The translations under genes and the position numbers were made by a program. 41,693 bases of DNA from a virus: IMG/VR virus record IMGVR_UViG_3300019935_000005, positions 1 through 41,693 of that record, one strand, 5' to 3'. The notes under the pieces were generated by a model, which saw only the letters and a program-made list of their open reading frames with translations, made no database searches and was not told the origin of the DNA. Shown piece after piece: positions 1-41,693 of this stretch; position 1 is the first letter of the stretch; every line of letters starts with the position of its first letter.

Positions 1-12
1 CTATGAACGACT
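1..12. other. cos: Left copy of 12-bp terminal direct repeat, putative cos end
   Basis: CTATGAACGACT is identical at 1-12 and 41682-41693. When the ends are joined, GAAAGC (41673-41678) and GCTTTC (20-25) form an inverted repeat around it. An inner GC(T)ATGA/TCATGC dyad is also present. Filled-in 5' cohesive ends of 12 nt would give exactly this duplication. The lambda overhang is also 12 nt, and the terminase here is of the lambda gpA type. An assembler overlap is the alternative. Confidence 0.6.
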
Positions 13-121
13 CATGCAGGCTTTCTATATTGCACAGTACCTTTTTTTATAAAGCCTTTAGTTGTCAGCTATTCTCATAGTTCTTGTAGTATTTATCATT
101 ATTGTATCTCTACTTAATCTA
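13..121. other. Non-coding left end, cos-flanking region
   Basis: No gene was seen. GGCTTT (19-24) and AAAGCC (51-56) form an inverted repeat, with a run of seven T at 42-48 next to the second arm. On the packaged molecule this lies just across the cohesive end from terS, so it could contain a cosQ-like termination signal. It is also the 3' untranslated end of the leftward early operon. Confidence 0.4.
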
Positions 122-460
122 TCAAAGTTTATTTAAATCGTTTAATTTTTGCATCATTTTTATTGTCGCATCTAATCTATTCCCATTCTTTTTTACTTCT
201 ATGATAGGTTTAAATCCTATGTCGCTCAATTGATCTATCTTTATTATTACTATATTATCAGTCATATCACATTCGCTACACCAATCATATATTAATAAAT
301 TTCTTATTTGTTTCTGATGGTCTTCTAGCTTTGGTGGTATTACGATATGAAAGTTACTAAAATCTTCTTTAAATACTATCTTACACTTAGATGATGAAAT
401 TATTTGTTTTATTAATTCTATCTCTTTTTCTGTTTTGTTGCTTTTATTGTTTATATTCAT
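122..460 (-). CDS. Hypothetical protein, 112 aa
   Basis: I do not recognise this protein. It is soluble, with two cysteines in a W-C-S-E-C motif near residue 62 and lysine-rich ends. It is the last gene of the leftward early operon. It has a good ribosome site (AGAGGATTAAT before ATG), which overlaps the stop of the gene upstream. A small early takeover or anti-defence role would fit the position, but nothing in the sequence shows this. Confidence 0.7.
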   Translation of the reverse strand: MNINNKSNKTEKEIELIKQIISSSKCKIVFKEDFSNFHIVIPPKLEDHQKQIRNLLIYDWCSECDMTDNIVIIKIDQLSDIGFKPIIEVKKNGNRLDATIKMMQKLNDLNKL

Positions 461-461
461 A

Positions 462-644
462 TTAATCCTCTTTAAAAACTTTATGTTCTATCAATGTACC
501 ACTATCATATATTGAATAGCTATCTACTTTTATTAGTTTATATTCACAAATTGTCAAGCAATAGCCATCTTCCTTTTCTTCTACAGCTATATTATCTGTT
601 TTTGTATATCTGTGTGTTTTTCCTATTGTAAATTTAACTATCAT
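462..644 (-). CDS. Hypothetical protein, 60 aa
   Basis: Short beta-rich protein of unknown function. The start at 644 has an AAGGGATAAC ribosome site. It follows a probably frameshifted cysteine-rich ORF (648-778) and runs into the 122-460 gene with a 1-nt gap. Part of the leftward early operon. Confidence 0.65.
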   Translation of the reverse strand: MIVKFTIGKTHRYTKTDNIAVEEKEDGYCLTICEYKLIKVDSYSIYDSGTLIEHKVFKED

Positions 645-647
645 TTG

Positions 648-778
648 TTATCCCTTTTTATCTACATTACAACCAAACCACAAATGAACCAATTTATTAA
701 ATAATCTTTCGTTTGATTCATTTTTGCATCGTCCGCTATTGGTATCTACTATTTTATATAGTTTACAGTTTTTTGCAT
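648..778 (-). pseudogene. Small cysteine-rich ORF needing a frameshift
   Basis: ATG at 778 opens only nine codons in frame. One extra A in the A6 run right after ATGC would give an intact 43-aa protein, M-Q-K-N-C-K-L-Y..., with N-S-G-R-C-K-N and W-F-G-C motifs and a stop at 648. The C-x(n)-G-R-C-x(n)-C pattern looks like a small zinc or disulfide protein. It fills an otherwise empty gap in a tightly packed operon. It may be a recent frameshift, programmed slippage or a homopolymer sequencing error. Confidence 0.4.
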
Positions 779-779
779 T

Positions 780-1061
780 TCAAATAGATTCCTCTATATT
801 TATACCTCTATCACTAATCTCTTTAGCTATCTTGAGACTTAATTTAAGCAACTCACCATCTTCTATCTCTGCTATATAATCATTCATTAGATGATTTATT
901 ATCTCATTAGTCTCTTCTAATCCTATCATATCAATAATTTGAGATATTTCCATATCTTCATACTCTTCTATTGTTGGATTAACTACAGTAATCTCTATGT
1001 TTTTATCTGTTTTATTTACTTTTGTTTGATCTATTGAGTCACATTCAATTTTTATTTTCAT
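780..1061 (-). CDS. Hypothetical acidic protein, 93 aa
   Basis: Unrecognised, mostly helical acidic protein. The ribosome site AAAAGG precedes ATG at 1061. It stops just before the start of the frameshifted ORF at 648-778. No cysteines beyond the N-terminus, no membrane span and no catalytic signature are visible. Co-directional with the small-gene operon on both sides. Confidence 0.65.
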   Translation of the reverse strand: MKIKIECDSIDQTKVNKTDKNIEITVVNPTIEEYEDMEISQIIDMIGLEETNEIINHLMNDYIAEIEDGELLKLSLKIAKEISDRGINIEESI

Positions 1062-1071
1062 TATTAACCTT

Positions 1072-1230
1072 TTACAATTTTTCCTTTGTTAATTCTTTAC
1101 TTTCTATCTGCTCGTATAGAATACCTTTTTTGATTAATTCTAATCTTTTTGGATTATTATCTCTCATATAGGTATACTGTCGCTCGGTTAGGTTTGCTTC
1201 TTTCATTGTTAGTTGTTTAGATATTTTCAT
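1072..1230 (-). CDS. Hypothetical small helical protein, 52 aa
   Basis: Found by translating the gap between neighbouring genes. ATG is at 1230 with GGAGAAATAA upstream and TAA at 1074-1072. The protein is charged and helical, with L-T-E-R-Q-Y-T-Y-M and N-P-K-R-L-E-L-I-K-K segments. It resembles short prophage proteins in style, but no family is assigned. Spacing and ribosome site support it as a real gene of the leftward operon. Confidence 0.6.
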   Translation of the reverse strand: MKISKQLTMKEANLTERQYTYMRDNNPKRLELIKKGILYEQIESKELTKEKL

Positions 1231-1521
1231 TTATTTCTCCAACATTTTTCTAATAAATCCAAAGAGTGCGTATACATCTTCCCCGACAAAATACTGTCTA
1301 AGGAAATCTTCTACCTCGGATTTATTATATTCTATATCTTGTCTTATCCTTGATGAAAACCAAACACACATATTATCTTTGTCTATGCAAAAAGAATCAC
1401 TAATACAATCATCTGATAATATCTCTTCTTTGTTTATATTTTTAGATTCCATTTTCATTATAGGTACTGACCAACCATAAATATCTTCACTAAAATTTTT
1501 AATATCTAATTTATAATACAT
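1231..1521 (-). CDS. Hypothetical protein, 96 aa
   Basis: Unrecognised. The ATG at 1521 is preferred over the in-frame TTG at 1524 because AAGGAG lies eight bases before it. TGATG couples it to the upstream gene stop. It contains three tryptophans and two cysteines and is probably a small globular protein. No motif was identified. Confidence 0.65.
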   Translation of the reverse strand: MYYKLDIKNFSEDIYGWSVPIMKMESKNINKEEILSDDCISDSFCIDKDNMCVWFSSRIRQDIEYNKSEVEDFLRQYFVGEDVYALFGFIRKMLEK

Positions 1522-1733
1522 CAATAAGCTCCTTTGTTGAGTTCTTCAATCATCGATTCAATAACTCGACAAGGTAAAGACCCCTTTGATTCCATATCTC
1601 TTTTATATGTCAATATATCCAATACCCTAGTAAGCTCTTCTACCTTACCTCTAGCATGAAACTCTTTTATTTCTTCATTTCCACTTTTTGAAAATTCATA
1701 CTCTTCTTGTTTTAATTCATCTATTCTTTTCAT
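1521..1733 (-). CDS. Hypothetical helical protein, 70 aa
   Basis: Short charged, probably coiled-coil protein of unknown function. It starts at 1733 with AAAAGGATTAAG upstream. It is the first gene after a 112-bp gap that holds a TATAAT-like -10 element, so it probably heads a transcript covering 1733 to 122. Its stop overlaps the next start (TGATG). Confidence 0.65.
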   Translation of the reverse strand: MKRIDELKQEEYEFSKSGNEEIKEFHARGKVEELTRVLDILTYKRDMESKGSLPCRVIESMIEELNKGAY

Positions 1734-1764
1734 TTTCTTAATCCTTTTCTTTTTAAGTAATACA

Positions 1765-1770
1765 ATTATA
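1765..1770 (-). promoter_or_regulatory. Probable -10 element for leftward genes 1733-122
   Basis: On the minus strand, TGTAT precedes TATAAT in the 112-bp gap between the 1846 and 1733 genes. No clear -35 is visible, which is common for AT-rich Campylobacterota promoters. Confidence 0.4.
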
Positions 1771-1845
1771 ATACACTATATCTTAAATTGTACTTAAAAC
1801 TAAAGAAAAGATAACAATATTGTGCTTATATATCAAAATTTGCTA

Positions 1846-2085
1846 TTATCCTTTACTATAAAACCTTATCAATGTTTCGTAATATTCTTTTTTATCACAA
1901 TGTACTTTTGCATTTTCTAAATAATACACTATTAATTTTCTTTCGTTATTAGTCACTTGATAAGGTGCGTTTACCTCTTGCATAGTTTCAAATCTTATTT
2001 TTGAGTTATTATATTCATTTACATACCATTCACAGTTTGCGAATAGTGATGATGTTAGTATTAGTATTGTTAGTATTGTTTTCAT
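1846..2085 (-). CDS. Small exported protein, 79 aa
   Basis: The N-terminus is a clear Sec signal peptide: M-K-T followed by about 12 hydrophobic residues, then S-L-F-A with likely cleavage before N-C-E-W. The mature part, about 61 residues, has two cysteines that could form a disulfide in the periplasm. The position before Cys is Asn, so it is a poor lipobox. ATGA couples the gene to the one upstream. Export from an early operon would fit superinfection exclusion or envelope modification. That is inference only. Confidence 0.7.
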   Translation of the reverse strand: MKTILTILILTSSLFANCEWYVNEYNNSKIRFETMQEVNAPYQVTNNERKLIVYYLENAKVHCDKKEYYETLIRFYSKG

Positions 2086-2378
2086 TTTATTTCTCTCCAG
2101 TTTTCAAATTGTTTAAATTTTATCTTTGTTTTATTCTTCTGAAGTGTGTACCCTCTTTGTCCCATATACCACAAAAACCAATCTATTGTATATACATGAC
2201 CATTTCTCCAATTTGGCATTTCTTTTCTAGGATCGTTTTCATTATTGCTCTCATATAATATGTGCATTGCTTTAAATAAGTCTTTTTGTTTGTGAAAATC
2301 TCTTAAAAACTCAGGCAGATGCTTTTCGTCCTTTGTCCATTGTTCTAGCCTATTCCATTCTTTATTCGTTAGTTCCAT
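2082..2378 (-). CDS. Hypothetical protein, 98 aa
   Basis: Aromatic-rich protein (nine tryptophans or more, e.g. N-W-R-N-G and W-F-L-W-Y). It is similar in style to small phage proteins but not assigned to a family. The ATG at 2378 overlaps the stop of the small cysteine gene upstream (TAATG), and its own TGA overlaps the next ATG, so translation is probably coupled. Confidence 0.65.
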   Translation of the reverse strand: MELTNKEWNRLEQWTKDEKHLPEFLRDFHKQKDLFKAMHILYESNNENDPRKEMPNWRNGHVYTIDWFLWYMGQRGYTLQKNKTKIKFKQFENWREIK

Positions 2379-2512
2379 TATTTACTCCCTTTTTCACATC
2401 CAAAACTAGCTTTAACTAATCCTTTTGTTTGTTCTGAATTTGTACATATAAAATTCATTCCTATATTATTTCTTTTTGGTGTCATTGCACATTTACAGTT
2501 TATACATTTCAT
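2378..2512 (-). CDS. Small cysteine-rich protein, 44 aa
   Basis: Translated by hand from a gap. It begins M-K-C-I-N-C-K-C and has further cysteines at I-C-T and F-G-C, the spacing of a small zinc-binding module. Stop TAA overlaps the next ATG. Unknown function. The cysteine pattern and exact fit between neighbours support a real gene. Confidence 0.6.
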   Translation of the reverse strand: MKCINCKCAMTPKRNNIGMNFICTNSEQTKGLVKASFGCEKGSK

Positions 2513-2514
2513 CG

Positions 2515-2775
2515 TTAGAACTTTTTGCACATATTTTTTAAGTCATCTGCTGTTACTGTTTTACTATCGTTTACCGGTGATACTGTTGAATAATTTAGTC
2601 TTGTTTGTTCGCTTGTATCATTATGCTTAATGATTTTATTTTTTGTTAAAAAATTATTCATTGTTGAAAATCCTACATCAAAAAACTCTGCCACTTGTTT
2701 TCTTGTTAGATTTTCTAAGATATACTTTTGTTTTATTGCCTGTATTGATGGCATTTCTTGTGCTTTTCTGTTCAT
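2515..2775 (-). CDS. Helix-turn-helix protein, 86 aa
   Basis: Residues about 10-47 look like a helix-turn-helix: a helix with Q-A-I-K-Q-K-Y, then L-T-R-K-Q-V-A-E-F-F-D-V-G-F-S-T-M-N-N-F as the turn and recognition helix. The C-terminal part is polar and possibly disordered. Probably a small DNA-binding regulator acting on phage or host promoters. It is the only HTH candidate in the leftward operon. It lacks the size and peptidase domain of a CI-type repressor. Confidence 0.6.
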   Translation of the reverse strand: MNRKAQEMPSIQAIKQKYILENLTRKQVAEFFDVGFSTMNNFLTKNKIIKHNDTSEQTRLNYSTVSPVNDSKTVTADDLKNMCKKF

Positions 2776-2978
2776 TTCTCTTCCTTAAAGTTTTTATAAA
2801 ATTCTAACCATTCATTAAAAAATTCACTTTCTTTTTGAATATCATTTACACTAAATAATGCTTTTGATATGTTTTGTCTTTGTGATTTTAACTTATTAAA
2901 TTCTTCATAAGTTTTACATTTTCCTATGGCTCTAAAGTGTTTTACTATTGCAATATCTATTTCTCTTACTGTACACAT
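2772..2978 (-). CDS. Hypothetical helical protein, 68 aa
   Basis: Lysine- and glutamate-rich helical protein of unknown function. The ATG at 2978 lies inside the end of the upstream membrane-peptide ORF. Its stop overlaps the start of the HTH gene (ATGA). Translational coupling suggests the two are made together. Confidence 0.6.
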   Translation of the reverse strand: MCTVREIDIAIVKHFRAIGKCKTYEEFNKLKSQRQNISKALFSVNDIQKESEFFNEWLEFYKNFKEEK

Positions 2979-3067
2979 TTTAATATATCCTTTACTATTA
3001 TTCCTAATACTATTAAACTAAATGTTAAAAGGATTAATCTATCAATTATGTCGTGCTTTTTACGCAT
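2966..3067 (-). CDS. Single-span membrane peptide, 33 aa
   Basis: Found by hand. M-R-K-K-H-D is followed by about 20 hydrophobic residues (L-I-L-L-T-F-S-L-I-V-L-G-I-I-V) and a short tail. The positive-inside N-terminus suggests one inner-membrane helix. It overlaps both neighbours. Unknown function; it could be a holin-like, exclusion or toxin-type micropeptide. Confidence 0.5.
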   Translation of the reverse strand: MRKKHDIIDRLILLTFSLIVLGIIVKDILKCVQ

Positions 3068-3230
3068 AAATTTTCTCTTTTAAATCTTCTAAAACCTCAT
3101 CACTTGAAGCGATTACCAACTTTTGCTCTACTGTTTCATTTGATACTTTTTTTATTAGTCCATTTGTTTTAACTGAACTATCGTCAAATACTCTTTTAAA
3201 TGCTTTTGTGTATGGCTCTTTAGTTGTCAT
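3060..3230 (-). CDS. Hypothetical protein, 56 aa
   Basis: Found by hand. Charged protein beginning M-T-T-K-E-P-Y with an acidic helical C-terminus. GGATAAAAG lies before ATG at 3230. ATGA overlap with the gene upstream and an overlap with the membrane peptide downstream support it. No family recognised. Confidence 0.55.
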   Translation of the reverse strand: MTTKEPYTKAFKRVFDDSSVKTNGLIKKVSNETVEQKLVIASSDEVLEDLKEKIYA

Positions 3231-3313
3231 CTTTTATCCTTTGTCAATTCTGAATATATTTCTATTACCATAATCGTAACAAATATTGTACATCCACCAA
3301 TTAAAGCATCCAT
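3227..3313 (-). CDS. Membrane micropeptide, 28 aa
   Basis: Starts M-D-A-L-I-G-G-C and has one hydrophobic stretch (T-I-F-V-T-I-M-V-I). A GGATTATTC ribosome-like site precedes ATG at 3313. It is linked by ATGA to the next gene and overlaps the peptide upstream. Very short, so support comes from context only. Confidence 0.4.
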   Translation of the reverse strand: MDALIGGCTIFVTIMVIEIYSELTKDKR

Positions 3314-3420
3314 GAATAATCCTTTTTTATTAAATCTTTTACGAAACTATCAAATGCTTTGCTTTTATATACTATTAGTCCTATTGCTGATAAAGCTCCC
3401 AGTATCATTGATTCTATCAT
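3301..3420 (-). CDS. Single-span membrane peptide, 39 aa
   Basis: Starts M-I-E-S-M-I-L-G and has a hydrophobic helix of about 15 residues, then K-S-K and an amphipathic tail. Its ATG overlaps the TGA of the YopX gene (ATGA). It is one of three membrane micropeptides clustered at 2966-3420, which suggests a shared envelope-related role or tandem small accessory genes. Confidence 0.5.
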   Translation of the reverse strand: MIESMILGALSAIGLIVYKSKAFDSFVKDLIKKDYSWML

Positions 3421-3815
3421 TTTAGTAACTCTGGATTTTCGTGTATGTTTCCTACTCTAATACCACCTATCAGTAAAATATCTACAAGCCTATGCTTTTT
3501 ATAATTACTACCTATACATACCCATCCAGTATCTCTATAATCCCACTCTACTTTTAAAAATCCGTATTCTATAGTATTTATAATATCATGCTCGTACACT
3601 TCATTTTTATTTAATTTATCTTTTAATCCTGTGTATTCATTTTTAAATATTTCATAATCAGGAAACTCATCATCATTTGATAATGTTTCACTATTTATAG
3701 ACTCTTCCATCTCTTCTCTTGCAAAACTACAGTCTAATAGTTCTACTAATGTTCTATATCTAGTAGCAAAAAAGTTACCATCCTTAAAAATAAATCTAAA
3801 TTTAATCTCTCTCAT
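3417..3815 (-). CDS. YopX-family protein, 132 aa
   Basis: Starts M-R-E-I-K-F-R-F and carries the family hallmarks Y-T-G-L-K-D (about residue 63), E-V-Y-E-H-D-I-I (about 73) and a C-terminal G-N-I-H-E-N-P-E-L-L. YopX proteins are common in phages of Firmicutes and Proteobacteria; their function is not known. First gene of the leftward operon, about 35 bp downstream of a TATAAT element. A second, more diverged YopX-like gene lies at 9722-10111. Confidence 0.8.
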   Translation of the reverse strand: MREIKFRFIFKDGNFFATRYRTLVELLDCSFAREEMEESINSETLSNDDEFPDYEIFKNEYTGLKDKLNKNEVYEHDIINTIEYGFLKVEWDYRDTGWVCIGSNYKKHRLVDILLIGGIRVGNIHENPELLK

Positions 3816-3852
3816 CTTTTATTCCTTAATCTTTTTATATTCAAATTATGAC

Positions 3853-3858
3853 ATTATA
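3853..3858 (-). promoter_or_regulatory. Probable leftward early promoter (-10)
   Basis: TATAAT on the minus strand about 38 bp before the YopX ATG. No convincing -35. It is placed back-to-back with the rightward promoter at 3963-3991. Confidence 0.45.
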
Positions 3859-3962
3859 TTTTATCTTTAACTATGGATATTGATTAATTTGTAAATAAAT
3901 TTTTAATATCGTTTCAGTTGGTAACACTTAATTTAATTTGTTGATTTAAAATGCTCTTTTTG

Positions 3963-3991
3963 TTGAAAAATTTGTTTTTTACTTGTATAGT
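3963..3991 (+). promoter_or_regulatory. Probable rightward early promoter
   Basis: TTGAAA (3963-3968) and TATAGT (3986-3991) are separated by 17 bp. The expected start is near 3998, followed by an AAAGGAAAGAG ribosome site before the ATG at 4012. This is the best promoter of the divergent early control region (3816-4011). No repressor gene sits next to it. Confidence 0.6.
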
Positions 3992-4011
3992 TAGAGTGTG
4001 AAAGGAAAGAG

Positions 4012-4239
4012 ATGCAGAATATTTATAAAGATGAAAATTGTATTTTTATTCTAACAGTTAATGAAAAATTTGAAAGAAAAACTTTTAATAAGAATAGTTC
4101 GATTAAGTGGTATGAAAAATTACTTAACGAATTTCCAAATGAAAAAGTATGTCACTTTAAAATTTTAAAGAGTGTATTTAAAGAATACAAAAAAACATTT
4201 GACTATAAGATATTAGTCAATAATTCGATAATAGGATAG
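4012..4239 (+). CDS. Hypothetical protein, 75 aa
   Basis: First gene of the rightward recombination operon, just after a good promoter, with AAAGGAAAGAG before ATG. Lysine-rich, no membrane span, two cysteines. Not recognised. It precedes the coiled-coil gene by 4 bp. Confidence 0.65.
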   Translation: MQNIYKDENCIFILTVNEKFERKTFNKNSSIKWYEKLLNEFPNEKVCHFKILKSVFKEYKKTFDYKILVNNSIIG

Positions 4240-4243
4240 TGAT

Positions 4244-5638
4244 ATGAGTATAGAAAAAGATTTTACAAAAGAATTGCTAGTTATAGCTCCAATGCTTGAC
4301 ATAGTAAGCATTAAAGAACAAAACAAAGCTAAGGCATGGAATACAAGGCTATTAACGCTTTCAGTTGATAACAAAGGTAATTTTGTACATAATGCAAATG
4401 AAATAAAAAGTGCTGTATCAAGAGGTATGGAAGTATTAAAAGCTAACATAGAATTAACTAATAGCTTAGATGAACTTGAAATGTACAATGATACTTTAAA
4501 TACATTATTTTTATGGATCCAAGGGACTAGAAAAGAATCTACTTCAAATATGGATCAACTTAAAAAAGTTTTGAGTGAGCCTGAAAAACTTTTAAGTGAT
4601 ATGAAACCTCTTTTAAAAGAAAAGATTGAAAAATTAAATGAAGAGATATTCAAAATTAGAAGAATCAATATATTTAATGAGTTTCAAACTTTAGAGGATG
4701 AATCTGAACTAAATGAATGTGATATTAACTTTGAAGTGTTTAATTCTTTTGCTGATGAAAAGAAAAAAACTAAAACTTATGATTTGAACAAAAGCGGTAA
4801 TTTAAGTGCTGCTGCAAAAACTGCAATTAAACAACAATTTGACTTAGTTGCTAATCCAATAATTGAAGCTAGAAAGTTATCTAAATTAAAAGAGAAAGAG
4901 CAAAATTTATTAACTCTGCAATTATCTAAGATTGAAACATCTGGAACTAATGAAGAGTTGCAATTAAGTATCAATGAGTTAAATAGTATTGAAGATACAC
5001 TTGATACTTATTTTCCAAATATTAAAGATAATGCAAAAAGTCAAATACTATCTTTAAATAAAATTATTCATAATGCAATTGATCAAAATGATAGGATATC
5101 TAAAGAAAATGCACAAAATGAAAAAGATTTGAATTTTATTAGTGCTGTTAGTGTTGTAGATATTGATAATACAAGCGATATTAATTCTTTGACTTCTCTA
5201 TTAGCTGATTTAGAAAACTATGAAGATTTAAACAATATGCTACCTAAAAACAAGCGAACGGCTAAAGACTTAATTATTAAGTTAGACACTAAAATACAAA
5301 CATTAAAACAAAATGAATTAAAAAATATTTATGTACCTATTGAAAAAGCTGCACCAGTTGAATTAAAAAATGATTGTAAAATTGATCCTATACCAAAAGA
5401 AGTTATTGAAGAACATAATGATTATTTTGATGATGTTGTAAATCACGAAATACACCCTGTTGGTAAAGAAACTATTGAAGTAAAAACAGAACTAAAACAA
5501 TTCAAATTATCAGATAAAGATATTAAATTTATTAGTGAGATTAAAATAAGTGCAGTTGATAATTTAAGTGCTGTTGGTATGTTGATTGAGTATATTAGCA
5601 ATCATTTAGACTTTTGCGGATTAGAGGAAATTAAATAA
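4244..5638 (+). CDS. Large coiled-coil protein of the recombination operon, 464 aa
   Basis: Mostly helical protein with long heptad-like stretches (about residues 100-150 and 195-300). The central segment L-K-E-K-I-E-K-L-N-E-E-I followed by R-R-I-N-I-F-N-E-F resembles DUF1351-type proteins, which often sit beside RecT/Bet genes. The family match is tentative. A conserved-looking C-terminal section (about 415-464) follows an acidic linker. AGGATAGTGAT before ATG is an adequate ribosome site. Likely accessory to the Bet/exonuclease pair that follows. Confidence 0.6.
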   Translation: MSIEKDFTKELLVIAPMLDIVSIKEQNKAKAWNTRLLTLSVDNKGNFVHNANEIKSAVSRGMEVLKANIELTNSLDELEMYNDTLNTLFLWIQGTRKESTSNMDQLKKVLSEPEKLLSDMKPLLKEKIEKLNEEIFKIRRINIFNEFQTLEDESELNECDINFEVFNSFADEKKKTKTYDLNKSGNLSAAAKTAIKQQFDLVANPIIEARKLSKLKEKEQNLLTLQLSKIETSGTNEELQLSINELNSIEDTLDTYFPNIKDNAKSQILSLNKIIHNAIDQNDRISKENAQNEKDLNFISAVSVVDIDNTSDINSLTSLLADLENYEDLNNMLPKNKRTAKDLIIKLDTKIQTLKQNELKNIYVPIEKAAPVELKNDCKIDPIPKEVIEEHNDYFDDVVNHEIHPVGKETIEVKTELKQFKLSDKDIKFISEIKISAVDNLSAVGMLIEYISNHLDFCGLEEIK

Positions 5639-5667
5639 TTAAGTTTTAATTTATGAAAAGATTTTAA

Positions 5668-5860
5668 ATGAAAAAAAGTAATTAAACCTCTTATTCAGGA
5701 ATACTTCGATAGTAGTAAGAAAAGATGGATGGCAAGTATCATGGTTAAAAACAAAGCTATATTTATCGGAAGATACAAATGTGCTTTACAAGGTGCTTAC
5801 GCTTATGACAAATATGTAAGAGATAATAATCTCTATCATACGATAAACTTTAAGGATTAA
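5668..5860 (+). pseudogene. AP2-like DNA-binding ORF interrupted by an A7 run
   Basis: The ATG at 5668 is followed by A7 and terminates after five codons. With one A fewer it would read M-K-K-V-I-K-P-L-I... through to TAA at 5860, 63 aa. The downstream frame has K-R-W-M-A-S-I, then K-A-I-F-I-G-R-Y, then G-A-Y-A-Y-D-K-Y-V. This is the W-x-A-x-I ... I-x-x-G-x-Y ... A-Y-D layout of AP2 DNA-binding domains found in phage HNH endonucleases. No nuclease half is nearby. It may be a broken remnant, a slippage-expressed mini-protein or a sequence error. An internal ATG at 5741 gives only 39 aa. Confidence 0.55.
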
Positions 5861-5861
5861 A

Positions 5862-6710
5862 ATGAAAGAATTAGTTAAAAATGAAGAATGGTTAAATGAA
5901 AAAGAAATTGAGTTAGTAAAAAAACAATTTTTTCCAGACAGTGCAACATCACAAGAAATTGAATATTGTATGGGTGTTGCAAAAGCGTTTAATTTAAACC
6001 CTATATTGAAACAAATCTATTTTGTTCCTAGAGGTAGTTGGTTTAAACAACAAGGGCAAAAAGATAAATGGGTTGAAAAAGTTGAACCTTTAGCTGGTAG
6101 AGATAGTTTTTTAACTCTTGCTCATAGGAGTGGTGCTTTTGAAAGCATTGAAAGCACTACAGAAATAAGAAAAATTCCTTTTTTGGATGGTACAAAATGG
6201 ACTGAAAAGGATGAACTTGTTGGAATATGTAAAGTATGGAAAAAAGGATATAAAAAGCCTTTTAAGGTTGAAGTAAATTATACTGAATATGTTCAAAAAA
6301 AGAAAGACGGATCAGCTACTGCCTTTTGGAAAGACAAGCCACATACAATGATTAAAAAAGTTGCAGAGTCGCAATGTCTTAGAAAAGCTTTTGATATCAC
6401 AGGTCTTTATGATGAAACTGAAACATCGAGCAATTATCAAAATGTAAATATTTCTACAGATGAAACAATAGAAACAGTACCTACAAACGATACACCAAAA
6501 CAAAATGTACGAAATGTTTTAAAACCATCTAATGTAGAAAATATTGTTAAAGATGTTACGGTTGAAGATATTAATTTTTTATATGGTTCTGTTGAAAGTT
6601 CTATCCAAATTAAAATGCACGATGTATTTAATAATAATGCTGGATGGAAAACAGATTATACACCTCAACAATTAAATCAATTAAAAATTGAATTGGAACA
6701 AATTCAATGA
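5862..6710 (+). CDS. bet: Bet/RecT-type single-strand annealing protein, 282 aa
   Basis: Phage recombination protein of the Red-beta family. It coats ssDNA produced by the partner exonuclease and anneals complementary strands. Family landmarks: Y-C-M-G-V-A-K-A-F-N-L-N-P near residue 35, V-E-P-L-A-G-R-D-S-F near 74 and P-H-T-M-I-K-K-V-A-E-S-Q-C-L-R-K-A-F at about 160-177. The C-terminal third is low-complexity and acidic, then helical. AAGGATTAAA precedes ATG. ATGA overlap with the exonuclease gene suggests coupled translation. Confidence 0.9.
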   Translation: MKELVKNEEWLNEKEIELVKKQFFPDSATSQEIEYCMGVAKAFNLNPILKQIYFVPRGSWFKQQGQKDKWVEKVEPLAGRDSFLTLAHRSGAFESIESTTEIRKIPFLDGTKWTEKDELVGICKVWKKGYKKPFKVEVNYTEYVQKKKDGSATAFWKDKPHTMIKKVAESQCLRKAFDITGLYDETETSSNYQNVNISTDETIETVPTNDTPKQNVRNVLKPSNVENIVKDVTVEDINFLYGSVESSIQIKMHDVFNNNAGWKTDYTPQQLNQLKIELEQIQ

Positions 6711-7525
6711 TAGATTTTTCAAAATCTATACTAACAAAAATTACCGATGAAGAATATTTCTCTATCGGTAAAGTTGATGCTTTTAATCATAAATCCTTAG
6801 TTACAAGTGCAAGTTTTTTTAAACAGGTGTTTGATAGAGATTTATATGAGGTTTTAATTAAAGGTAATGGAACTATATCTGATGAACTTCAATATATGTT
6901 TGATGTAGGTTCAGCTTTTCATACGTTTTGCCTGGAGCCTAAAGAATTTGAATCTAGGTATTATGTTGCAGATTTTGCTAATATTCAAGAAACTAGAAAG
7001 TTAATAAAAAGTTTAGATTATACTTTTATTGTTGAGTGTTGGAAAAATATTAAAATTAAGTATCCATTCATCTTAGATGAATCGGATCAAAACGAATTAG
7101 TGATTACTACTAATTTTTATGGAGTGCCTTATCGATGCAAAATAGATAAATTGCACGAAGTAAATGGAGTTATAAAAATTATAGACTTAAAATCAGTTTG
7201 GTTTGATTTTTATGGTAAAAAATATAAAAGAAATGGTGATGGTGTTCGCTGGGGACTGATTAAGTATATTCAAGAGCTTAACTACGATTTGCAGTCGTAT
7301 TGCTATTATCGTGCTGTTTCTCAATATTTAGAAGAAAAGGGAATTAACGCTAATATAGAGTTTTTAATTCTTATGGCTAGTAAAGATACTTATGATGTAA
7401 AAATTCTTAAGTTTAGTCCTGAAATGATAAGAAGTGGTAAAGAAAAGTTTAATGTAGTTTTCCCAGAAATCAAACAGTTTTTTGATGGTGGTATTAAATA
7501 TGTTGAACAGGAAGAGATAATATAG
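6707..7525 (+). CDS. PD-(D/E)XK exonuclease, RecE/YqaJ-like, 272 aa
   Basis: Probable 5'-3' dsDNA exonuclease working with Bet. Seen: F-D-V-G-S-A-F-H (about 65-72), C-K-I-D-K (Asp about 147), I-I-D-L-K-S (Asp 160, Lys 162) and Y-D-L-Q-S-Y-C-Y-Y (Gln about 196). Together these match the H, D, D/E-X-K and Q-x-x-x-Y motifs of RecB-like nucleases with a DUF3799-type layout. Gene order annealing protein then exonuclease is typical of phage recombination modules. The start overlaps the bet stop. Confidence 0.88.
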   Translation: MIDFSKSILTKITDEEYFSIGKVDAFNHKSLVTSASFFKQVFDRDLYEVLIKGNGTISDELQYMFDVGSAFHTFCLEPKEFESRYYVADFANIQETRKLIKSLDYTFIVECWKNIKIKYPFILDESDQNELVITTNFYGVPYRCKIDKLHEVNGVIKIIDLKSVWFDFYGKKYKRNGDGVRWGLIKYIQELNYDLQSYCYYRAVSQYLEEKGINANIEFLILMASKDTYDVKILKFSPEMIRSGKEKFNVVFPEIKQFFDGGIKYVEQEEII

Positions 7526-7573
7526 TGTGTTATTTAAGAATGATACAGATGTACAATAGATAAAGGGGTTAAG

Positions 7574-7771
7574 ATGGAAAAAGAATACTGGCAATGCGGA
7601 AAAGTAAGAAAATGTAAATGGATTGGTCTTCATGAAGAAAGATCAGAGATTAAAAGCAAAATGCATAAAGATATAAATGCTACTGATATGGTTTGTCCTA
7701 AGTGTGGAAATGATGAATTTTATACATTGAATGAAAAAGAATATCAAAAAATCAAAAACAAAATAGCATAG
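7574..7771 (+). CDS. Small zinc-ribbon protein, 65 aa
   Basis: Two cysteine clusters, W-Q-C-G-K-V-R-K-C near the start and V-C-P-K-C-G-N at about 41-47, form a probable zinc ribbon. Unknown target. AAAGGGGTTAAG precedes ATG. A 7-bp hairpin overlaps its stop codon. Confidence 0.7.
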   Translation: MEKEYWQCGKVRKCKWIGLHEERSEIKSKMHKDINATDMVCPKCGNDEFYTLNEKEYQKIKNKIA

Positions 7772-7785
7772 TTTAAATACTATGC
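7766..7785 (+). other. Hairpin over the stop codon of the zinc-ribbon gene
   Basis: GCATAGT (7766-7772), loop TTAAAT, ACTATGC (7779-7785). A perfect 7-bp stem with no following U tract, just upstream of the AAGGA site of the next gene. It may act as an mRNA processing or stability element. Confidence 0.4.
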
Positions 7786-7799
7786 GTAAGGATTAAAAA

Positions 7800-7874
7800 A
7801 TGATTAAAGAATTTATCGCAAGATTAAGAATAAAAGGGAAAACCGATTATTATAAAATAAAGGTATTTGAGTGA
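7800..7874 (+). CDS. Basic micropeptide, 24 aa
   Basis: Begins M-I-K-E-F-I-A-R-L-R and is lysine/arginine-rich. A strong AAGGATTAAAAA ribosome site precedes it. Its TGA overlaps the GTG start of the Ref-like gene, so it could work as a translational-coupling leader or a small nucleic-acid-binding peptide. Context only. Confidence 0.45.
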   Translation: MIKEFIARLRIKGKTDYYKIKVFE

Positions 7875-8263
7875 TTGGAATAACAAAAGCGGACCAGTTA
7901 AAGCATAATAAAAAGCCAAAGGTTAGTACTTTTGGGAAATCGAAAAGCTTTATTAAAAAGAAGAGTACTAAGAACTTGGCAACAACACACGAAAAAGATT
8001 ATTTACATTGGTTACATACTCAAGAAGTACCTTGTTTCGCTTGTAATAAAATGGGTAACAGTATCGAATGGCATCATGTAAAAGAACATTCAAGCGATAA
8101 GAAAGACCACACAAGCTTAATCCCTTTATGTGGTGAAGAATGTCATAGGTTAGGAAGTTATTCAGTTCATGGTAATCCTAGATGGTTTAGAGATACTTTT
8201 CCCATTGAATCACAAAGAGAAGTAGCAAAGATATTTTACGAGGAGTTTAAAGATGGATTATAA
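7871..8263 (+). CDS. Ref-like HNH nuclease, 130 aa
   Basis: C-F-A-C (about 55-58), W-H-H-V-K (about 69), L-C-G-E-E-C-H-R (about 89) and a C-terminal Y-S-V-H-G-N-P-R-W-F form a zinc-stabilised HNH fold like the RecA-dependent nuclease Ref of phage P1 and related phage proteins. Ref cuts DNA at RecA-made D-loops. That activity here is inferred from the family. The N-terminal 40 residues are very basic, as in Ref. It starts at GTG, overlapping the micropeptide stop. Confidence 0.75.
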   Translation: MIGITKADQLKHNKKPKVSTFGKSKSFIKKKSTKNLATTHEKDYLHWLHTQEVPCFACNKMGNSIEWHHVKEHSSDKKDHTSLIPLCGEECHRLGSYSVHGNPRWFRDTFPIESQREVAKIFYEEFKDGL

Positions 8264-8456
8264 GCAAATAAATATTAAATACTATGTTGATACTGTTAAT
8301 ATACAAAGTGATGATTTTGACTACTGTTCAATAAGTAAATCGCATCACGGAATACAAGTAAACGAAAACTTGAAATATAATGAAGAAAATATTATAAATA
8401 AATGCGATGAAATATCAAAGCTTATTTATGAGTTAAGGGAGTTTTTAAATGATTAA
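8253..8456 (+). CDS. Hypothetical protein, 67 aa
   Basis: Short acidic protein lying between the Ref-like and RusA genes and overlapping both. No known motif. Probably an accessory gene of the recombination operon. Confidence 0.6.
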   Translation: MDYKQINIKYYVDTVNIQSDDFDYCSISKSHHGIQVNENLKYNEENIINKCDEISKLIYELREFLND

Positions 8457-8832
8457 TTTATGGTATCCAGTAAGACCACTTCCTGCACCAAGACCACGAG
8501 TAACGAAAAAGGGAACTTATAATCCACCAATTTATACAGATTGGAAAAAAGGATTATCATTATTAGCTAAGACAAAAATTAAAAAACCTTTAGAAAATGA
8601 ATTGTTTGTGAAGATAGAATTTTTCTATGAAATTCCAAAAAGCTGGAGTAAAGCAAAAAAAGAAAATGCTAAATGGCATAAGAGCAAACCCGACATTGAT
8701 AATTTGTTGAAGTCGTGCTTAGACTCTTTAAATGGTATAGCTTATAAAGACGATGCACAAGTCGTAATGATACAAGCTAGAAAACAATACGCTAGTTTTA
8801 CTGGTGTTAAAATTGAAATAGAGGAAATATAA
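8449..8832 (+). CDS. rusA: RusA-family Holliday junction resolvase, 127 aa
   Basis: Shows the RusA signature: P-x-P-R-P-R-V near residue 12, K-P-D-I-D-N-L-L-K (Asp 82 and 84), D-S-L-N-G (Asp 92) and Y-K-D-D-A-Q-V (Asp 101 and 102). These acidic residues bind the metal ions for symmetrical cleavage of four-way junctions. Length is typical. It would resolve recombination intermediates and branched DNA before packaging. It overlaps the upstream gene and lies 1 bp from ssb. Confidence 0.92.
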   Translation: MINLWYPVRPLPAPRPRVTKKGTYNPPIYTDWKKGLSLLAKTKIKKPLENELFVKIEFFYEIPKSWSKAKKENAKWHKSKPDIDNLLKSCLDSLNGIAYKDDAQVVMIQARKQYASFTGVKIEIEEI

Positions 8833-8833
8833 A

Positions 8834-9316
8834 ATGTTTAATCAAGTAACGATAATTGGGAATTTAACAAGAGAATGGGAAACTAAATTTTTACCATCAG
8901 GCACAGAACTTAATAGTAGTGCAATTGCAACAACACATAAGTATAAAAAACAGAATGGTGAGCAGGTAGAAGAAACAATGTTTTTAGACATAAACTCTAT
9001 GGGTAAGCAAGGTTCTATACTAAAGCAATACACATCAAAAGGAAGTAAGGTATTTATTCAGGGTAGACTAGTATTTCAGCAATGGAAAGCACAAGATGGA
9101 ACAAATAGAAGCAGACACATATTAAGTGTAACAGAATTTAAGTTTTTAGATAGTAAACAAGATAATCAAAGCCATAGCCAACCAAATCAACAAATGCAAA
9201 ATGATCCACAATACCAACAATATGCTAATCAAGGTAATCAAATGATGGATAATAGAAATGGATATGATAATAATATTCCTCAAATAGATATTAATTCTGA
9301 TGAAATACCTTTCTAA
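8834..9316 (+). CDS. ssb: Single-stranded DNA-binding protein, 160 aa
   Basis: N-terminal OB fold (residues 1-105) starting M-F-N-Q-V-T-I-I-G-N-L-T, with I-Q-G-R-L near residue 76. A Gln/Asn-rich linker follows, ending in the acidic tip D-E-I-P-F that recruits partners. Last gene of the recombination operon, followed by a terminator-like hairpin. Confidence 0.95.
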   Translation: MFNQVTIIGNLTREWETKFLPSGTELNSSAIATTHKYKKQNGEQVEETMFLDINSMGKQGSILKQYTSKGSKVFIQGRLVFQQWKAQDGTNRSRHILSVTEFKFLDSKQDNQSHSQPNQQMQNDPQYQQYANQGNQMMDNRNGYDNNIPQIDINSDEIPF

Positions 9317-9334
9317 AAGTTCCAAATAGTAACA

Positions 9335-9392
9335 CATAAGTAAATTCTTTTACAAATTCTTACAATAGTATTGCAATTGATTTTTACTTATG
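9335..9392 (+). other. Long-arm stem-loop downstream of ssb
   Basis: CATAAGTAAA (9335-9344) pairs perfectly with TTTACTTATG (9383-9392). The 38-nt loop contains a small CAAT/ATTG hairpin. It lies in the 3' untranslated region of the ssb operon. Confidence 0.45.
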
Positions 9393-9446
9393 CAATAATT
9401 TATATACGCAAAAAGAAGAACAAATTTTCTTTTTATTTATAAATAA

Positions 9447-9486
9447 ATTATCATAAATCAGTATGATAATAGTATTCTTTTTTGTG
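9447..9486 (+). terminator. Probable terminator of the recombination operon
   Basis: ATTATCATA (9447-9455) and TATGATAAT (9462-9470) form a perfect 9-bp AT-rich stem with a 6-nt loop. A T-rich run (9478-9483) follows after about eight bases. Weak by E. coli standards but plausible in this base composition. Confidence 0.45.
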
Positions 9487-9513
9487 TATAACTTTAGTCA
9501 AATTAGCATAATA

Positions 9514-9720
9514 AATTATAGTATTTTTTGCAGGTGGTGTGAATAGCTCCCTGTTTTTCATAAAGAATCCGCTTTATGTTTTGGTTTGTTTATTTGACTA
9601 GGTTTTAAAATTGTAATGAGTGTAGTAGGATATTATAAAAAGGTGGGAGTCCTTGCAAAAAGCAAAAAACATAATATTACTACATTCTTTAGAGTTTTAA
9701 TTAAATAAAAAGGAGATAGA
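9514..9720 (+). ncRNA. Structured untranslated leader or small RNA
   Basis: No ORF runs through this stretch. TATAGT (about 9517-9522) could be a -10 element. Downstream are CAGG/CCTG arms (9531-9553), a perfect CATAAAG/CTTTATG hairpin (9559-9578), and a 17-bp stem: GAGTGTAGTA (9618-9627) with TACTACATTC (9678-9687), then ATATTAT (9630-9636) with ATAATAT (9671-9677) after a GG bulge. The apical 34 nt hold GGTGGGAG and two GCAAAAA runs. AAGGAG and the ATG at 9722 follow. It could be a cis leader of 9722 or an independent RNA. The rest of 9317-9721 holds only the two stem-loops listed separately. Confidence 0.5.
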
Positions 9721-9721
9721 G

Positions 9722-10111
9722 ATGAATGAATTTATAGTATGGGATGGTTTTAAAAAGAAATTTGTTAATGATGTTACTATGTATATGTCTTTTAATGAAA
9801 ATGGGACAATAAATAGTTTTAATGGTTTTGGGGATAATAAGTATTTTAACTACATCGGCTTAAAAGATATAAACAATAATAAGATATATGCTGATAGTAG
9901 TATTGTAAAACTTGAATGGAAAGACTATCGATACAGAAATGAAATAATAAGAGAGATTGGATATTTTTTATTTAATAAAGATTTAAAGTGCTTAGAGTTC
10001 AAATCGGTTGAAAGCAAGATGAAAATAAACTTTGTTATGCACATAGACTATATTCAAAGAGTTGAAATAATCGACACAATCCAAGAAAACAAATTAGGAC
10101 TGATTAAATGA
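9722..10111 (+). CDS. YopX-like protein, 129 aa
   Basis: Begins M-N-E-F-I-V-W-D and contains Y-I-G-L-K-D-I-N-N-N-K-I-Y (about residues 41-53), the core YopX motif. The usual C-terminal G-N-x-x-E-N-P-E is missing, so it is a diverged member. It lies behind a long structured leader, with AAGGAGATAGAG as a very strong ribosome site. Confidence 0.65.
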   Translation: MNEFIVWDGFKKKFVNDVTMYMSFNENGTINSFNGFGDNKYFNYIGLKDINNNKIYADSSIVKLEWKDYRYRNEIIREIGYFLFNKDLKCLEFKSVESKMKINFVMHIDYIQRVEIIDTIQENKLGLIK

Positions 10112-10362
10112 AAAATAATGAAAAATGTAAAAAGTGTAGATGGTTGCATCCTAACTTTAGTTATGGAGATTTAACAAGTAAAAACCGTCTTTTATTAGGA
10201 ACTTGCAGTAATCCATCTGTTGAATTTGTTGAAATTACTCCAGAAGATGAAACTATGGAATATTACAAATGCACAGACTTTTCGCCACTTGAAGAATTTT
10301 CAGATGAAGAATTTGCAAATAGCTTTAAAGATGATGATAGCGAGGTAATGTATTTTGAATAA
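10108..10362 (+). CDS. Small cysteine protein, 84 aa
   Basis: C-K-K-C near the start, then T-C-S and K-C-T-D-F: four or five cysteines that could bind zinc. The tail is strongly acidic (D-D-D-S-E). ATGA overlap with the YopX gene and overlap with the next gene. Similar small phage proteins are known only as hypothetical. Confidence 0.65.
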   Translation: MKNNEKCKKCRWLHPNFSYGDLTSKNRLLLGTCSNPSVEFVEITPEDETMEYYKCTDFSPLEEFSDEEFANSFKDDDSEVMYFE

Positions 10363-10912
10363 AATATTACACTTAAATACTAGATGTTTATTATCTTATT
10401 GTCATAGAATACTAATTGAAGCAGAAAAGCTCCTACAAGATGGAATTGGCAAAGTTGTTATAGATAATGCAAATGATAGAGAAAATGTCCGTGAAATAGG
10501 ATTAAGCTTTATAAAATTTTGTGAAGATAATAATTGTACTAGAGAATTTTTAGAAACTAAAATAATCCCTGCATATTTTATTAATGCTAAAAAACATTAT
10601 GGAAATATTATCAGAGTATATAATAAGTTCTTTGATGGTAGGCACATTCCTTTATTATTTGCTATTATTGTATTTCAAAGATTAAGTGTTGAAAAAACTA
10701 TTAATTTTGATATATCAGAATTGCAAAACTCAATAAAAATTTTTATGAAATCTAATCATTTAGGAAAAGATGAGATTAAATCTTTTATGGGCGGAACTAG
10801 AATAAAAAATACTGAAGTTATTTTATATCAAGATTGTGTCGATAGTATTTTTAATGTACTTAATAAGAAAAATTCAGTAAGTAGAAAAATCAATAAAAAG
10901 AAAAGGAAATAA
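10355..10912 (+). CDS. Hypothetical helical protein, 185 aa
   Basis: Helical, moderately basic, ending in a very lysine-rich tail (N-K-K-K-R-K). No known domain recognised. The TTG-type start at 10355 overlaps the upstream gene. The basic tail hints at nucleic-acid contact but is not proof. Confidence 0.6.
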   Translation: MNKILHLNTRCLLSYCHRILIEAEKLLQDGIGKVVIDNANDRENVREIGLSFIKFCEDNNCTREFLETKIIPAYFINAKKHYGNIIRVYNKFFDGRHIPLLFAIIVFQRLSVEKTINFDISELQNSIKIFMKSNHLGKDEIKSFMGGTRIKNTEVILYQDCVDSIFNVLNKKNSVSRKINKKKRK

Positions 10913-10913
10913 T

Positions 10914-11054
10914 ATGAGCGTAAGAAGTACAGTAAACCCACCAAACCATAAGTTTAAAAGTGAATTAATATTAGCTATGTTTAATATGAGAGAGAAAAAT
11001 CAAAAAAGATGGGATGAGGCAAAAGAAAATATAACTAAAAGTAACACTAAATAA
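10914..11054 (+). CDS. Hypothetical small protein, 46 aa
   Basis: Found by hand: ATG at 10914 with AAAAGGAAATAAT before it, TAA at 11052-11054. Basic N-terminus with V-N-P-P-N-H-K-F, then a helix. Its stop lies within the hairpin at 11046-11074, which probably ends this operon. Confidence 0.55.
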   Translation: MSVRSTVNPPNHKFKSELILAMFNMREKNQKRWDEAKENITKSNTK

Positions 11055-11074
11055 ATATTTTTTATTTATTTAGT
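11046..11074 (+). terminator. AT-only hairpin terminator candidate
   Basis: ACTAAATAAATA (11046-11057) and TATTTATTTAGT (11063-11074) pair perfectly over 12 bp around a T5 loop. The hairpin is almost symmetrical, so it might act in both directions. It separates the 10914 gene from the structured leader of the helicase operon. Confidence 0.5.
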
Positions 11075-11099
11075 CAAATTTGATTAAATGTTTTAAAAT

Positions 11100-11110
11100 T
11101 ATGATATAGT
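11100..11110 (+). promoter_or_regulatory. Candidate promoter of helicase operon leader
   Basis: Overlapping -10 candidates TATGAT (11100-11105) and TATAGT (11105-11110), with TTGATT at 11080-11085 as a loosely spaced -35. The start would fall near 11112-11117, just before the structured leader. Confidence 0.35.
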
Positions 11111-11124
11111 TTTATTACGAAAAC

Positions 11125-11260
11125 AATTTATTTTAACCAGAGGGTCGAAATTCTAGGAATTGAAAGACTATATCTTTATAGCCTTTTGGTTAAAGTAAAT
11201 TTTATAACCGATTAACGAATTCGACCCTCATTAATCTTATTTACTATTTTATTGTCGGAA
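11125..11260 (+). ncRNA. Structured leader, copy 1 of a two-copy RNA element
   Basis: Stem A: 11125-11139 pairs with 11187-11201 (15 bp, one G.U). Stem B: 11140-11153 pairs with 11217-11229 (13 bp, one bulged A). Hairpin C: 11064-equivalent position 11164-11172 with 11177-11185, loop TCTT, one A.C mismatch. The order A-B-C-A'-B' makes A and B cross, as in a pseudoknot. GATTAA (11210-11215) and TTAATC (11231-11236) flank strand B' and could form a competing stem D. TAACC (11205-11209) can also compete for A'. The element ends in TTTTATTGTCGGAAAG, which includes the ribosome site. Copy 2 is at 14376-14516, with different stem sequences but the same plan. Confidence 0.7.
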
Positions 11261-11269
11261 AGTTTAAAA

Positions 11270-12625
11270 ATGAATTATGATGAATTTATAGAATCTAAAA
11301 AACATAGTTCTTTCAATTATGGATTTGATCCTATTTGGATTCCAAAACAGATATTTGATTTTCAAGAATACATAGTTACTAAGGCTATTCAAAAAGGGCG
11401 TATTGGTATTTTTGCAGATACTGGCCTAGGAAAAACTAGAATATCTTTAACTATTGCTAATAACATAGTATTAAAGACTAATAAAAAAGTTTTGATATTA
11501 ACTCCTTTAGCTGTTGCCTTTCAGTTTATTAATGAAGCTATTGATATTGGAATTGATGATATTGAGTATACTAAAGATGGTAAGCATACTAAAAAAATAG
11601 TAATTTGTAATTATGAAAGATTGCACTTATTAAATAGTAATGATTTTGAATGTGTTTTACTTGATGAAAGTTCTATTCTCAAAAACTTTAAAGGTCAAAT
11701 TAAAAATCAGATAACAAGTTTTGTTAAAAAGATTCCTTATAGATTTTTAACAACTGCAACACCTTCACCTAATGACTTTATAGAATTAGGTACAAGTAGT
11801 GAAGCTTTAGGCTATATGGGATATATGGATATGCTAACAAAGTTTTTTAAGAACAATCAAAATAGTGTTGATTCTAATAATAGAAATATAGGGGAAAAGT
11901 TTTATTTAAAACCTCATGCGGAAAAAGCTTTTTTCCAATGGGTAAATACTTGGTCTATAATGGTTAAAAAACCATCTGATTTAGGATTTAGTGACGATAG
12001 ATATAATTTACCTGAACTTATTACTAATAATCATATCATTAAAAATAATAATCATTATGATATGGGTAGTTTATTTCCTGTTATCGCTAAGACCATGACT
12101 GAAGTAAGACAAGAGCAAAAACTAACAGAACAACAAAGAAGCGAAAAGGCTATAGAGTTAGCAAGTGGTAAAACTTCTGTTTATTGGTGTAATACAAATT
12201 CAGAAAGTAAAATATTAAAAGGTTTAGATAGTGAAGCTGTTGAAATCATAGGAAGTCAATCTATAGAACAAAAAGAGGAGATTTTAAAAGCTTTTGCAGA
12301 TGGAGAAATTAAAAGACTTATTACTAAAGCTAAGATGACTGGTATGGGGCTTAACTGGCAACATTGCAGCCACTCTGTATTTTTCCCTACTTGGAGTTAT
12401 GAACAATATTATCAAGCTTTAAGGCGTTTTTGGAGATTTGGTCAAAAAAATGATGTAAATATTGATATTGTTACTAGTGAGGGGATGACTAGAGTTATGG
12501 AAGCTTTATACCAAAAGACTAAAAAAGCACAAGAGCTTTACCAAAATTTAGTAAGTAATGTAAATAGTGAGTATGTGGCTGATGTAGCTAAAAAAAGAAT
12601 AGAAATAATAAAACCAAAATTTTAA
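11270..12625 (+). CDS. SNF2-like DNA helicase/translocase, 451 aa
   Basis: Superfamily 2 ATPase. Walker A is A-D-T-G-L-G-K-T (about 49-56), motif II L-L-D-E-S-S-I-L-K-N (132-139), motif III T-A-T-P-S-P-N (162-168) and motif VI Q-A-L-R-R-F-W-R-F-G-Q (382-392). D-E-S-S with following L-K-N and the R-x-G-Q ending point to SNF2-type rather than classic DEAD proteins. I chose ATG 11270 (GGAAAG seven bases before) over the in-frame TTG at 11252. Its partner, 9 bp downstream, is a DNA methyltransferase. Such pairs occur in phages and may remodel or protect phage DNA; the role here is inferred. Confidence 0.85.
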   Translation: MNYDEFIESKKHSSFNYGFDPIWIPKQIFDFQEYIVTKAIQKGRIGIFADTGLGKTRISLTIANNIVLKTNKKVLILTPLAVAFQFINEAIDIGIDDIEYTKDGKHTKKIVICNYERLHLLNSNDFECVLLDESSILKNFKGQIKNQITSFVKKIPYRFLTTATPSPNDFIELGTSSEALGYMGYMDMLTKFFKNNQNSVDSNNRNIGEKFYLKPHAEKAFFQWVNTWSIMVKKPSDLGFSDDRYNLPELITNNHIIKNNNHYDMGSLFPVIAKTMTEVRQEQKLTEQQRSEKAIELASGKTSVYWCNTNSESKILKGLDSEAVEIIGSQSIEQKEEILKAFADGEIKRLITKAKMTGMGLNWQHCSHSVFFPTWSYEQYYQALRRFWRFGQKNDVNIDIVTSEGMTRVMEALYQKTKKAQELYQNLVSNVNSEYVADVAKKRIEIIKPKF

Positions 12626-12634
12626 GGATATAAA

Positions 12635-13771
12635 ATGGAAATTGAAGAAGCAAAAAAAATACATAATGATCTGGAATCAAAAGTTAAAGATAATGGATAT
12701 AATACTGTGTCCGAAATGGATATGGGTATTCCTTCTGTCAAAGAGATTATGATTACCAATAATCATATTGTAAAAAATCAAGTAGTAACAGATGAGTACG
12801 CTATATACAATGGCGATTGTATGGAAGTTATCCAAACTTTAGAAGATGAAAGTATTGATTTAAGTGTTTATAGCCCACCTTTTGCAGGATTATATAATTA
12901 TAGTTCAGATCCTAGAGATATGAGCAACTGTGAATCTAAAGATCAATTTTTAGAACAGTATGAGTTTTTAGTTTCTCAAATGGCTAGAGTTACTAAATCA
13001 GGAAGAATAAACGCTGTTCATTGTACAGATGTATTTGATAATACTTGTAGATTATGGGATTTTCCACATGAGATAATTAAACTACATGAAAAATATGGAT
13101 TTGAATATAGAAATAAGATTACTGTTTGGAAAGAGCCTTTAAAAGTTAGGATGAGAACTATGGTACAGTCTTTAATGCACAAGTTTATAGTAGAAGATAG
13201 TACAAAGTGTTTTACTGCAATGCCTGACTATGTTTTAATATTTACTAAAAAAGGAGATAATAAAGTGCCTGTTACGCATCCGTGCGGTATTAATCACTAC
13301 GCCGGTGAAATTCCTATTTTACCAAATATTTTAAGAGCTTGGAATAATGCTAATAATTCAGATTTGAATGAAGTTGAATTATGGGATCATTTAAATAGCA
13401 TTAATGAAGATAATAAAATTACAAAACTTAATCATTATATTTGGCAGCGTTATGCTTCTAGTGTTTGGGATGATATCCGAATTGATAATGTATTGCCTTT
13501 TAAAGACTGTAAAGAAGATGACGACGAAAAACATGTACATCCTTTACAGTTAGATGTTATTGATAGAATTGTTGAATTATATTCTAATCCTGATGAGGTT
13601 GTATTGACTCCTTTTATGGGTGTAGGTAGCGAGGTGTTTAGTCCTGTATCTATGGGTAGAAAAGCTATAGGAATAGAATTAAAAGATAGTTATTTTAAAC
13701 AAGCTACTTTAAATATGAAAGATGTTCCTAAACGATTTGTAAAAAAAGCTGAACAGCAAAAACTATTTTAG
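12635..13771 (+). CDS. DNA methyltransferase (N4-cytosine or N6-adenine type), 378 aa
   Basis: Catalytic motif IV is S-P-P-F (residues 80-83), preceded by Y-N-G-D-C-M-E-V-I. The SAM-binding motif I comes late, T-P-F-M-G-V-G-S-E-V near residue 320, with G-I-E-L as motif II. This order (IV before I) is the beta class. S-P-P-F/Y is frequent in N4-cytosine and some N6-adenine enzymes, so the base modified is uncertain. An insert of about 200 residues between the motifs may hold target recognition. No restriction endonuclease is adjacent, so self-protection or regulation is likely. Confidence 0.85.
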   Translation: MEIEEAKKIHNDLESKVKDNGYNTVSEMDMGIPSVKEIMITNNHIVKNQVVTDEYAIYNGDCMEVIQTLEDESIDLSVYSPPFAGLYNYSSDPRDMSNCESKDQFLEQYEFLVSQMARVTKSGRINAVHCTDVFDNTCRLWDFPHEIIKLHEKYGFEYRNKITVWKEPLKVRMRTMVQSLMHKFIVEDSTKCFTAMPDYVLIFTKKGDNKVPVTHPCGINHYAGEIPILPNILRAWNNANNSDLNEVELWDHLNSINEDNKITKLNHYIWQRYASSVWDDIRIDNVLPFKDCKEDDDEKHVHPLQLDVIDRIVELYSNPDEVVLTPFMGVGSEVFSPVSMGRKAIGIELKDSYFKQATLNMKDVPKRFVKKAEQQKLF

Positions 13772-13779
13772 GAACAAAA

Positions 13780-14157
13780 ATGATAAATTATAAAACAAAA
13801 CAAAAACTAACATTTAAAAGCGTATCAGAATTGTACGCTTTCATGGATCAACAAAGTGATGAAGATTTTGAAATTTACTCAAAAATGTATCATATTGAAA
13901 ATCCTACTTGGCAAATTATTAAACACGATGGGAAATCTAAAGTTATTAAATTTCAAGAAGTAAAAAAGATTGATGTTTTAACTTTAGATAATATTAACTG
14001 TGTTTCTATTGATGGTGGATTTGCTTATTACGAATGTGATGTTTTTCAAGGAAAAATAAAAGTTAATTTACAAAAAAATGAGAATTTTATAAAAAGCATT
14101 GATAATTCTAATATAGATTCTAATTTATGGGATAAAATGGTTTTAAAAAGTGCTTGA
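13780..14157 (+). CDS. Hypothetical protein, 125 aa
   Basis: Soluble protein with alternating charged and hydrophobic residues and no recognised motif. It follows the methyltransferase by 8 bp, with AGGAACAAAA before ATG. Its TGA overlaps the starts of two alternative short ORFs downstream. Confidence 0.6.
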   Translation: MINYKTKQKLTFKSVSELYAFMDQQSDEDFEIYSKMYHIENPTWQIIKHDGKSKVIKFQEVKKIDVLTLDNINCVSIDGGFAYYECDVFQGKIKVNLQKNENFIKSIDNSNIDSNLWDKMVLKSA

Positions 14158-14302
14158 TGAAATTAAAACATATCGTAACTCTTGCTGTTGTATTTGTATT
14201 TATAAATACGATGGCGAGTTATCTATTAAAATACACCCTAAAACAAAAGAAAATGTAATTATTTGTGATAAATGTTACGAAAGTTTACAAAAAAGTAAAT
14301 AA
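14150..14302 (+). CDS. Small zinc-ribbon protein, 50 aa
   Basis: GTG start inside the end of the previous gene. The protein contains S-C-C-C-I-C near residue 12 and I-C-D-K-C-Y near 39, a typical paired cysteine pattern for a zinc site. An overlapping frame (14157-14258, ATG) would instead encode a 33-aa membrane peptide. The cysteine pattern makes this frame the better choice. Confidence 0.5.
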   Translation: MLDEIKTYRNSCCCICIYKYDGELSIKIHPKTKENVIICDKCYESLQKSK

Positions 14303-14375
14303 TTAAGTTTTATTTTGTTACAATTTTAAACAAAGAAAATTTTAAGTATTTTAAATCCTTTTTATTTTCTTATAT

Positions 14376-14516
14376 GATACTTTTAATGAGCGTCCTAGTT
14401 CTGCAAGTCCTTATCGCTTGATAAGGGCGTTTATTAAAGGTATTTTATTTATAAGATTAGCAGAAGTAGGACGCCGTTAATCTTTAGCCTTAAAATTTAT
14501 TGTTCCGAAAGAAATT
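14376..14516 (+). ncRNA. Structured leader, copy 2 of a two-copy RNA element
   Basis: Stem A: 14376-14387 with 14433-14444 (12 pairs, two G.U). Stem B: 14390-14404 with 14460-14474 (14 pairs, one G.G). Hairpin C: 14405-14430, loop GCTT, whose stem ends two bases before A'. AAGATTA (14453-14459) and TAATCTT (14478-14484) flank strand B' exactly. The shared 3' end TTAATCTT...TTTATTGTTCCGAAAG leads into the ATG at 14517. The plan is the same as at 11125-11260, while stems A, B and C differ in sequence yet stay paired. A TATGAT at 14373-14378 overlaps strand A, so the true promoter must lie further upstream if A is transcribed. Confidence 0.7.
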
Positions 14517-15203
14517 ATGAAAGATATCGTATTATTAAACGATAATCAACTAGTAGCAAATATTAATAGTATTGCTAAGTATAGTGGTAAAAATGTAAAA
14601 TCATTAAGAGATTTAATTACTAGACATAAAAAAGAATTTAATGAACTTGGTTTAAGCATAACTAAAGAGTACGATTTAAAATCGCAGAATAAAACTAACC
14701 TTAATGAAGAACAAACAATGTTTTTATTACTACTTATGAGAAACAGTCCAGTTATTAAAAAATTCAAATTAGAAGTAGTAAAAGAATTTTCTAAAATGAA
14801 AAAACAACAAAATCAATTAAAACTAGACTTTTCAGAAACTCAACTATTAGACTTTGAGAATCAATTAAGATCAAAAGAAAATCAACTAAAAGAATCTCAA
14901 AAACAAATAGAAAAAAACAAAAGACAATCTTATGCAAATAGTGGCGATGATAAATTCTGCAATGTTCACAGATTTGTAAAAGATCATAATCTTAATATAA
15001 GTGATGAAGAGTTTAATAATATACTTATAGAAGAGAATGTATTAGGTCAAAAACTTATTAATAAATATATCCCTTGCCCTACTGGAGAGTATTCTAAATA
15101 CGATGGTAGCTCAATTATTATCAATATTAATAAAATGCTAGAAATATGCACTAAAAGAAATATTAAAGAGTTTGATAAAATACCTTCTCTGTTTGATTCT
15201 TAG
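14517..15203 (+). CDS. Rha-like phage regulatory protein, 228 aa
   Basis: Residues about 10-95 follow the Rha layout: S-I-A-K-Y-S-G-K-N-V-K-S-L-R-D-L-I, then N-E-E-Q-T-M-F-L-L-L-L and K-K-F-K-L-E-V-V-K-E-F. A coiled coil (about 95-140) and a second domain with D-D-K-F-C-N-V-H-R-F (about 143-215) follow. Rha-type proteins are DNA-binding regulators or antirepressors in temperate phages. It starts right after structured leader 2 with a weak site (CCGAAAG), so translation may be set by that leader. Confidence 0.7.
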   Translation: MKDIVLLNDNQLVANINSIAKYSGKNVKSLRDLITRHKKEFNELGLSITKEYDLKSQNKTNLNEEQTMFLLLLMRNSPVIKKFKLEVVKEFSKMKKQQNQLKLDFSETQLLDFENQLRSKENQLKESQKQIEKNKRQSYANSGDDKFCNVHRFVKDHNLNISDEEFNNILIEENVLGQKLINKYIPCPTGEYSKYDGSSIIININKMLEICTKRNIKEFDKIPSLFDS

Positions 15204-15235
15204 CATTTAACCAAACCCTTTATATAAGCTATTTA

Positions 15236-16225
15236 ATGGATTCTAAAAACTCCAACACTATTCCTATGTCAAAAAAAGCATATACTAAACAAGATAAGAT
15301 TAGAAATTATCGTTTAAAGTATGCCAATATAAGACACAAATATTATGCTATGTGCGAAAAGTACAGTAGCTATAATAAAACTATGCTTACATTTACCATA
15401 CCATCTAAAATAAATAACGCTATTATTCAAGGTAAGTACTCTAAAACTGCTTATCTTGTAGAGTTGCGCACATATATAGCTAAACAGTTTAATAATGCTA
15501 GTAGTGAGATAAAATACTTTAGTAATATAGAATTAGGCTCAAAAAGAAATAATCCTCATTTGCATATACAGGTATGGACTAAAAGCAATACACAAAATAT
15601 GACAGAATGTGATGATAATAGGCACATAGAGTACAAGAACCCCATAACTAAAGGGTTTAATAATGCTAATAATATTTCTATTCCCTCGTTTGTCCGTTCT
15701 ATTCCGTCAAATTCCACCAATATTGATGAAGTTTATACCATATATAAAAAGACTATTGAAAAGTTCTCATTAAATAACTTACGATGTAAAATTACATTAC
15801 CTGAATATAAGAATAAGAATTATGATTATGTTATCAAAGATTATAGAAAAGATATATCTGATGTGGAACTATGGGCGAATGAAAATGCAAAAAAAGGTAT
15901 TAGGAAACATTTAGGTAAACAAGTTAGATTTTATAATATGAGTGCTGATAAATATAGTCAAAAGATTTATAGGATAGCTTATAGATTTTATAATAAATTA
16001 CGTAAAGATGTTAATGAATTTATTAGTAAGTTTGTTACATTATTTTATAGTAAGAGTATCGATGGATTAAGGGATATTAGGGAGTTAAATAGTAAGATAG
16101 TAGATATACTAGAACTAGAACTAGAACAAGAGATAATTAGATGTTGTGAGTTAGGCTATAGCATTAAAAAAGCCACATACCACATACAAAAATTAATTTG
16201 CTACTGGATATATGGCTTTATATAA
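15236..16225 (+). CDS. Probable HUH endonuclease (replication initiator-like), 329 aa
   Basis: Three motifs in the right order suggest a Rep/relaxase-type HUH nuclease: M-L-T-F-T-I-P (50-56), N-P-H-L-H-I-Q-V-W (106-114, His-hydrophobic-His metal ligands) and Y-V-I-K-D (198-202, Tyr nucleophile with Lys). The spacing resembles geminivirus-type Rep proteins, but no helicase domain follows. The remainder is basic and helical. Such an enzyme nicks one strand and stays bound through tyrosine to start rolling-circle replication. No ribosome site is visible before ATG, and M11 has none either. A transposase-like or mobilisation role is possible. Confidence 0.55.
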   Translation: MDSKNSNTIPMSKKAYTKQDKIRNYRLKYANIRHKYYAMCEKYSSYNKTMLTFTIPSKINNAIIQGKYSKTAYLVELRTYIAKQFNNASSEIKYFSNIELGSKRNNPHLHIQVWTKSNTQNMTECDDNRHIEYKNPITKGFNNANNISIPSFVRSIPSNSTNIDEVYTIYKKTIEKFSLNNLRCKITLPEYKNKNYDYVIKDYRKDISDVELWANENAKKGIRKHLGKQVRFYNMSADKYSQKIYRIAYRFYNKLRKDVNEFISKFVTLFYSKSIDGLRDIRELNSKIVDILELELEQEIIRCCELGYSIKKATYHIQKLICYWIYGFI

Positions 16226-16267
16226 TTAACCCTACGACTAAATAGAATGAAAGTATAACAAAAAGTA

Positions 16268-16329
16268 ACATAAAATTAAATTTATCTATGAATTTTATTA
16301 AAAATTGTTTAGATAGGTTTGTTTTATGT
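16268..16329 (+). other. Long hairpin upstream of the repeat gene
   Basis: Nested stems: ACATAAAA (16268-16275) with TTTTATGT (16322-16329), then 16278-16288 with 16310-16320 (11 pairs, two G.U), then AATTTT (16291-16296) with AAAATT (16301-16306). It lies in the 134-bp gap between the HUH gene and the repeat gene and ends 30 bp before the latter. It could be a terminator, a leader or an origin-type hairpin. Confidence 0.45.
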
Positions 16330-16359
16330 AATAATAAATAAAAATTAAAAGGATTTAAT

Positions 16360-17283
16360 ATGAAAAAGAAAGATTTTATTCAGCTATTAAAAGATAACGG
16401 ATATAAATATTACAAAAAGAATAGTGAAATAATTATAACACATCAAGGAAATGTGGATTTAAGAAGTTGTACTACTTTACCTGATGGGATTAAGTTTGAG
16501 AATCAAGGGAGTGTGTATTTAGAAAGTTGTACTACTTTACCTGATGGGATTAAGTTTGAGAATCAAGGAAATGTGTATTTAGAAAGTTGTACTACTTTAC
16601 CTGATGGGATTAAGTTTGAGAATCAAGGAAATGTGGATTTAAGAAGTTGTACTACTTTACCTGATGGGATTAAGTTTGAGAATCAAGGAAATGTGGATTT
16701 AGAAAGTTGTACTACTTTACCTGATGGGATTAAGTTTGAGAATCAAGGAAATGTGTATTTAGAAAGTTGTACTACTTTACCTGATGGGATTAAGTTTGAG
16801 AATCAAGGGAGTGTGGATTTAAGAAGTTGTACTACTTTAAACTATTTAGGTAAAAAATTAAAACTTAAATATATAGACGGATTTACAATGATAATTGACT
16901 CATCAAAACAAAAAGATGACTTTACAATATATAAAGCAAAATATTTTAAAGGTGTTGCTTTAAATGATATGCCAAAATGTATTATTGCTGAACGTGATGG
17001 ATATTTTTCACATGGCGAAACTATAAAACAAGCAATCGAATCTGTTAATTTTAAATATCTTCAAAATAATTTAAATTTAGATGAATTAGTATCTGAAATT
17101 AAAAACAAAAATACTGTATCTAAAAATGAATATAGACTATTAACAGGTGCTTGTGAATTTGGAGTGAATCAATTTTGTAAAGATAATAATATTTCTGATG
17201 ATGAATTGCCACTAGATAAAGTGCTTAAAATAATCAAAGGTCACTACGGAAGTGAAAAAATGTATGATTTATTTAAATATTAA
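16360..17283 (+). CDS. Beta-repeat phage protein with 20-residue repeats, 307 aa
   Basis: After a 27-residue lead-in come near-identical 20-residue repeats (about residues 28-160) of the form N-Q-G-N-V-x-L-x-S-C-T-T-L-P-D-G-I-K-F-E, likely an LRR-like or beta-solenoid stack. The C-terminal part has E-R-D-G-Y-F-S-H-G-E-T-I-K-Q-A, L-L-T-G-A-C-E-F-G-V-N-Q-F and K-G-H-Y-G-S-E-K. This tail recurs in phage and prophage proteins that carry similar repeats; its function is unknown. It may bind protein or ligand. AAAGGATTTAAT before ATG is a good site. Confidence 0.7.
   Translation: MKKKDFIQLLKDNGYKYYKKNSEIIITHQGNVDLRSCTTLPDGIKFENQGSVYLESCTTLPDGIKFENQGNVYLESCTTLPDGIKFENQGNVDLRSCTTLPDGIKFENQGNVDLESCTTLPDGIKFENQGNVYLESCTTLPDGIKFENQGSVDLRSCTTLNYLGKKLKLKYIDGFTMIIDSSKQKDDFTIYKAKYFKGVALNDMPKCIIAERDGYFSHGETIKQAIESVNFKYLQNNLNLDELVSEIKNKNTVSKNEYRLLTGACEFGVNQFCKDNNISDDELPLDKVLKIIKGHYGSEKMYDLFKY
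16441..16842 (+). repeat. 60-bp in-frame tandem repeat array
   Basis: Six full 60-bp units plus a 42-bp partial one. Units are identical except at three places: AAT/AGT (Asn/Ser), GAT/TAT (Asp/Tyr) and AAGAAG/AGAAAG (Arg/Glu). The combinations change from unit to unit, which indicates recent duplication plus recombination. There are no spacers, so it is not a CRISPR. Confidence 0.95.
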
Positions 17284-17292
17284 GGAATCGAA

Positions 17293-17811
17293 ATGCTAAC
17301 TAAAAAAGAAAGAATAGAACAATACGGAATAACTAGCGATATGCAAGTATTGCATGGTATCGAGTGGGTATGTGATATATGGGGCAAAAAGAATGATAAT
17401 AGTGATAAAGTATTGCTAGAAAAAACAATTAGACACGAATCACATTTAGGTAATTTTAAAGATGATTCTAAAGAGTATGGCGAGGGCGTGGCTCAAATAG
17501 ATTTAAAAACTTTTCTTTGGATCATTCAAAAATTAGAAAATAAAAAATATAAAGAAGATAGAGAGTTATTTAAAAAACATTTTGGATTCCCCTTATCAAT
17601 GTTGCATTATGAAGATTTAAGATGTATTCCAAATTCTAGTATATTTCTTTGTAGAATGAGATACAGATTTGTTGTTGAAAAAATACCTTTAGATGATGAT
17701 GGTATGTGGGATTATTATAAAGTTCATTGGAATGGGAGCGGTGCTGCTACTCGTGAAAAATGGGATAGAGATACTAAAGATTGTTATTTTAAGGTAGGGG
17801 ATTTATTATGA
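17293..17811 (+). CDS. Lytic-transglycosylase-type endolysin, 172 aa
   Basis: T-I-R-H-E-S-H-L-G (catalytic Glu 49) followed by Y-G-E-G-V-A-Q-I-D (62-70) is the goose-lysozyme/SLT-like core, with the usual E-S and G-x-x-Q-I spacing. It would cleave peptidoglycan glycan strands at lysis. No signal peptide, so it needs a holin. The ATGA-type overlap with the membrane protein at 17808 supports a lysis cassette. Confidence 0.75.
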   Translation: MLTKKERIEQYGITSDMQVLHGIEWVCDIWGKKNDNSDKVLLEKTIRHESHLGNFKDDSKEYGEGVAQIDLKTFLWIIQKLENKKYKEDRELFKKHFGFPLSMLHYEDLRCIPNSSIFLCRMRYRFVVEKIPLDDDGMWDYYKVHWNGSGAATREKWDRDTKDCYFKVGDLL

Positions 17812-18146
17812 CAAATGTTTTAAAATTTGTTTTTATTATTTTTTTTATAAACACTCTTCAATATTTTGGACTCTATTTAAAAATTGAAGGCATTGAAAAT
17901 ATTGCATTATTTATTATTTATATTTTTTCAATAATGCTTTTAATTTCTTCTATATCTCTTTGTTTTGATAAAACTAAAGAAAATAAAAATAAAGCTAAAC
18001 ATCATTTTTTAATAAAATATTTATTTAGATTATGGTGGATTATTATTATACTTGGTTTTGTATATATGGATTATTTTTTAATAGGTGGTATTTGGACTTT
18101 ATCTACTATTTTAATATTTGCATCTGATAAAAAGATTGCAGACTAA
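17808..18146 (+). CDS. Small polytopic membrane protein, holin candidate, 112 aa
   Basis: Four hydrophobic segments (about 5-22, 30-50, 69-85, 90-106) separated by a charged loop K-E-N-K-N-K-A-K. It overlaps the endolysin stop and is the last rightward gene before the terminator. Position and topology suit a holin or other lysis membrane protein. A separate holin-like gene lies on the opposite strand at 18312. Confidence 0.55.
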   Translation: MTNVLKFVFIIFFINTLQYFGLYLKIEGIENIALFIIYIFSIMLLISSISLCFDKTKENKNKAKHHFLIKYLFRLWWIIIILGFVYMDYFLIGGIWTLSTILIFASDKKIAD

Positions 18147-18152
18147 TAAATA

Positions 18153-18184
18153 AAAAAGGCAAGTATTAATTTACTTGCCTTTTT
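18153..18184. terminator. Bidirectional intrinsic terminator
   Basis: AAAAAGGCAAGTA (18153-18165), 6-nt loop, TACTTGCCTTTTT (18172-18184). A perfect 13-bp stem with A and T tails on either side, placed exactly between the converging rightward and leftward operons. Confidence 0.9.
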
Positions 18185-18188
18185 AAAT

Positions 18189-18262
18189 AACAACCAGCAG
18201 GAATCGAACCTACATACAAAGGCTTAACAGTCCTCTCTTTTACCAGTAAAGCTTATAGTTGT
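18189..18262 (-). tRNA. tRNA-Asn (GTT), atypical
   Basis: The acceptor stem ACAACTA/TGGTTGT is complete (one G.U). The T arm is GTAGG-TTCGATT-CCTGC. The anticodon loop CTGTTAA gives GTT at 18226-18228. Oddities: the D stem pairs only if shifted (CTTT/AAAG, leaving four bases after the acceptor), an A.G mismatch closes the anticodon stem, the discriminator is U and no CCA is encoded. A TATAAT sits five bases before the 5' end. Probably a phage-borne tRNA supplementing Asn codons, which are abundant here. Confidence 0.75.
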
Positions 18263-18267
18263 TCCTT

Positions 18268-18298
18268 ATTATACCTATTTATCCTTTTAAAAAATCAA
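18268..18298 (-). promoter_or_regulatory. Promoter for the tRNA gene
   Basis: TTGATT (18298-18293), 19-bp spacer, TATAAT (18273-18268) on the minus strand. Transcription would begin almost exactly at the mature tRNA 5' end. Confidence 0.5.
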
Positions 18299-18311
18299 TA
18301 TGCTAGTATAT

Positions 18312-18830
18312 CTAGACTATTCTTTTACTATCTGCTGATTCTTTAGAGCTTCCAAAATAAAAACTTAACACTTGACCAGCTCTAGCACTTACATTACCTG
18401 CTATTAGCGTAACTATTGGATTTAGTGTTGCTATCCCACTATTAAACGCTTTATATAATATGTATATATCAAGAACTACAGCAAAAAGAACAGTAAACAT
18501 AGCTATTAAACTTCCAGTATTTCTAACTAGCCAATCCTTAGATGATTGTATATTAAAATTCATTTCTCTAGCACTTTGCACATCTTTTAATTGTAATTCC
18601 ATAATAGATTGAATATGTTTAGTTTCAATTTCTCTAAGTTTTATAGCTTGTTCTGGATTTTGTTCCAGGTGTTTTAGCACATCATCTTTTGTATTTAGTG
18701 TTACACCTAATTTTTTTGACGCTTCGTTTACTACTGTTTGAGTTAATTCTTTAACTCCCTCTTTTCTATCATCTGAATTAAATAGTTTAATTAATGATGG
18801 TATTGCCGATATTATTGCTGTTGCTATCAT
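18312..18830 (-). CDS. 3TM-type holin-like protein, 172 aa
   Basis: The N-terminal A-I-I-S-A-I-P-S-L-I helix is followed by a long charged region with L-Q-L-K-D-V-Q-S-A-R-E-M, then two hydrophobic segments (about 105-130 and 135-158) preceded by D-W-L-V-R-N. This order resembles the gene-transfer-agent-type 3TM holins. It would make inner-membrane holes for endolysin release. Last protein gene of the leftward late operon, across the terminator from the endolysin. Confidence 0.65.
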   Translation of the reverse strand: MIATAIISAIPSLIKLFNSDDRKEGVKELTQTVVNEASKKLGVTLNTKDDVLKHLEQNPEQAIKLREIETKHIQSIMELQLKDVQSAREMNFNIQSSKDWLVRNTGSLIAMFTVLFAVVLDIYILYKAFNSGIATLNPIVTLIAGNVSARAGQVLSFYFGSSKESADSKRIV

Positions 18831-18883
18831 TTGTTTCCTTTTTTATTTTTATTAAATTCTATCTCAAAAATTTTAAACCATTC

Positions 18884-19138
18884 TTATAAATGTGTATAAT
18901 CTAAATGTTCTTTAGTTAAATTATCTAAACTAAATGTACCAGTTCTAACAGCGTGTTTAATTCTTTTATGTTCCACTTGTTCTTTTGCTGATAATTGTTC
19001 AATATCTTCATTACAAAAATAAACTGCCATTTCTTCCGAAACTTTTATAAAACTATCCTTTGGTATATCAACTATCGTATTTACACCATCTATTAATACT
19101 CTCATATTAATATCTTCTATTGTTCTTATTTTAGCCAT
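18884..19138 (-). CDS. Hypothetical protein, 84 aa
   Basis: I chose the ATG at 19138 (M-A-K-I-R) because AAGGA lies nine bases upstream. The longer reading from GTG 19156 runs into the previous gene. Helical, acidic protein with no known domain. The TAATG overlap links it to the 507-aa structural protein, so it may be a virion accessory or chaperone. Confidence 0.6.
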   Translation of the reverse strand: MAKIRTIEDINMRVLIDGVNTIVDIPKDSFIKVSEEMAVYFCNEDIEQLSAKEQVEHKRIKHAVRTGTFSLDNLTKEHLDYTHL

Positions 19139-20661
19139 TATCTGATTTCCTTCCACTCAAAACTATAATACAACTCTGTTGTAGTTCCGTTTATATTAGT
19201 TACTCTTATTGCAAAAGGTATCGGAGTATCTCCATTTATTCCTATGCCAAATGGTAATTTAGATACTAATGTAGTTTTTGAACTACCTGATACTGATGGT
19301 CTATTCCCACCACCTACACTTGCTATAATAGTTTCGCTAAAAATAACATTCCCACCAACTAATGATGTCGCAGTTGTATTTCTTTCCATAATAGAGTTGA
19401 ACTTATCACCCACTACAGGAACAAACGTACCACCTACTACTTCTGGATTATATATGTACTCTACAAATATCGGGGCATCTGTTGAAGAAATTACTGCTAA
19501 TTGAGGTATATATTTAGCTCTGTTTTCAATACCATTAAATAATAATTGATGCTGTGCAGCAGCAATAAATGAAGCACCCGATGCTAATATAATAGAAGTT
19601 GCACCTGCCCCACCACTAAAAGGAAATCCTGACTCTTCCTCTAGTCCGCCCTCTGATTCAATTGCAGTACATATTTGTTTAAGTGTTCCTTGGGTTTGAT
19701 TATTCGCTTTATATCTAACAATCACACCATTTGCATGGTCATTATATCCCACCTCTTGAATGATAGTGTTACCTACTCTTTCTATTAAATGTCTTGCTGG
19801 AAGATTTGCAGTAGACATATAAGCACCTCTTATTTCGTTTGCATTGTGCATAGCATGGCACAACCTAAATTTTCCTGCAATATCAAAACCAAATCTAACA
19901 GTTCCAACCGATAGCCATTCCAGATCTGGCAAGAATATTTCTGATTTATCTAGGTTTAGATTTATTCCACTTACTCCATTACCATCAAGCTTATCATAAT
20001 TCCATTCGCTTCTCGGTATTATTTTATCAAAAGGTACACCAGGAGTTGATCCATCAAAAGCTCCACTACTTGAACGTAATACAAATTCTATCTCATCACT
20101 ATTTATATCAGGAGTGTATGTCATTTTAATAACTTGCCCATTTCCTGACTGATACCTTTGATATTCTTTTAATTGTCTAATTATTTTATCCCCAGCTGCG
20201 ATAACCGTTAAATCATCAGCACTATTATTAGGGTCGTGCGATGTTGATGCTGTTCCTATTATTTCCTGATCCCAAAAAACTGGCTGATCGTCATATTGCA
20301 ATTGGTTGTCGAAAAGCTTTTGAGCCTGAACAACTCTTATTCTATTAAATGGTGCTTGTAGTCCACTATTATATAAATCGTTTAGTGTTATTCCGACACT
20401 TGATAAGTTTGGTCTTTTTCTTAGCTTATTTCTATTGTCTATAAATACCCATAATCTAGTTACTCCATTTCCTTTGAATATTCTAGGAATAAATTCCTTA
20501 AACCACATATTATTTTCTTCTGTTTGTGTAGTTGGAATTAGTTCCGATTCAATAAATGATACATCGCCAAGTAATGATTCTATTTCACAATTTTCATCAC
20601 TTTCACAGGCTAACACCCATTCTTTTGTTTGTGAGCCACTTCCTATGTTTTGTGTTGCCAT
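19138..20661 (-). CDS. Putative virion structural protein (fibre or spike-like), 507 aa
   Basis: Large beta-rich protein with many Gly, Ser and Asn and few charged runs. It resembles phage structural proteins of unknown role that contain G-x-x-D-I-A-G-K-F-R-x-C-H-A-M and A-N-L-P-A-R-H-L-I segments (about 255-290). A glycine-rich part near residue 345 (F-S-G-G-A-G-A) is likely a flexible turn. It lies downstream of the tail fibre, so it could be a head or tail decoration or receptor-binding protein. No catalytic motif seen. Confidence 0.5.
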   Translation of the reverse strand: MATQNIGSGSQTKEWVLACESDENCEIESLLGDVSFIESELIPTTQTEENNMWFKEFIPRIFKGNGVTRLWVFIDNRNKLRKRPNLSSVGITLNDLYNSGLQAPFNRIRVVQAQKLFDNQLQYDDQPVFWDQEIIGTASTSHDPNNSADDLTVIAAGDKIIRQLKEYQRYQSGNGQVIKMTYTPDINSDEIEFVLRSSSGAFDGSTPGVPFDKIIPRSEWNYDKLDGNGVSGINLNLDKSEIFLPDLEWLSVGTVRFGFDIAGKFRLCHAMHNANEIRGAYMSTANLPARHLIERVGNTIIQEVGYNDHANGVIVRYKANNQTQGTLKQICTAIESEGGLEEESGFPFSGGAGATSIILASGASFIAAAQHQLLFNGIENRAKYIPQLAVISSTDAPIFVEYIYNPEVVGGTFVPVVGDKFNSIMERNTTATSLVGGNVIFSETIIASVGGGNRPSVSGSSKTTLVSKLPFGIGINGDTPIPFAIRVTNINGTTTELYYSFEWKEIR

Positions 20662-20662
20662 A

Positions 20663-21286
20663 TTAATCCCTTATCAATTTTAAATAATTTTTGTTTAGCT
20701 CTTCACTAAAATTGTCATTAAAAGATTTTTCTATAACTTTTTGAAAGTCTAATAATTTTTTAGTGTGAGTAGCTTTATCTTTAAATACATATAATAATCT
20801 CAAACCGCTTTGAGTTCTTATATATACTCCCTTTTTACCTATAAATGGTTTTACTCCATTACTCTCATAAGTTGCTTGACTTCTACTTCGTGGTGCATTT
20901 TTCATTACTGTATTAATATTTAAGCTATCTGGTATTTCTTTTTTCATTGAAACACCTGCGTACTTAGCAAAATTTTTTCGTATAGGAATAGCCATCTTTC
21001 CACTTTTTGCATTTTCCACCCCTCCGAATTGTTGAAGTTTCAAAGATTCCTTAATGTGAAATAGTGTTACTTCCAAATTATTTTTGTGAGATTTTTTTAC
21101 ACGAAAAGTCTTAAGATATACGAATTGTTTATTTTTTATTTCAAGCTCTTTTCTCATGTGTCTTTGAGCTTCTTTTCTTGATTTTTGAAAAGCTACATTA
21201 TTCATTGATTTAGATATTAAAAAGTTCATAGATGAGTGCATTTTATTAAACTGATCTAATTGCTTTGTAATATCCATCTTTATCAT
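20663..21286 (-). CDS. Hypothetical tail-completion-like protein, 207 aa
   Basis: Basic N-terminal half and a C-terminal L-R-L-L-Y-V-F-K-D-K-A-T-H ... I-E-K-S-F-N-D-N-F-S-E-E-L, a pattern seen in minor tail or tail-completion proteins that contact the neck. Assignment is weak. It starts one base after the TAA of the gene upstream. Confidence 0.4.
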   Translation of the reverse strand: MIKMDITKQLDQFNKMHSSMNFLISKSMNNVAFQKSRKEAQRHMRKELEIKNKQFVYLKTFRVKKSHKNNLEVTLFHIKESLKLQQFGGVENAKSGKMAIPIRKNFAKYAGVSMKKEIPDSLNINTVMKNAPRSRSQATYESNGVKPFIGKKGVYIRTQSGLRLLYVFKDKATHTKKLLDFQKVIEKSFNDNFSEELNKNYLKLIRD

Positions 21287-21622
21287 TTACTTACTCTTGC
21301 TTATGCTTCTTACTATCTCTAAAACTTCATTTGTTTTATCTACTGATATTTTTACTTGAAGCTCTACATTTTTTAAATGTAGATTTAATTCTTCTTTTGT
21401 AACATATCTCTTATCTGCATGTTCATAAGAAATTTTTGATTGTATTTCCATTTTTAAGCTAGCGTTTTCGCTCTCTAATTTTGTGATGTTTGTTTCTGAT
21501 TTAGTTAATCTTTTTTCAGATTGGACTAAAGTTACTCTAACCGTAATAAATGCCGAAAGTATGGCAGAAATTACCACAATTATGTTAAAAAATAAATCAT
21601 AGTTTTCTCCGCCTGGTTCCAT
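21287..21622 (-). CDS. Membrane-anchored coiled-coil protein, 111 aa
   Basis: An N-terminal transmembrane helix (about 10-30) is followed by a long heptad-rich coil (about 33-108). This is the topology of an i-spanin or other lysis-accessory protein, or of a two-component holin partner. It lies in a small cluster of membrane genes (21287-22020) between the tail fibre genes and the 507-aa structural gene. No lipoprotein partner was recognised. Confidence 0.5.
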   Translation of the reverse strand: MEPGGENYDLFFNIIVVISAILSAFITVRVTLVQSEKRLTKSETNITKLESENASLKMEIQSKISYEHADKRYVTKEELNLHLKNVELQVKISVDKTNEVLEIVRSISKSK

Positions 21623-21626
21623 AATG

Positions 21627-21707
21627 CTATCTCTTTCCTGTTCGTGTTGATGTTCTTTTTTTAACTGGTGCTTTTCTTCCGCCTGTTCTTGTTTTAGTTT
21701 TTGCCAT
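21627..21707 (-). CDS. Very basic micropeptide, 26 aa
   Basis: Found by hand: M-A-K-T-K-T-R-T-G-G-R-K and then K-K-R-T-S-T-R-T-G-K-R. Ten Lys/Arg among 26 residues, with T-R-T-G appearing twice. AAAGGAGAGTCAA before ATG is one of the best ribosome sites in the window. It overlaps the 3' end of the membrane gene at 21694. Perhaps a nucleic-acid-binding or virion peptide. Confidence 0.5.
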   Translation of the reverse strand: MAKTKTRTGGRKAPVKKRTSTRTGKR

Positions 21708-22020
21708 TTGACTCTCCTTTTGTTAGATTTGCTATAACTAGCGATGTTAATATTATTTGATCTATCATTGCAATAAATTCGTAATAATAAAAATCAATCC
21801 CTTTATCGAAAACATTTATAAACATAACTTCACTAAGTGTATAAATTATTGTAAACAATGCAATCAATAACACTAAAGGACTATACACTATCATCGTTCT
21901 ATTTTTTGAAGATGTGTGTATTCCTATTTTTTTAATAAGTCCATAAATTAAAACTAGTTTAACTATTAATAATATTATATGCAATGAATAGTTTAGTAGA
22001 TTGATATATACTGTTTCCAC
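21694..22020 (-). CDS. Small integral membrane protein, 108 aa
   Basis: Three hydrophobic segments (about 8-28, 44-65, 82-98) with charged connectors K-K and S-S-K-N-R. Class I holin-like topology, but no family is recognised. It lies next to the coiled-coil membrane protein, so the two may form a lysis or envelope module. Confidence 0.5.
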   Translation of the reverse strand: METVYINLLNYSLHIILLIVKLVLIYGLIKKIGIHTSSKNRTMIVYSPLVLLIALFTIIYTLSEVMFINVFDKGIDFYYYEFIAMIDQIILTSLVIANLTKGESNGKN

Positions 22021-22023
22021 TTT

Positions 22024-22308
22024 TTATGATCCTTGTATCTTTACATCCCATTCAGACAATACGAAAGTATCGCTCGTAACAGTATTTGATTTGTACATAT
22101 TACCATCTTTTATTATAAATCTATCTTTTGGGTAAGATTTAAGTTCATAATCGTTCAATCCTTTTGGTGGTAAAACTTTTGTATCATCATAAGGTTTTAC
22201 ATATCCAAACTCTAAATAAATCGCTTTTAAATCTTCATTTGTCGATATAAATTCTTGCTCTTCTATTAACCCCAAATCATCATTTGTTTGTGTTGCTATT
22301 ACTCTCAT
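22024..22308 (-). CDS. Hypothetical tail-fibre-region protein, 94 aa
   Basis: The ATG at 22308 (M-R-V-I-A-T) is preferred: GGAG lies six bases before it, and the longer reading from 22356 overlaps the upstream gene. Contains P-P-K-G-L-N-D-Y-E. It is similar in style to small proteins near tail fibres, but no family is assigned. Confidence 0.55.
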   Translation of the reverse strand: MRVIATQTNDDLGLIEEQEFISTNEDLKAIYLEFGYVKPYDDTKVLPPKGLNDYELKSYPKDRFIIKDGNMYKSNTVTSDTFVLSEWDVKIQGS

Positions 22309-22309
22309 T

Positions 22310-22633
22310 TTATACTCCGAAAATTTCATTAAGTTTACTTTGAGAAAGTCTATCAAATTCTAAAATAACTTTTTCTAATTCTACTTTATTTGTCATAAAT
22401 TCCCCCCAATCCTCATGCCATTTTATCTCTTTTACTTCTAAAAGGTATGGACTCTTAGAAATCCTGTCAATTTCAATCAATGAGGATGGATTTGCATTAT
22501 ATTTATGCGTTGTATTTTCATCTATTTCAATATCAATAGTTAGATTATCTCTAAATTCATAATATTCCGCCCACTTGTCATCATTTATTTTTTGTGCTTT
22601 TTCTTCTTCGGTTAATTCTCTCACTTTAATCAT
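22310..22633 (-). CDS. Hypothetical tail-fibre-region protein, 107 aa
   Basis: Acidic protein starting M-I-K-V-R-E-L-T-E-E-E. The layout is like proteins found after tail fibre genes in contractile-tailed phages. It may be a fibre assembly factor. It overlaps the preceding gene by 4 bp. Confidence 0.5.
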   Translation of the reverse strand: MIKVRELTEEEKAQKINDDKWAEYYEFRDNLTIDIEIDENTTHKYNANPSSLIEIDRISKSPYLLEVKEIKWHEDWGEFMTNKVELEKVILEFDRLSQSKLNEIFGV

Positions 22634-22959
22634 TTAATAACTCCTTGATTATAGAACTCTTTTAGTTGTTCATCCGTAAACTCGTTAGACTCTCCTCCAA
22701 AACCATCAGGGTCGCCCTCTGTGCCATCAAGCGTCCATCTATCCCTATCTGTTCTATCCGTTGGTATATCTGAAACTGACACTATCCAATAAGGCAAGTT
22801 TTTAGGAACATCTTTCTCTGCAATTATTAACAATGATTCATTTAAAGAAAAAGGACTGTCCCAATCTTTTGTTTTTGCATCAATAATCATATTTATTGCT
22901 TCTTGTGTAGGAATTAAAACTCCTACTGAATTATCTGTATTTCTATATATTATTCTCAT
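22630..22959 (-). CDS. Tail-fibre-assembly-region protein, 109 aa
   Basis: Begins M-R-I-I-Y-R-N and contains D-V-P-K-N-L-P-Y-W-I-V followed by I-P-T-D-R-T-D-R-D-R-W. This signature is common in small proteins coded directly behind phage tail fibres. A role in fibre assembly is inferred from position. Confidence 0.55.
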   Translation of the reverse strand: MRIIYRNTDNSVGVLIPTQEAINMIIDAKTKDWDSPFSLNESLLIIAEKDVPKNLPYWIVSVSDIPTDRTDRDRWTLDGTEGDPDGFGGESNEFTDEQLKEFYNQGVIK

Positions 22960-22975
22960 TTTATTTTCCTTGTTT

Positions 22976-23731
22976 TTATCCTATAACTGCAAAAGCAACA
23001 TACGCCGGGTCAATATTAGCTCCACTCGATGTATCTACTTCAATATTTATCGATGTCGTAGATTCGAGAAAGGTCTTGACTACACAATCAGATCCCACTA
23101 AGGATGCTCCACCATCTAAAACTGCGCTATTCGCAGGTACTGCTGTTATAAGATTTCCTCTATATCTACCAGTACCATTATCAGTAATACTACTAACATT
23201 CCCACTTGCTCTAATAGCAACTGTTCCAGTACCATCAAAATTTACCCAAGCTCTACAAGCATATATGGGTGCTAAACCAGTTGCATTTAAACCATCTCTT
23301 AGCTTTAAAGGACTTATTGCGGTAGTGTCATCTGTTCCTTCTTGTGCTTGTGCTGTGCTTGAAACAGATAAACCGGTCGCCCCTGAATCAAATGCAACCT
23401 CCGTCCAATTCCCCGAAACACTCACCACTGGATCATCTCCACTAAATCCGTCATTTTGTGCTTCATAATATTTACCATCACTACCACGAACTACATCACT
23501 AACTGTTTGTGAAACTATTGCACTTGTGTTGTATGTGAAATTTGGATTATATAATCCTTTAGTTGCTTTTGTTATTTGCGATAAGTCATCATCTATTAGT
23601 GAGTATCCTGCATTTTCTACAAGCTCAAATAAGTTACCTATGTTATCGTTCCATGATTCTGGAACATAAACAGTTTCATCATTTACAGTACCATCTGGAT
23701 TAGCTCCGTTTGCTATTTTTCCTTTTTGCAT
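22976..23731 (-). CDS. Tail fibre protein, 251 aa
   Basis: An N-terminal attachment part with Q-I-T-K-A-T-K-G-L-Y-N-P-N, then T-A-Q-A-Q-E-G-T-D-D-T-T-A-I-S-P (about 123-140), a recurring motif of phage tail fibres. The C-terminal tip contains C-R-A-W-V-N-F-D-G-T-G-T and R-G-N-L-I-T-A-V-P-A. It follows baseplate genes J and I, as in Mu and P2, and probably contacts the host surface. Short for a fibre. AAGGAAGAAT precedes ATG. Confidence 0.8.
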   Translation of the reverse strand: MQKGKIANGANPDGTVNDETVYVPESWNDNIGNLFELVENAGYSLIDDDLSQITKATKGLYNPNFTYNTSAIVSQTVSDVVRGSDGKYYEAQNDGFSGDDPVVSVSGNWTEVAFDSGATGLSVSSTAQAQEGTDDTTAISPLKLRDGLNATGLAPIYACRAWVNFDGTGTVAIRASGNVSSITDNGTGRYRGNLITAVPANSAVLDGGASLVGSDCVVKTFLESTTSINIEVDTSSGANIDPAYVAFAVIG

Positions 23732-23743
23732 ATTCTTCCTTTT

Positions 23744-24352
23744 TTAATTTATTAATTCACAAACTTCAATATCTCGAAATTTATCCCCAAATTTTGAACT
23801 TCCAAAAGTAAATAAATCATCACTATTTATTGGGATAGCTGAGAATGTAACTTCTAAATATGGAGGTGCTAAATATTTTGATAGCCATACAACCTTATTA
23901 TATTCTAAACAAGTCACTGAACTATTGAACTTTATTAGCAACTCCATTATTCCCGGATTATCTTTATCTCCGAATTGATCCCCAAATTTTGATTGTCCGA
24001 AAATAAAAGGTTGATGAGGATTTCCAAAAAATATTGGTACATTTATAAAATTCGCAAAATCTTCTATAATTTCTTTAATGCCTAAATCTTTATTTAGATA
24101 TTCTACTATTATCCTTTGTAGTTCTTGCTTTGAATATAATCCATCAACTATTAAATAATCTCTAGCGTGAATATCTGCCAATTCGTGACTCTCAACTATA
24201 TTATACTCATTATAAAACTTTGTTGATAAGTCATAGTGTCTCTTAAACTCTTTTGATTCGGCATCTAAAATAGTGTCAATTTCTTCCTGGCTTTCCCAAA
24301 ATTTACCAACTGGTAAAAACTTTTTTAAAATCCTTTTGAATTTTAGAGCCAT
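23744..24352 (-). CDS. Baseplate protein I (P2 gpI/Mu gp48-like), 202 aa
   Basis: A typical tail protein I layout: an N-terminal L-P-V-G-K-F-W, Y-N-I-V-E-S-H-E-L-A-D-I-H-A-R-D-Y-L (about 48-66) and repeated F-G-S/Q-S-K-F-G-D-x-F motifs near 120 and 190. It links the baseplate wedge to the tail fibre. Overlaps gene J by 10 bp. Confidence 0.75.
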   Translation of the reverse strand: MALKFKRILKKFLPVGKFWESQEEIDTILDAESKEFKRHYDLSTKFYNEYNIVESHELADIHARDYLIVDGLYSKQELQRIIVEYLNKDLGIKEIIEDFANFINVPIFFGNPHQPFIFGQSKFGDQFGDKDNPGIMELLIKFNSSVTCLEYNKVVWLSKYLAPPYLEVTFSAIPINSDDLFTFGSSKFGDKFRDIEVCELIN

Positions 24353-25368
24353 GTGATAGTACCTAAATCTAATACTTCATTATCTGCTAAAGTTACACTC
24401 GGTACATTTGTGAGTCTAGCTCCTTGAGTCTGTAAATAAGTAGCTAATCCACTAAATACAAAAGTAGTGTTTGGTTTTTGAAACAAGTATAAATAATCTT
24501 TTGTGAGTTGTGTTATTTTTGCTTTGTTTTCATCTGAATTTACCGCTAATAAAATATCTAAGTCTTGAGTAACTATAGTTGGTATAAAATACTCACATTC
24601 CACATAAGTTGGTATTGCTTCATTGTCAATATAATATTGTTCTATATTGTCAATATCTGTTTGTGTGGGTACTCCATTACCTGATTGAACTAATGCAGTT
24701 ACTCCAAATGTACCTTTTCCATTTTTCAGAGATGATATAAAAGTAGCTTTTATATTTGGAACTTCATTAGCTAATGATTTGTAATAGTTGTCATTATCTA
24801 TGTTTGTAGCTGTTGCAAATTTTTGTTTAGTTCGTGTTCGAACCGATTCTACTAATTCATCATCTATCGCACCGCCAAATCCTGCAACCGAAAGACACTT
24901 ATTATCTATGCCTGGCACTTCCTCTGTTAAAAACATATCTATATTAGAAAGTGTATTATTGACTGATCCTGTTCCTACTGATTCACTATTAATATCTACA
25001 AATCCATTCGCTACTGTCCCATTTTCAGTAGTTATGTATTCTAAACTGTTATAAATTACAGTTGTTCCAGTTGGTACAATATCGCCATCATTCCCAAAAA
25101 GTCTTATTTGCCCTACTGATACAGTTGCTAATTTTAATGTAATATTTTTAAGTGGTGCAAAATAATCAAGCACTCTATCATCTGTACAACTAGTAAGATA
25201 TGAATCTTTTGATATATTGTTTAAATAGATGTATGAAAGTAAAAAAGTACCTGCCAATGAGTTTGACATTTGTTCAAAAAAAGATTTTTTTAATGGTGTT
25301 ATCGCATTTTTAAATGATGATATGAAGTCTTGATATATTCTATCTTTCAATTGCACTATGTTTAACAT
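24343..25368 (-). CDS. Baseplate J-like protein (Mu gp47), 341 aa
   Basis: Contains L-D-Y-F-A-P-L near 65, G-T-T-V-I-Y-N near 100, and the central E-L-V-E-S-V-R-T-R-T-K-Q-K-F-A motif (about 168-185) of baseplate J proteins, followed by K-A-T-F-I-S-S-L-K-N-G-K-G. Forms the wedge of the contractile baseplate. Gene order 46-47-48 matches Mu. Confidence 0.85.
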   Translation of the reverse strand: MLNIVQLKDRIYQDFISSFKNAITPLKKSFFEQMSNSLAGTFLLSYIYLNNISKDSYLTSCTDDRVLDYFAPLKNITLKLATVSVGQIRLFGNDGDIVPTGTTVIYNSLEYITTENGTVANGFVDINSESVGTGSVNNTLSNIDMFLTEEVPGIDNKCLSVAGFGGAIDDELVESVRTRTKQKFATATNIDNDNYYKSLANEVPNIKATFISSLKNGKGTFGVTALVQSGNGVPTQTDIDNIEQYYIDNEAIPTYVECEYFIPTIVTQDLDILLAVNSDENKAKITQLTKDYLYLFQKPNTTFVFSGLATYLQTQGARLTNVPSVTLADNEVLDLGTITWL

Positions 25369-25406
25369 GTTACTTTTCCCTTTTTTGATTTTTCATTATA
25401 GCAAAT

Positions 25407-25811
25407 TTAATTTAAAATGTCTAAATTTTCATCTAACGAAAAAATTAAATTATCTGAACTTTCATCATTTCCATTGAATATTATTCTTACTTTTAATAAA
25501 TTTCCGCTTTTTTCAGTCTCTATTTCAATAGTTGAAACTATCTTATCATCTATTAGCCATTGCAAACACTCTAATATGCCATCTTCATAATTTTTAATAT
25601 TGTCTACACTTAACTTTTTAATATTGTAGTTTTTGTTACCTAAAATTGAGCCATCTATCTGAGTTCCTATTTGAGACTTGCTGCCATCTGTAAATATACA
25701 CATCAAACTAGCTGTTATGTAAGTGTCATCTTTTTCAAGTGTGTTGTTAGATACTATTGCATCGAAAAATATATCTGATTCTAAATCTTGTTTTTTTATA
25801 TAAATATCCAT
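25407..25811 (-). CDS. Baseplate wedge protein, Mu gp46-like, 134 aa
   Basis: D-I-Y-I at the start and G-I-L-E-C-L-Q-W-L-I-D-D-K-I-V-S-T-I at about 78-96 fit the Mu gp46 family. Its position between the spike and J is conserved in Mu-like tails. Confidence 0.7.
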   Translation of the reverse strand: MDIYIKKQDLESDIFFDAIVSNNTLEKDDTYITASLMCIFTDGSKSQIGTQIDGSILGNKNYNIKKLSVDNIKNYEDGILECLQWLIDDKIVSTIEIETEKSGNLLKVRIIFNGNDESSDNLIFSLDENLDILN

Positions 25812-25821
25812 ATTTTACCTT

Positions 25822-26418
25822 TTAATCTATTGGATAACCATTATTCGTATGATTTAAAAATGATTTTCCGCTTGCTGTTAAATCATTAGCTACCACATTT
25901 CCAGTTGTATTTATATTTACATTAGTTGTCATATTTCCACCATTTAAACCGCTAAATGCACTAGCACTTAATAATCCAATCACATTTACATTATCACTAA
26001 ATTCGCTTAGCGGACTATTTACTGTAAATTTTGATGTTGCGTTTATTGTAAAGTTTTCACAATTATGTATAACATTTGGTGCTTTTGATGTAATGGTATC
26101 ATCTTCTACTTTTACATAATTTCCCATCTCATTATATACTATCGTGTTGCCTTGTGATATATCAATTATCTTATCTATTTTTTCATTTGATATAATTACA
26201 TTTTCGTTACCGATTCTTGCTACTACTATTCTTGAATCATTTGGAGCTTTTGAATTAAATCCAAATTGTCCCATTTTAACCGCTTTTTCGATTCCTCGCA
26301 ATGTACTAATTTGTGCATTTTGTAGTTTTCCATTTGATCCAGTTATTCTTTTTAGTGATCCAAATTTTAAGAGATTTTCTAATTTTTCTTTAAATGGTTT
26401 TATTAAATCATCGAACAT
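25822..26418 (-). CDS. Baseplate spike protein, Mu gp45-like, 198 aa
   Basis: The ATG at 26418 is chosen because AAGGATT lies nine bases before it. An N-terminal OB-like part is followed by a beta-helical C-terminus rich in N-x-N-x-T repeats (about 120-185). Forms the central puncturing spike at the tip of the tube. Overlaps the hub gene by 11 bp. Confidence 0.8.
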   Translation of the reverse strand: MFDDLIKPFKEKLENLLKFGSLKRITGSNGKLQNAQISTLRGIEKAVKMGQFGFNSKAPNDSRIVVARIGNENVIISNEKIDKIIDISQGNTIVYNEMGNYVKVEDDTITSKAPNVIHNCENFTINATSKFTVNSPLSEFSDNVNVIGLLSASAFSGLNGGNMTTNVNINTTGNVVANDLTASGKSFLNHTNNGYPID

Positions 26419-27331
26419 TAAACAAATCCTTATCCACAAAATTAACTTTAGATATTGTACCACTATTATCTTTTGAATACTGTATATCTTTTATTAAAAA
26501 TTGTCCTTTTGCTTTTTTTGTATCAATTTTATGAATAGTATTTATATCAAAATCCCAACTTTCAAATTTTGCATCTATACTTATTGACTTAGCTAAAGAG
26601 TTATTTTTTTTCCATTCTGCTAAATCTTTATTGCTCTTATCTTCCGTGTTTACTTCCAAAAATGGTCTAAATCTTTTAATCTCACCATCTTCTACTGTAC
26701 CATCTTGAATTTCTTGTGAAGATGATTCTTTTTTGTATGTGTATGTACTGAATCTATTGTTAAATATATTTTTTATTTTCAAACCTAAAAACTTATTATC
26801 TGTTAGTGTTTCAGATTGTGCGATATTACTATTTTTTATTAGTTTTATATTTCCTCTTTCATCTGATATTGGTAATATATTTACTTGTTTACATAGTCTA
26901 TTTATAGCGTTAAAGTATGTTTCCCCTACTTTTGTGCTAAATGTTTCAATCGGCTCTAATTTTAAATTTGTAGATACTTCTATATTAAAAGGTTTTATCA
27001 TTTGTTTTATAATTTGTTCTGCTGTTAATTTATTATATTCTTTATTTTCATAAATACTACAATCCACTAAATCCATAGCTTTTGATCTTGCAGTTATTTT
27101 TAAAGGTTTGACTTTAGATTGTGTTTCATGTTCATAACTATCTAAATATCCAGTAAAAAATATTTTATCATCTTTGTACACTTCTAGTAGATCATCGCTT
27201 GATATATCTATACCTACACTATCATCTAAACTCATACTTAGATTATTACATATTGACATCATAGATTTATTTATAGTTGTCTTTTCCCATCCTAAATACT
27301 GTTTATTTTTTACTTGTAGATAAACTTTCAT
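26408..27331 (-). CDS. Baseplate hub protein, Mu gp44/P2 gpD-like, 307 aa
   Basis: D-D-S-V-G-I-D-I near 36, V-G-E-T-Y-F-N-A-I-N-R-L (about 130) and a C-terminal K-G-Q-F-L-I-K-D-I are typical of late-control D/gp44 hub proteins. It forms the ring between tube and spike. The gene order 43-44-45-46 is that of Mu. Confidence 0.82.
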   Translation of the reverse strand: MKVYLQVKNKQYLGWEKTTINKSMMSICNNLSMSLDDSVGIDISSDDLLEVYKDDKIFFTGYLDSYEHETQSKVKPLKITARSKAMDLVDCSIYENKEYNKLTAEQIIKQMIKPFNIEVSTNLKLEPIETFSTKVGETYFNAINRLCKQVNILPISDERGNIKLIKNSNIAQSETLTDNKFLGLKIKNIFNNRFSTYTYKKESSSQEIQDGTVEDGEIKRFRPFLEVNTEDKSNKDLAEWKKNNSLAKSISIDAKFESWDFDINTIHKIDTKKAKGQFLIKDIQYSKDNSGTISKVNFVDKDLFNVR

Positions 27332-28539
27332 CTTTTCAATACCTTTATATTTCCATTTATAAAAAATGGGTCAAGTATATCATTATTTGTTAGTACTTCA
27401 TCTATTCTATTTATATCCACATATTTATCAATAGTTAGACTTACAATATCTATAGTAGATACTATGTTTTCATCTTGCAAATTTTGAAGTCCAGAGTATC
27501 GCTGAGTATAATATTTTACAAAGCTTATTTTTGAAGTTTGATATGCTTTTAGTATCTCTTGTCTTGACTCCCCTATTTCAATTTCATCCGTAGTATTTGA
27601 TTGAATTTCATTTTCTAACAATTGCATAGTGCTTAAAATATCATCTTTAAAAGTTCCGAAATTATCGCCTGTATCATAATTTACATTTTCAAGATTTTTT
27701 ATATCTGTTTGAATAAGTACAGTAACAAGTGCAATAGTAAATGCCTTAGTGTTTTCATTTGCTACTTCATCAATACTATTATCAAAAGTACCTAATAACG
27801 AATCTTCTAATATTTTACGATGTGCGTTTGCTAGTGAGTTTTGGTCTGTGCTTGAAAAACTATCAAATGATAATATATCGCTAAAGCTTGAACTAATTGA
27901 AACTATATCATCTATTAAACTTTCAACTCTTAACACGCTGGATACCATCTTTGTTTTAATTGCACCTATTTTGCTTTTTATTCCTTGAATTAAATCCCTC
28001 GAATCTTCTAAAAACTTTATAGAATCATCTACAAAATCAAAAACTTTATTTATTGCAATTGCTACCTCATTCATTATCTCTTCACCTAGATTTGGATTAT
28101 ATGAATCTCTAAGCAGATTAAATGCTTCATTTGATATATCTTCATTGTAAATAATTAAAGTTTGTTCTTCTAGTTTATTAGTTTTTAATTTAAACTCTAA
28201 AGAAAAAGTACATTTTCCGTACTCTGTTACTTTTTCATCACAGCTCCAAGAGCTACAAAATACTTCTTTTGTACCATGAAACATATCCACTAGTATTCCT
28301 GAACCCTCAGATTGCAAAGCGTTTATAAAATTTTCTTTTTCTTCAAGATAGTTTTCTCCACCAAAAAAAGCGGTTATTTTGAATGTGTTATTTATAAGTC
28401 CGTTTTCTTCAGTATTTGTACCACCATTGATATATTCGTGGTCTGTTAATCTTTTTCCACCACTTCTATTAGATGATTTAGTATAAAATCGTACGCCTTT
28501 AAAAGTTGATTTATTTAGTTTTTTTATATCGAATGCCAT
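27328..28539 (-). CDS. DNA circularisation/tail protein, Mu gp43-like, 403 aa
   Basis: An N-terminal domain (1-115) with F-K-G-V-R-F-Y, D-H-E-Y-I-N-G-G and F-F-G-G-E-N-Y fits the DNA_circ_N family, a baseplate component in Mu. The helical remainder is variable. It lies between tape measure and hub, as expected. Confidence 0.82.
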   Translation of the reverse strand: MAFDIKKLNKSTFKGVRFYTKSSNRSGGKRLTDHEYINGGTNTEENGLINNTFKITAFFGGENYLEEKENFINALQSEGSGILVDMFHGTKEVFCSSWSCDEKVTEYGKCTFSLEFKLKTNKLEEQTLIIYNEDISNEAFNLLRDSYNPNLGEEIMNEVAIAINKVFDFVDDSIKFLEDSRDLIQGIKSKIGAIKTKMVSSVLRVESLIDDIVSISSSFSDILSFDSFSSTDQNSLANAHRKILEDSLLGTFDNSIDEVANENTKAFTIALVTVLIQTDIKNLENVNYDTGDNFGTFKDDILSTMQLLENEIQSNTTDEIEIGESRQEILKAYQTSKISFVKYYTQRYSGLQNLQDENIVSTIDIVSLTIDKYVDINRIDEVLTNNDILDPFFINGNIKVLKR

Positions 28540-30291
28540 TTATTGCTGTACTCCGTTATTAACTTCTACTTCTGTGTCAAAGTCTCCTGTTGACTGAACA
28601 GAAGTCTGACCATTTGCAACATTTACCTGAATAACCGCTTTATTATTTATATTGTTTTGAGCTTGTATATTTTTAATTACTTCGCTTGTGCTTGTGTTTG
28701 ATACTTCATTAGTATCTTGTTCATCACTTCCAAGTCCGAAAAAGTCTAAAGTTTTATCAAGTTGTTTCCTTGCACCTGCGACTACATTTAATTTTGAAAA
28801 AGCATCGGTTAGCTTTGTGATTTTTTCCCATAGTCCATTAAAAAACGATCCTACTTTTTCCCAATTTGCAACTAATGCTGTAGCTCCAACTGCTAAAAGT
28901 GTAATTCCTGCTACCATTAATCCGATTGGGTTTGCAGCCATTACTAAATTAAATGCTACCATTGCCATTTTTACTATGCTTAAACTCGCCGATAATCCTG
29001 CTAGTGCTGGACTTACTAACCATATTGTAGCTGTGTATGCCAATGTTGCTACTTTTGCTGTAAGTATTACCCCTGCTACTATTCCAACTGTTTTAATAAG
29101 TGTTTCGTTATTGTCAATAAAATTACTTATTGGTTCCGATAGTCCAGATATTGACTTAGCAATACTTGATATTGTTGGTGCTAATTTACTACCAAAAGTT
29201 ATAAATATTCTATTTACTGAATTTGTTAATAATACTAATGAGTTAGCTGTTGTTTTTGACATCGCTTCAAATTCTCTAGTCATTGACCCTATTGCTTTAT
29301 TTGAGTTTCCTAGCTCTAAAGCTTTTTCAAGTTTTTCAGTTTGGCTTATCATTTTTTCAAACATTCGTGAACCCTCGCCAGTTCCGAACATTTTAGTAAT
29401 TGCTTTTGACCGTGCCAATCCGTCAAGTTTTTTAAACTCTTTAGCTAAAGTTACAAGTGCATTTCCGCCCTCTTTTTCAAATAATTTTGCACCTCTTTGG
29501 GTTGCTTTGAATCTGTTAATAATTTGATTTAAAGCACTAGCTCCAATCTCTGAACTAACACTCATTTGATCTGCAAAAGCTGAAAGTCCTGAAATATCCC
29601 CTAATCCAAGATTTAAAGAACTATATGCACCTGCTACTCTTTTAGTAATATCAATTATTCCTGCTGAATCTGCAGCTATACTATCGGCTAAAAAGTTTAC
29701 TCTATCCCCATATTCAGAAAGTCCATTCATTCCTAAACCTAGAACAGATGATATTTTTCCTAATGATGCCCCTGCTTCATCTGCTGATATATCAAACGCT
29801 GTACTAGCTTTTGCTACAATAGTAGTAAACTGTACTAGCTGTGTAGTATCAAATCCCATCTTTGCCCCAGCTTCGGCTATTTGTGATAATTCTACTACTG
29901 TTTTAGGTATTGTTGCTGTTAAACCTAACAAGTCTTTTTCTAGTTCTTTTATTTGCTTAGGAGTTCCACTTGCTACTTTTTTAACACCTGCAAAAGCACT
30001 TTCAAACTCTATAGCTGGTTGTACTGCATTTTTAAAAGCTAATCCCAAAGCTACCACACCTACAGCTTGATTACCTATGTCTCGTGTTTTATATTGGTTA
30101 TTTGCTTGTATTCTACCTAGTCTATTTTGCATGGTTGCTAATTTTCCAAGTGCTTTAGTATTATTATCAACATCTTTAGTTGTGTCTTTTGCACTTTTCC
30201 CCATATTCATAAAAGACTTAGCTATATTCCTAAGTGGAGCTGTTGCTTTGTCTATTATTGATACTGTACCTCTTGCACCCTCTAAACTCAT
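28540..30291 (-). CDS. Tape measure protein, 583 aa
   Basis: A conserved tape-measure core (about 85-330) with E-S-A-F-A-G-V-K-K-V, A-E-A-G-A-K-M-G, S-A-D-E-A-G-A-S-L-G and M-F-G-T-G-E-G-S-R-M-F. Two to three hydrophobic helices at about 400-470 and a polar tail follow. Sets tail length and is ejected with DNA. At 583 residues it predicts a fairly short tail. N- and C-termini are Lys-, Gln- and Asn-rich. Confidence 0.92.
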   Translation of the reverse strand: MSLEGARGTVSIIDKATAPLRNIAKSFMNMGKSAKDTTKDVDNNTKALGKLATMQNRLGRIQANNQYKTRDIGNQAVGVVALGLAFKNAVQPAIEFESAFAGVKKVASGTPKQIKELEKDLLGLTATIPKTVVELSQIAEAGAKMGFDTTQLVQFTTIVAKASTAFDISADEAGASLGKISSVLGLGMNGLSEYGDRVNFLADSIAADSAGIIDITKRVAGAYSSLNLGLGDISGLSAFADQMSVSSEIGASALNQIINRFKATQRGAKLFEKEGGNALVTLAKEFKKLDGLARSKAITKMFGTGEGSRMFEKMISQTEKLEKALELGNSNKAIGSMTREFEAMSKTTANSLVLLTNSVNRIFITFGSKLAPTISSIAKSISGLSEPISNFIDNNETLIKTVGIVAGVILTAKVATLAYTATIWLVSPALAGLSASLSIVKMAMVAFNLVMAANPIGLMVAGITLLAVGATALVANWEKVGSFFNGLWEKITKLTDAFSKLNVVAGARKQLDKTLDFFGLGSDEQDTNEVSNTSTSEVIKNIQAQNNINNKAVIQVNVANGQTSVQSTGDFDTEVEVNNGVQQ

Positions 30292-30316
30292 AACTAACTC
30301 CTTTATATCTATTTTA

Positions 30317-30341
30317 AAAGAGTACCTTTTTGATACTCTTT
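30317..30341 (-). other. Hairpin between tail chaperone and tape measure genes
   Basis: AAAGAGTA (30317-30324) and TACTCTTT (30334-30341), 9-nt loop. It lies 12 bp past the stop of the frameshifted chaperone frame and 26 bp before the tape measure start. It may lower downstream expression or protect the mRNA. Confidence 0.4.
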
Positions 30342-30352
30342 AAGAATAAATA

Positions 30353-30495
30353 TTATTCACTTTTTGACATTTCTACTGCCATCTCGTACATATTATTCAT
30401 TATTCTTTTGTTTTTTAAGTCACTCAAAGGCGAATGAAACACCTTTAAGATAACCGCTATTTTTGGCTTATATTCACTTGCTATTCTATGAACTT
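30353..30495 (-). CDS. -1 frameshift extension of tail chaperone (Mu gp42-like)
   Basis: The -1 frame stays open from the slippery site to TAA at 30355-30353. It encodes 46 further residues (V-H-R-I-A-S-E-Y-K-P-K-I ... M-A-V-E-M-S-K-S-E), giving a 128-aa fusion with the 30481-30738 frame. Long and short chaperone forms load tail tube on the tape measure in lambda and Mu. There is no independent start with a ribosome site. Confidence 0.8.
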
Positions 30496-30738
30496 TCCCA
30501 CTTCTGAAACCAATATCATGAAGTCTTTTGGATGTAAAGAACCTACTTGTTTTTCTGTTAAATTATAAAGATTACAAATAATAGGTAATTGACTGCTTAA
30601 TTTTGATGTTAAATCCATATCAAGAAAATCAACTGCTGAAATATCCTCATCTTTTTTTCTTGTAATTTCATTAATTTCATCTTTTCCATTTGCAGATAAA
30701 ATAGGTCTTTTTAGTTTTAAAGTTAAATCTTTACTCAT
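30481..30738 (-). CDS. Tail assembly chaperone, Mu gp41-like, 85 aa
   Basis: L-T-L-K-L-K-R-P-I at the start and H-P-K-D-F-M-I-L-V-S-E-V-G-K at the end fit the Mu gp41 chaperone family. The gene ends ten bases after a GGGAAAG slippery heptamer (30499-30493) in the right register. It helps fold and load the tape measure; not in the virion. Confidence 0.82.
   Translation of the reverse strand: MSKDLTLKLKRPILSANGKDEINEITRKKDEDISAVDFLDMDLTSKLSSQLPIICNLYNLTEKQVGSLHPKDFMILVSEVGKFIE
30493..30499 (-). promoter_or_regulatory. -1 programmed frameshift site GGGAAAG
   Basis: In the zero frame it reads G-GGA-AAG (X-XXY-YYZ), identical to the lambda G/GT slippery sequence. It sits four codons before the zero-frame stop, and the -1 frame continues for 46 codons. 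Confidence 0.85.
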
Positions 30739-30752
30739 TCATATATCCTTTT

Positions 30753-31103
30753 TTAGTTTTCTGTTATATCGCCTGAAAATTCAAACTCTACTACTGAATC
30801 AGAAATAACTACACTATTATCTCCAATTTGTGTACAGTTTGAACCTACTACATTAATACCGCTTGTTAATTCTGCTATTATCTCACTATCTGTAATTGTT
30901 CTAAGATTGATAGTATTGGCACTTTTAAGGGTTGAAAATTTACCTTTCATCATTCCCCCTGTAAACTCAGTACTATGGTCTATTATCTTTCCATCATCTC
31001 CAATTATAGGAGTTTTAATTTTCCCAGATGGTTTATATTCAAAAGATTGTGTAACTACTGAATATCTTTCATTATTTATAATTAATGCTTTAACATTTGC
31101 CAT
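30753..31103 (-). CDS. Tail tube protein, Mu gpM-like, 116 aa
   Basis: Contains Y-K-P-S-G-K-I-K-T-P-I and the central T-G-G-M-M-K-G-K-F-S-T-L (about 47-59), which match Mu-type tube proteins. Stacked hexamers form the inner tube. Directly follows the sheath gene. Confidence 0.85.
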   Translation of the reverse strand: MANVKALIINNERYSVVTQSFEYKPSGKIKTPIIGDDGKIIDHSTEFTGGMMKGKFSTLKSANTINLRTITDSEIIAELTSGINVVGSNCTQIGDNSVVISDSVVEFEFSGDITEN

Positions 31104-31105
31104 TA

Positions 31106-32548
31106 TTAACTCCTATACTCTATTTGTTGTGCTTGTTGTAGTAAAACATTAATCACATTTATTTCAAACTGTGAATTAAGTCTGTTTCCATCTTTTATAA
31201 CTACTACCGACTCGTTAAAAGTTTCTGTATCTTCACAAACTATCTTTTGCTCTACCAACCATTTGTAATGAAGTTTAAGTTTTTCTCCGTATGTGTTCGG
31301 ATCCATAACTTTTGAACCTGCACCAACTTTTGATGAATCATCCGTTAATTTCATACCTTGATACTGAGAAAATGCAACGACAAAAGAATATCTCACATAA
31401 GATAGTGCTAACCAAAATCTTAAATCAGTATCATCTACATTAATAGATATGTCATTTGCATCTACTTGCTGTGTTGTTACTGTTCTTTCCATCAATAAAG
31501 ATGAACCTTGAACTTTAAAAGTCGTTATTCCACCACCTGCTAAAACTTTTCTTTCTGTTTCTAATCTTTGCTCTAAAGGTAAAACACCTGGTAACTCTTC
31601 ATTTAAATAACTCGCCCCTGGATTATTACTAGCAATATCTGCAACTCTACCCATCACACTTGCCATCTGAACTAATGGACTCTCTAAAGATGAATAGTTA
31701 TCTGCAATTGTGATAAATGGACTATTAAAAACTAAAGATTTAGTGATAAGGTTTGAAACTGTATCATTAACTGCAACTAAGCAAAAAGAATCTAGCATTT
31801 GAGTAGCTTTAAAGTTATCCGTAATTGCTGTATCAATTAAAGTTAAGTTTGCATTATCTGTGTATGGTTCTACAATTAGATTGAATTGATTCTCTTCAAG
31901 TATTGTAATAACTCCAGTTGTTTCCAAATCAGGGTCACCAGTTCCACCATTAAAATCAATAACTACAAATACAATTCCCTGAGGTGTTTCATCATCTAAA
32001 TTATAGTTAACTCTTAATTTTAAAGTATTACCATATGTACCGACATGTACACTTGTAAAAGTTACTACCCCTGCTACATTTACCGCTGTAACTTGTGATG
32101 TTTCATTTGCTGTAATTGCATCTACTAACGAATCACCGATATCTGTTGGAGTATCTCCAGTTAAAACAGCAATTTTGTAAGCTCTTCCGCATACATAAAC
32201 TGCCAAAGTTCCATTTGCTGTTGCTGTTCCAGTAATTGTCAATGTTGCTGTAGCTTTCGCACCTGCGACATCATCTAAAGGAATAACTTTTAAATGTGAT
32301 ATACCCTCATTTACCTTATAGAACAAATCAATAGCATGAGCTAACATTGAAGTTTTACCAAATTTTTTAGCAGCTTCACCATATGAAAAAATCTCTATCA
32401 ATTCATTTGGTGTTGCTGTTCCATCTGCTGTTTTTTGTCCGAAAAATAAGCCTGTGTACTCTTGAACAATATCCCCATTAGTTTCTGCTTTGATTAATTC
32501 AGCTTGTACAAATGGTAGTGGACTGTTTACAATTTCTTGAAATTCCAT
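31106..32548 (-). CDS. Contractile tail sheath protein, Mu gpL-like, 480 aa
   Basis: Family landmarks: F-F-G-Q-K-T-A-D-G-T-A (about 33), G-N-T-L-K-L-R-V-N-Y (about 178) and a C-terminal half with R-F-W-L-A-L-S-Y-V-R-Y (about 381). An inserted beta domain (about 105-240) is typical of Mu-like sheaths. Contraction drives the tube into the host. Defines the particle as a myovirus. Confidence 0.92.
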   Translation of the reverse strand: MEFQEIVNSPLPFVQAELIKAETNGDIVQEYTGLFFGQKTADGTATPNELIEIFSYGEAAKKFGKTSMLAHAIDLFYKVNEGISHLKVIPLDDVAGAKATATLTITGTATANGTLAVYVCGRAYKIAVLTGDTPTDIGDSLVDAITANETSQVTAVNVAGVVTFTSVHVGTYGNTLKLRVNYNLDDETPQGIVFVVIDFNGGTGDPDLETTGVITILEENQFNLIVEPYTDNANLTLIDTAITDNFKATQMLDSFCLVAVNDTVSNLITKSLVFNSPFITIADNYSSLESPLVQMASVMGRVADIASNNPGASYLNEELPGVLPLEQRLETERKVLAGGGITTFKVQGSSLLMERTVTTQQVDANDISINVDDTDLRFWLALSYVRYSFVVAFSQYQGMKLTDDSSKVGAGSKVMDPNTYGEKLKLHYKWLVEQKIVCEDTETFNESVVVIKDGNRLNSQFEINVINVLLQQAQQIEYRS

Positions 32549-32736
32549 TATTTACTCACTTTCTTATTTTCTGTAGGTTTTTGAATTTCTACATCTTTAT
32601 CTGTAATTCGATTTCTCCAATAAGATGTAATTTTTCTAACTCTTACTCCTCTATCCGTAACTTTTTTATTTGTTACTGGATCAATTACAACTCTTCCCTC
32701 TTCTAATGCTTCTTTAGTTAGTACTAGCGTTATCAT
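32548..32736 (-). CDS. DUF2635 protein, Mu gp38-like, 62 aa
   Basis: G-R-V-V-I-D-P-V-T-N-K-K-V followed by S-Y-W-R-N-R-I-T-D-K-D-V is the DUF2635 pattern. Its place before the sheath gene is conserved in Mu-like phages. Exact role unknown. Confidence 0.8.
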   Translation of the reverse strand: MITLVLTKEALEEGRVVIDPVTNKKVTDRGVRVRKITSYWRNRITDKDVEIQKPTENKKVSK

Positions 32737-33283
32737 AGATAGGCTCTCCTTTATATAAAATTGTCATATTTTCAATACTCGCTTGAATATCAAAGTCTTC
32801 AAATGATTGTGGTTTAACTGGATTTTCATAATTGTATTCTACTTTGTAACTCAATACTGCTGTACCTATATCTGAGCTAGAATCAATGTTTGAATCATTT
32901 AAACTTCTTTCAAGTCTTACGCTTTCAAAAAGATTAAAATTATCATCATCAACAGGAACATAACCATAAGGCACATCTAGTAATAAACTCATATATTGTT
33001 CCACATGGAACATTGCTAACTCAACCGATTCCATAAAGTCATCTGTACCATCTATATCATTGTTTTTTACTGTAATATGAATAACTAAATTCATTTCACG
33101 CATAGTATGGTCTGTTAAATTATCCACTACATTATCGTTTTCACTTACTATTTGGATAAATGGGTATGATATATCTTTCATTCTAGGGTTTATATTCCCA
33201 CAAAAAACATTTTGATTAAAATGAGTTGCTAAAGTTTTTAAATACTCTTGAAAGTATTTTCTGATTATTGTTTTTTTATACAT
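32714..33283 (-). CDS. Tail/neck protein, Mu gp37-like, 189 aa
   Basis: An alpha/beta protein with Y-P-F-I-Q-I-V-S-E-N-D-N (about 40-52) and A-V-L-S-Y-K-V-E-Y-N-Y (about 141), suiting the gp37 tail-terminator family. A parS-like 15/16 match (32997-33012) lies in its coding sequence. Overlaps gp38 by 23 bp. Confidence 0.72.
   Translation of the reverse strand: MYKKTIIRKYFQEYLKTLATHFNQNVFCGNINPRMKDISYPFIQIVSENDNVVDNLTDHTMREMNLVIHITVKNNDIDGTDDFMESVELAMFHVEQYMSLLLDVPYGYVPVDDDNFNLFESVRLERSLNDSNIDSSSDIGTAVLSYKVEYNYENPVKPQSFEDFDIQASIENMTILYKGEPIYDNASTN
32997..33012. promoter_or_regulatory. parS-like site, 15 of 16 bases
   Basis: TGTTCCACATGGAACA. One central base (A for G) differs from the perfect palindrome at 41149-41164. 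It lies inside the gp37-like gene. Confidence 0.55.
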
Positions 33284-33614
33284 TGTAATCCTTTAGATAG
33301 ATATCAATTCCATTTATTCCATCTTTTTTAGTTTCTCTAATTTTAAAAACTTTGTTTTCTATCTCTAAAATATCCCCATGATTTAAAATAGTATCGACTA
33401 AAATTCCATTTTCTAAATGTTGTTTGGGCGTGTTAAACATAGGCTTATCATCAATGATTGGTATACCTGTGTTTTCATCAACCGTTACATAAGTATCTGT
33501 TTTTATGACATTAAAAGTCTGGTCGCTATTACGATTGTAACAGCTTATGCCAAACTCTTTATCTGTAACCATTCCCAAATGATCATTAGATAGCATATCA
33601 TCAAAACTAGGCAT
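33276..33614 (-). CDS. Head-tail joining protein (lambda FII-like), 112 aa
   Basis: Compact beta protein with H-G-D-I-L-E-I-E-N-K-V-F-K-I-R near residue 78. Length and position between head genes and tail terminator suit an FII-like head-tail connector. Sequence similarity to FII is only general. Confidence 0.6.
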   Translation of the reverse strand: MPSFDDMLSNDHLGMVTDKEFGISCYNRNSDQTFNVIKTDTYVTVDENTGIPIIDDKPMFNTPKQHLENGILVDTILNHGDILEIENKVFKIRETKKDGINGIDIYLKDYNV

Positions 33615-33931
33615 TATTTAGTTAAATCCATTTCAACATATGTCTCTGCACCATCTGGAATAGTACCTTTAGCTGAATCTATTGAAACTTTTAAAAGCTC
33701 TTTTAATGTATCAATTTCTAAAGTTTTTGATCTATTTTCTTCTTCTAGCTCTTCAATTTCTAAAGATAATGTTTCATCTTTTACGATTACAGTTTCTTTT
33801 TCATTTGCATCTTTTGCGATACCTTGACTGATTAAAGAATCCCCAATCTCTTGTGAAACTTCAATTTCTTCTTCACCTGGAGGAACTAATTCCCCCCCGA
33901 TTTTTGTACTTTTTAGTAATATAATTTTCAT
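33614..33931 (-). CDS. DNA packaging/head accessory protein (FI-like), 105 aa
   Basis: A small beta N-terminus (K-I-G-G-E-L-V-P-P-G) followed by a long acidic coiled coil (about 55-90). In lambda the corresponding place is taken by FI, which aids packaging. The coiled coil is unusual for FI, so treat the equivalence as positional. Confidence 0.5.
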   Translation of the reverse strand: MKIILLKSTKIGGELVPPGEEEIEVSQEIGDSLISQGIAKDANEKETVIVKDETLSLEIEELEEENRSKTLEIDTLKELLKVSIDSAKGTIPDGAETYVEMDLTK

Positions 33932-33940
33932 GCTTTAACC

Positions 33941-35005
33941 TTATAATAGTACTGTAGCTACAATAGTAGAGTTTGCATCAATTAACATTGGTGCTCTTGT
34001 TTGAATAACCTCTGCATCAATAACTTTTTTCTCTTTTGTAAGTTTAGAAATAAAGTTTCTTGAATCTTTAGCAGCTCTTACATTTCCATTTAAACTTGCA
34101 AATTCAATATCCATATCTGGTGCTAATCCGGCAATATCTCTATTGTCATTAATAGCACTCAACATAACTACTTTTTTCTCAGGTACTTTTTTCTGTTTAT
34201 TTCCGTCTTTATCTGTAAAATTTCCGTCAAATCCCCATAACTCAATATTTTTATAAGTTCCGTAGAATATAGAACCGTTTACATCTGCAAAAGATTGAAA
34301 AGTTAGCATTGCTCTATCCACTTTAGATGGACTTTCAAAAGATAATGGATCATTTGCTTCAAGTTTTTTAACTGTTGCACTCATTGTTGCGATTCTACCG
34401 ATTAAGTGAGTTGCGTTTGATGAATCTTGACCGATTAAATCAATCATATCTGGAATATCAGTCTCTGGAGTTCCACCTGCTTCATTCCAATAATTTCCTG
34501 CTCCATAATCGATAGTATTTGCCGTGTTTCTATTAAAATCAATGATTCTATTTTCACCCTTTCCTACCACATCAATTTGACCATCAAAACAAGCTTCAAT
34601 CGCTGAAAGTTCCATTTTGTTTTCAATAAACTCTCTTTGTTCCATTTGTAGCTCTGCTATTAAAATAGTTGCTTTTGCTGCGTAAGTTTTTTGAGTGTAG
34701 ATGTTTTCACCTCTAAGTCTTTTTCTCAACTCTTTAGCTGTTAATGGAATACTATCTTGCATTGTTGGCAATTTAAAAATGTAATTATCGAAAGATAACT
34801 TTTCTCTACCATCTGCAACTGCATCAGGATTTACATACTCTGCAACTCTAATACCTTTAAATTGTTTATCAAGTTCTACAATTTCAGTATCTTGATTTTC
34901 TTTGTTTGCAAAAAACTGCATAAACATCTTAGGTTTTGGTTCTGTTTTTACTAAAGATTTAGATACATTTCTACTTAAATCTTCAAAAGTTAATTCGTTT
35001 GCCAT
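33941..35005 (-). CDS. Major capsid protein, lambda gpE-like, 354 aa
   Basis: Shows F-A-N-K-E-N-Q-D-T-E-I-V-E-L-D (about 29-43), I-P-L-T-A-K-E-L-R-K-R-L and a C-terminal A-P-M-L-I-D-A-N-S-T, fitting the lambda E family with an HK97 fold. About the same length as lambda E (341). Follows the decoration gene, as in lambda. Confidence 0.9.
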   Translation of the reverse strand: MANELTFEDLSRNVSKSLVKTEPKPKMFMQFFANKENQDTEIVELDKQFKGIRVAEYVNPDAVADGREKLSFDNYIFKLPTMQDSIPLTAKELRKRLRGENIYTQKTYAAKATILIAELQMEQREFIENKMELSAIEACFDGQIDVVGKGENRIIDFNRNTANTIDYGAGNYWNEAGGTPETDIPDMIDLIGQDSSNATHLIGRIATMSATVKKLEANDPLSFESPSKVDRAMLTFQSFADVNGSIFYGTYKNIELWGFDGNFTDKDGNKQKKVPEKKVVMLSAINDNRDIAGLAPDMDIEFASLNGNVRAAKDSRNFISKLTKEKKVIDAEVIQTRAPMLIDANSTIVATVLL

Positions 35006-35352
35006 TATTTACTCCAATCTTTTAAAATAATATTTTTTGCTTGTAAAATTCCACCAACTTGTGCTAATGTTTGTGTTCCTGGTAAAGTTACATTGTTTAA
35101 GTTAAACTCTCCTGTGTATCCTACACCTGCTGCATCTGCTAATGTTGCATCTACTTCATCAGCTAAAACATATACTGTTTGAGTGTTATATCCTGCAACT
35201 GTAGACAAGATAATATCTGCATCGCTATATGTTACTCCGTCAGTTGAAGTTACAACTGAACCGATTGGATATAGTTTACTTCCTGTTAATGTAATTCCAT
35301 GATCCGAATCAATTCTTTTTACTAAATTATCATGTGAAATTGTTTTTACCAT
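35005..35352 (-). CDS. Head decoration protein, lambda gpD-like, 115 aa
   Basis: I chose ATG 35352 (M-V-K-T-I-S-H-D-N), with GGGGGGAA seven bases upstream. The longer reading overlaps the protease gene. L-Y-P-I-G-S-V-V and Y-T-G-E-F-N-L are typical of D trimers that clamp the expanded capsid. Confidence 0.82.
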   Translation of the reverse strand: MVKTISHDNLVKRIDSDHGITLTGSKLYPIGSVVTSTDGVTYSDADIILSTVAGYNTQTVYVLADEVDATLADAAGVGYTGEFNLNNVTLPGTQTLAQVGGILQAKNIILKDWSK

Positions 35353-35353
35353 T

Positions 35354-35719
35354 TTATTTTTCCCCCCATTTTGATAAAGCATCATCTGCTTCTTGTTGTG
35401 CTAACGCTTCTGGTGTTAAATCTTCCGATTTAGCTTGTACTACCCCATCAACTTCATCTGCTGCTAATTCAAAGTCTGTTTTTGCTTTTTCTTGTGTTTC
35501 TTGATTAACTTTCAATAATGCGATCGCACTATCTCCAACTGTTGAACCATCTTCGATAGCTTTTTGTGTAAACTCTTGATTTCCACCTAACGCCATGATT
35601 CCTGATACTCTTTTTGTTTCTGCTGATACTGCATCACCTACTGCCCCACCTATTAAAGCTTTAAACGCTTCTGGGTCTGATTGTTTTAATGCAATAAAAT
35701 CATCTTTACTTATTGGCAT
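35354..35719 (-). CDS. Scaffold protein, nested in-frame start (lambda Nu3-like), 121 aa
   Basis: An internal ATG at 35719 (M-P-I-S-K-D-D) is preceded by AAGGGGAAAAT, a much stronger ribosome site than chance, and continues in frame to the protease stop. The product is acidic and helical (K-R-V-S-G-I-M-A-L-G-G near the start), like scaffolding proteins. Mirrors lambda C/Nu3. Confidence 0.7.
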   Translation of the reverse strand: MPISKDDFIALKQSDPEAFKALIGGAVGDAVSAETKRVSGIMALGGNQEFTQKAIEDGSTVGDSAIALLKVNQETQEKAKTDFELAADEVDGVVQAKSEDLTPEALAQQEADDALSKWGEK

Positions 35720-36409
35720 ATTTTCCCCTTTTGATTTAATTTCTATTTGCTCTTTTTTAGATGGGTTCGTTCCCACCGCTTTAATTTCGTAATCTTTTAA
35801 AATTGCAGCGTATGTTTCTATTTTTTCATCTTTCATTCTTGCTTCAGTATTTTTCATTGTTTCATCAAATGAAGCTTTTGCAACTAGCAATGCACTTTCT
35901 TTATCTATTTCTTCACCACTTGATATTACTTCATCAGCAAATCCCATGTCTAATATTTCTTTACCGAAATAAAAAGTTTCGTCATTCATTGCTGTTTGAA
36001 TATCATCATCACTTTTTCCAGTTTTTCTGATATACTCAGATTTTAAAATATTTGAGAATCCCTCAACTGTATTTGCTACATGTCTTAAATGGTTTTGATC
36101 TCCACCTGTAAAAATTCTCGCATTATGAATCATAAAAGTCGTGTTATCATAAACAATTACTTTATTTGCTGATAGTGGTATGTATGAACCCATTGACGCA
36201 CCCATACTCTGAATAGTTATCTCAATATCGCCTTTATTTTTTCTATACTCTCTAAAAGCATTAAAAATAGCTATTCCCTCTACTGTTGATCCACCATTAG
36301 AATTAAAAAGTATTTTTATATTCCCACTTAGTTTTTTAAGTTCATAATTTACATCTTGTAAATTTATTCCCCAATATCCTATTTCTCCGTTTAGTTCTAA
36401 ATCAAACAT
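35354..36409 (-). CDS. Head maturation protease (ClpP/S49 type) with C-terminal scaffold, 351 aa
   Basis: A ClpP-like fold: G-A-S-M-G-S-Y (Ser about 72), F-M-I-H-N (His 95) and I-L-F-N-S-N-G-G-S near 33-41. A linker follows, then the scaffold region from residue 231. Cleaves scaffold and portal during capsid maturation. Overlaps the portal gene by 8 bp, typical of lambda B/C. Confidence 0.87.
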   Translation of the reverse strand: MFDLELNGEIGYWGINLQDVNYELKKLSGNIKILFNSNGGSTVEGIAIFNAFREYRKNKGDIEITIQSMGASMGSYIPLSANKVIVYDNTTFMIHNARIFTGGDQNHLRHVANTVEGFSNILKSEYIRKTGKSDDDIQTAMNDETFYFGKEILDMGFADEVISSGEEIDKESALLVAKASFDETMKNTEARMKDEKIETYAAILKDYEIKAVGTNPSKKEQIEIKSKGENMPISKDDFIALKQSDPEAFKALIGGAVGDAVSAETKRVSGIMALGGNQEFTQKAIEDGSTVGDSAIALLKVNQETQEKAKTDFELAADEVDGVVQAKSEDLTPEALAQQEADDALSKWGEK

Positions 36410-37874
36410 TTACTTCACTCTCCTCTATTATTAATCCTCTATCTTTAAGAATTTTATACTCTTTTTCAAGCATTACTGTATTTGCTTCAAAATCTCCATT
36501 TCCTAAATCAGAAGTCGCTTTTTCTCTTGTTGTAAGATTGTTGTTTATTGCCATAACTTTTGCTTTTACATCTTTTATAGGGTCTACGCTTCCAACTGGA
36601 TCACCGATCCAAACACCTCTTAAATATTGATTCATGTATTGAAAGAAGTTAGTAGGTACTGCTATTTGACCGCTTAAAACAGCATACATTAACACTTGCT
36701 GTCTTACTGGTTTACAAAATGAATTTACCATTAAGGCTCGCTCTGGTGCTGTGAATTTTTCCATCTGTAGCATTACTGCTCGTGAAGCTGAATAACTAGA
36801 AACGAATTGAGCCTTAATCATTTCTAATGGTATTCTTGTTTCCATAGCTACTTTCATAGCTGATGTATTTATAAACTGCTCGTAGTTTGGATTGTCTCTT
36901 CCTGTTTCGTGCATATCTAAAGATTCATTTGTTTTTAGTTGAGTTATTACATTTTCTTTAATTATTGTATTTGGTTGTTTTTTTATTTCGCCTGTTGATA
37001 AATCTACTTTCCCATCACCTTCAAATACATTAATATCTGCATCTGTTTTGATAGTTCCATAAAAAATAGCGTTCATTTTAGCAGCGGTTAATTCATATTT
37101 CATGTATTCATCAATAGCTGATATATCCCTCATAACTGGTGTTAGAAACGGAATACCTCTTAATTGCTCGGGTCTCTCTCTGTGAAATACATGAAGTACA
37201 TTCTTTTTTTTATTTACTGTTGCACTTACTATTTTAAAACTACTATCATCTTGTTTTATTGAGTATTTTAAAGGTAATTTATCTTTATTTGTTTTTATAC
37301 CTTCTACAAAGTCACTATTATTTGATGTAATATTTTCACTATTTAATAATTTTATTTGCAACACACTTGAATCTAATATTTTCTTAAGTGGCAACAATGC
37401 AAATATATCACCATCTTTTTTCATAGCTAAATAAGCTAATCTTTGGAGTTGGTAAAAGTTATCTTTGTTTGTAACATCACAAATAGTACTATTCGCATAG
37501 TCATTAAAATAATCATCGAATGTATCTTCTAATTTTTTTAAGGTTTCGTTTGATACATTAGGTATTGAATCTCTTTTGATAGTAGATTTTGCACGTAGTC
37601 CAGTACCGATAGTATGATCGACTGCACATTTAATTACTCCACCATAAAATCCATTGTTTTTATACATATTTCTTGATGTTGGTATAAGTACTGACAAGTC
37701 TGAAATATCATCATCTGGAGTAGTTATCCATGATTCCGTCGCATAGTTTGCTGTTTGCGTTGCACCATCATATCCACCGCTACCCCATTTAATAGCTGCT
37801 CGATATTGTTCTCTTTCAAATTGTGCTTTTGGATTAAATGCTCCGATTGTTTTATCTATAAATTCCCCTAGCAT
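36402..37874 (-). CDS. Portal protein, lambda gpB-like, 490 aa
   Basis: Landmarks of the lambda portal family: R-N-M-Y-K-N-N-G-F-Y-G-G (about 67-78), H-V-F-H-R-E-R-P-E-Q-L-R-G-I-P (about 228-242) and S-S-Y-S-A-S-R-A-V-M-L-Q-M. Twelve copies form the DNA channel. Overlaps gpW by 7 bp. Confidence 0.93.
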   Translation of the reverse strand: MLGEFIDKTIGAFNPKAQFEREQYRAAIKWGSGGYDGATQTANYATESWITTPDDDISDLSVLIPTSRNMYKNNGFYGGVIKCAVDHTIGTGLRAKSTIKRDSIPNVSNETLKKLEDTFDDYFNDYANSTICDVTNKDNFYQLQRLAYLAMKKDGDIFALLPLKKILDSSVLQIKLLNSENITSNNSDFVEGIKTNKDKLPLKYSIKQDDSSFKIVSATVNKKKNVLHVFHRERPEQLRGIPFLTPVMRDISAIDEYMKYELTAAKMNAIFYGTIKTDADINVFEGDGKVDLSTGEIKKQPNTIIKENVITQLKTNESLDMHETGRDNPNYEQFINTSAMKVAMETRIPLEMIKAQFVSSYSASRAVMLQMEKFTAPERALMVNSFCKPVRQQVLMYAVLSGQIAVPTNFFQYMNQYLRGVWIGDPVGSVDPIKDVKAKVMAINNNLTTREKATSDLGNGDFEANTVMLEKEYKILKDRGLIIEESEVNV

Positions 37875-38176
37875 GAATAACCGCCATGAGTCTGTATAGT
37901 TGCGAATTTAGGAGCTTGTGTCGAACCGCCATTTAAATTTTCTAATTTTTCAGTCCATTTGCTAAGTTGTGATTCTGCTTCCGCTACTTCTACTCTTGTT
38001 AATTCTCTTTGTGAGTTTTGACCATTTGATATTTTATAATCTTGAGATAAAGATAATGATTCTAGTGTATTACTCCATAGAATAATATTATCTAAAAAGT
38101 ATTGTTTTAATGCGTTATTTTCTGTTAATAATGGGTATTTTGATTTAGCGATTGCTTTGTCAGCGTAAGTAATCAT
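37868..38176 (-). CDS. Head-tail joining protein gpW, 102 aa
   Basis: Small alpha/beta protein, with Q-R-E-L-T-R-V-E-V-A-E-A-E-S-Q-L near residue 55. It fits the gpW family in position (before portal) and style, though longer than lambda W (68 aa). Seals the portal to retain DNA. Confidence 0.65.
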   Translation of the reverse strand: MITYADKAIAKSKYPLLTENNALKQYFLDNIILWSNTLESLSLSQDYKISNGQNSQRELTRVEVAEAESQLSKWTEKLENLNGGSTQAPKFATIQTHGGYSC

Positions 38177-38267
38177 GTTTTAGTAACCCTTTAAGCCATA
38201 ATTTCAGACTCTTTGATTGTTGCCATTTTGCTTATGCTACTTTGGACTTATACTCTTTTGTTGCGTT

Positions 38268-38296
38268 ATTGTATACTAATTTTTTTTAATTGTCAA
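38268..38296 (-). promoter_or_regulatory. Strong sigma70-type promoter for head and tail genes
   Basis: TTGACA (38296-38291), 17-bp spacer, TACAAT (38273-38268) on the minus strand, about 92 bp before gpW. The -35 overlaps the stop of the preceding gene. The best match to consensus in the window. An 11-codon ORF (38190-38225, M-A-T-I-K-E-S) lies in the leader, without a ribosome site. Confidence 0.65.
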
Positions 38297-38670
38297 TATG
38301 TTTTTATTTTTTCTTTATATTCTAATTCTTTAATAGCTCTTTCGTCTTTGGAGTATTTTAAGTATTTGCTTTTAAAAACTTCATCTATTCCTAATTTTAA
38401 TTTTTCTTGTATCATACTTTCGTCATGTCTAGTCCATTCTATTATATCTATTTTTTTTATTATCATATAATATTCTTTTTCCATAAATATAGGATTATTT
38501 CTATCTTTTCTTTCAAGTTCATTTTTAATAAATATTACTTTTTCCGATTCCACTATTACATGATCGTATTCTTTTTGCTCTCGATGTATTTTATAATTTA
38601 TATCTCTCCATTCTTTTTTTGATATCCATCTAGGAAGTTCTTTTCTTTTTACATATGTTGCAATATTCAT
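38293..38670 (-). CDS. Hypothetical charged protein, 125 aa
   Basis: Lys/Glu-rich helical protein with W-I-S-K-K-E-W-R-D-I near the start. Not recognised. It lies between large terminase and gpW, a place often empty in lambda-like phages, and is followed by a strong promoter. It may be an inserted accessory gene (moron). AGAGGGATAA precedes ATG. Confidence 0.6.
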   Translation of the reverse strand: MNIATYVKRKELPRWISKKEWRDINYKIHREQKEYDHVIVESEKVIFIKNELERKDRNNPIFMEKEYYMIIKKIDIIEWTRHDESMIQEKLKLGIDEVFKSKYLKYSKDERAIKELEYKEKIKTY

Positions 38671-38756
38671 TTATCCCTCTTTTTTATTTATTATGCCATA
38701 AATTAAAACATTTACATTGTATTTTAATATAAAACAAATACAGGTTTAAAATTTTG

Positions 38757-40694
38757 TTACTTTTCTACATCTTCCTTTATCGATAAATCTAAATTAAATG
38801 CAGGTGTAGCTTGAATAAGTCTTATCGCTGCTAGATGATATGTTTCTAAATCTATGGCTTCGTTTCTTTCTCTTTTTTTCTCATAAGTTGACTCTACAAA
38901 ACCGCTTTTATTTTTCTTAAATACTTTTCTTTCAGATGTAAGCATTTCGTACCACTCGATATCAAAAGATTTATTATGATGAATTGATCCATATTCATTA
39001 TTTTCTAATGTAAGTCTTTCAAATATTATATCTTTAGCCTTATTTGTAGCTACCCACATAATCAAGTCTTTAATTCCGTTTTTATCTCCGGCACTTTGTT
39101 TTAGTTGCGAGATAGTTCTAGCGTCGTTCTCTTTTACTTCTTTTGGATCCCCTTTTAACATCACAAATCTTTCAGGATTTTTCCTTACAAATTTTTTAAC
39201 TTCATCAGTTCTATGACCCGCCATATCAATAAACACTTTAAAAATACCGACTTGTTTTCCGTCTTCCTGTTTGAATTTTTTTAAAGATATTCTTTTAAGT
39301 TCACTCCAACACTCTTCATTAATAGGGTCTATCATTATTTGACCATATTCTATATTGTATGAAGTTTCTCCCATGTACCAAGCTTTAATACTATATTCAA
39401 GTCTATTATCTTGAGTATCTACTGTCATAGTGATAACTTTCATATCATTTGGTATTCTTTCGTATTCTTCGGCTCGTTCCATAATCGCATTAGATTCTAA
39501 AGTTATATTTTTCTCTTCAAATGTTAGTCCTAGCCATGTGTTATTAAAAACTTTTAATTTTTCTTTACTACCTAAAGTATCTATAAATGCAGCAGCTATT
39601 TTTTTCCATGTTGATTGAGCATGATAACCCATCGCCGCCCAAAGATGAACACCTAGCTTTAATCTTTCTGTTCGATTGTATTCAGCTGTATTATTACAAT
39701 GTTTACATAACGCTTCGCCATTTTTTAAATAGTCTTTATGTTCTATAGTTATATTCTCATCCCAATACCAATTGCCATTTTTTACAGGGTTTTGCCACTC
39801 ATCGCAACAATAAAATTTTTGTGTTTGATACCATCGTGCTTTTTTATCCATTTTCCTATGGTGTATTTGATATATTTTTTCTTCACAATTAGTACATTCA
39901 AATCTTGCTGTATCTGTCAAATGGTGAAGTACTCCGTCACGATATTCTTTATCCCATCTAAGGTTATCAAATTCTAAAATTTGGTGATGTCCGCAAAAAG
40001 GGCATGGATAAAATCTGTATCTCATATCTGTTTCATTAAATAGTCTTTCGATATTTGAATGATATTTAATCGTTGGTGTTGATCCTGCGATAAATTTTCC
40101 ATCATAATATGATTCTGACCTTTTTGCAAGTAGTCCGAATGTGTCCCCCTCTCCATCTAAATCAGATGGAACCCTATCCGCTTCATCTACAAAAACATTT
40201 TTAAGAGTTACAGACGCAACATTATTTGCTGTTTGAAGTCCTGCAATTCCTAAAAAACCACCGCTATAAGGCTTAAACAAGTTTACTTGTTCTATTCCTT
40301 TATATAGTCTATCATCTACTATTGGCATATCTCTAAGTAATGGAGTAAGCTCTTTTTTGCTCCATTCAATAGCCTTTGTGTTGTTTGGTAAGAATATCAT
40401 TTGTGGGCATGGATCTTCTACTATGTGGTATGCAATAGCAAAATTTAAAGTTTTAGTGTACCCTGTCCTGGTACTCTTCATAAAAATTAACCACTCCACA
40501 CGCTCGTCACTTGTAGCCTTTAATCCTAGTTCTTGGAATGGATAAGGAACAAATCTACCTGTAACACTAGAACTCTCTCCACTCAATACGCCATACTTTT
40601 TACAAAATTCTAAAGTATCGGTTTTTGGTTTAGGTTTTAGTTGTTTGAATATCAGATTTAAAATATCTGTTTCTTTTTGTTTTAAATTACTCAA
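38757..40694 (-). CDS. terL: Terminase large subunit, lambda gpA-like, 645 aa
   Basis: The ATPase domain has M-K-S-T-R-T-G-Y-T-K (Walker A, 74-81) and V-F-V-D-E-A-D (Walker B, 167-173). Zinc-like clusters C-P-F-C-G (about 225), C-T-N-C and C-K-H-C are inserted. The nuclease part has T-V-D-T-Q-D-N-R (about 424) and F-I-D-M-A-G-H-R-T-D. It cuts at cos and pumps DNA. It belongs to the gpA family, consistent with cohesive ends. Overlaps terS by 8 bp. Confidence 0.95.
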   Translation of the reverse strand: MSNLKQKETDILNLIFKQLKPKPKTDTLEFCKKYGVLSGESSSVTGRFVPYPFQELGLKATSDERVEWLIFMKSTRTGYTKTLNFAIAYHIVEDPCPQMIFLPNNTKAIEWSKKELTPLLRDMPIVDDRLYKGIEQVNLFKPYSGGFLGIAGLQTANNVASVTLKNVFVDEADRVPSDLDGEGDTFGLLAKRSESYYDGKFIAGSTPTIKYHSNIERLFNETDMRYRFYPCPFCGHHQILEFDNLRWDKEYRDGVLHHLTDTARFECTNCEEKIYQIHHRKMDKKARWYQTQKFYCCDEWQNPVKNGNWYWDENITIEHKDYLKNGEALCKHCNNTAEYNRTERLKLGVHLWAAMGYHAQSTWKKIAAAFIDTLGSKEKLKVFNNTWLGLTFEEKNITLESNAIMERAEEYERIPNDMKVITMTVDTQDNRLEYSIKAWYMGETSYNIEYGQIMIDPINEECWSELKRISLKKFKQEDGKQVGIFKVFIDMAGHRTDEVKKFVRKNPERFVMLKGDPKEVKENDARTISQLKQSAGDKNGIKDLIMWVATNKAKDIIFERLTLENNEYGSIHHNKSFDIEWYEMLTSERKVFKKNKSGFVESTYEKKRERNEAIDLETYHLAAIRLIQATPAFNLDLSIKEDVEK

Positions 40695-41451
40695 ATTGTT
40701 TGCCTATTGCTTGAAAATCCTCAAGTATCTTATTAATATCTGCCAAAACATACTCTTTAATTTCTAGTTTTGTCATTCCCTCCAATGATGTGGCGTAATT
40801 GTTGGCTAGATTTAAAAGTGATTTCCTAAATGATGAAGTAGCGATATTTATTATCTTAATTACTGATTCTCTATCATATGAGTTTTCATCTAATTGTTTG
40901 TTTTTTATACCTTGATATACTGCAAGTTCCAATTCTTTTAATGCTGCTGCTTTTCCTTTTAGTCCGTCCAAATGTGCCTTATTTAGTGTACTTCCTGAAT
41001 CTCCTATCGCTCTGGACATTTCTATATATAATCTTTTTATATTTTCTTTTAACTCGTCAAATGTAGCTTTTGACTTTATTGCATTGAGTTCTTTTTTTAG
41101 CTTTGCATTTTCTTCTCTTAATAATTTAAGCTCTTCTATATTCTCAATTGTTCCACGTGGAACATTATCGTTTTTTTGTGGAACCTCTTTTTTTGGCTGA
41201 ACTTCTTTTTTTTGTTGAGGTTTTTTAATTGGCTCTTTTGGTTTTACATTATTTGTCTGCTGATAGCTTTCATGTGGATTATCTGGATCTTTTCCCAATA
41301 GTAAAGATGATTTTCTAAAATAATATTTTTTGCCAAACATACATTTTGCATTTTTTAATTTATTTTTATTATTAGTTATATATACAGGTGTAACTTTTAA
41401 TCTTCTTGATAGTTCCGCACCTGTTACTAGTTCATCTTTTTTTATTGCCAT
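40687..41451 (-). CDS. terS: Terminase small subunit, 254 aa
   Basis: An N-terminal helix-turn-helix (T-G-A-E-L-S-R-R-L-K-V-T-P-V-Y-I-T, about 10-26) is followed by a Pro/Lys/Gln-rich linker (about 55-100), a coiled coil (about 105-135) and a helical C-terminal domain that would bind TerL. Longer than lambda Nu1 (181 aa) because of the linker. No ribosome site; the mRNA may be leaderless. The parS-like palindrome (41149-41164) lies in the linker code. Confidence 0.82.
   Translation of the reverse strand: MAIKKDELVTGAELSRRLKVTPVYITNNKNKLKNAKCMFGKKYYFRKSSLLLGKDPDNPHESYQQTNNVKPKEPIKKPQQKKEVQPKKEVPQKNDNVPRGTIENIEELKLLREENAKLKKELNAIKSKATFDELKENIKRLYIEMSRAIGDSGSTLNKAHLDGLKGKAAALKELELAVYQGIKNKQLDENSYDRESVIKIINIATSSFRKSLLNLANNYATSLEGMTKLEIKEYVLADINKILEDFQAIGKQFE
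41149..41164. promoter_or_regulatory. Perfect 16-bp parS-like palindrome
   Basis: TGTTCCACGTGGAACA, identical to a bacterial ParB-binding parS sequence (consensus TGTTnCACGTGnAACA). A half-site GTGGAAC follows at 41177-41183. It lies within terS, coding N-V-P-R-G-T. No parA or parB was recognised in the window. Confidence 0.8.
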
Positions 41452-41457
41452 TCTGAA

Positions 41458-41485
41458 ATAATATCATATTTTTATTAACTTTCAA
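41458..41485 (-). promoter_or_regulatory. Probable promoter of terminase operon
   Basis: TTGAAA (41485-41480), 16-bp spacer, TATTAT (41463-41458). The expected start coincides with the ATG of terS, six bases past the -10, suggesting leaderless transcripts. Overlaps an AGTTAATAAAA-type repeat. Confidence 0.5.
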
Positions 41486-41646
41486 AACTGGTTAATTTTT
41501 TAGTTAATAAAATGGTTAATTTTTTGTATTTTAAAAGTGCTTAGATGCTAGTTATTATCTATCATGTGATCAACTTTGTATTTTAATGTAAACTTTGTGT
41601 TAAAAGTTATTCACTTGTGATTAAAAATATATGATTTTATTAACTT
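41470..41646. other. cosB-like region with repeated terminase-site candidates
   Basis: TGGTTAATTTTTT occurs at 41489-41501 and 41513-41525 (24 bp apart). TTTTATTAACTT occurs at 41470-41481 and 41635-41646, with its inverted form AGTTAATAAAA at 41502-41512. No gene is present. In lambda the corresponding place, between cosN and Nu1, holds R sites for the small terminase plus an IHF site. Confidence 0.5.
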
Positions 41647-41681
41647 AAATTTGAAAAAATTGGAAATAGTGTGAAAGCGGG

Positions 41682-41693
41682 CTATGAACGACT
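41682..41693. other. cos: Right copy of 12-bp terminal direct repeat, putative cos end
   Basis: Identical to bases 1-12; preceded by GAAAGCGGG. See the left copy. Confidence 0.6.

Follow-up and report, generated by a model that had tools for sequence, protein, structure and literature searches.

What two structured leaders ahead of two phage operons might do, and whether they belong to any known class of RNA, is the question raised by the window, by which is meant the whole stretch of 41,693 nucleotides analysed here (IMG/VR record IMGVR_UViG_3300019935_000005). The first leader (copy 1) precedes the gene of a DEAD/SNF2-type DNA helicase of 451 aa (11270..12625, all features here being on the + strand; Helicase_C, 5e-10; phrog_62, 2.5e-52), with a DNA methyltransferase as the second gene of the operon (12635..13771; N6_N4_Mtase, 9e-20). 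The second (copy 2) precedes the gene of a Rha-family regulator/antirepressor of 228 aa (14517..15203; Phage_pRha, 5.8e-8; phrog_2657), followed in operon 2 by that of a REP_ORF2-G2P-like, HUH-type replication initiator (15236..16225; 7.5e-6, just under the Pfam cut-off). A pattern search of viral contigs yielded no relatives of the Rha protein, and its matches among phages were weak and partial. An earlier note, made from the letters alone, had proposed structured leaders before both blocks, and direct reading and a genome scan against shuffled sequence have now confirmed them. We propose, with a probability of roughly one half, that these elements act as RNA attenuators, 5' leaders that gate the expression of early phage operons.

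Read directly, both leaders follow the plan A-B-(C)-A'-D-B'-D' at the positions first reported. In copy 1, strand A (AATTTATTTTAACCA, 11125..11139) is paired with A' (11187..11201) over 15 pairs, some of them G-U, at -18.9 kcal/mol, and strand B (GAGGGTCGAAATTC, 11140..11153) with B' (GAATTCGACCCTC, 11217..11229) over 13 pairs with one bulged A, at -21.6 kcal/mol; no second partner for this B was found in the window. Hairpin C (11166..11183) carries a TCTT loop, and B' lies in the loop of the hairpin formed by D (GATTAA, 11210..11215) and D' (TTAATC, 11231..11236). Copy 2 pairs A (ATACTTTTAATGA, 14377..14389) with A' (14430..14443), B (GCGTCCTAGTTCTGC, 14390..14404) with B' (GCAGAAGTAGGACGC, 14460..14474) over 15 positions with one mismatch at -27.0 kcal/mol, and D (AAGATTA, 14453..14459) with D' (TAATCTT, 14478..14484), B' again being enclosed in the D loop. 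The pseudoknot topology claimed at first sight, with A and B crossing, thus holds in both copies. Hairpin C of copy 2 (CCTTATC-GCTT-GATAAGG, 14409..14426) was likewise read directly, its xCTT loop being shared by copy 1 and by the relative G008. The region 14407-14428 around it also scored as terminator-like. No convincing trans partners of B or B' were encountered elsewhere in the window.

Chance is a poor explanation of these folds. The leader structures have z values of about -7 to -8, the observed score being unmatched by any of the 60-100 dinucleotide shuffles made per leader. On both strands of eight phage genomes, 24 real structures fell below -43 kcal/mol against none in equally long dinucleotide shuffles; the genome scan gave -47.0 kcal/mol for copy 1 and -53.4 kcal/mol for copy 2, the best shuffle reaching -42.9 kcal/mol. 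Both copies also possess an alternative state, absent from the earlier note, in which A extends into the 5' half of B by using the 3' strand of C, covering 21 positions in copy 1 and 25 in copy 2 (-29 and -32 kcal/mol). The D stems of the window are AU-rich and lack a U-run in both copies, neither of them therefore being an evident intrinsic terminator.

The flanking signals are less sharply defined. In copy 2 strand A begins inside the closest -10-like hexamer, TATGAT (14373-14378), and part of A may therefore lie upstream of the transcription start and be missing from the RNA; promoter matches in the window do not exceed the frequency seen in shuffled sequence, which leaves promoter positions there uncertain. 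The (C)GAAAG element, initially regarded as part of the structure, is better read as a putative weak Shine-Dalgarno sequence (GGAAAG, 11257..11262, approximately 7-8 nt 5' of the ATG in copy 1; CGAAAG, 14506..14511, 5' of the ATG in copy 2), a reading based on the relatives, which carry AAAGG/AGGA where the window copies have GAAAG. The supposedly conserved motif TTAATCTT proved to be the D' strand with its flank and is conserved within this phage only; the spaced pair TTAATCTT..TTTATTGT occurs at just these two sites in the whole record.

The same plan, with nearly no common sequence, was recovered in eight more leaders from five other phage contigs, preceding helicase, Rha/AntA antirepressor (AntA/ORF6C and Rha/KilAC), primase, and homing-nuclease genes. 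MAFFT failed to bring the strands of the two copies and G008 into register, so pairing was compared within and between leaders in place of a covariance model. All ten window-type leaders showed strong internal A, B, and D pairing, B averaging -22.6 kcal/mol within against -5.6 kcal/mol between leaders, and a single pair among the ten had an 11-mer in common. Sequence-based searches were uninformative: the exact TTAATCTT..TTTATTGT..GAAAG pattern gave four chance matches devoid of the structure in viral contigs, and BLAST of the leader against phages gave one 24-base match attributable to chance. Most helicase homologues examined, including that of G008 (whose leader stands at the Rha locus only), lack a clear counterpart of the leader, and none was present in the upstream stretch of a Campylobacteraceae MAG whose helicase is 83% identical (L087).

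A compact version is frequent in Bacteroidota-type phages, where a promoter is followed by a small hairpin A whose loop contains B, then by a hairpin D whose loop contains B', and finally by the start codon. For the leaders as a whole, the order promoter-A-B-A'-D[B']D'-ATG is fixed, and the genes served encode helicases, primases, other replication functions, antirepressors, and homing nucleases; D' ends 10-45 nt 5' of the ATG. In the compact type D has the form of an intrinsic-terminator hairpin, with a GC-rich base and a U-run in the U-rich sequence after it, and the B strand pairs with the loop of this hairpin. Among 124 nonredundant compact leaders, selected without using B, B:B' pairing at -15 kcal/mol or better was present in 25 (1-2 expected) and at -13 kcal/mol or better in 42 (4-7 expected). 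The earlier note had named an absence of homologues or of covariation as grounds for abandoning the idea; many phages, however, have homologues recognisable by architecture, so that this ground failed, and the compensatory change read from the two copies is supported. Its bistable switch fares less uniformly: D and full-length B are indeed mutually exclusive in the window because B' occupies almost the whole D loop, but this is not a general rule, as the terminator D loop of the Bacteroidota type is large enough to kiss B.

Stem A differs between two relatives by a double compensatory change, AATGGGG/CCCCATT in one and AAGGGGG/CCCCCTT in the other, B, B', and D being identical, and a double change in B/B' distinguishes the Flavobacterium phages snusmum6-1 and hattifnatt9-1 (GTGGAACG/CGTTCCAC and GTGAGACG/CGTCTCAC). 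Leaders in these cultivable phages stand ahead of the helicase, the NUMOD4-HNH gene, and gp43. Within the stems 70 G-U pairs were counted against 3 A-C, a count biased by the G-U-tolerant scan that picked the compact set; this excess indicates that the RNA is probably what is selected. An element acting as DNA, its inverted repeats serving as operators, a replication origin, or an HUH nicking hairpin, might be suspected from the HUH replication protein gene near copy 2 and the replication genes downstream. It is rendered highly improbable by the tolerance of G-U and avoidance of A-C, by the strict orientation from promoter to start codon, and by the presence of at least two copies per genome with unrelated repeats, unlike the site of a single protein; the HUH origin and the DNA operator are accordingly disfavoured.

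The analysis demonstrates the architecture, its recurrence with differing sequences, its placement, and RNA-strand-specific pairing; regulation by the leaders, with its level and direction, is inferred from these. The attenuator proposed above can be set out as a sequence of events. The transcript would begin at or just before hairpin A, displaying B in the A loop, and hairpin D, with B' displayed in its own loop, would come some 60-80 nt later, close ahead of the ribosome-binding region. B:B' would form once B' emerges, ahead of the synthesis of the 3' strand of D, and would hence compete with D in the long-B leaders of the window or kiss D in the compact Bacteroidota leaders. Given the intrinsic-terminator signature of the compact D, whether transcription terminates or continues into the replication genes would depend on this contact; regulation would then operate at the level of elongation in the compact type and, less certainly, in the window type. 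A free RNA or a factor binding B or B' would tip the balance, for instance a terminated leader acting on later transcripts in the manner of P4 CI RNA. Counting against the proposal are the AU-rich D stems of the window with no U-run, the lack of a clear leader at most helicase homologues, the uncertain promoter positions in the window, and a B/B' that evolves no faster than other parts.

Functionally, and by analogy, the closest precedents are P4 CI RNA and P1 C4. A leader strand presented by a hairpin and complementary to a downstream part of the same transcript, as in the P4 CI/C4 type, is found in both copies and in the relatives. The seqA-seqB-seqC leader of P4 is similarly untranslated, internally complementary, and located before replication genes, with premature termination as the proposed outcome, but no sequence or Rfam link exists, one complementary pair is found here against two targets in P4, and B' resides in the loop of a hairpin that immediately precedes the gene and that, in compact leaders, is a terminator. 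C4 of P1/P7 and IsrK of Gifsy-1 are likewise leader RNAs before an antirepressor gene (Rha here), although their fold differs and the present leaders also precede helicase, primase, and nuclease genes.

A trans-acting version of the attenuator would have the 5' hairpin released by termination or processing as a stable small RNA that pairs with B' of new leaders, shutting off replication and antirepressor genes in the lysogen or with rising copy number. The kinds of target agree, being replication genes in P4 and antirepressors in P1 and Gifsy-1 IsrK/anrP (PMC4825925). Within the present data, the window phage encodes a Rha regulator, and cross-pairing between leaders of one contig was absent at -11.5 kcal/mol or better. 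Both pairing strands are displayed by hairpin loops, a feature shared with known antisense kissing RNAs. The plasmid copy-control attenuators and kissing antisense RNAs of the ColE1 RNA I/II and pT181 type combine loop-loop kissing, attenuation, and a counter-transcribed RNA; the leaders share the kissing and attenuation logic, but both of their loops are on one strand of one transcript. With B and B' on the same RNA, cis pairing would come first, and the pattern is also found in Flavobacterium phages without an annotated integrase. B (identity 0.76) changes like D (0.75), slightly faster than the linkers (0.81), and a hypervariable B/B' as the mark of immunity specificity was consequently rejected, B/B' evolving no faster than other parts. 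Together with the single complementary pair and the unmatched C4 and isrK models of Rfam, these points make such a trans-acting RNA unlikely.

More tentatively, the attenuator may represent a widespread and previously undescribed class of phage leader, one whose transcript uses its own 5' end to read the loop of an expression-blocking hairpin. Such a gate would be protein-free and sequence-orthogonal and could be reused many times within one genome on replication and antirepressor genes, possibly extending to RNA immunity in trans. If so, phages of at least two bacterial phyla would share RNA-only gating of such genes, in a class whose topology persists through sequence turnover and which has for that reason eluded searches for RNA families. 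Many orthogonal loop-loop switches, each of about 100 nt, would then be available from nature, together with a simple, testable model of a transcript 5' end controlling a later-made hairpin and possibly a further RNA immunity system beyond P4 and P1.

A purely structural role has also been considered, whereby the 5'-terminal hairpin and the pseudoknot would guard the message against 5'-end-dependent decay (RNase J/E type) while keeping the ribosome-binding region open, with no regulation involved. The structure does lie at the extreme 5' end, stops 15-60 nt before the ATG with the start region unpaired, and is conserved where sequence is not. Protection would, however, assign no role to the terminator signature of the compact D, and the genes served (replication, antirepressor, and homing-nuclease genes) are not the structural genes needing most protein, so we judge it distinctly unlikely.

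There is still less reason to favour a fold that serves as the binding site of a phage or host factor, be it a riboswitch, a Rop-like binder of the kissing complex, or a put-like antiterminator. Beside a small apical stem, the D hairpins often contain an internal loop in which short motifs come in pairs (TGA / GGAT, GGA / AAA), a plausible place for protein or tertiary contacts; yet no conserved core is shared by the window-type and compact-type leaders and no metabolite is common to the downstream genes, making such gating very unlikely. In cmscan of the window with all of Rfam 15 (4227 families), only a tRNA reached gathering scores. With the limit relaxed to E = 1, the two leaders and four relatives gave nothing relevant, as did two Flavobacterium phages with a limit of E = 0.5, and neither the curated C4 and isrK models nor any riboswitch or other class was matched in these searches. 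The absence of a known family suspected in the earlier note is thus borne out, and CC-licensed full text contained no published description of the architecture, a search that may miss subscription papers. Its likening of the leaders to HDV-like ribozymes goes no further than the strand order A-B-C-A'-B': stem A mostly has 12-21 pairs (12-15 in the window copies) against a P1 of 7 bp with the cleavage site at its 5' base, B' is in a hairpin loop, no Rfam ribozyme was matched, and the leader is not HDV-like. Early transcripts of phage HK022 begin with the structured antitermination RNA put, an element present in two copies per genome that resembles the leaders in these respects. To our knowledge, no pairing between its two hairpins has been described and a terminator is not part of the element, whereas the leaders here pair hairpin to hairpin.

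The paired leader architecture of the window is real and extends further than the earlier note could see. Copy 1 (11125-11260) precedes a DEAD/SNF2-type helicase gene (ATG at 11270) and copy 2 (14376-14516) a gene for a Rha-family regulator (ATG at 14517); in both, the strand order read from the sequence is A-B-C-A'-D-B'-D', and 32-33 nt separate the end of the structure from the ATG. The helices A/A' and B/B', hairpin C and the short stem D around B', all proposed in that note, were each present on direct reading, and full pairing of A and B forms a pseudoknot because the two cross. Tested separately, both leaders lay far outside the dinucleotide-shuffle range. Across both strands of eight phage genomes, 24 A-B-A'-D-B'-D' structures below -43 kcal/mol were found (some loci being counted on both strands) as against none in shuffled sequence of equal length; copy 2 scored -53.4 and copy 1 -47.0 kcal/mol on our simple stacking-energy scanner, which is not a pseudoknot folding program. 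Strand A can also extend into B in both copies, which would be a competing state. The promoter positions are uncertain, and in copy 2 transcription may begin within A. The U-rich start of A' comes after hairpin C in both copies, and hairpin C of copy 2 with its following GTTTATT (14407-14428) was scored as terminator-like by itself.

Using the helicase as bait and then scanning whole records, leaders of the same plan were located in five other phage contigs; most helicase homologues had no clear leader of this plan. These leaders precede the helicase and an AntA/ORF6C antirepressor in G002, the helicase and a Rha/KilAC antirepressor in G003, a primase/VapE-like gene and an AP2-domain nuclease-like gene in G005, and a gene without an assigned product in G007. 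In most leaders of G002, G003 and G005, a TATAAT box precedes A by a few bases, so that A is the first RNA structure there. Among ten leaders, 11-mers were common to one pair only, and B pairing reached -16 to -31 kcal/mol within leaders versus a mean of -5.6 between them, a comparison of hand-picked segments that shows turnover and not independent significance. G008, the fifth contig and the nearest relative of the window phage (helicase 80% and HUH protein 72% identical), shares with copy 2 the tail (AAAAATTATTGTTAACTGAAAG / AAAATTTATTGTTCCGAAAG) and an xCTT-looped hairpin C, and their B helices of 14-15 bp each are entirely different in sequence. In two relatives of a G005 leader, a T-A pair of stem A in one is replaced by G-C in the other, both bases having changed, and B, B' and D are intact. 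Behind the leader at G008's Rha locus (14658-15756) stands a gene for a T5orf172/MUG113 protein, and the sole trace of Rha is a 23-residue piece matching its C-terminus; the gene appears to have been swapped and the leader retained.

The phages giving most helicase homologues carry the Bacteroidota promoter signature TAnnTTTG, and their compact leaders are shorter and cleaner than the window type: promoter, hairpin A (about 4-7 bp, its loop carrying B of 7-15 nt), an AU-rich linker of about 20 nt, hairpin D, 10-30 nt and ATG. Here D is a typical intrinsic terminator, e.g., GCCCTATCAA...TTGATAGGGC TTTTTAATTT, with B' shown in its loop. As a guard against circularity, leaders were picked by promoter, terminator and following ORF only, and pairing of the loop with the post-promoter segment was scored afterwards: of 124 nonredundant leaders, 42 reached -13 kcal/mol, compared with 6.6 expected for shuffled and 4.1 for swapped loops, and 25 reached -15 kcal/mol (2.2 and 1.0 expected, respectively). 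At least three compact leaders, with three different B sequences, occur in the Flavobacterium phage snusmum6-1, and in hattifnatt9-1, a relative of this phage, one of these leaders carries a double change that is compensated; no cross-pairing at -11.5 or better was found between leaders of one contig. The genes behind compact leaders, assigned by sequence inspection and for some by Pfam, include helicase, replication-initiator-like, primase-like and DnaB-like genes, homing nucleases and small unknown proteins. Under the small apical stem carrying B', compact D hairpins are frequently interrupted by an asymmetric internal loop on whose sides TGA / GGAT or GGA / AAA recur, possibly a sheared G-A motif. 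In the phage NC_048841, the annotated helicase start (gp33, 9791) falls within the leader terminator hairpin (9791-9833), the conserved start being an ATG about 40 nt downstream; start codons over such leaders may thus be mis-annotated in these phages.

Non-Watson-Crick positions inside helices, scored symmetrically, comprised 70 G-U against 3 A-C, the G-U count being biased upward by the G-U-tolerant scan with which the leaders were found. The excess of G-U and the fixed orientation that the leaders keep between promoter and start codon speak for the sense RNA as the selected molecule. B and B' evolve no faster than the rest of the leader, so that one argument for a role in immunity falls away.

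The simplest reading would be a gate in which B:B' pairing modulates the formation of D, since B' is always transcribed before D' and B:B' can form first. The loop of the compact-type terminator has room for B to kiss it, with a mean slack of 14 nt, and D is slightly stronger than B (mean -17.1 versus -15.6); D being a terminator, the gate there would amount to attenuation. In the window type, B is the stronger (mean -22.6 versus -9.6 for D). Mutual exclusion of D and full B, as the earlier note had argued, is borne out in both window copies because B takes up nearly the whole D loop. D has no U-run in the window, and leaders of this type might act by way of factor-dependent termination, translation or decay. 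The direction of control, its trigger and action of the leaders in trans we infer.

Rfam 15 placed the leaders in no known family: at gathering scores its sole match in the window was a tRNA, and with the E-value limit relaxed to 1 both leaders and four relatives gave nothing relevant, nor did two Flavobacterium phages at a limit of 0.5. Our search of CC-licensed full texts found no account of leaders with such architecture. C4 of P1/P7 lies upstream of an antirepressor. The P4 CI RNA pairs with the leader and stops its own replication operon (PMC4825925). These two are the nearest functional precedents; the gene set behind the present leaders fits both, but the leaders do not qualify as members of either. 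The most fitting place for the element is among the phage leader attenuators, as a new variant, although it could also represent a separate class of its own, a self-kissing leader RNA.

The window phage encodes a contractile tail, RecT, SSB and RusA, and none of its searched proteins was recognised as an integrase; its putative host is assigned from a single Campylobacteraceae MAG whose helicase is 83% identical. The tRNA gene (18189-18262, minus strand, 45.5 bits) lies at the junction of the early and structural modules, and a 464-aa protein without a Pfam or PHROG match (4244-5638) adjoins the early module. On the minus strand of the Flavobacterium phage NC_048841 (about 1787-6870), several small-ORF intergenic regions, e.g., at 3193 and 4558, share an arrangement of GCTTATAACGTTT, a long imperfect palindrome (15-20 bp) and CGTTATG-like ends, reminiscent of the attC sites that separate gene cassettes in integrons; TATAACG is enriched 2-3 fold on that strand.
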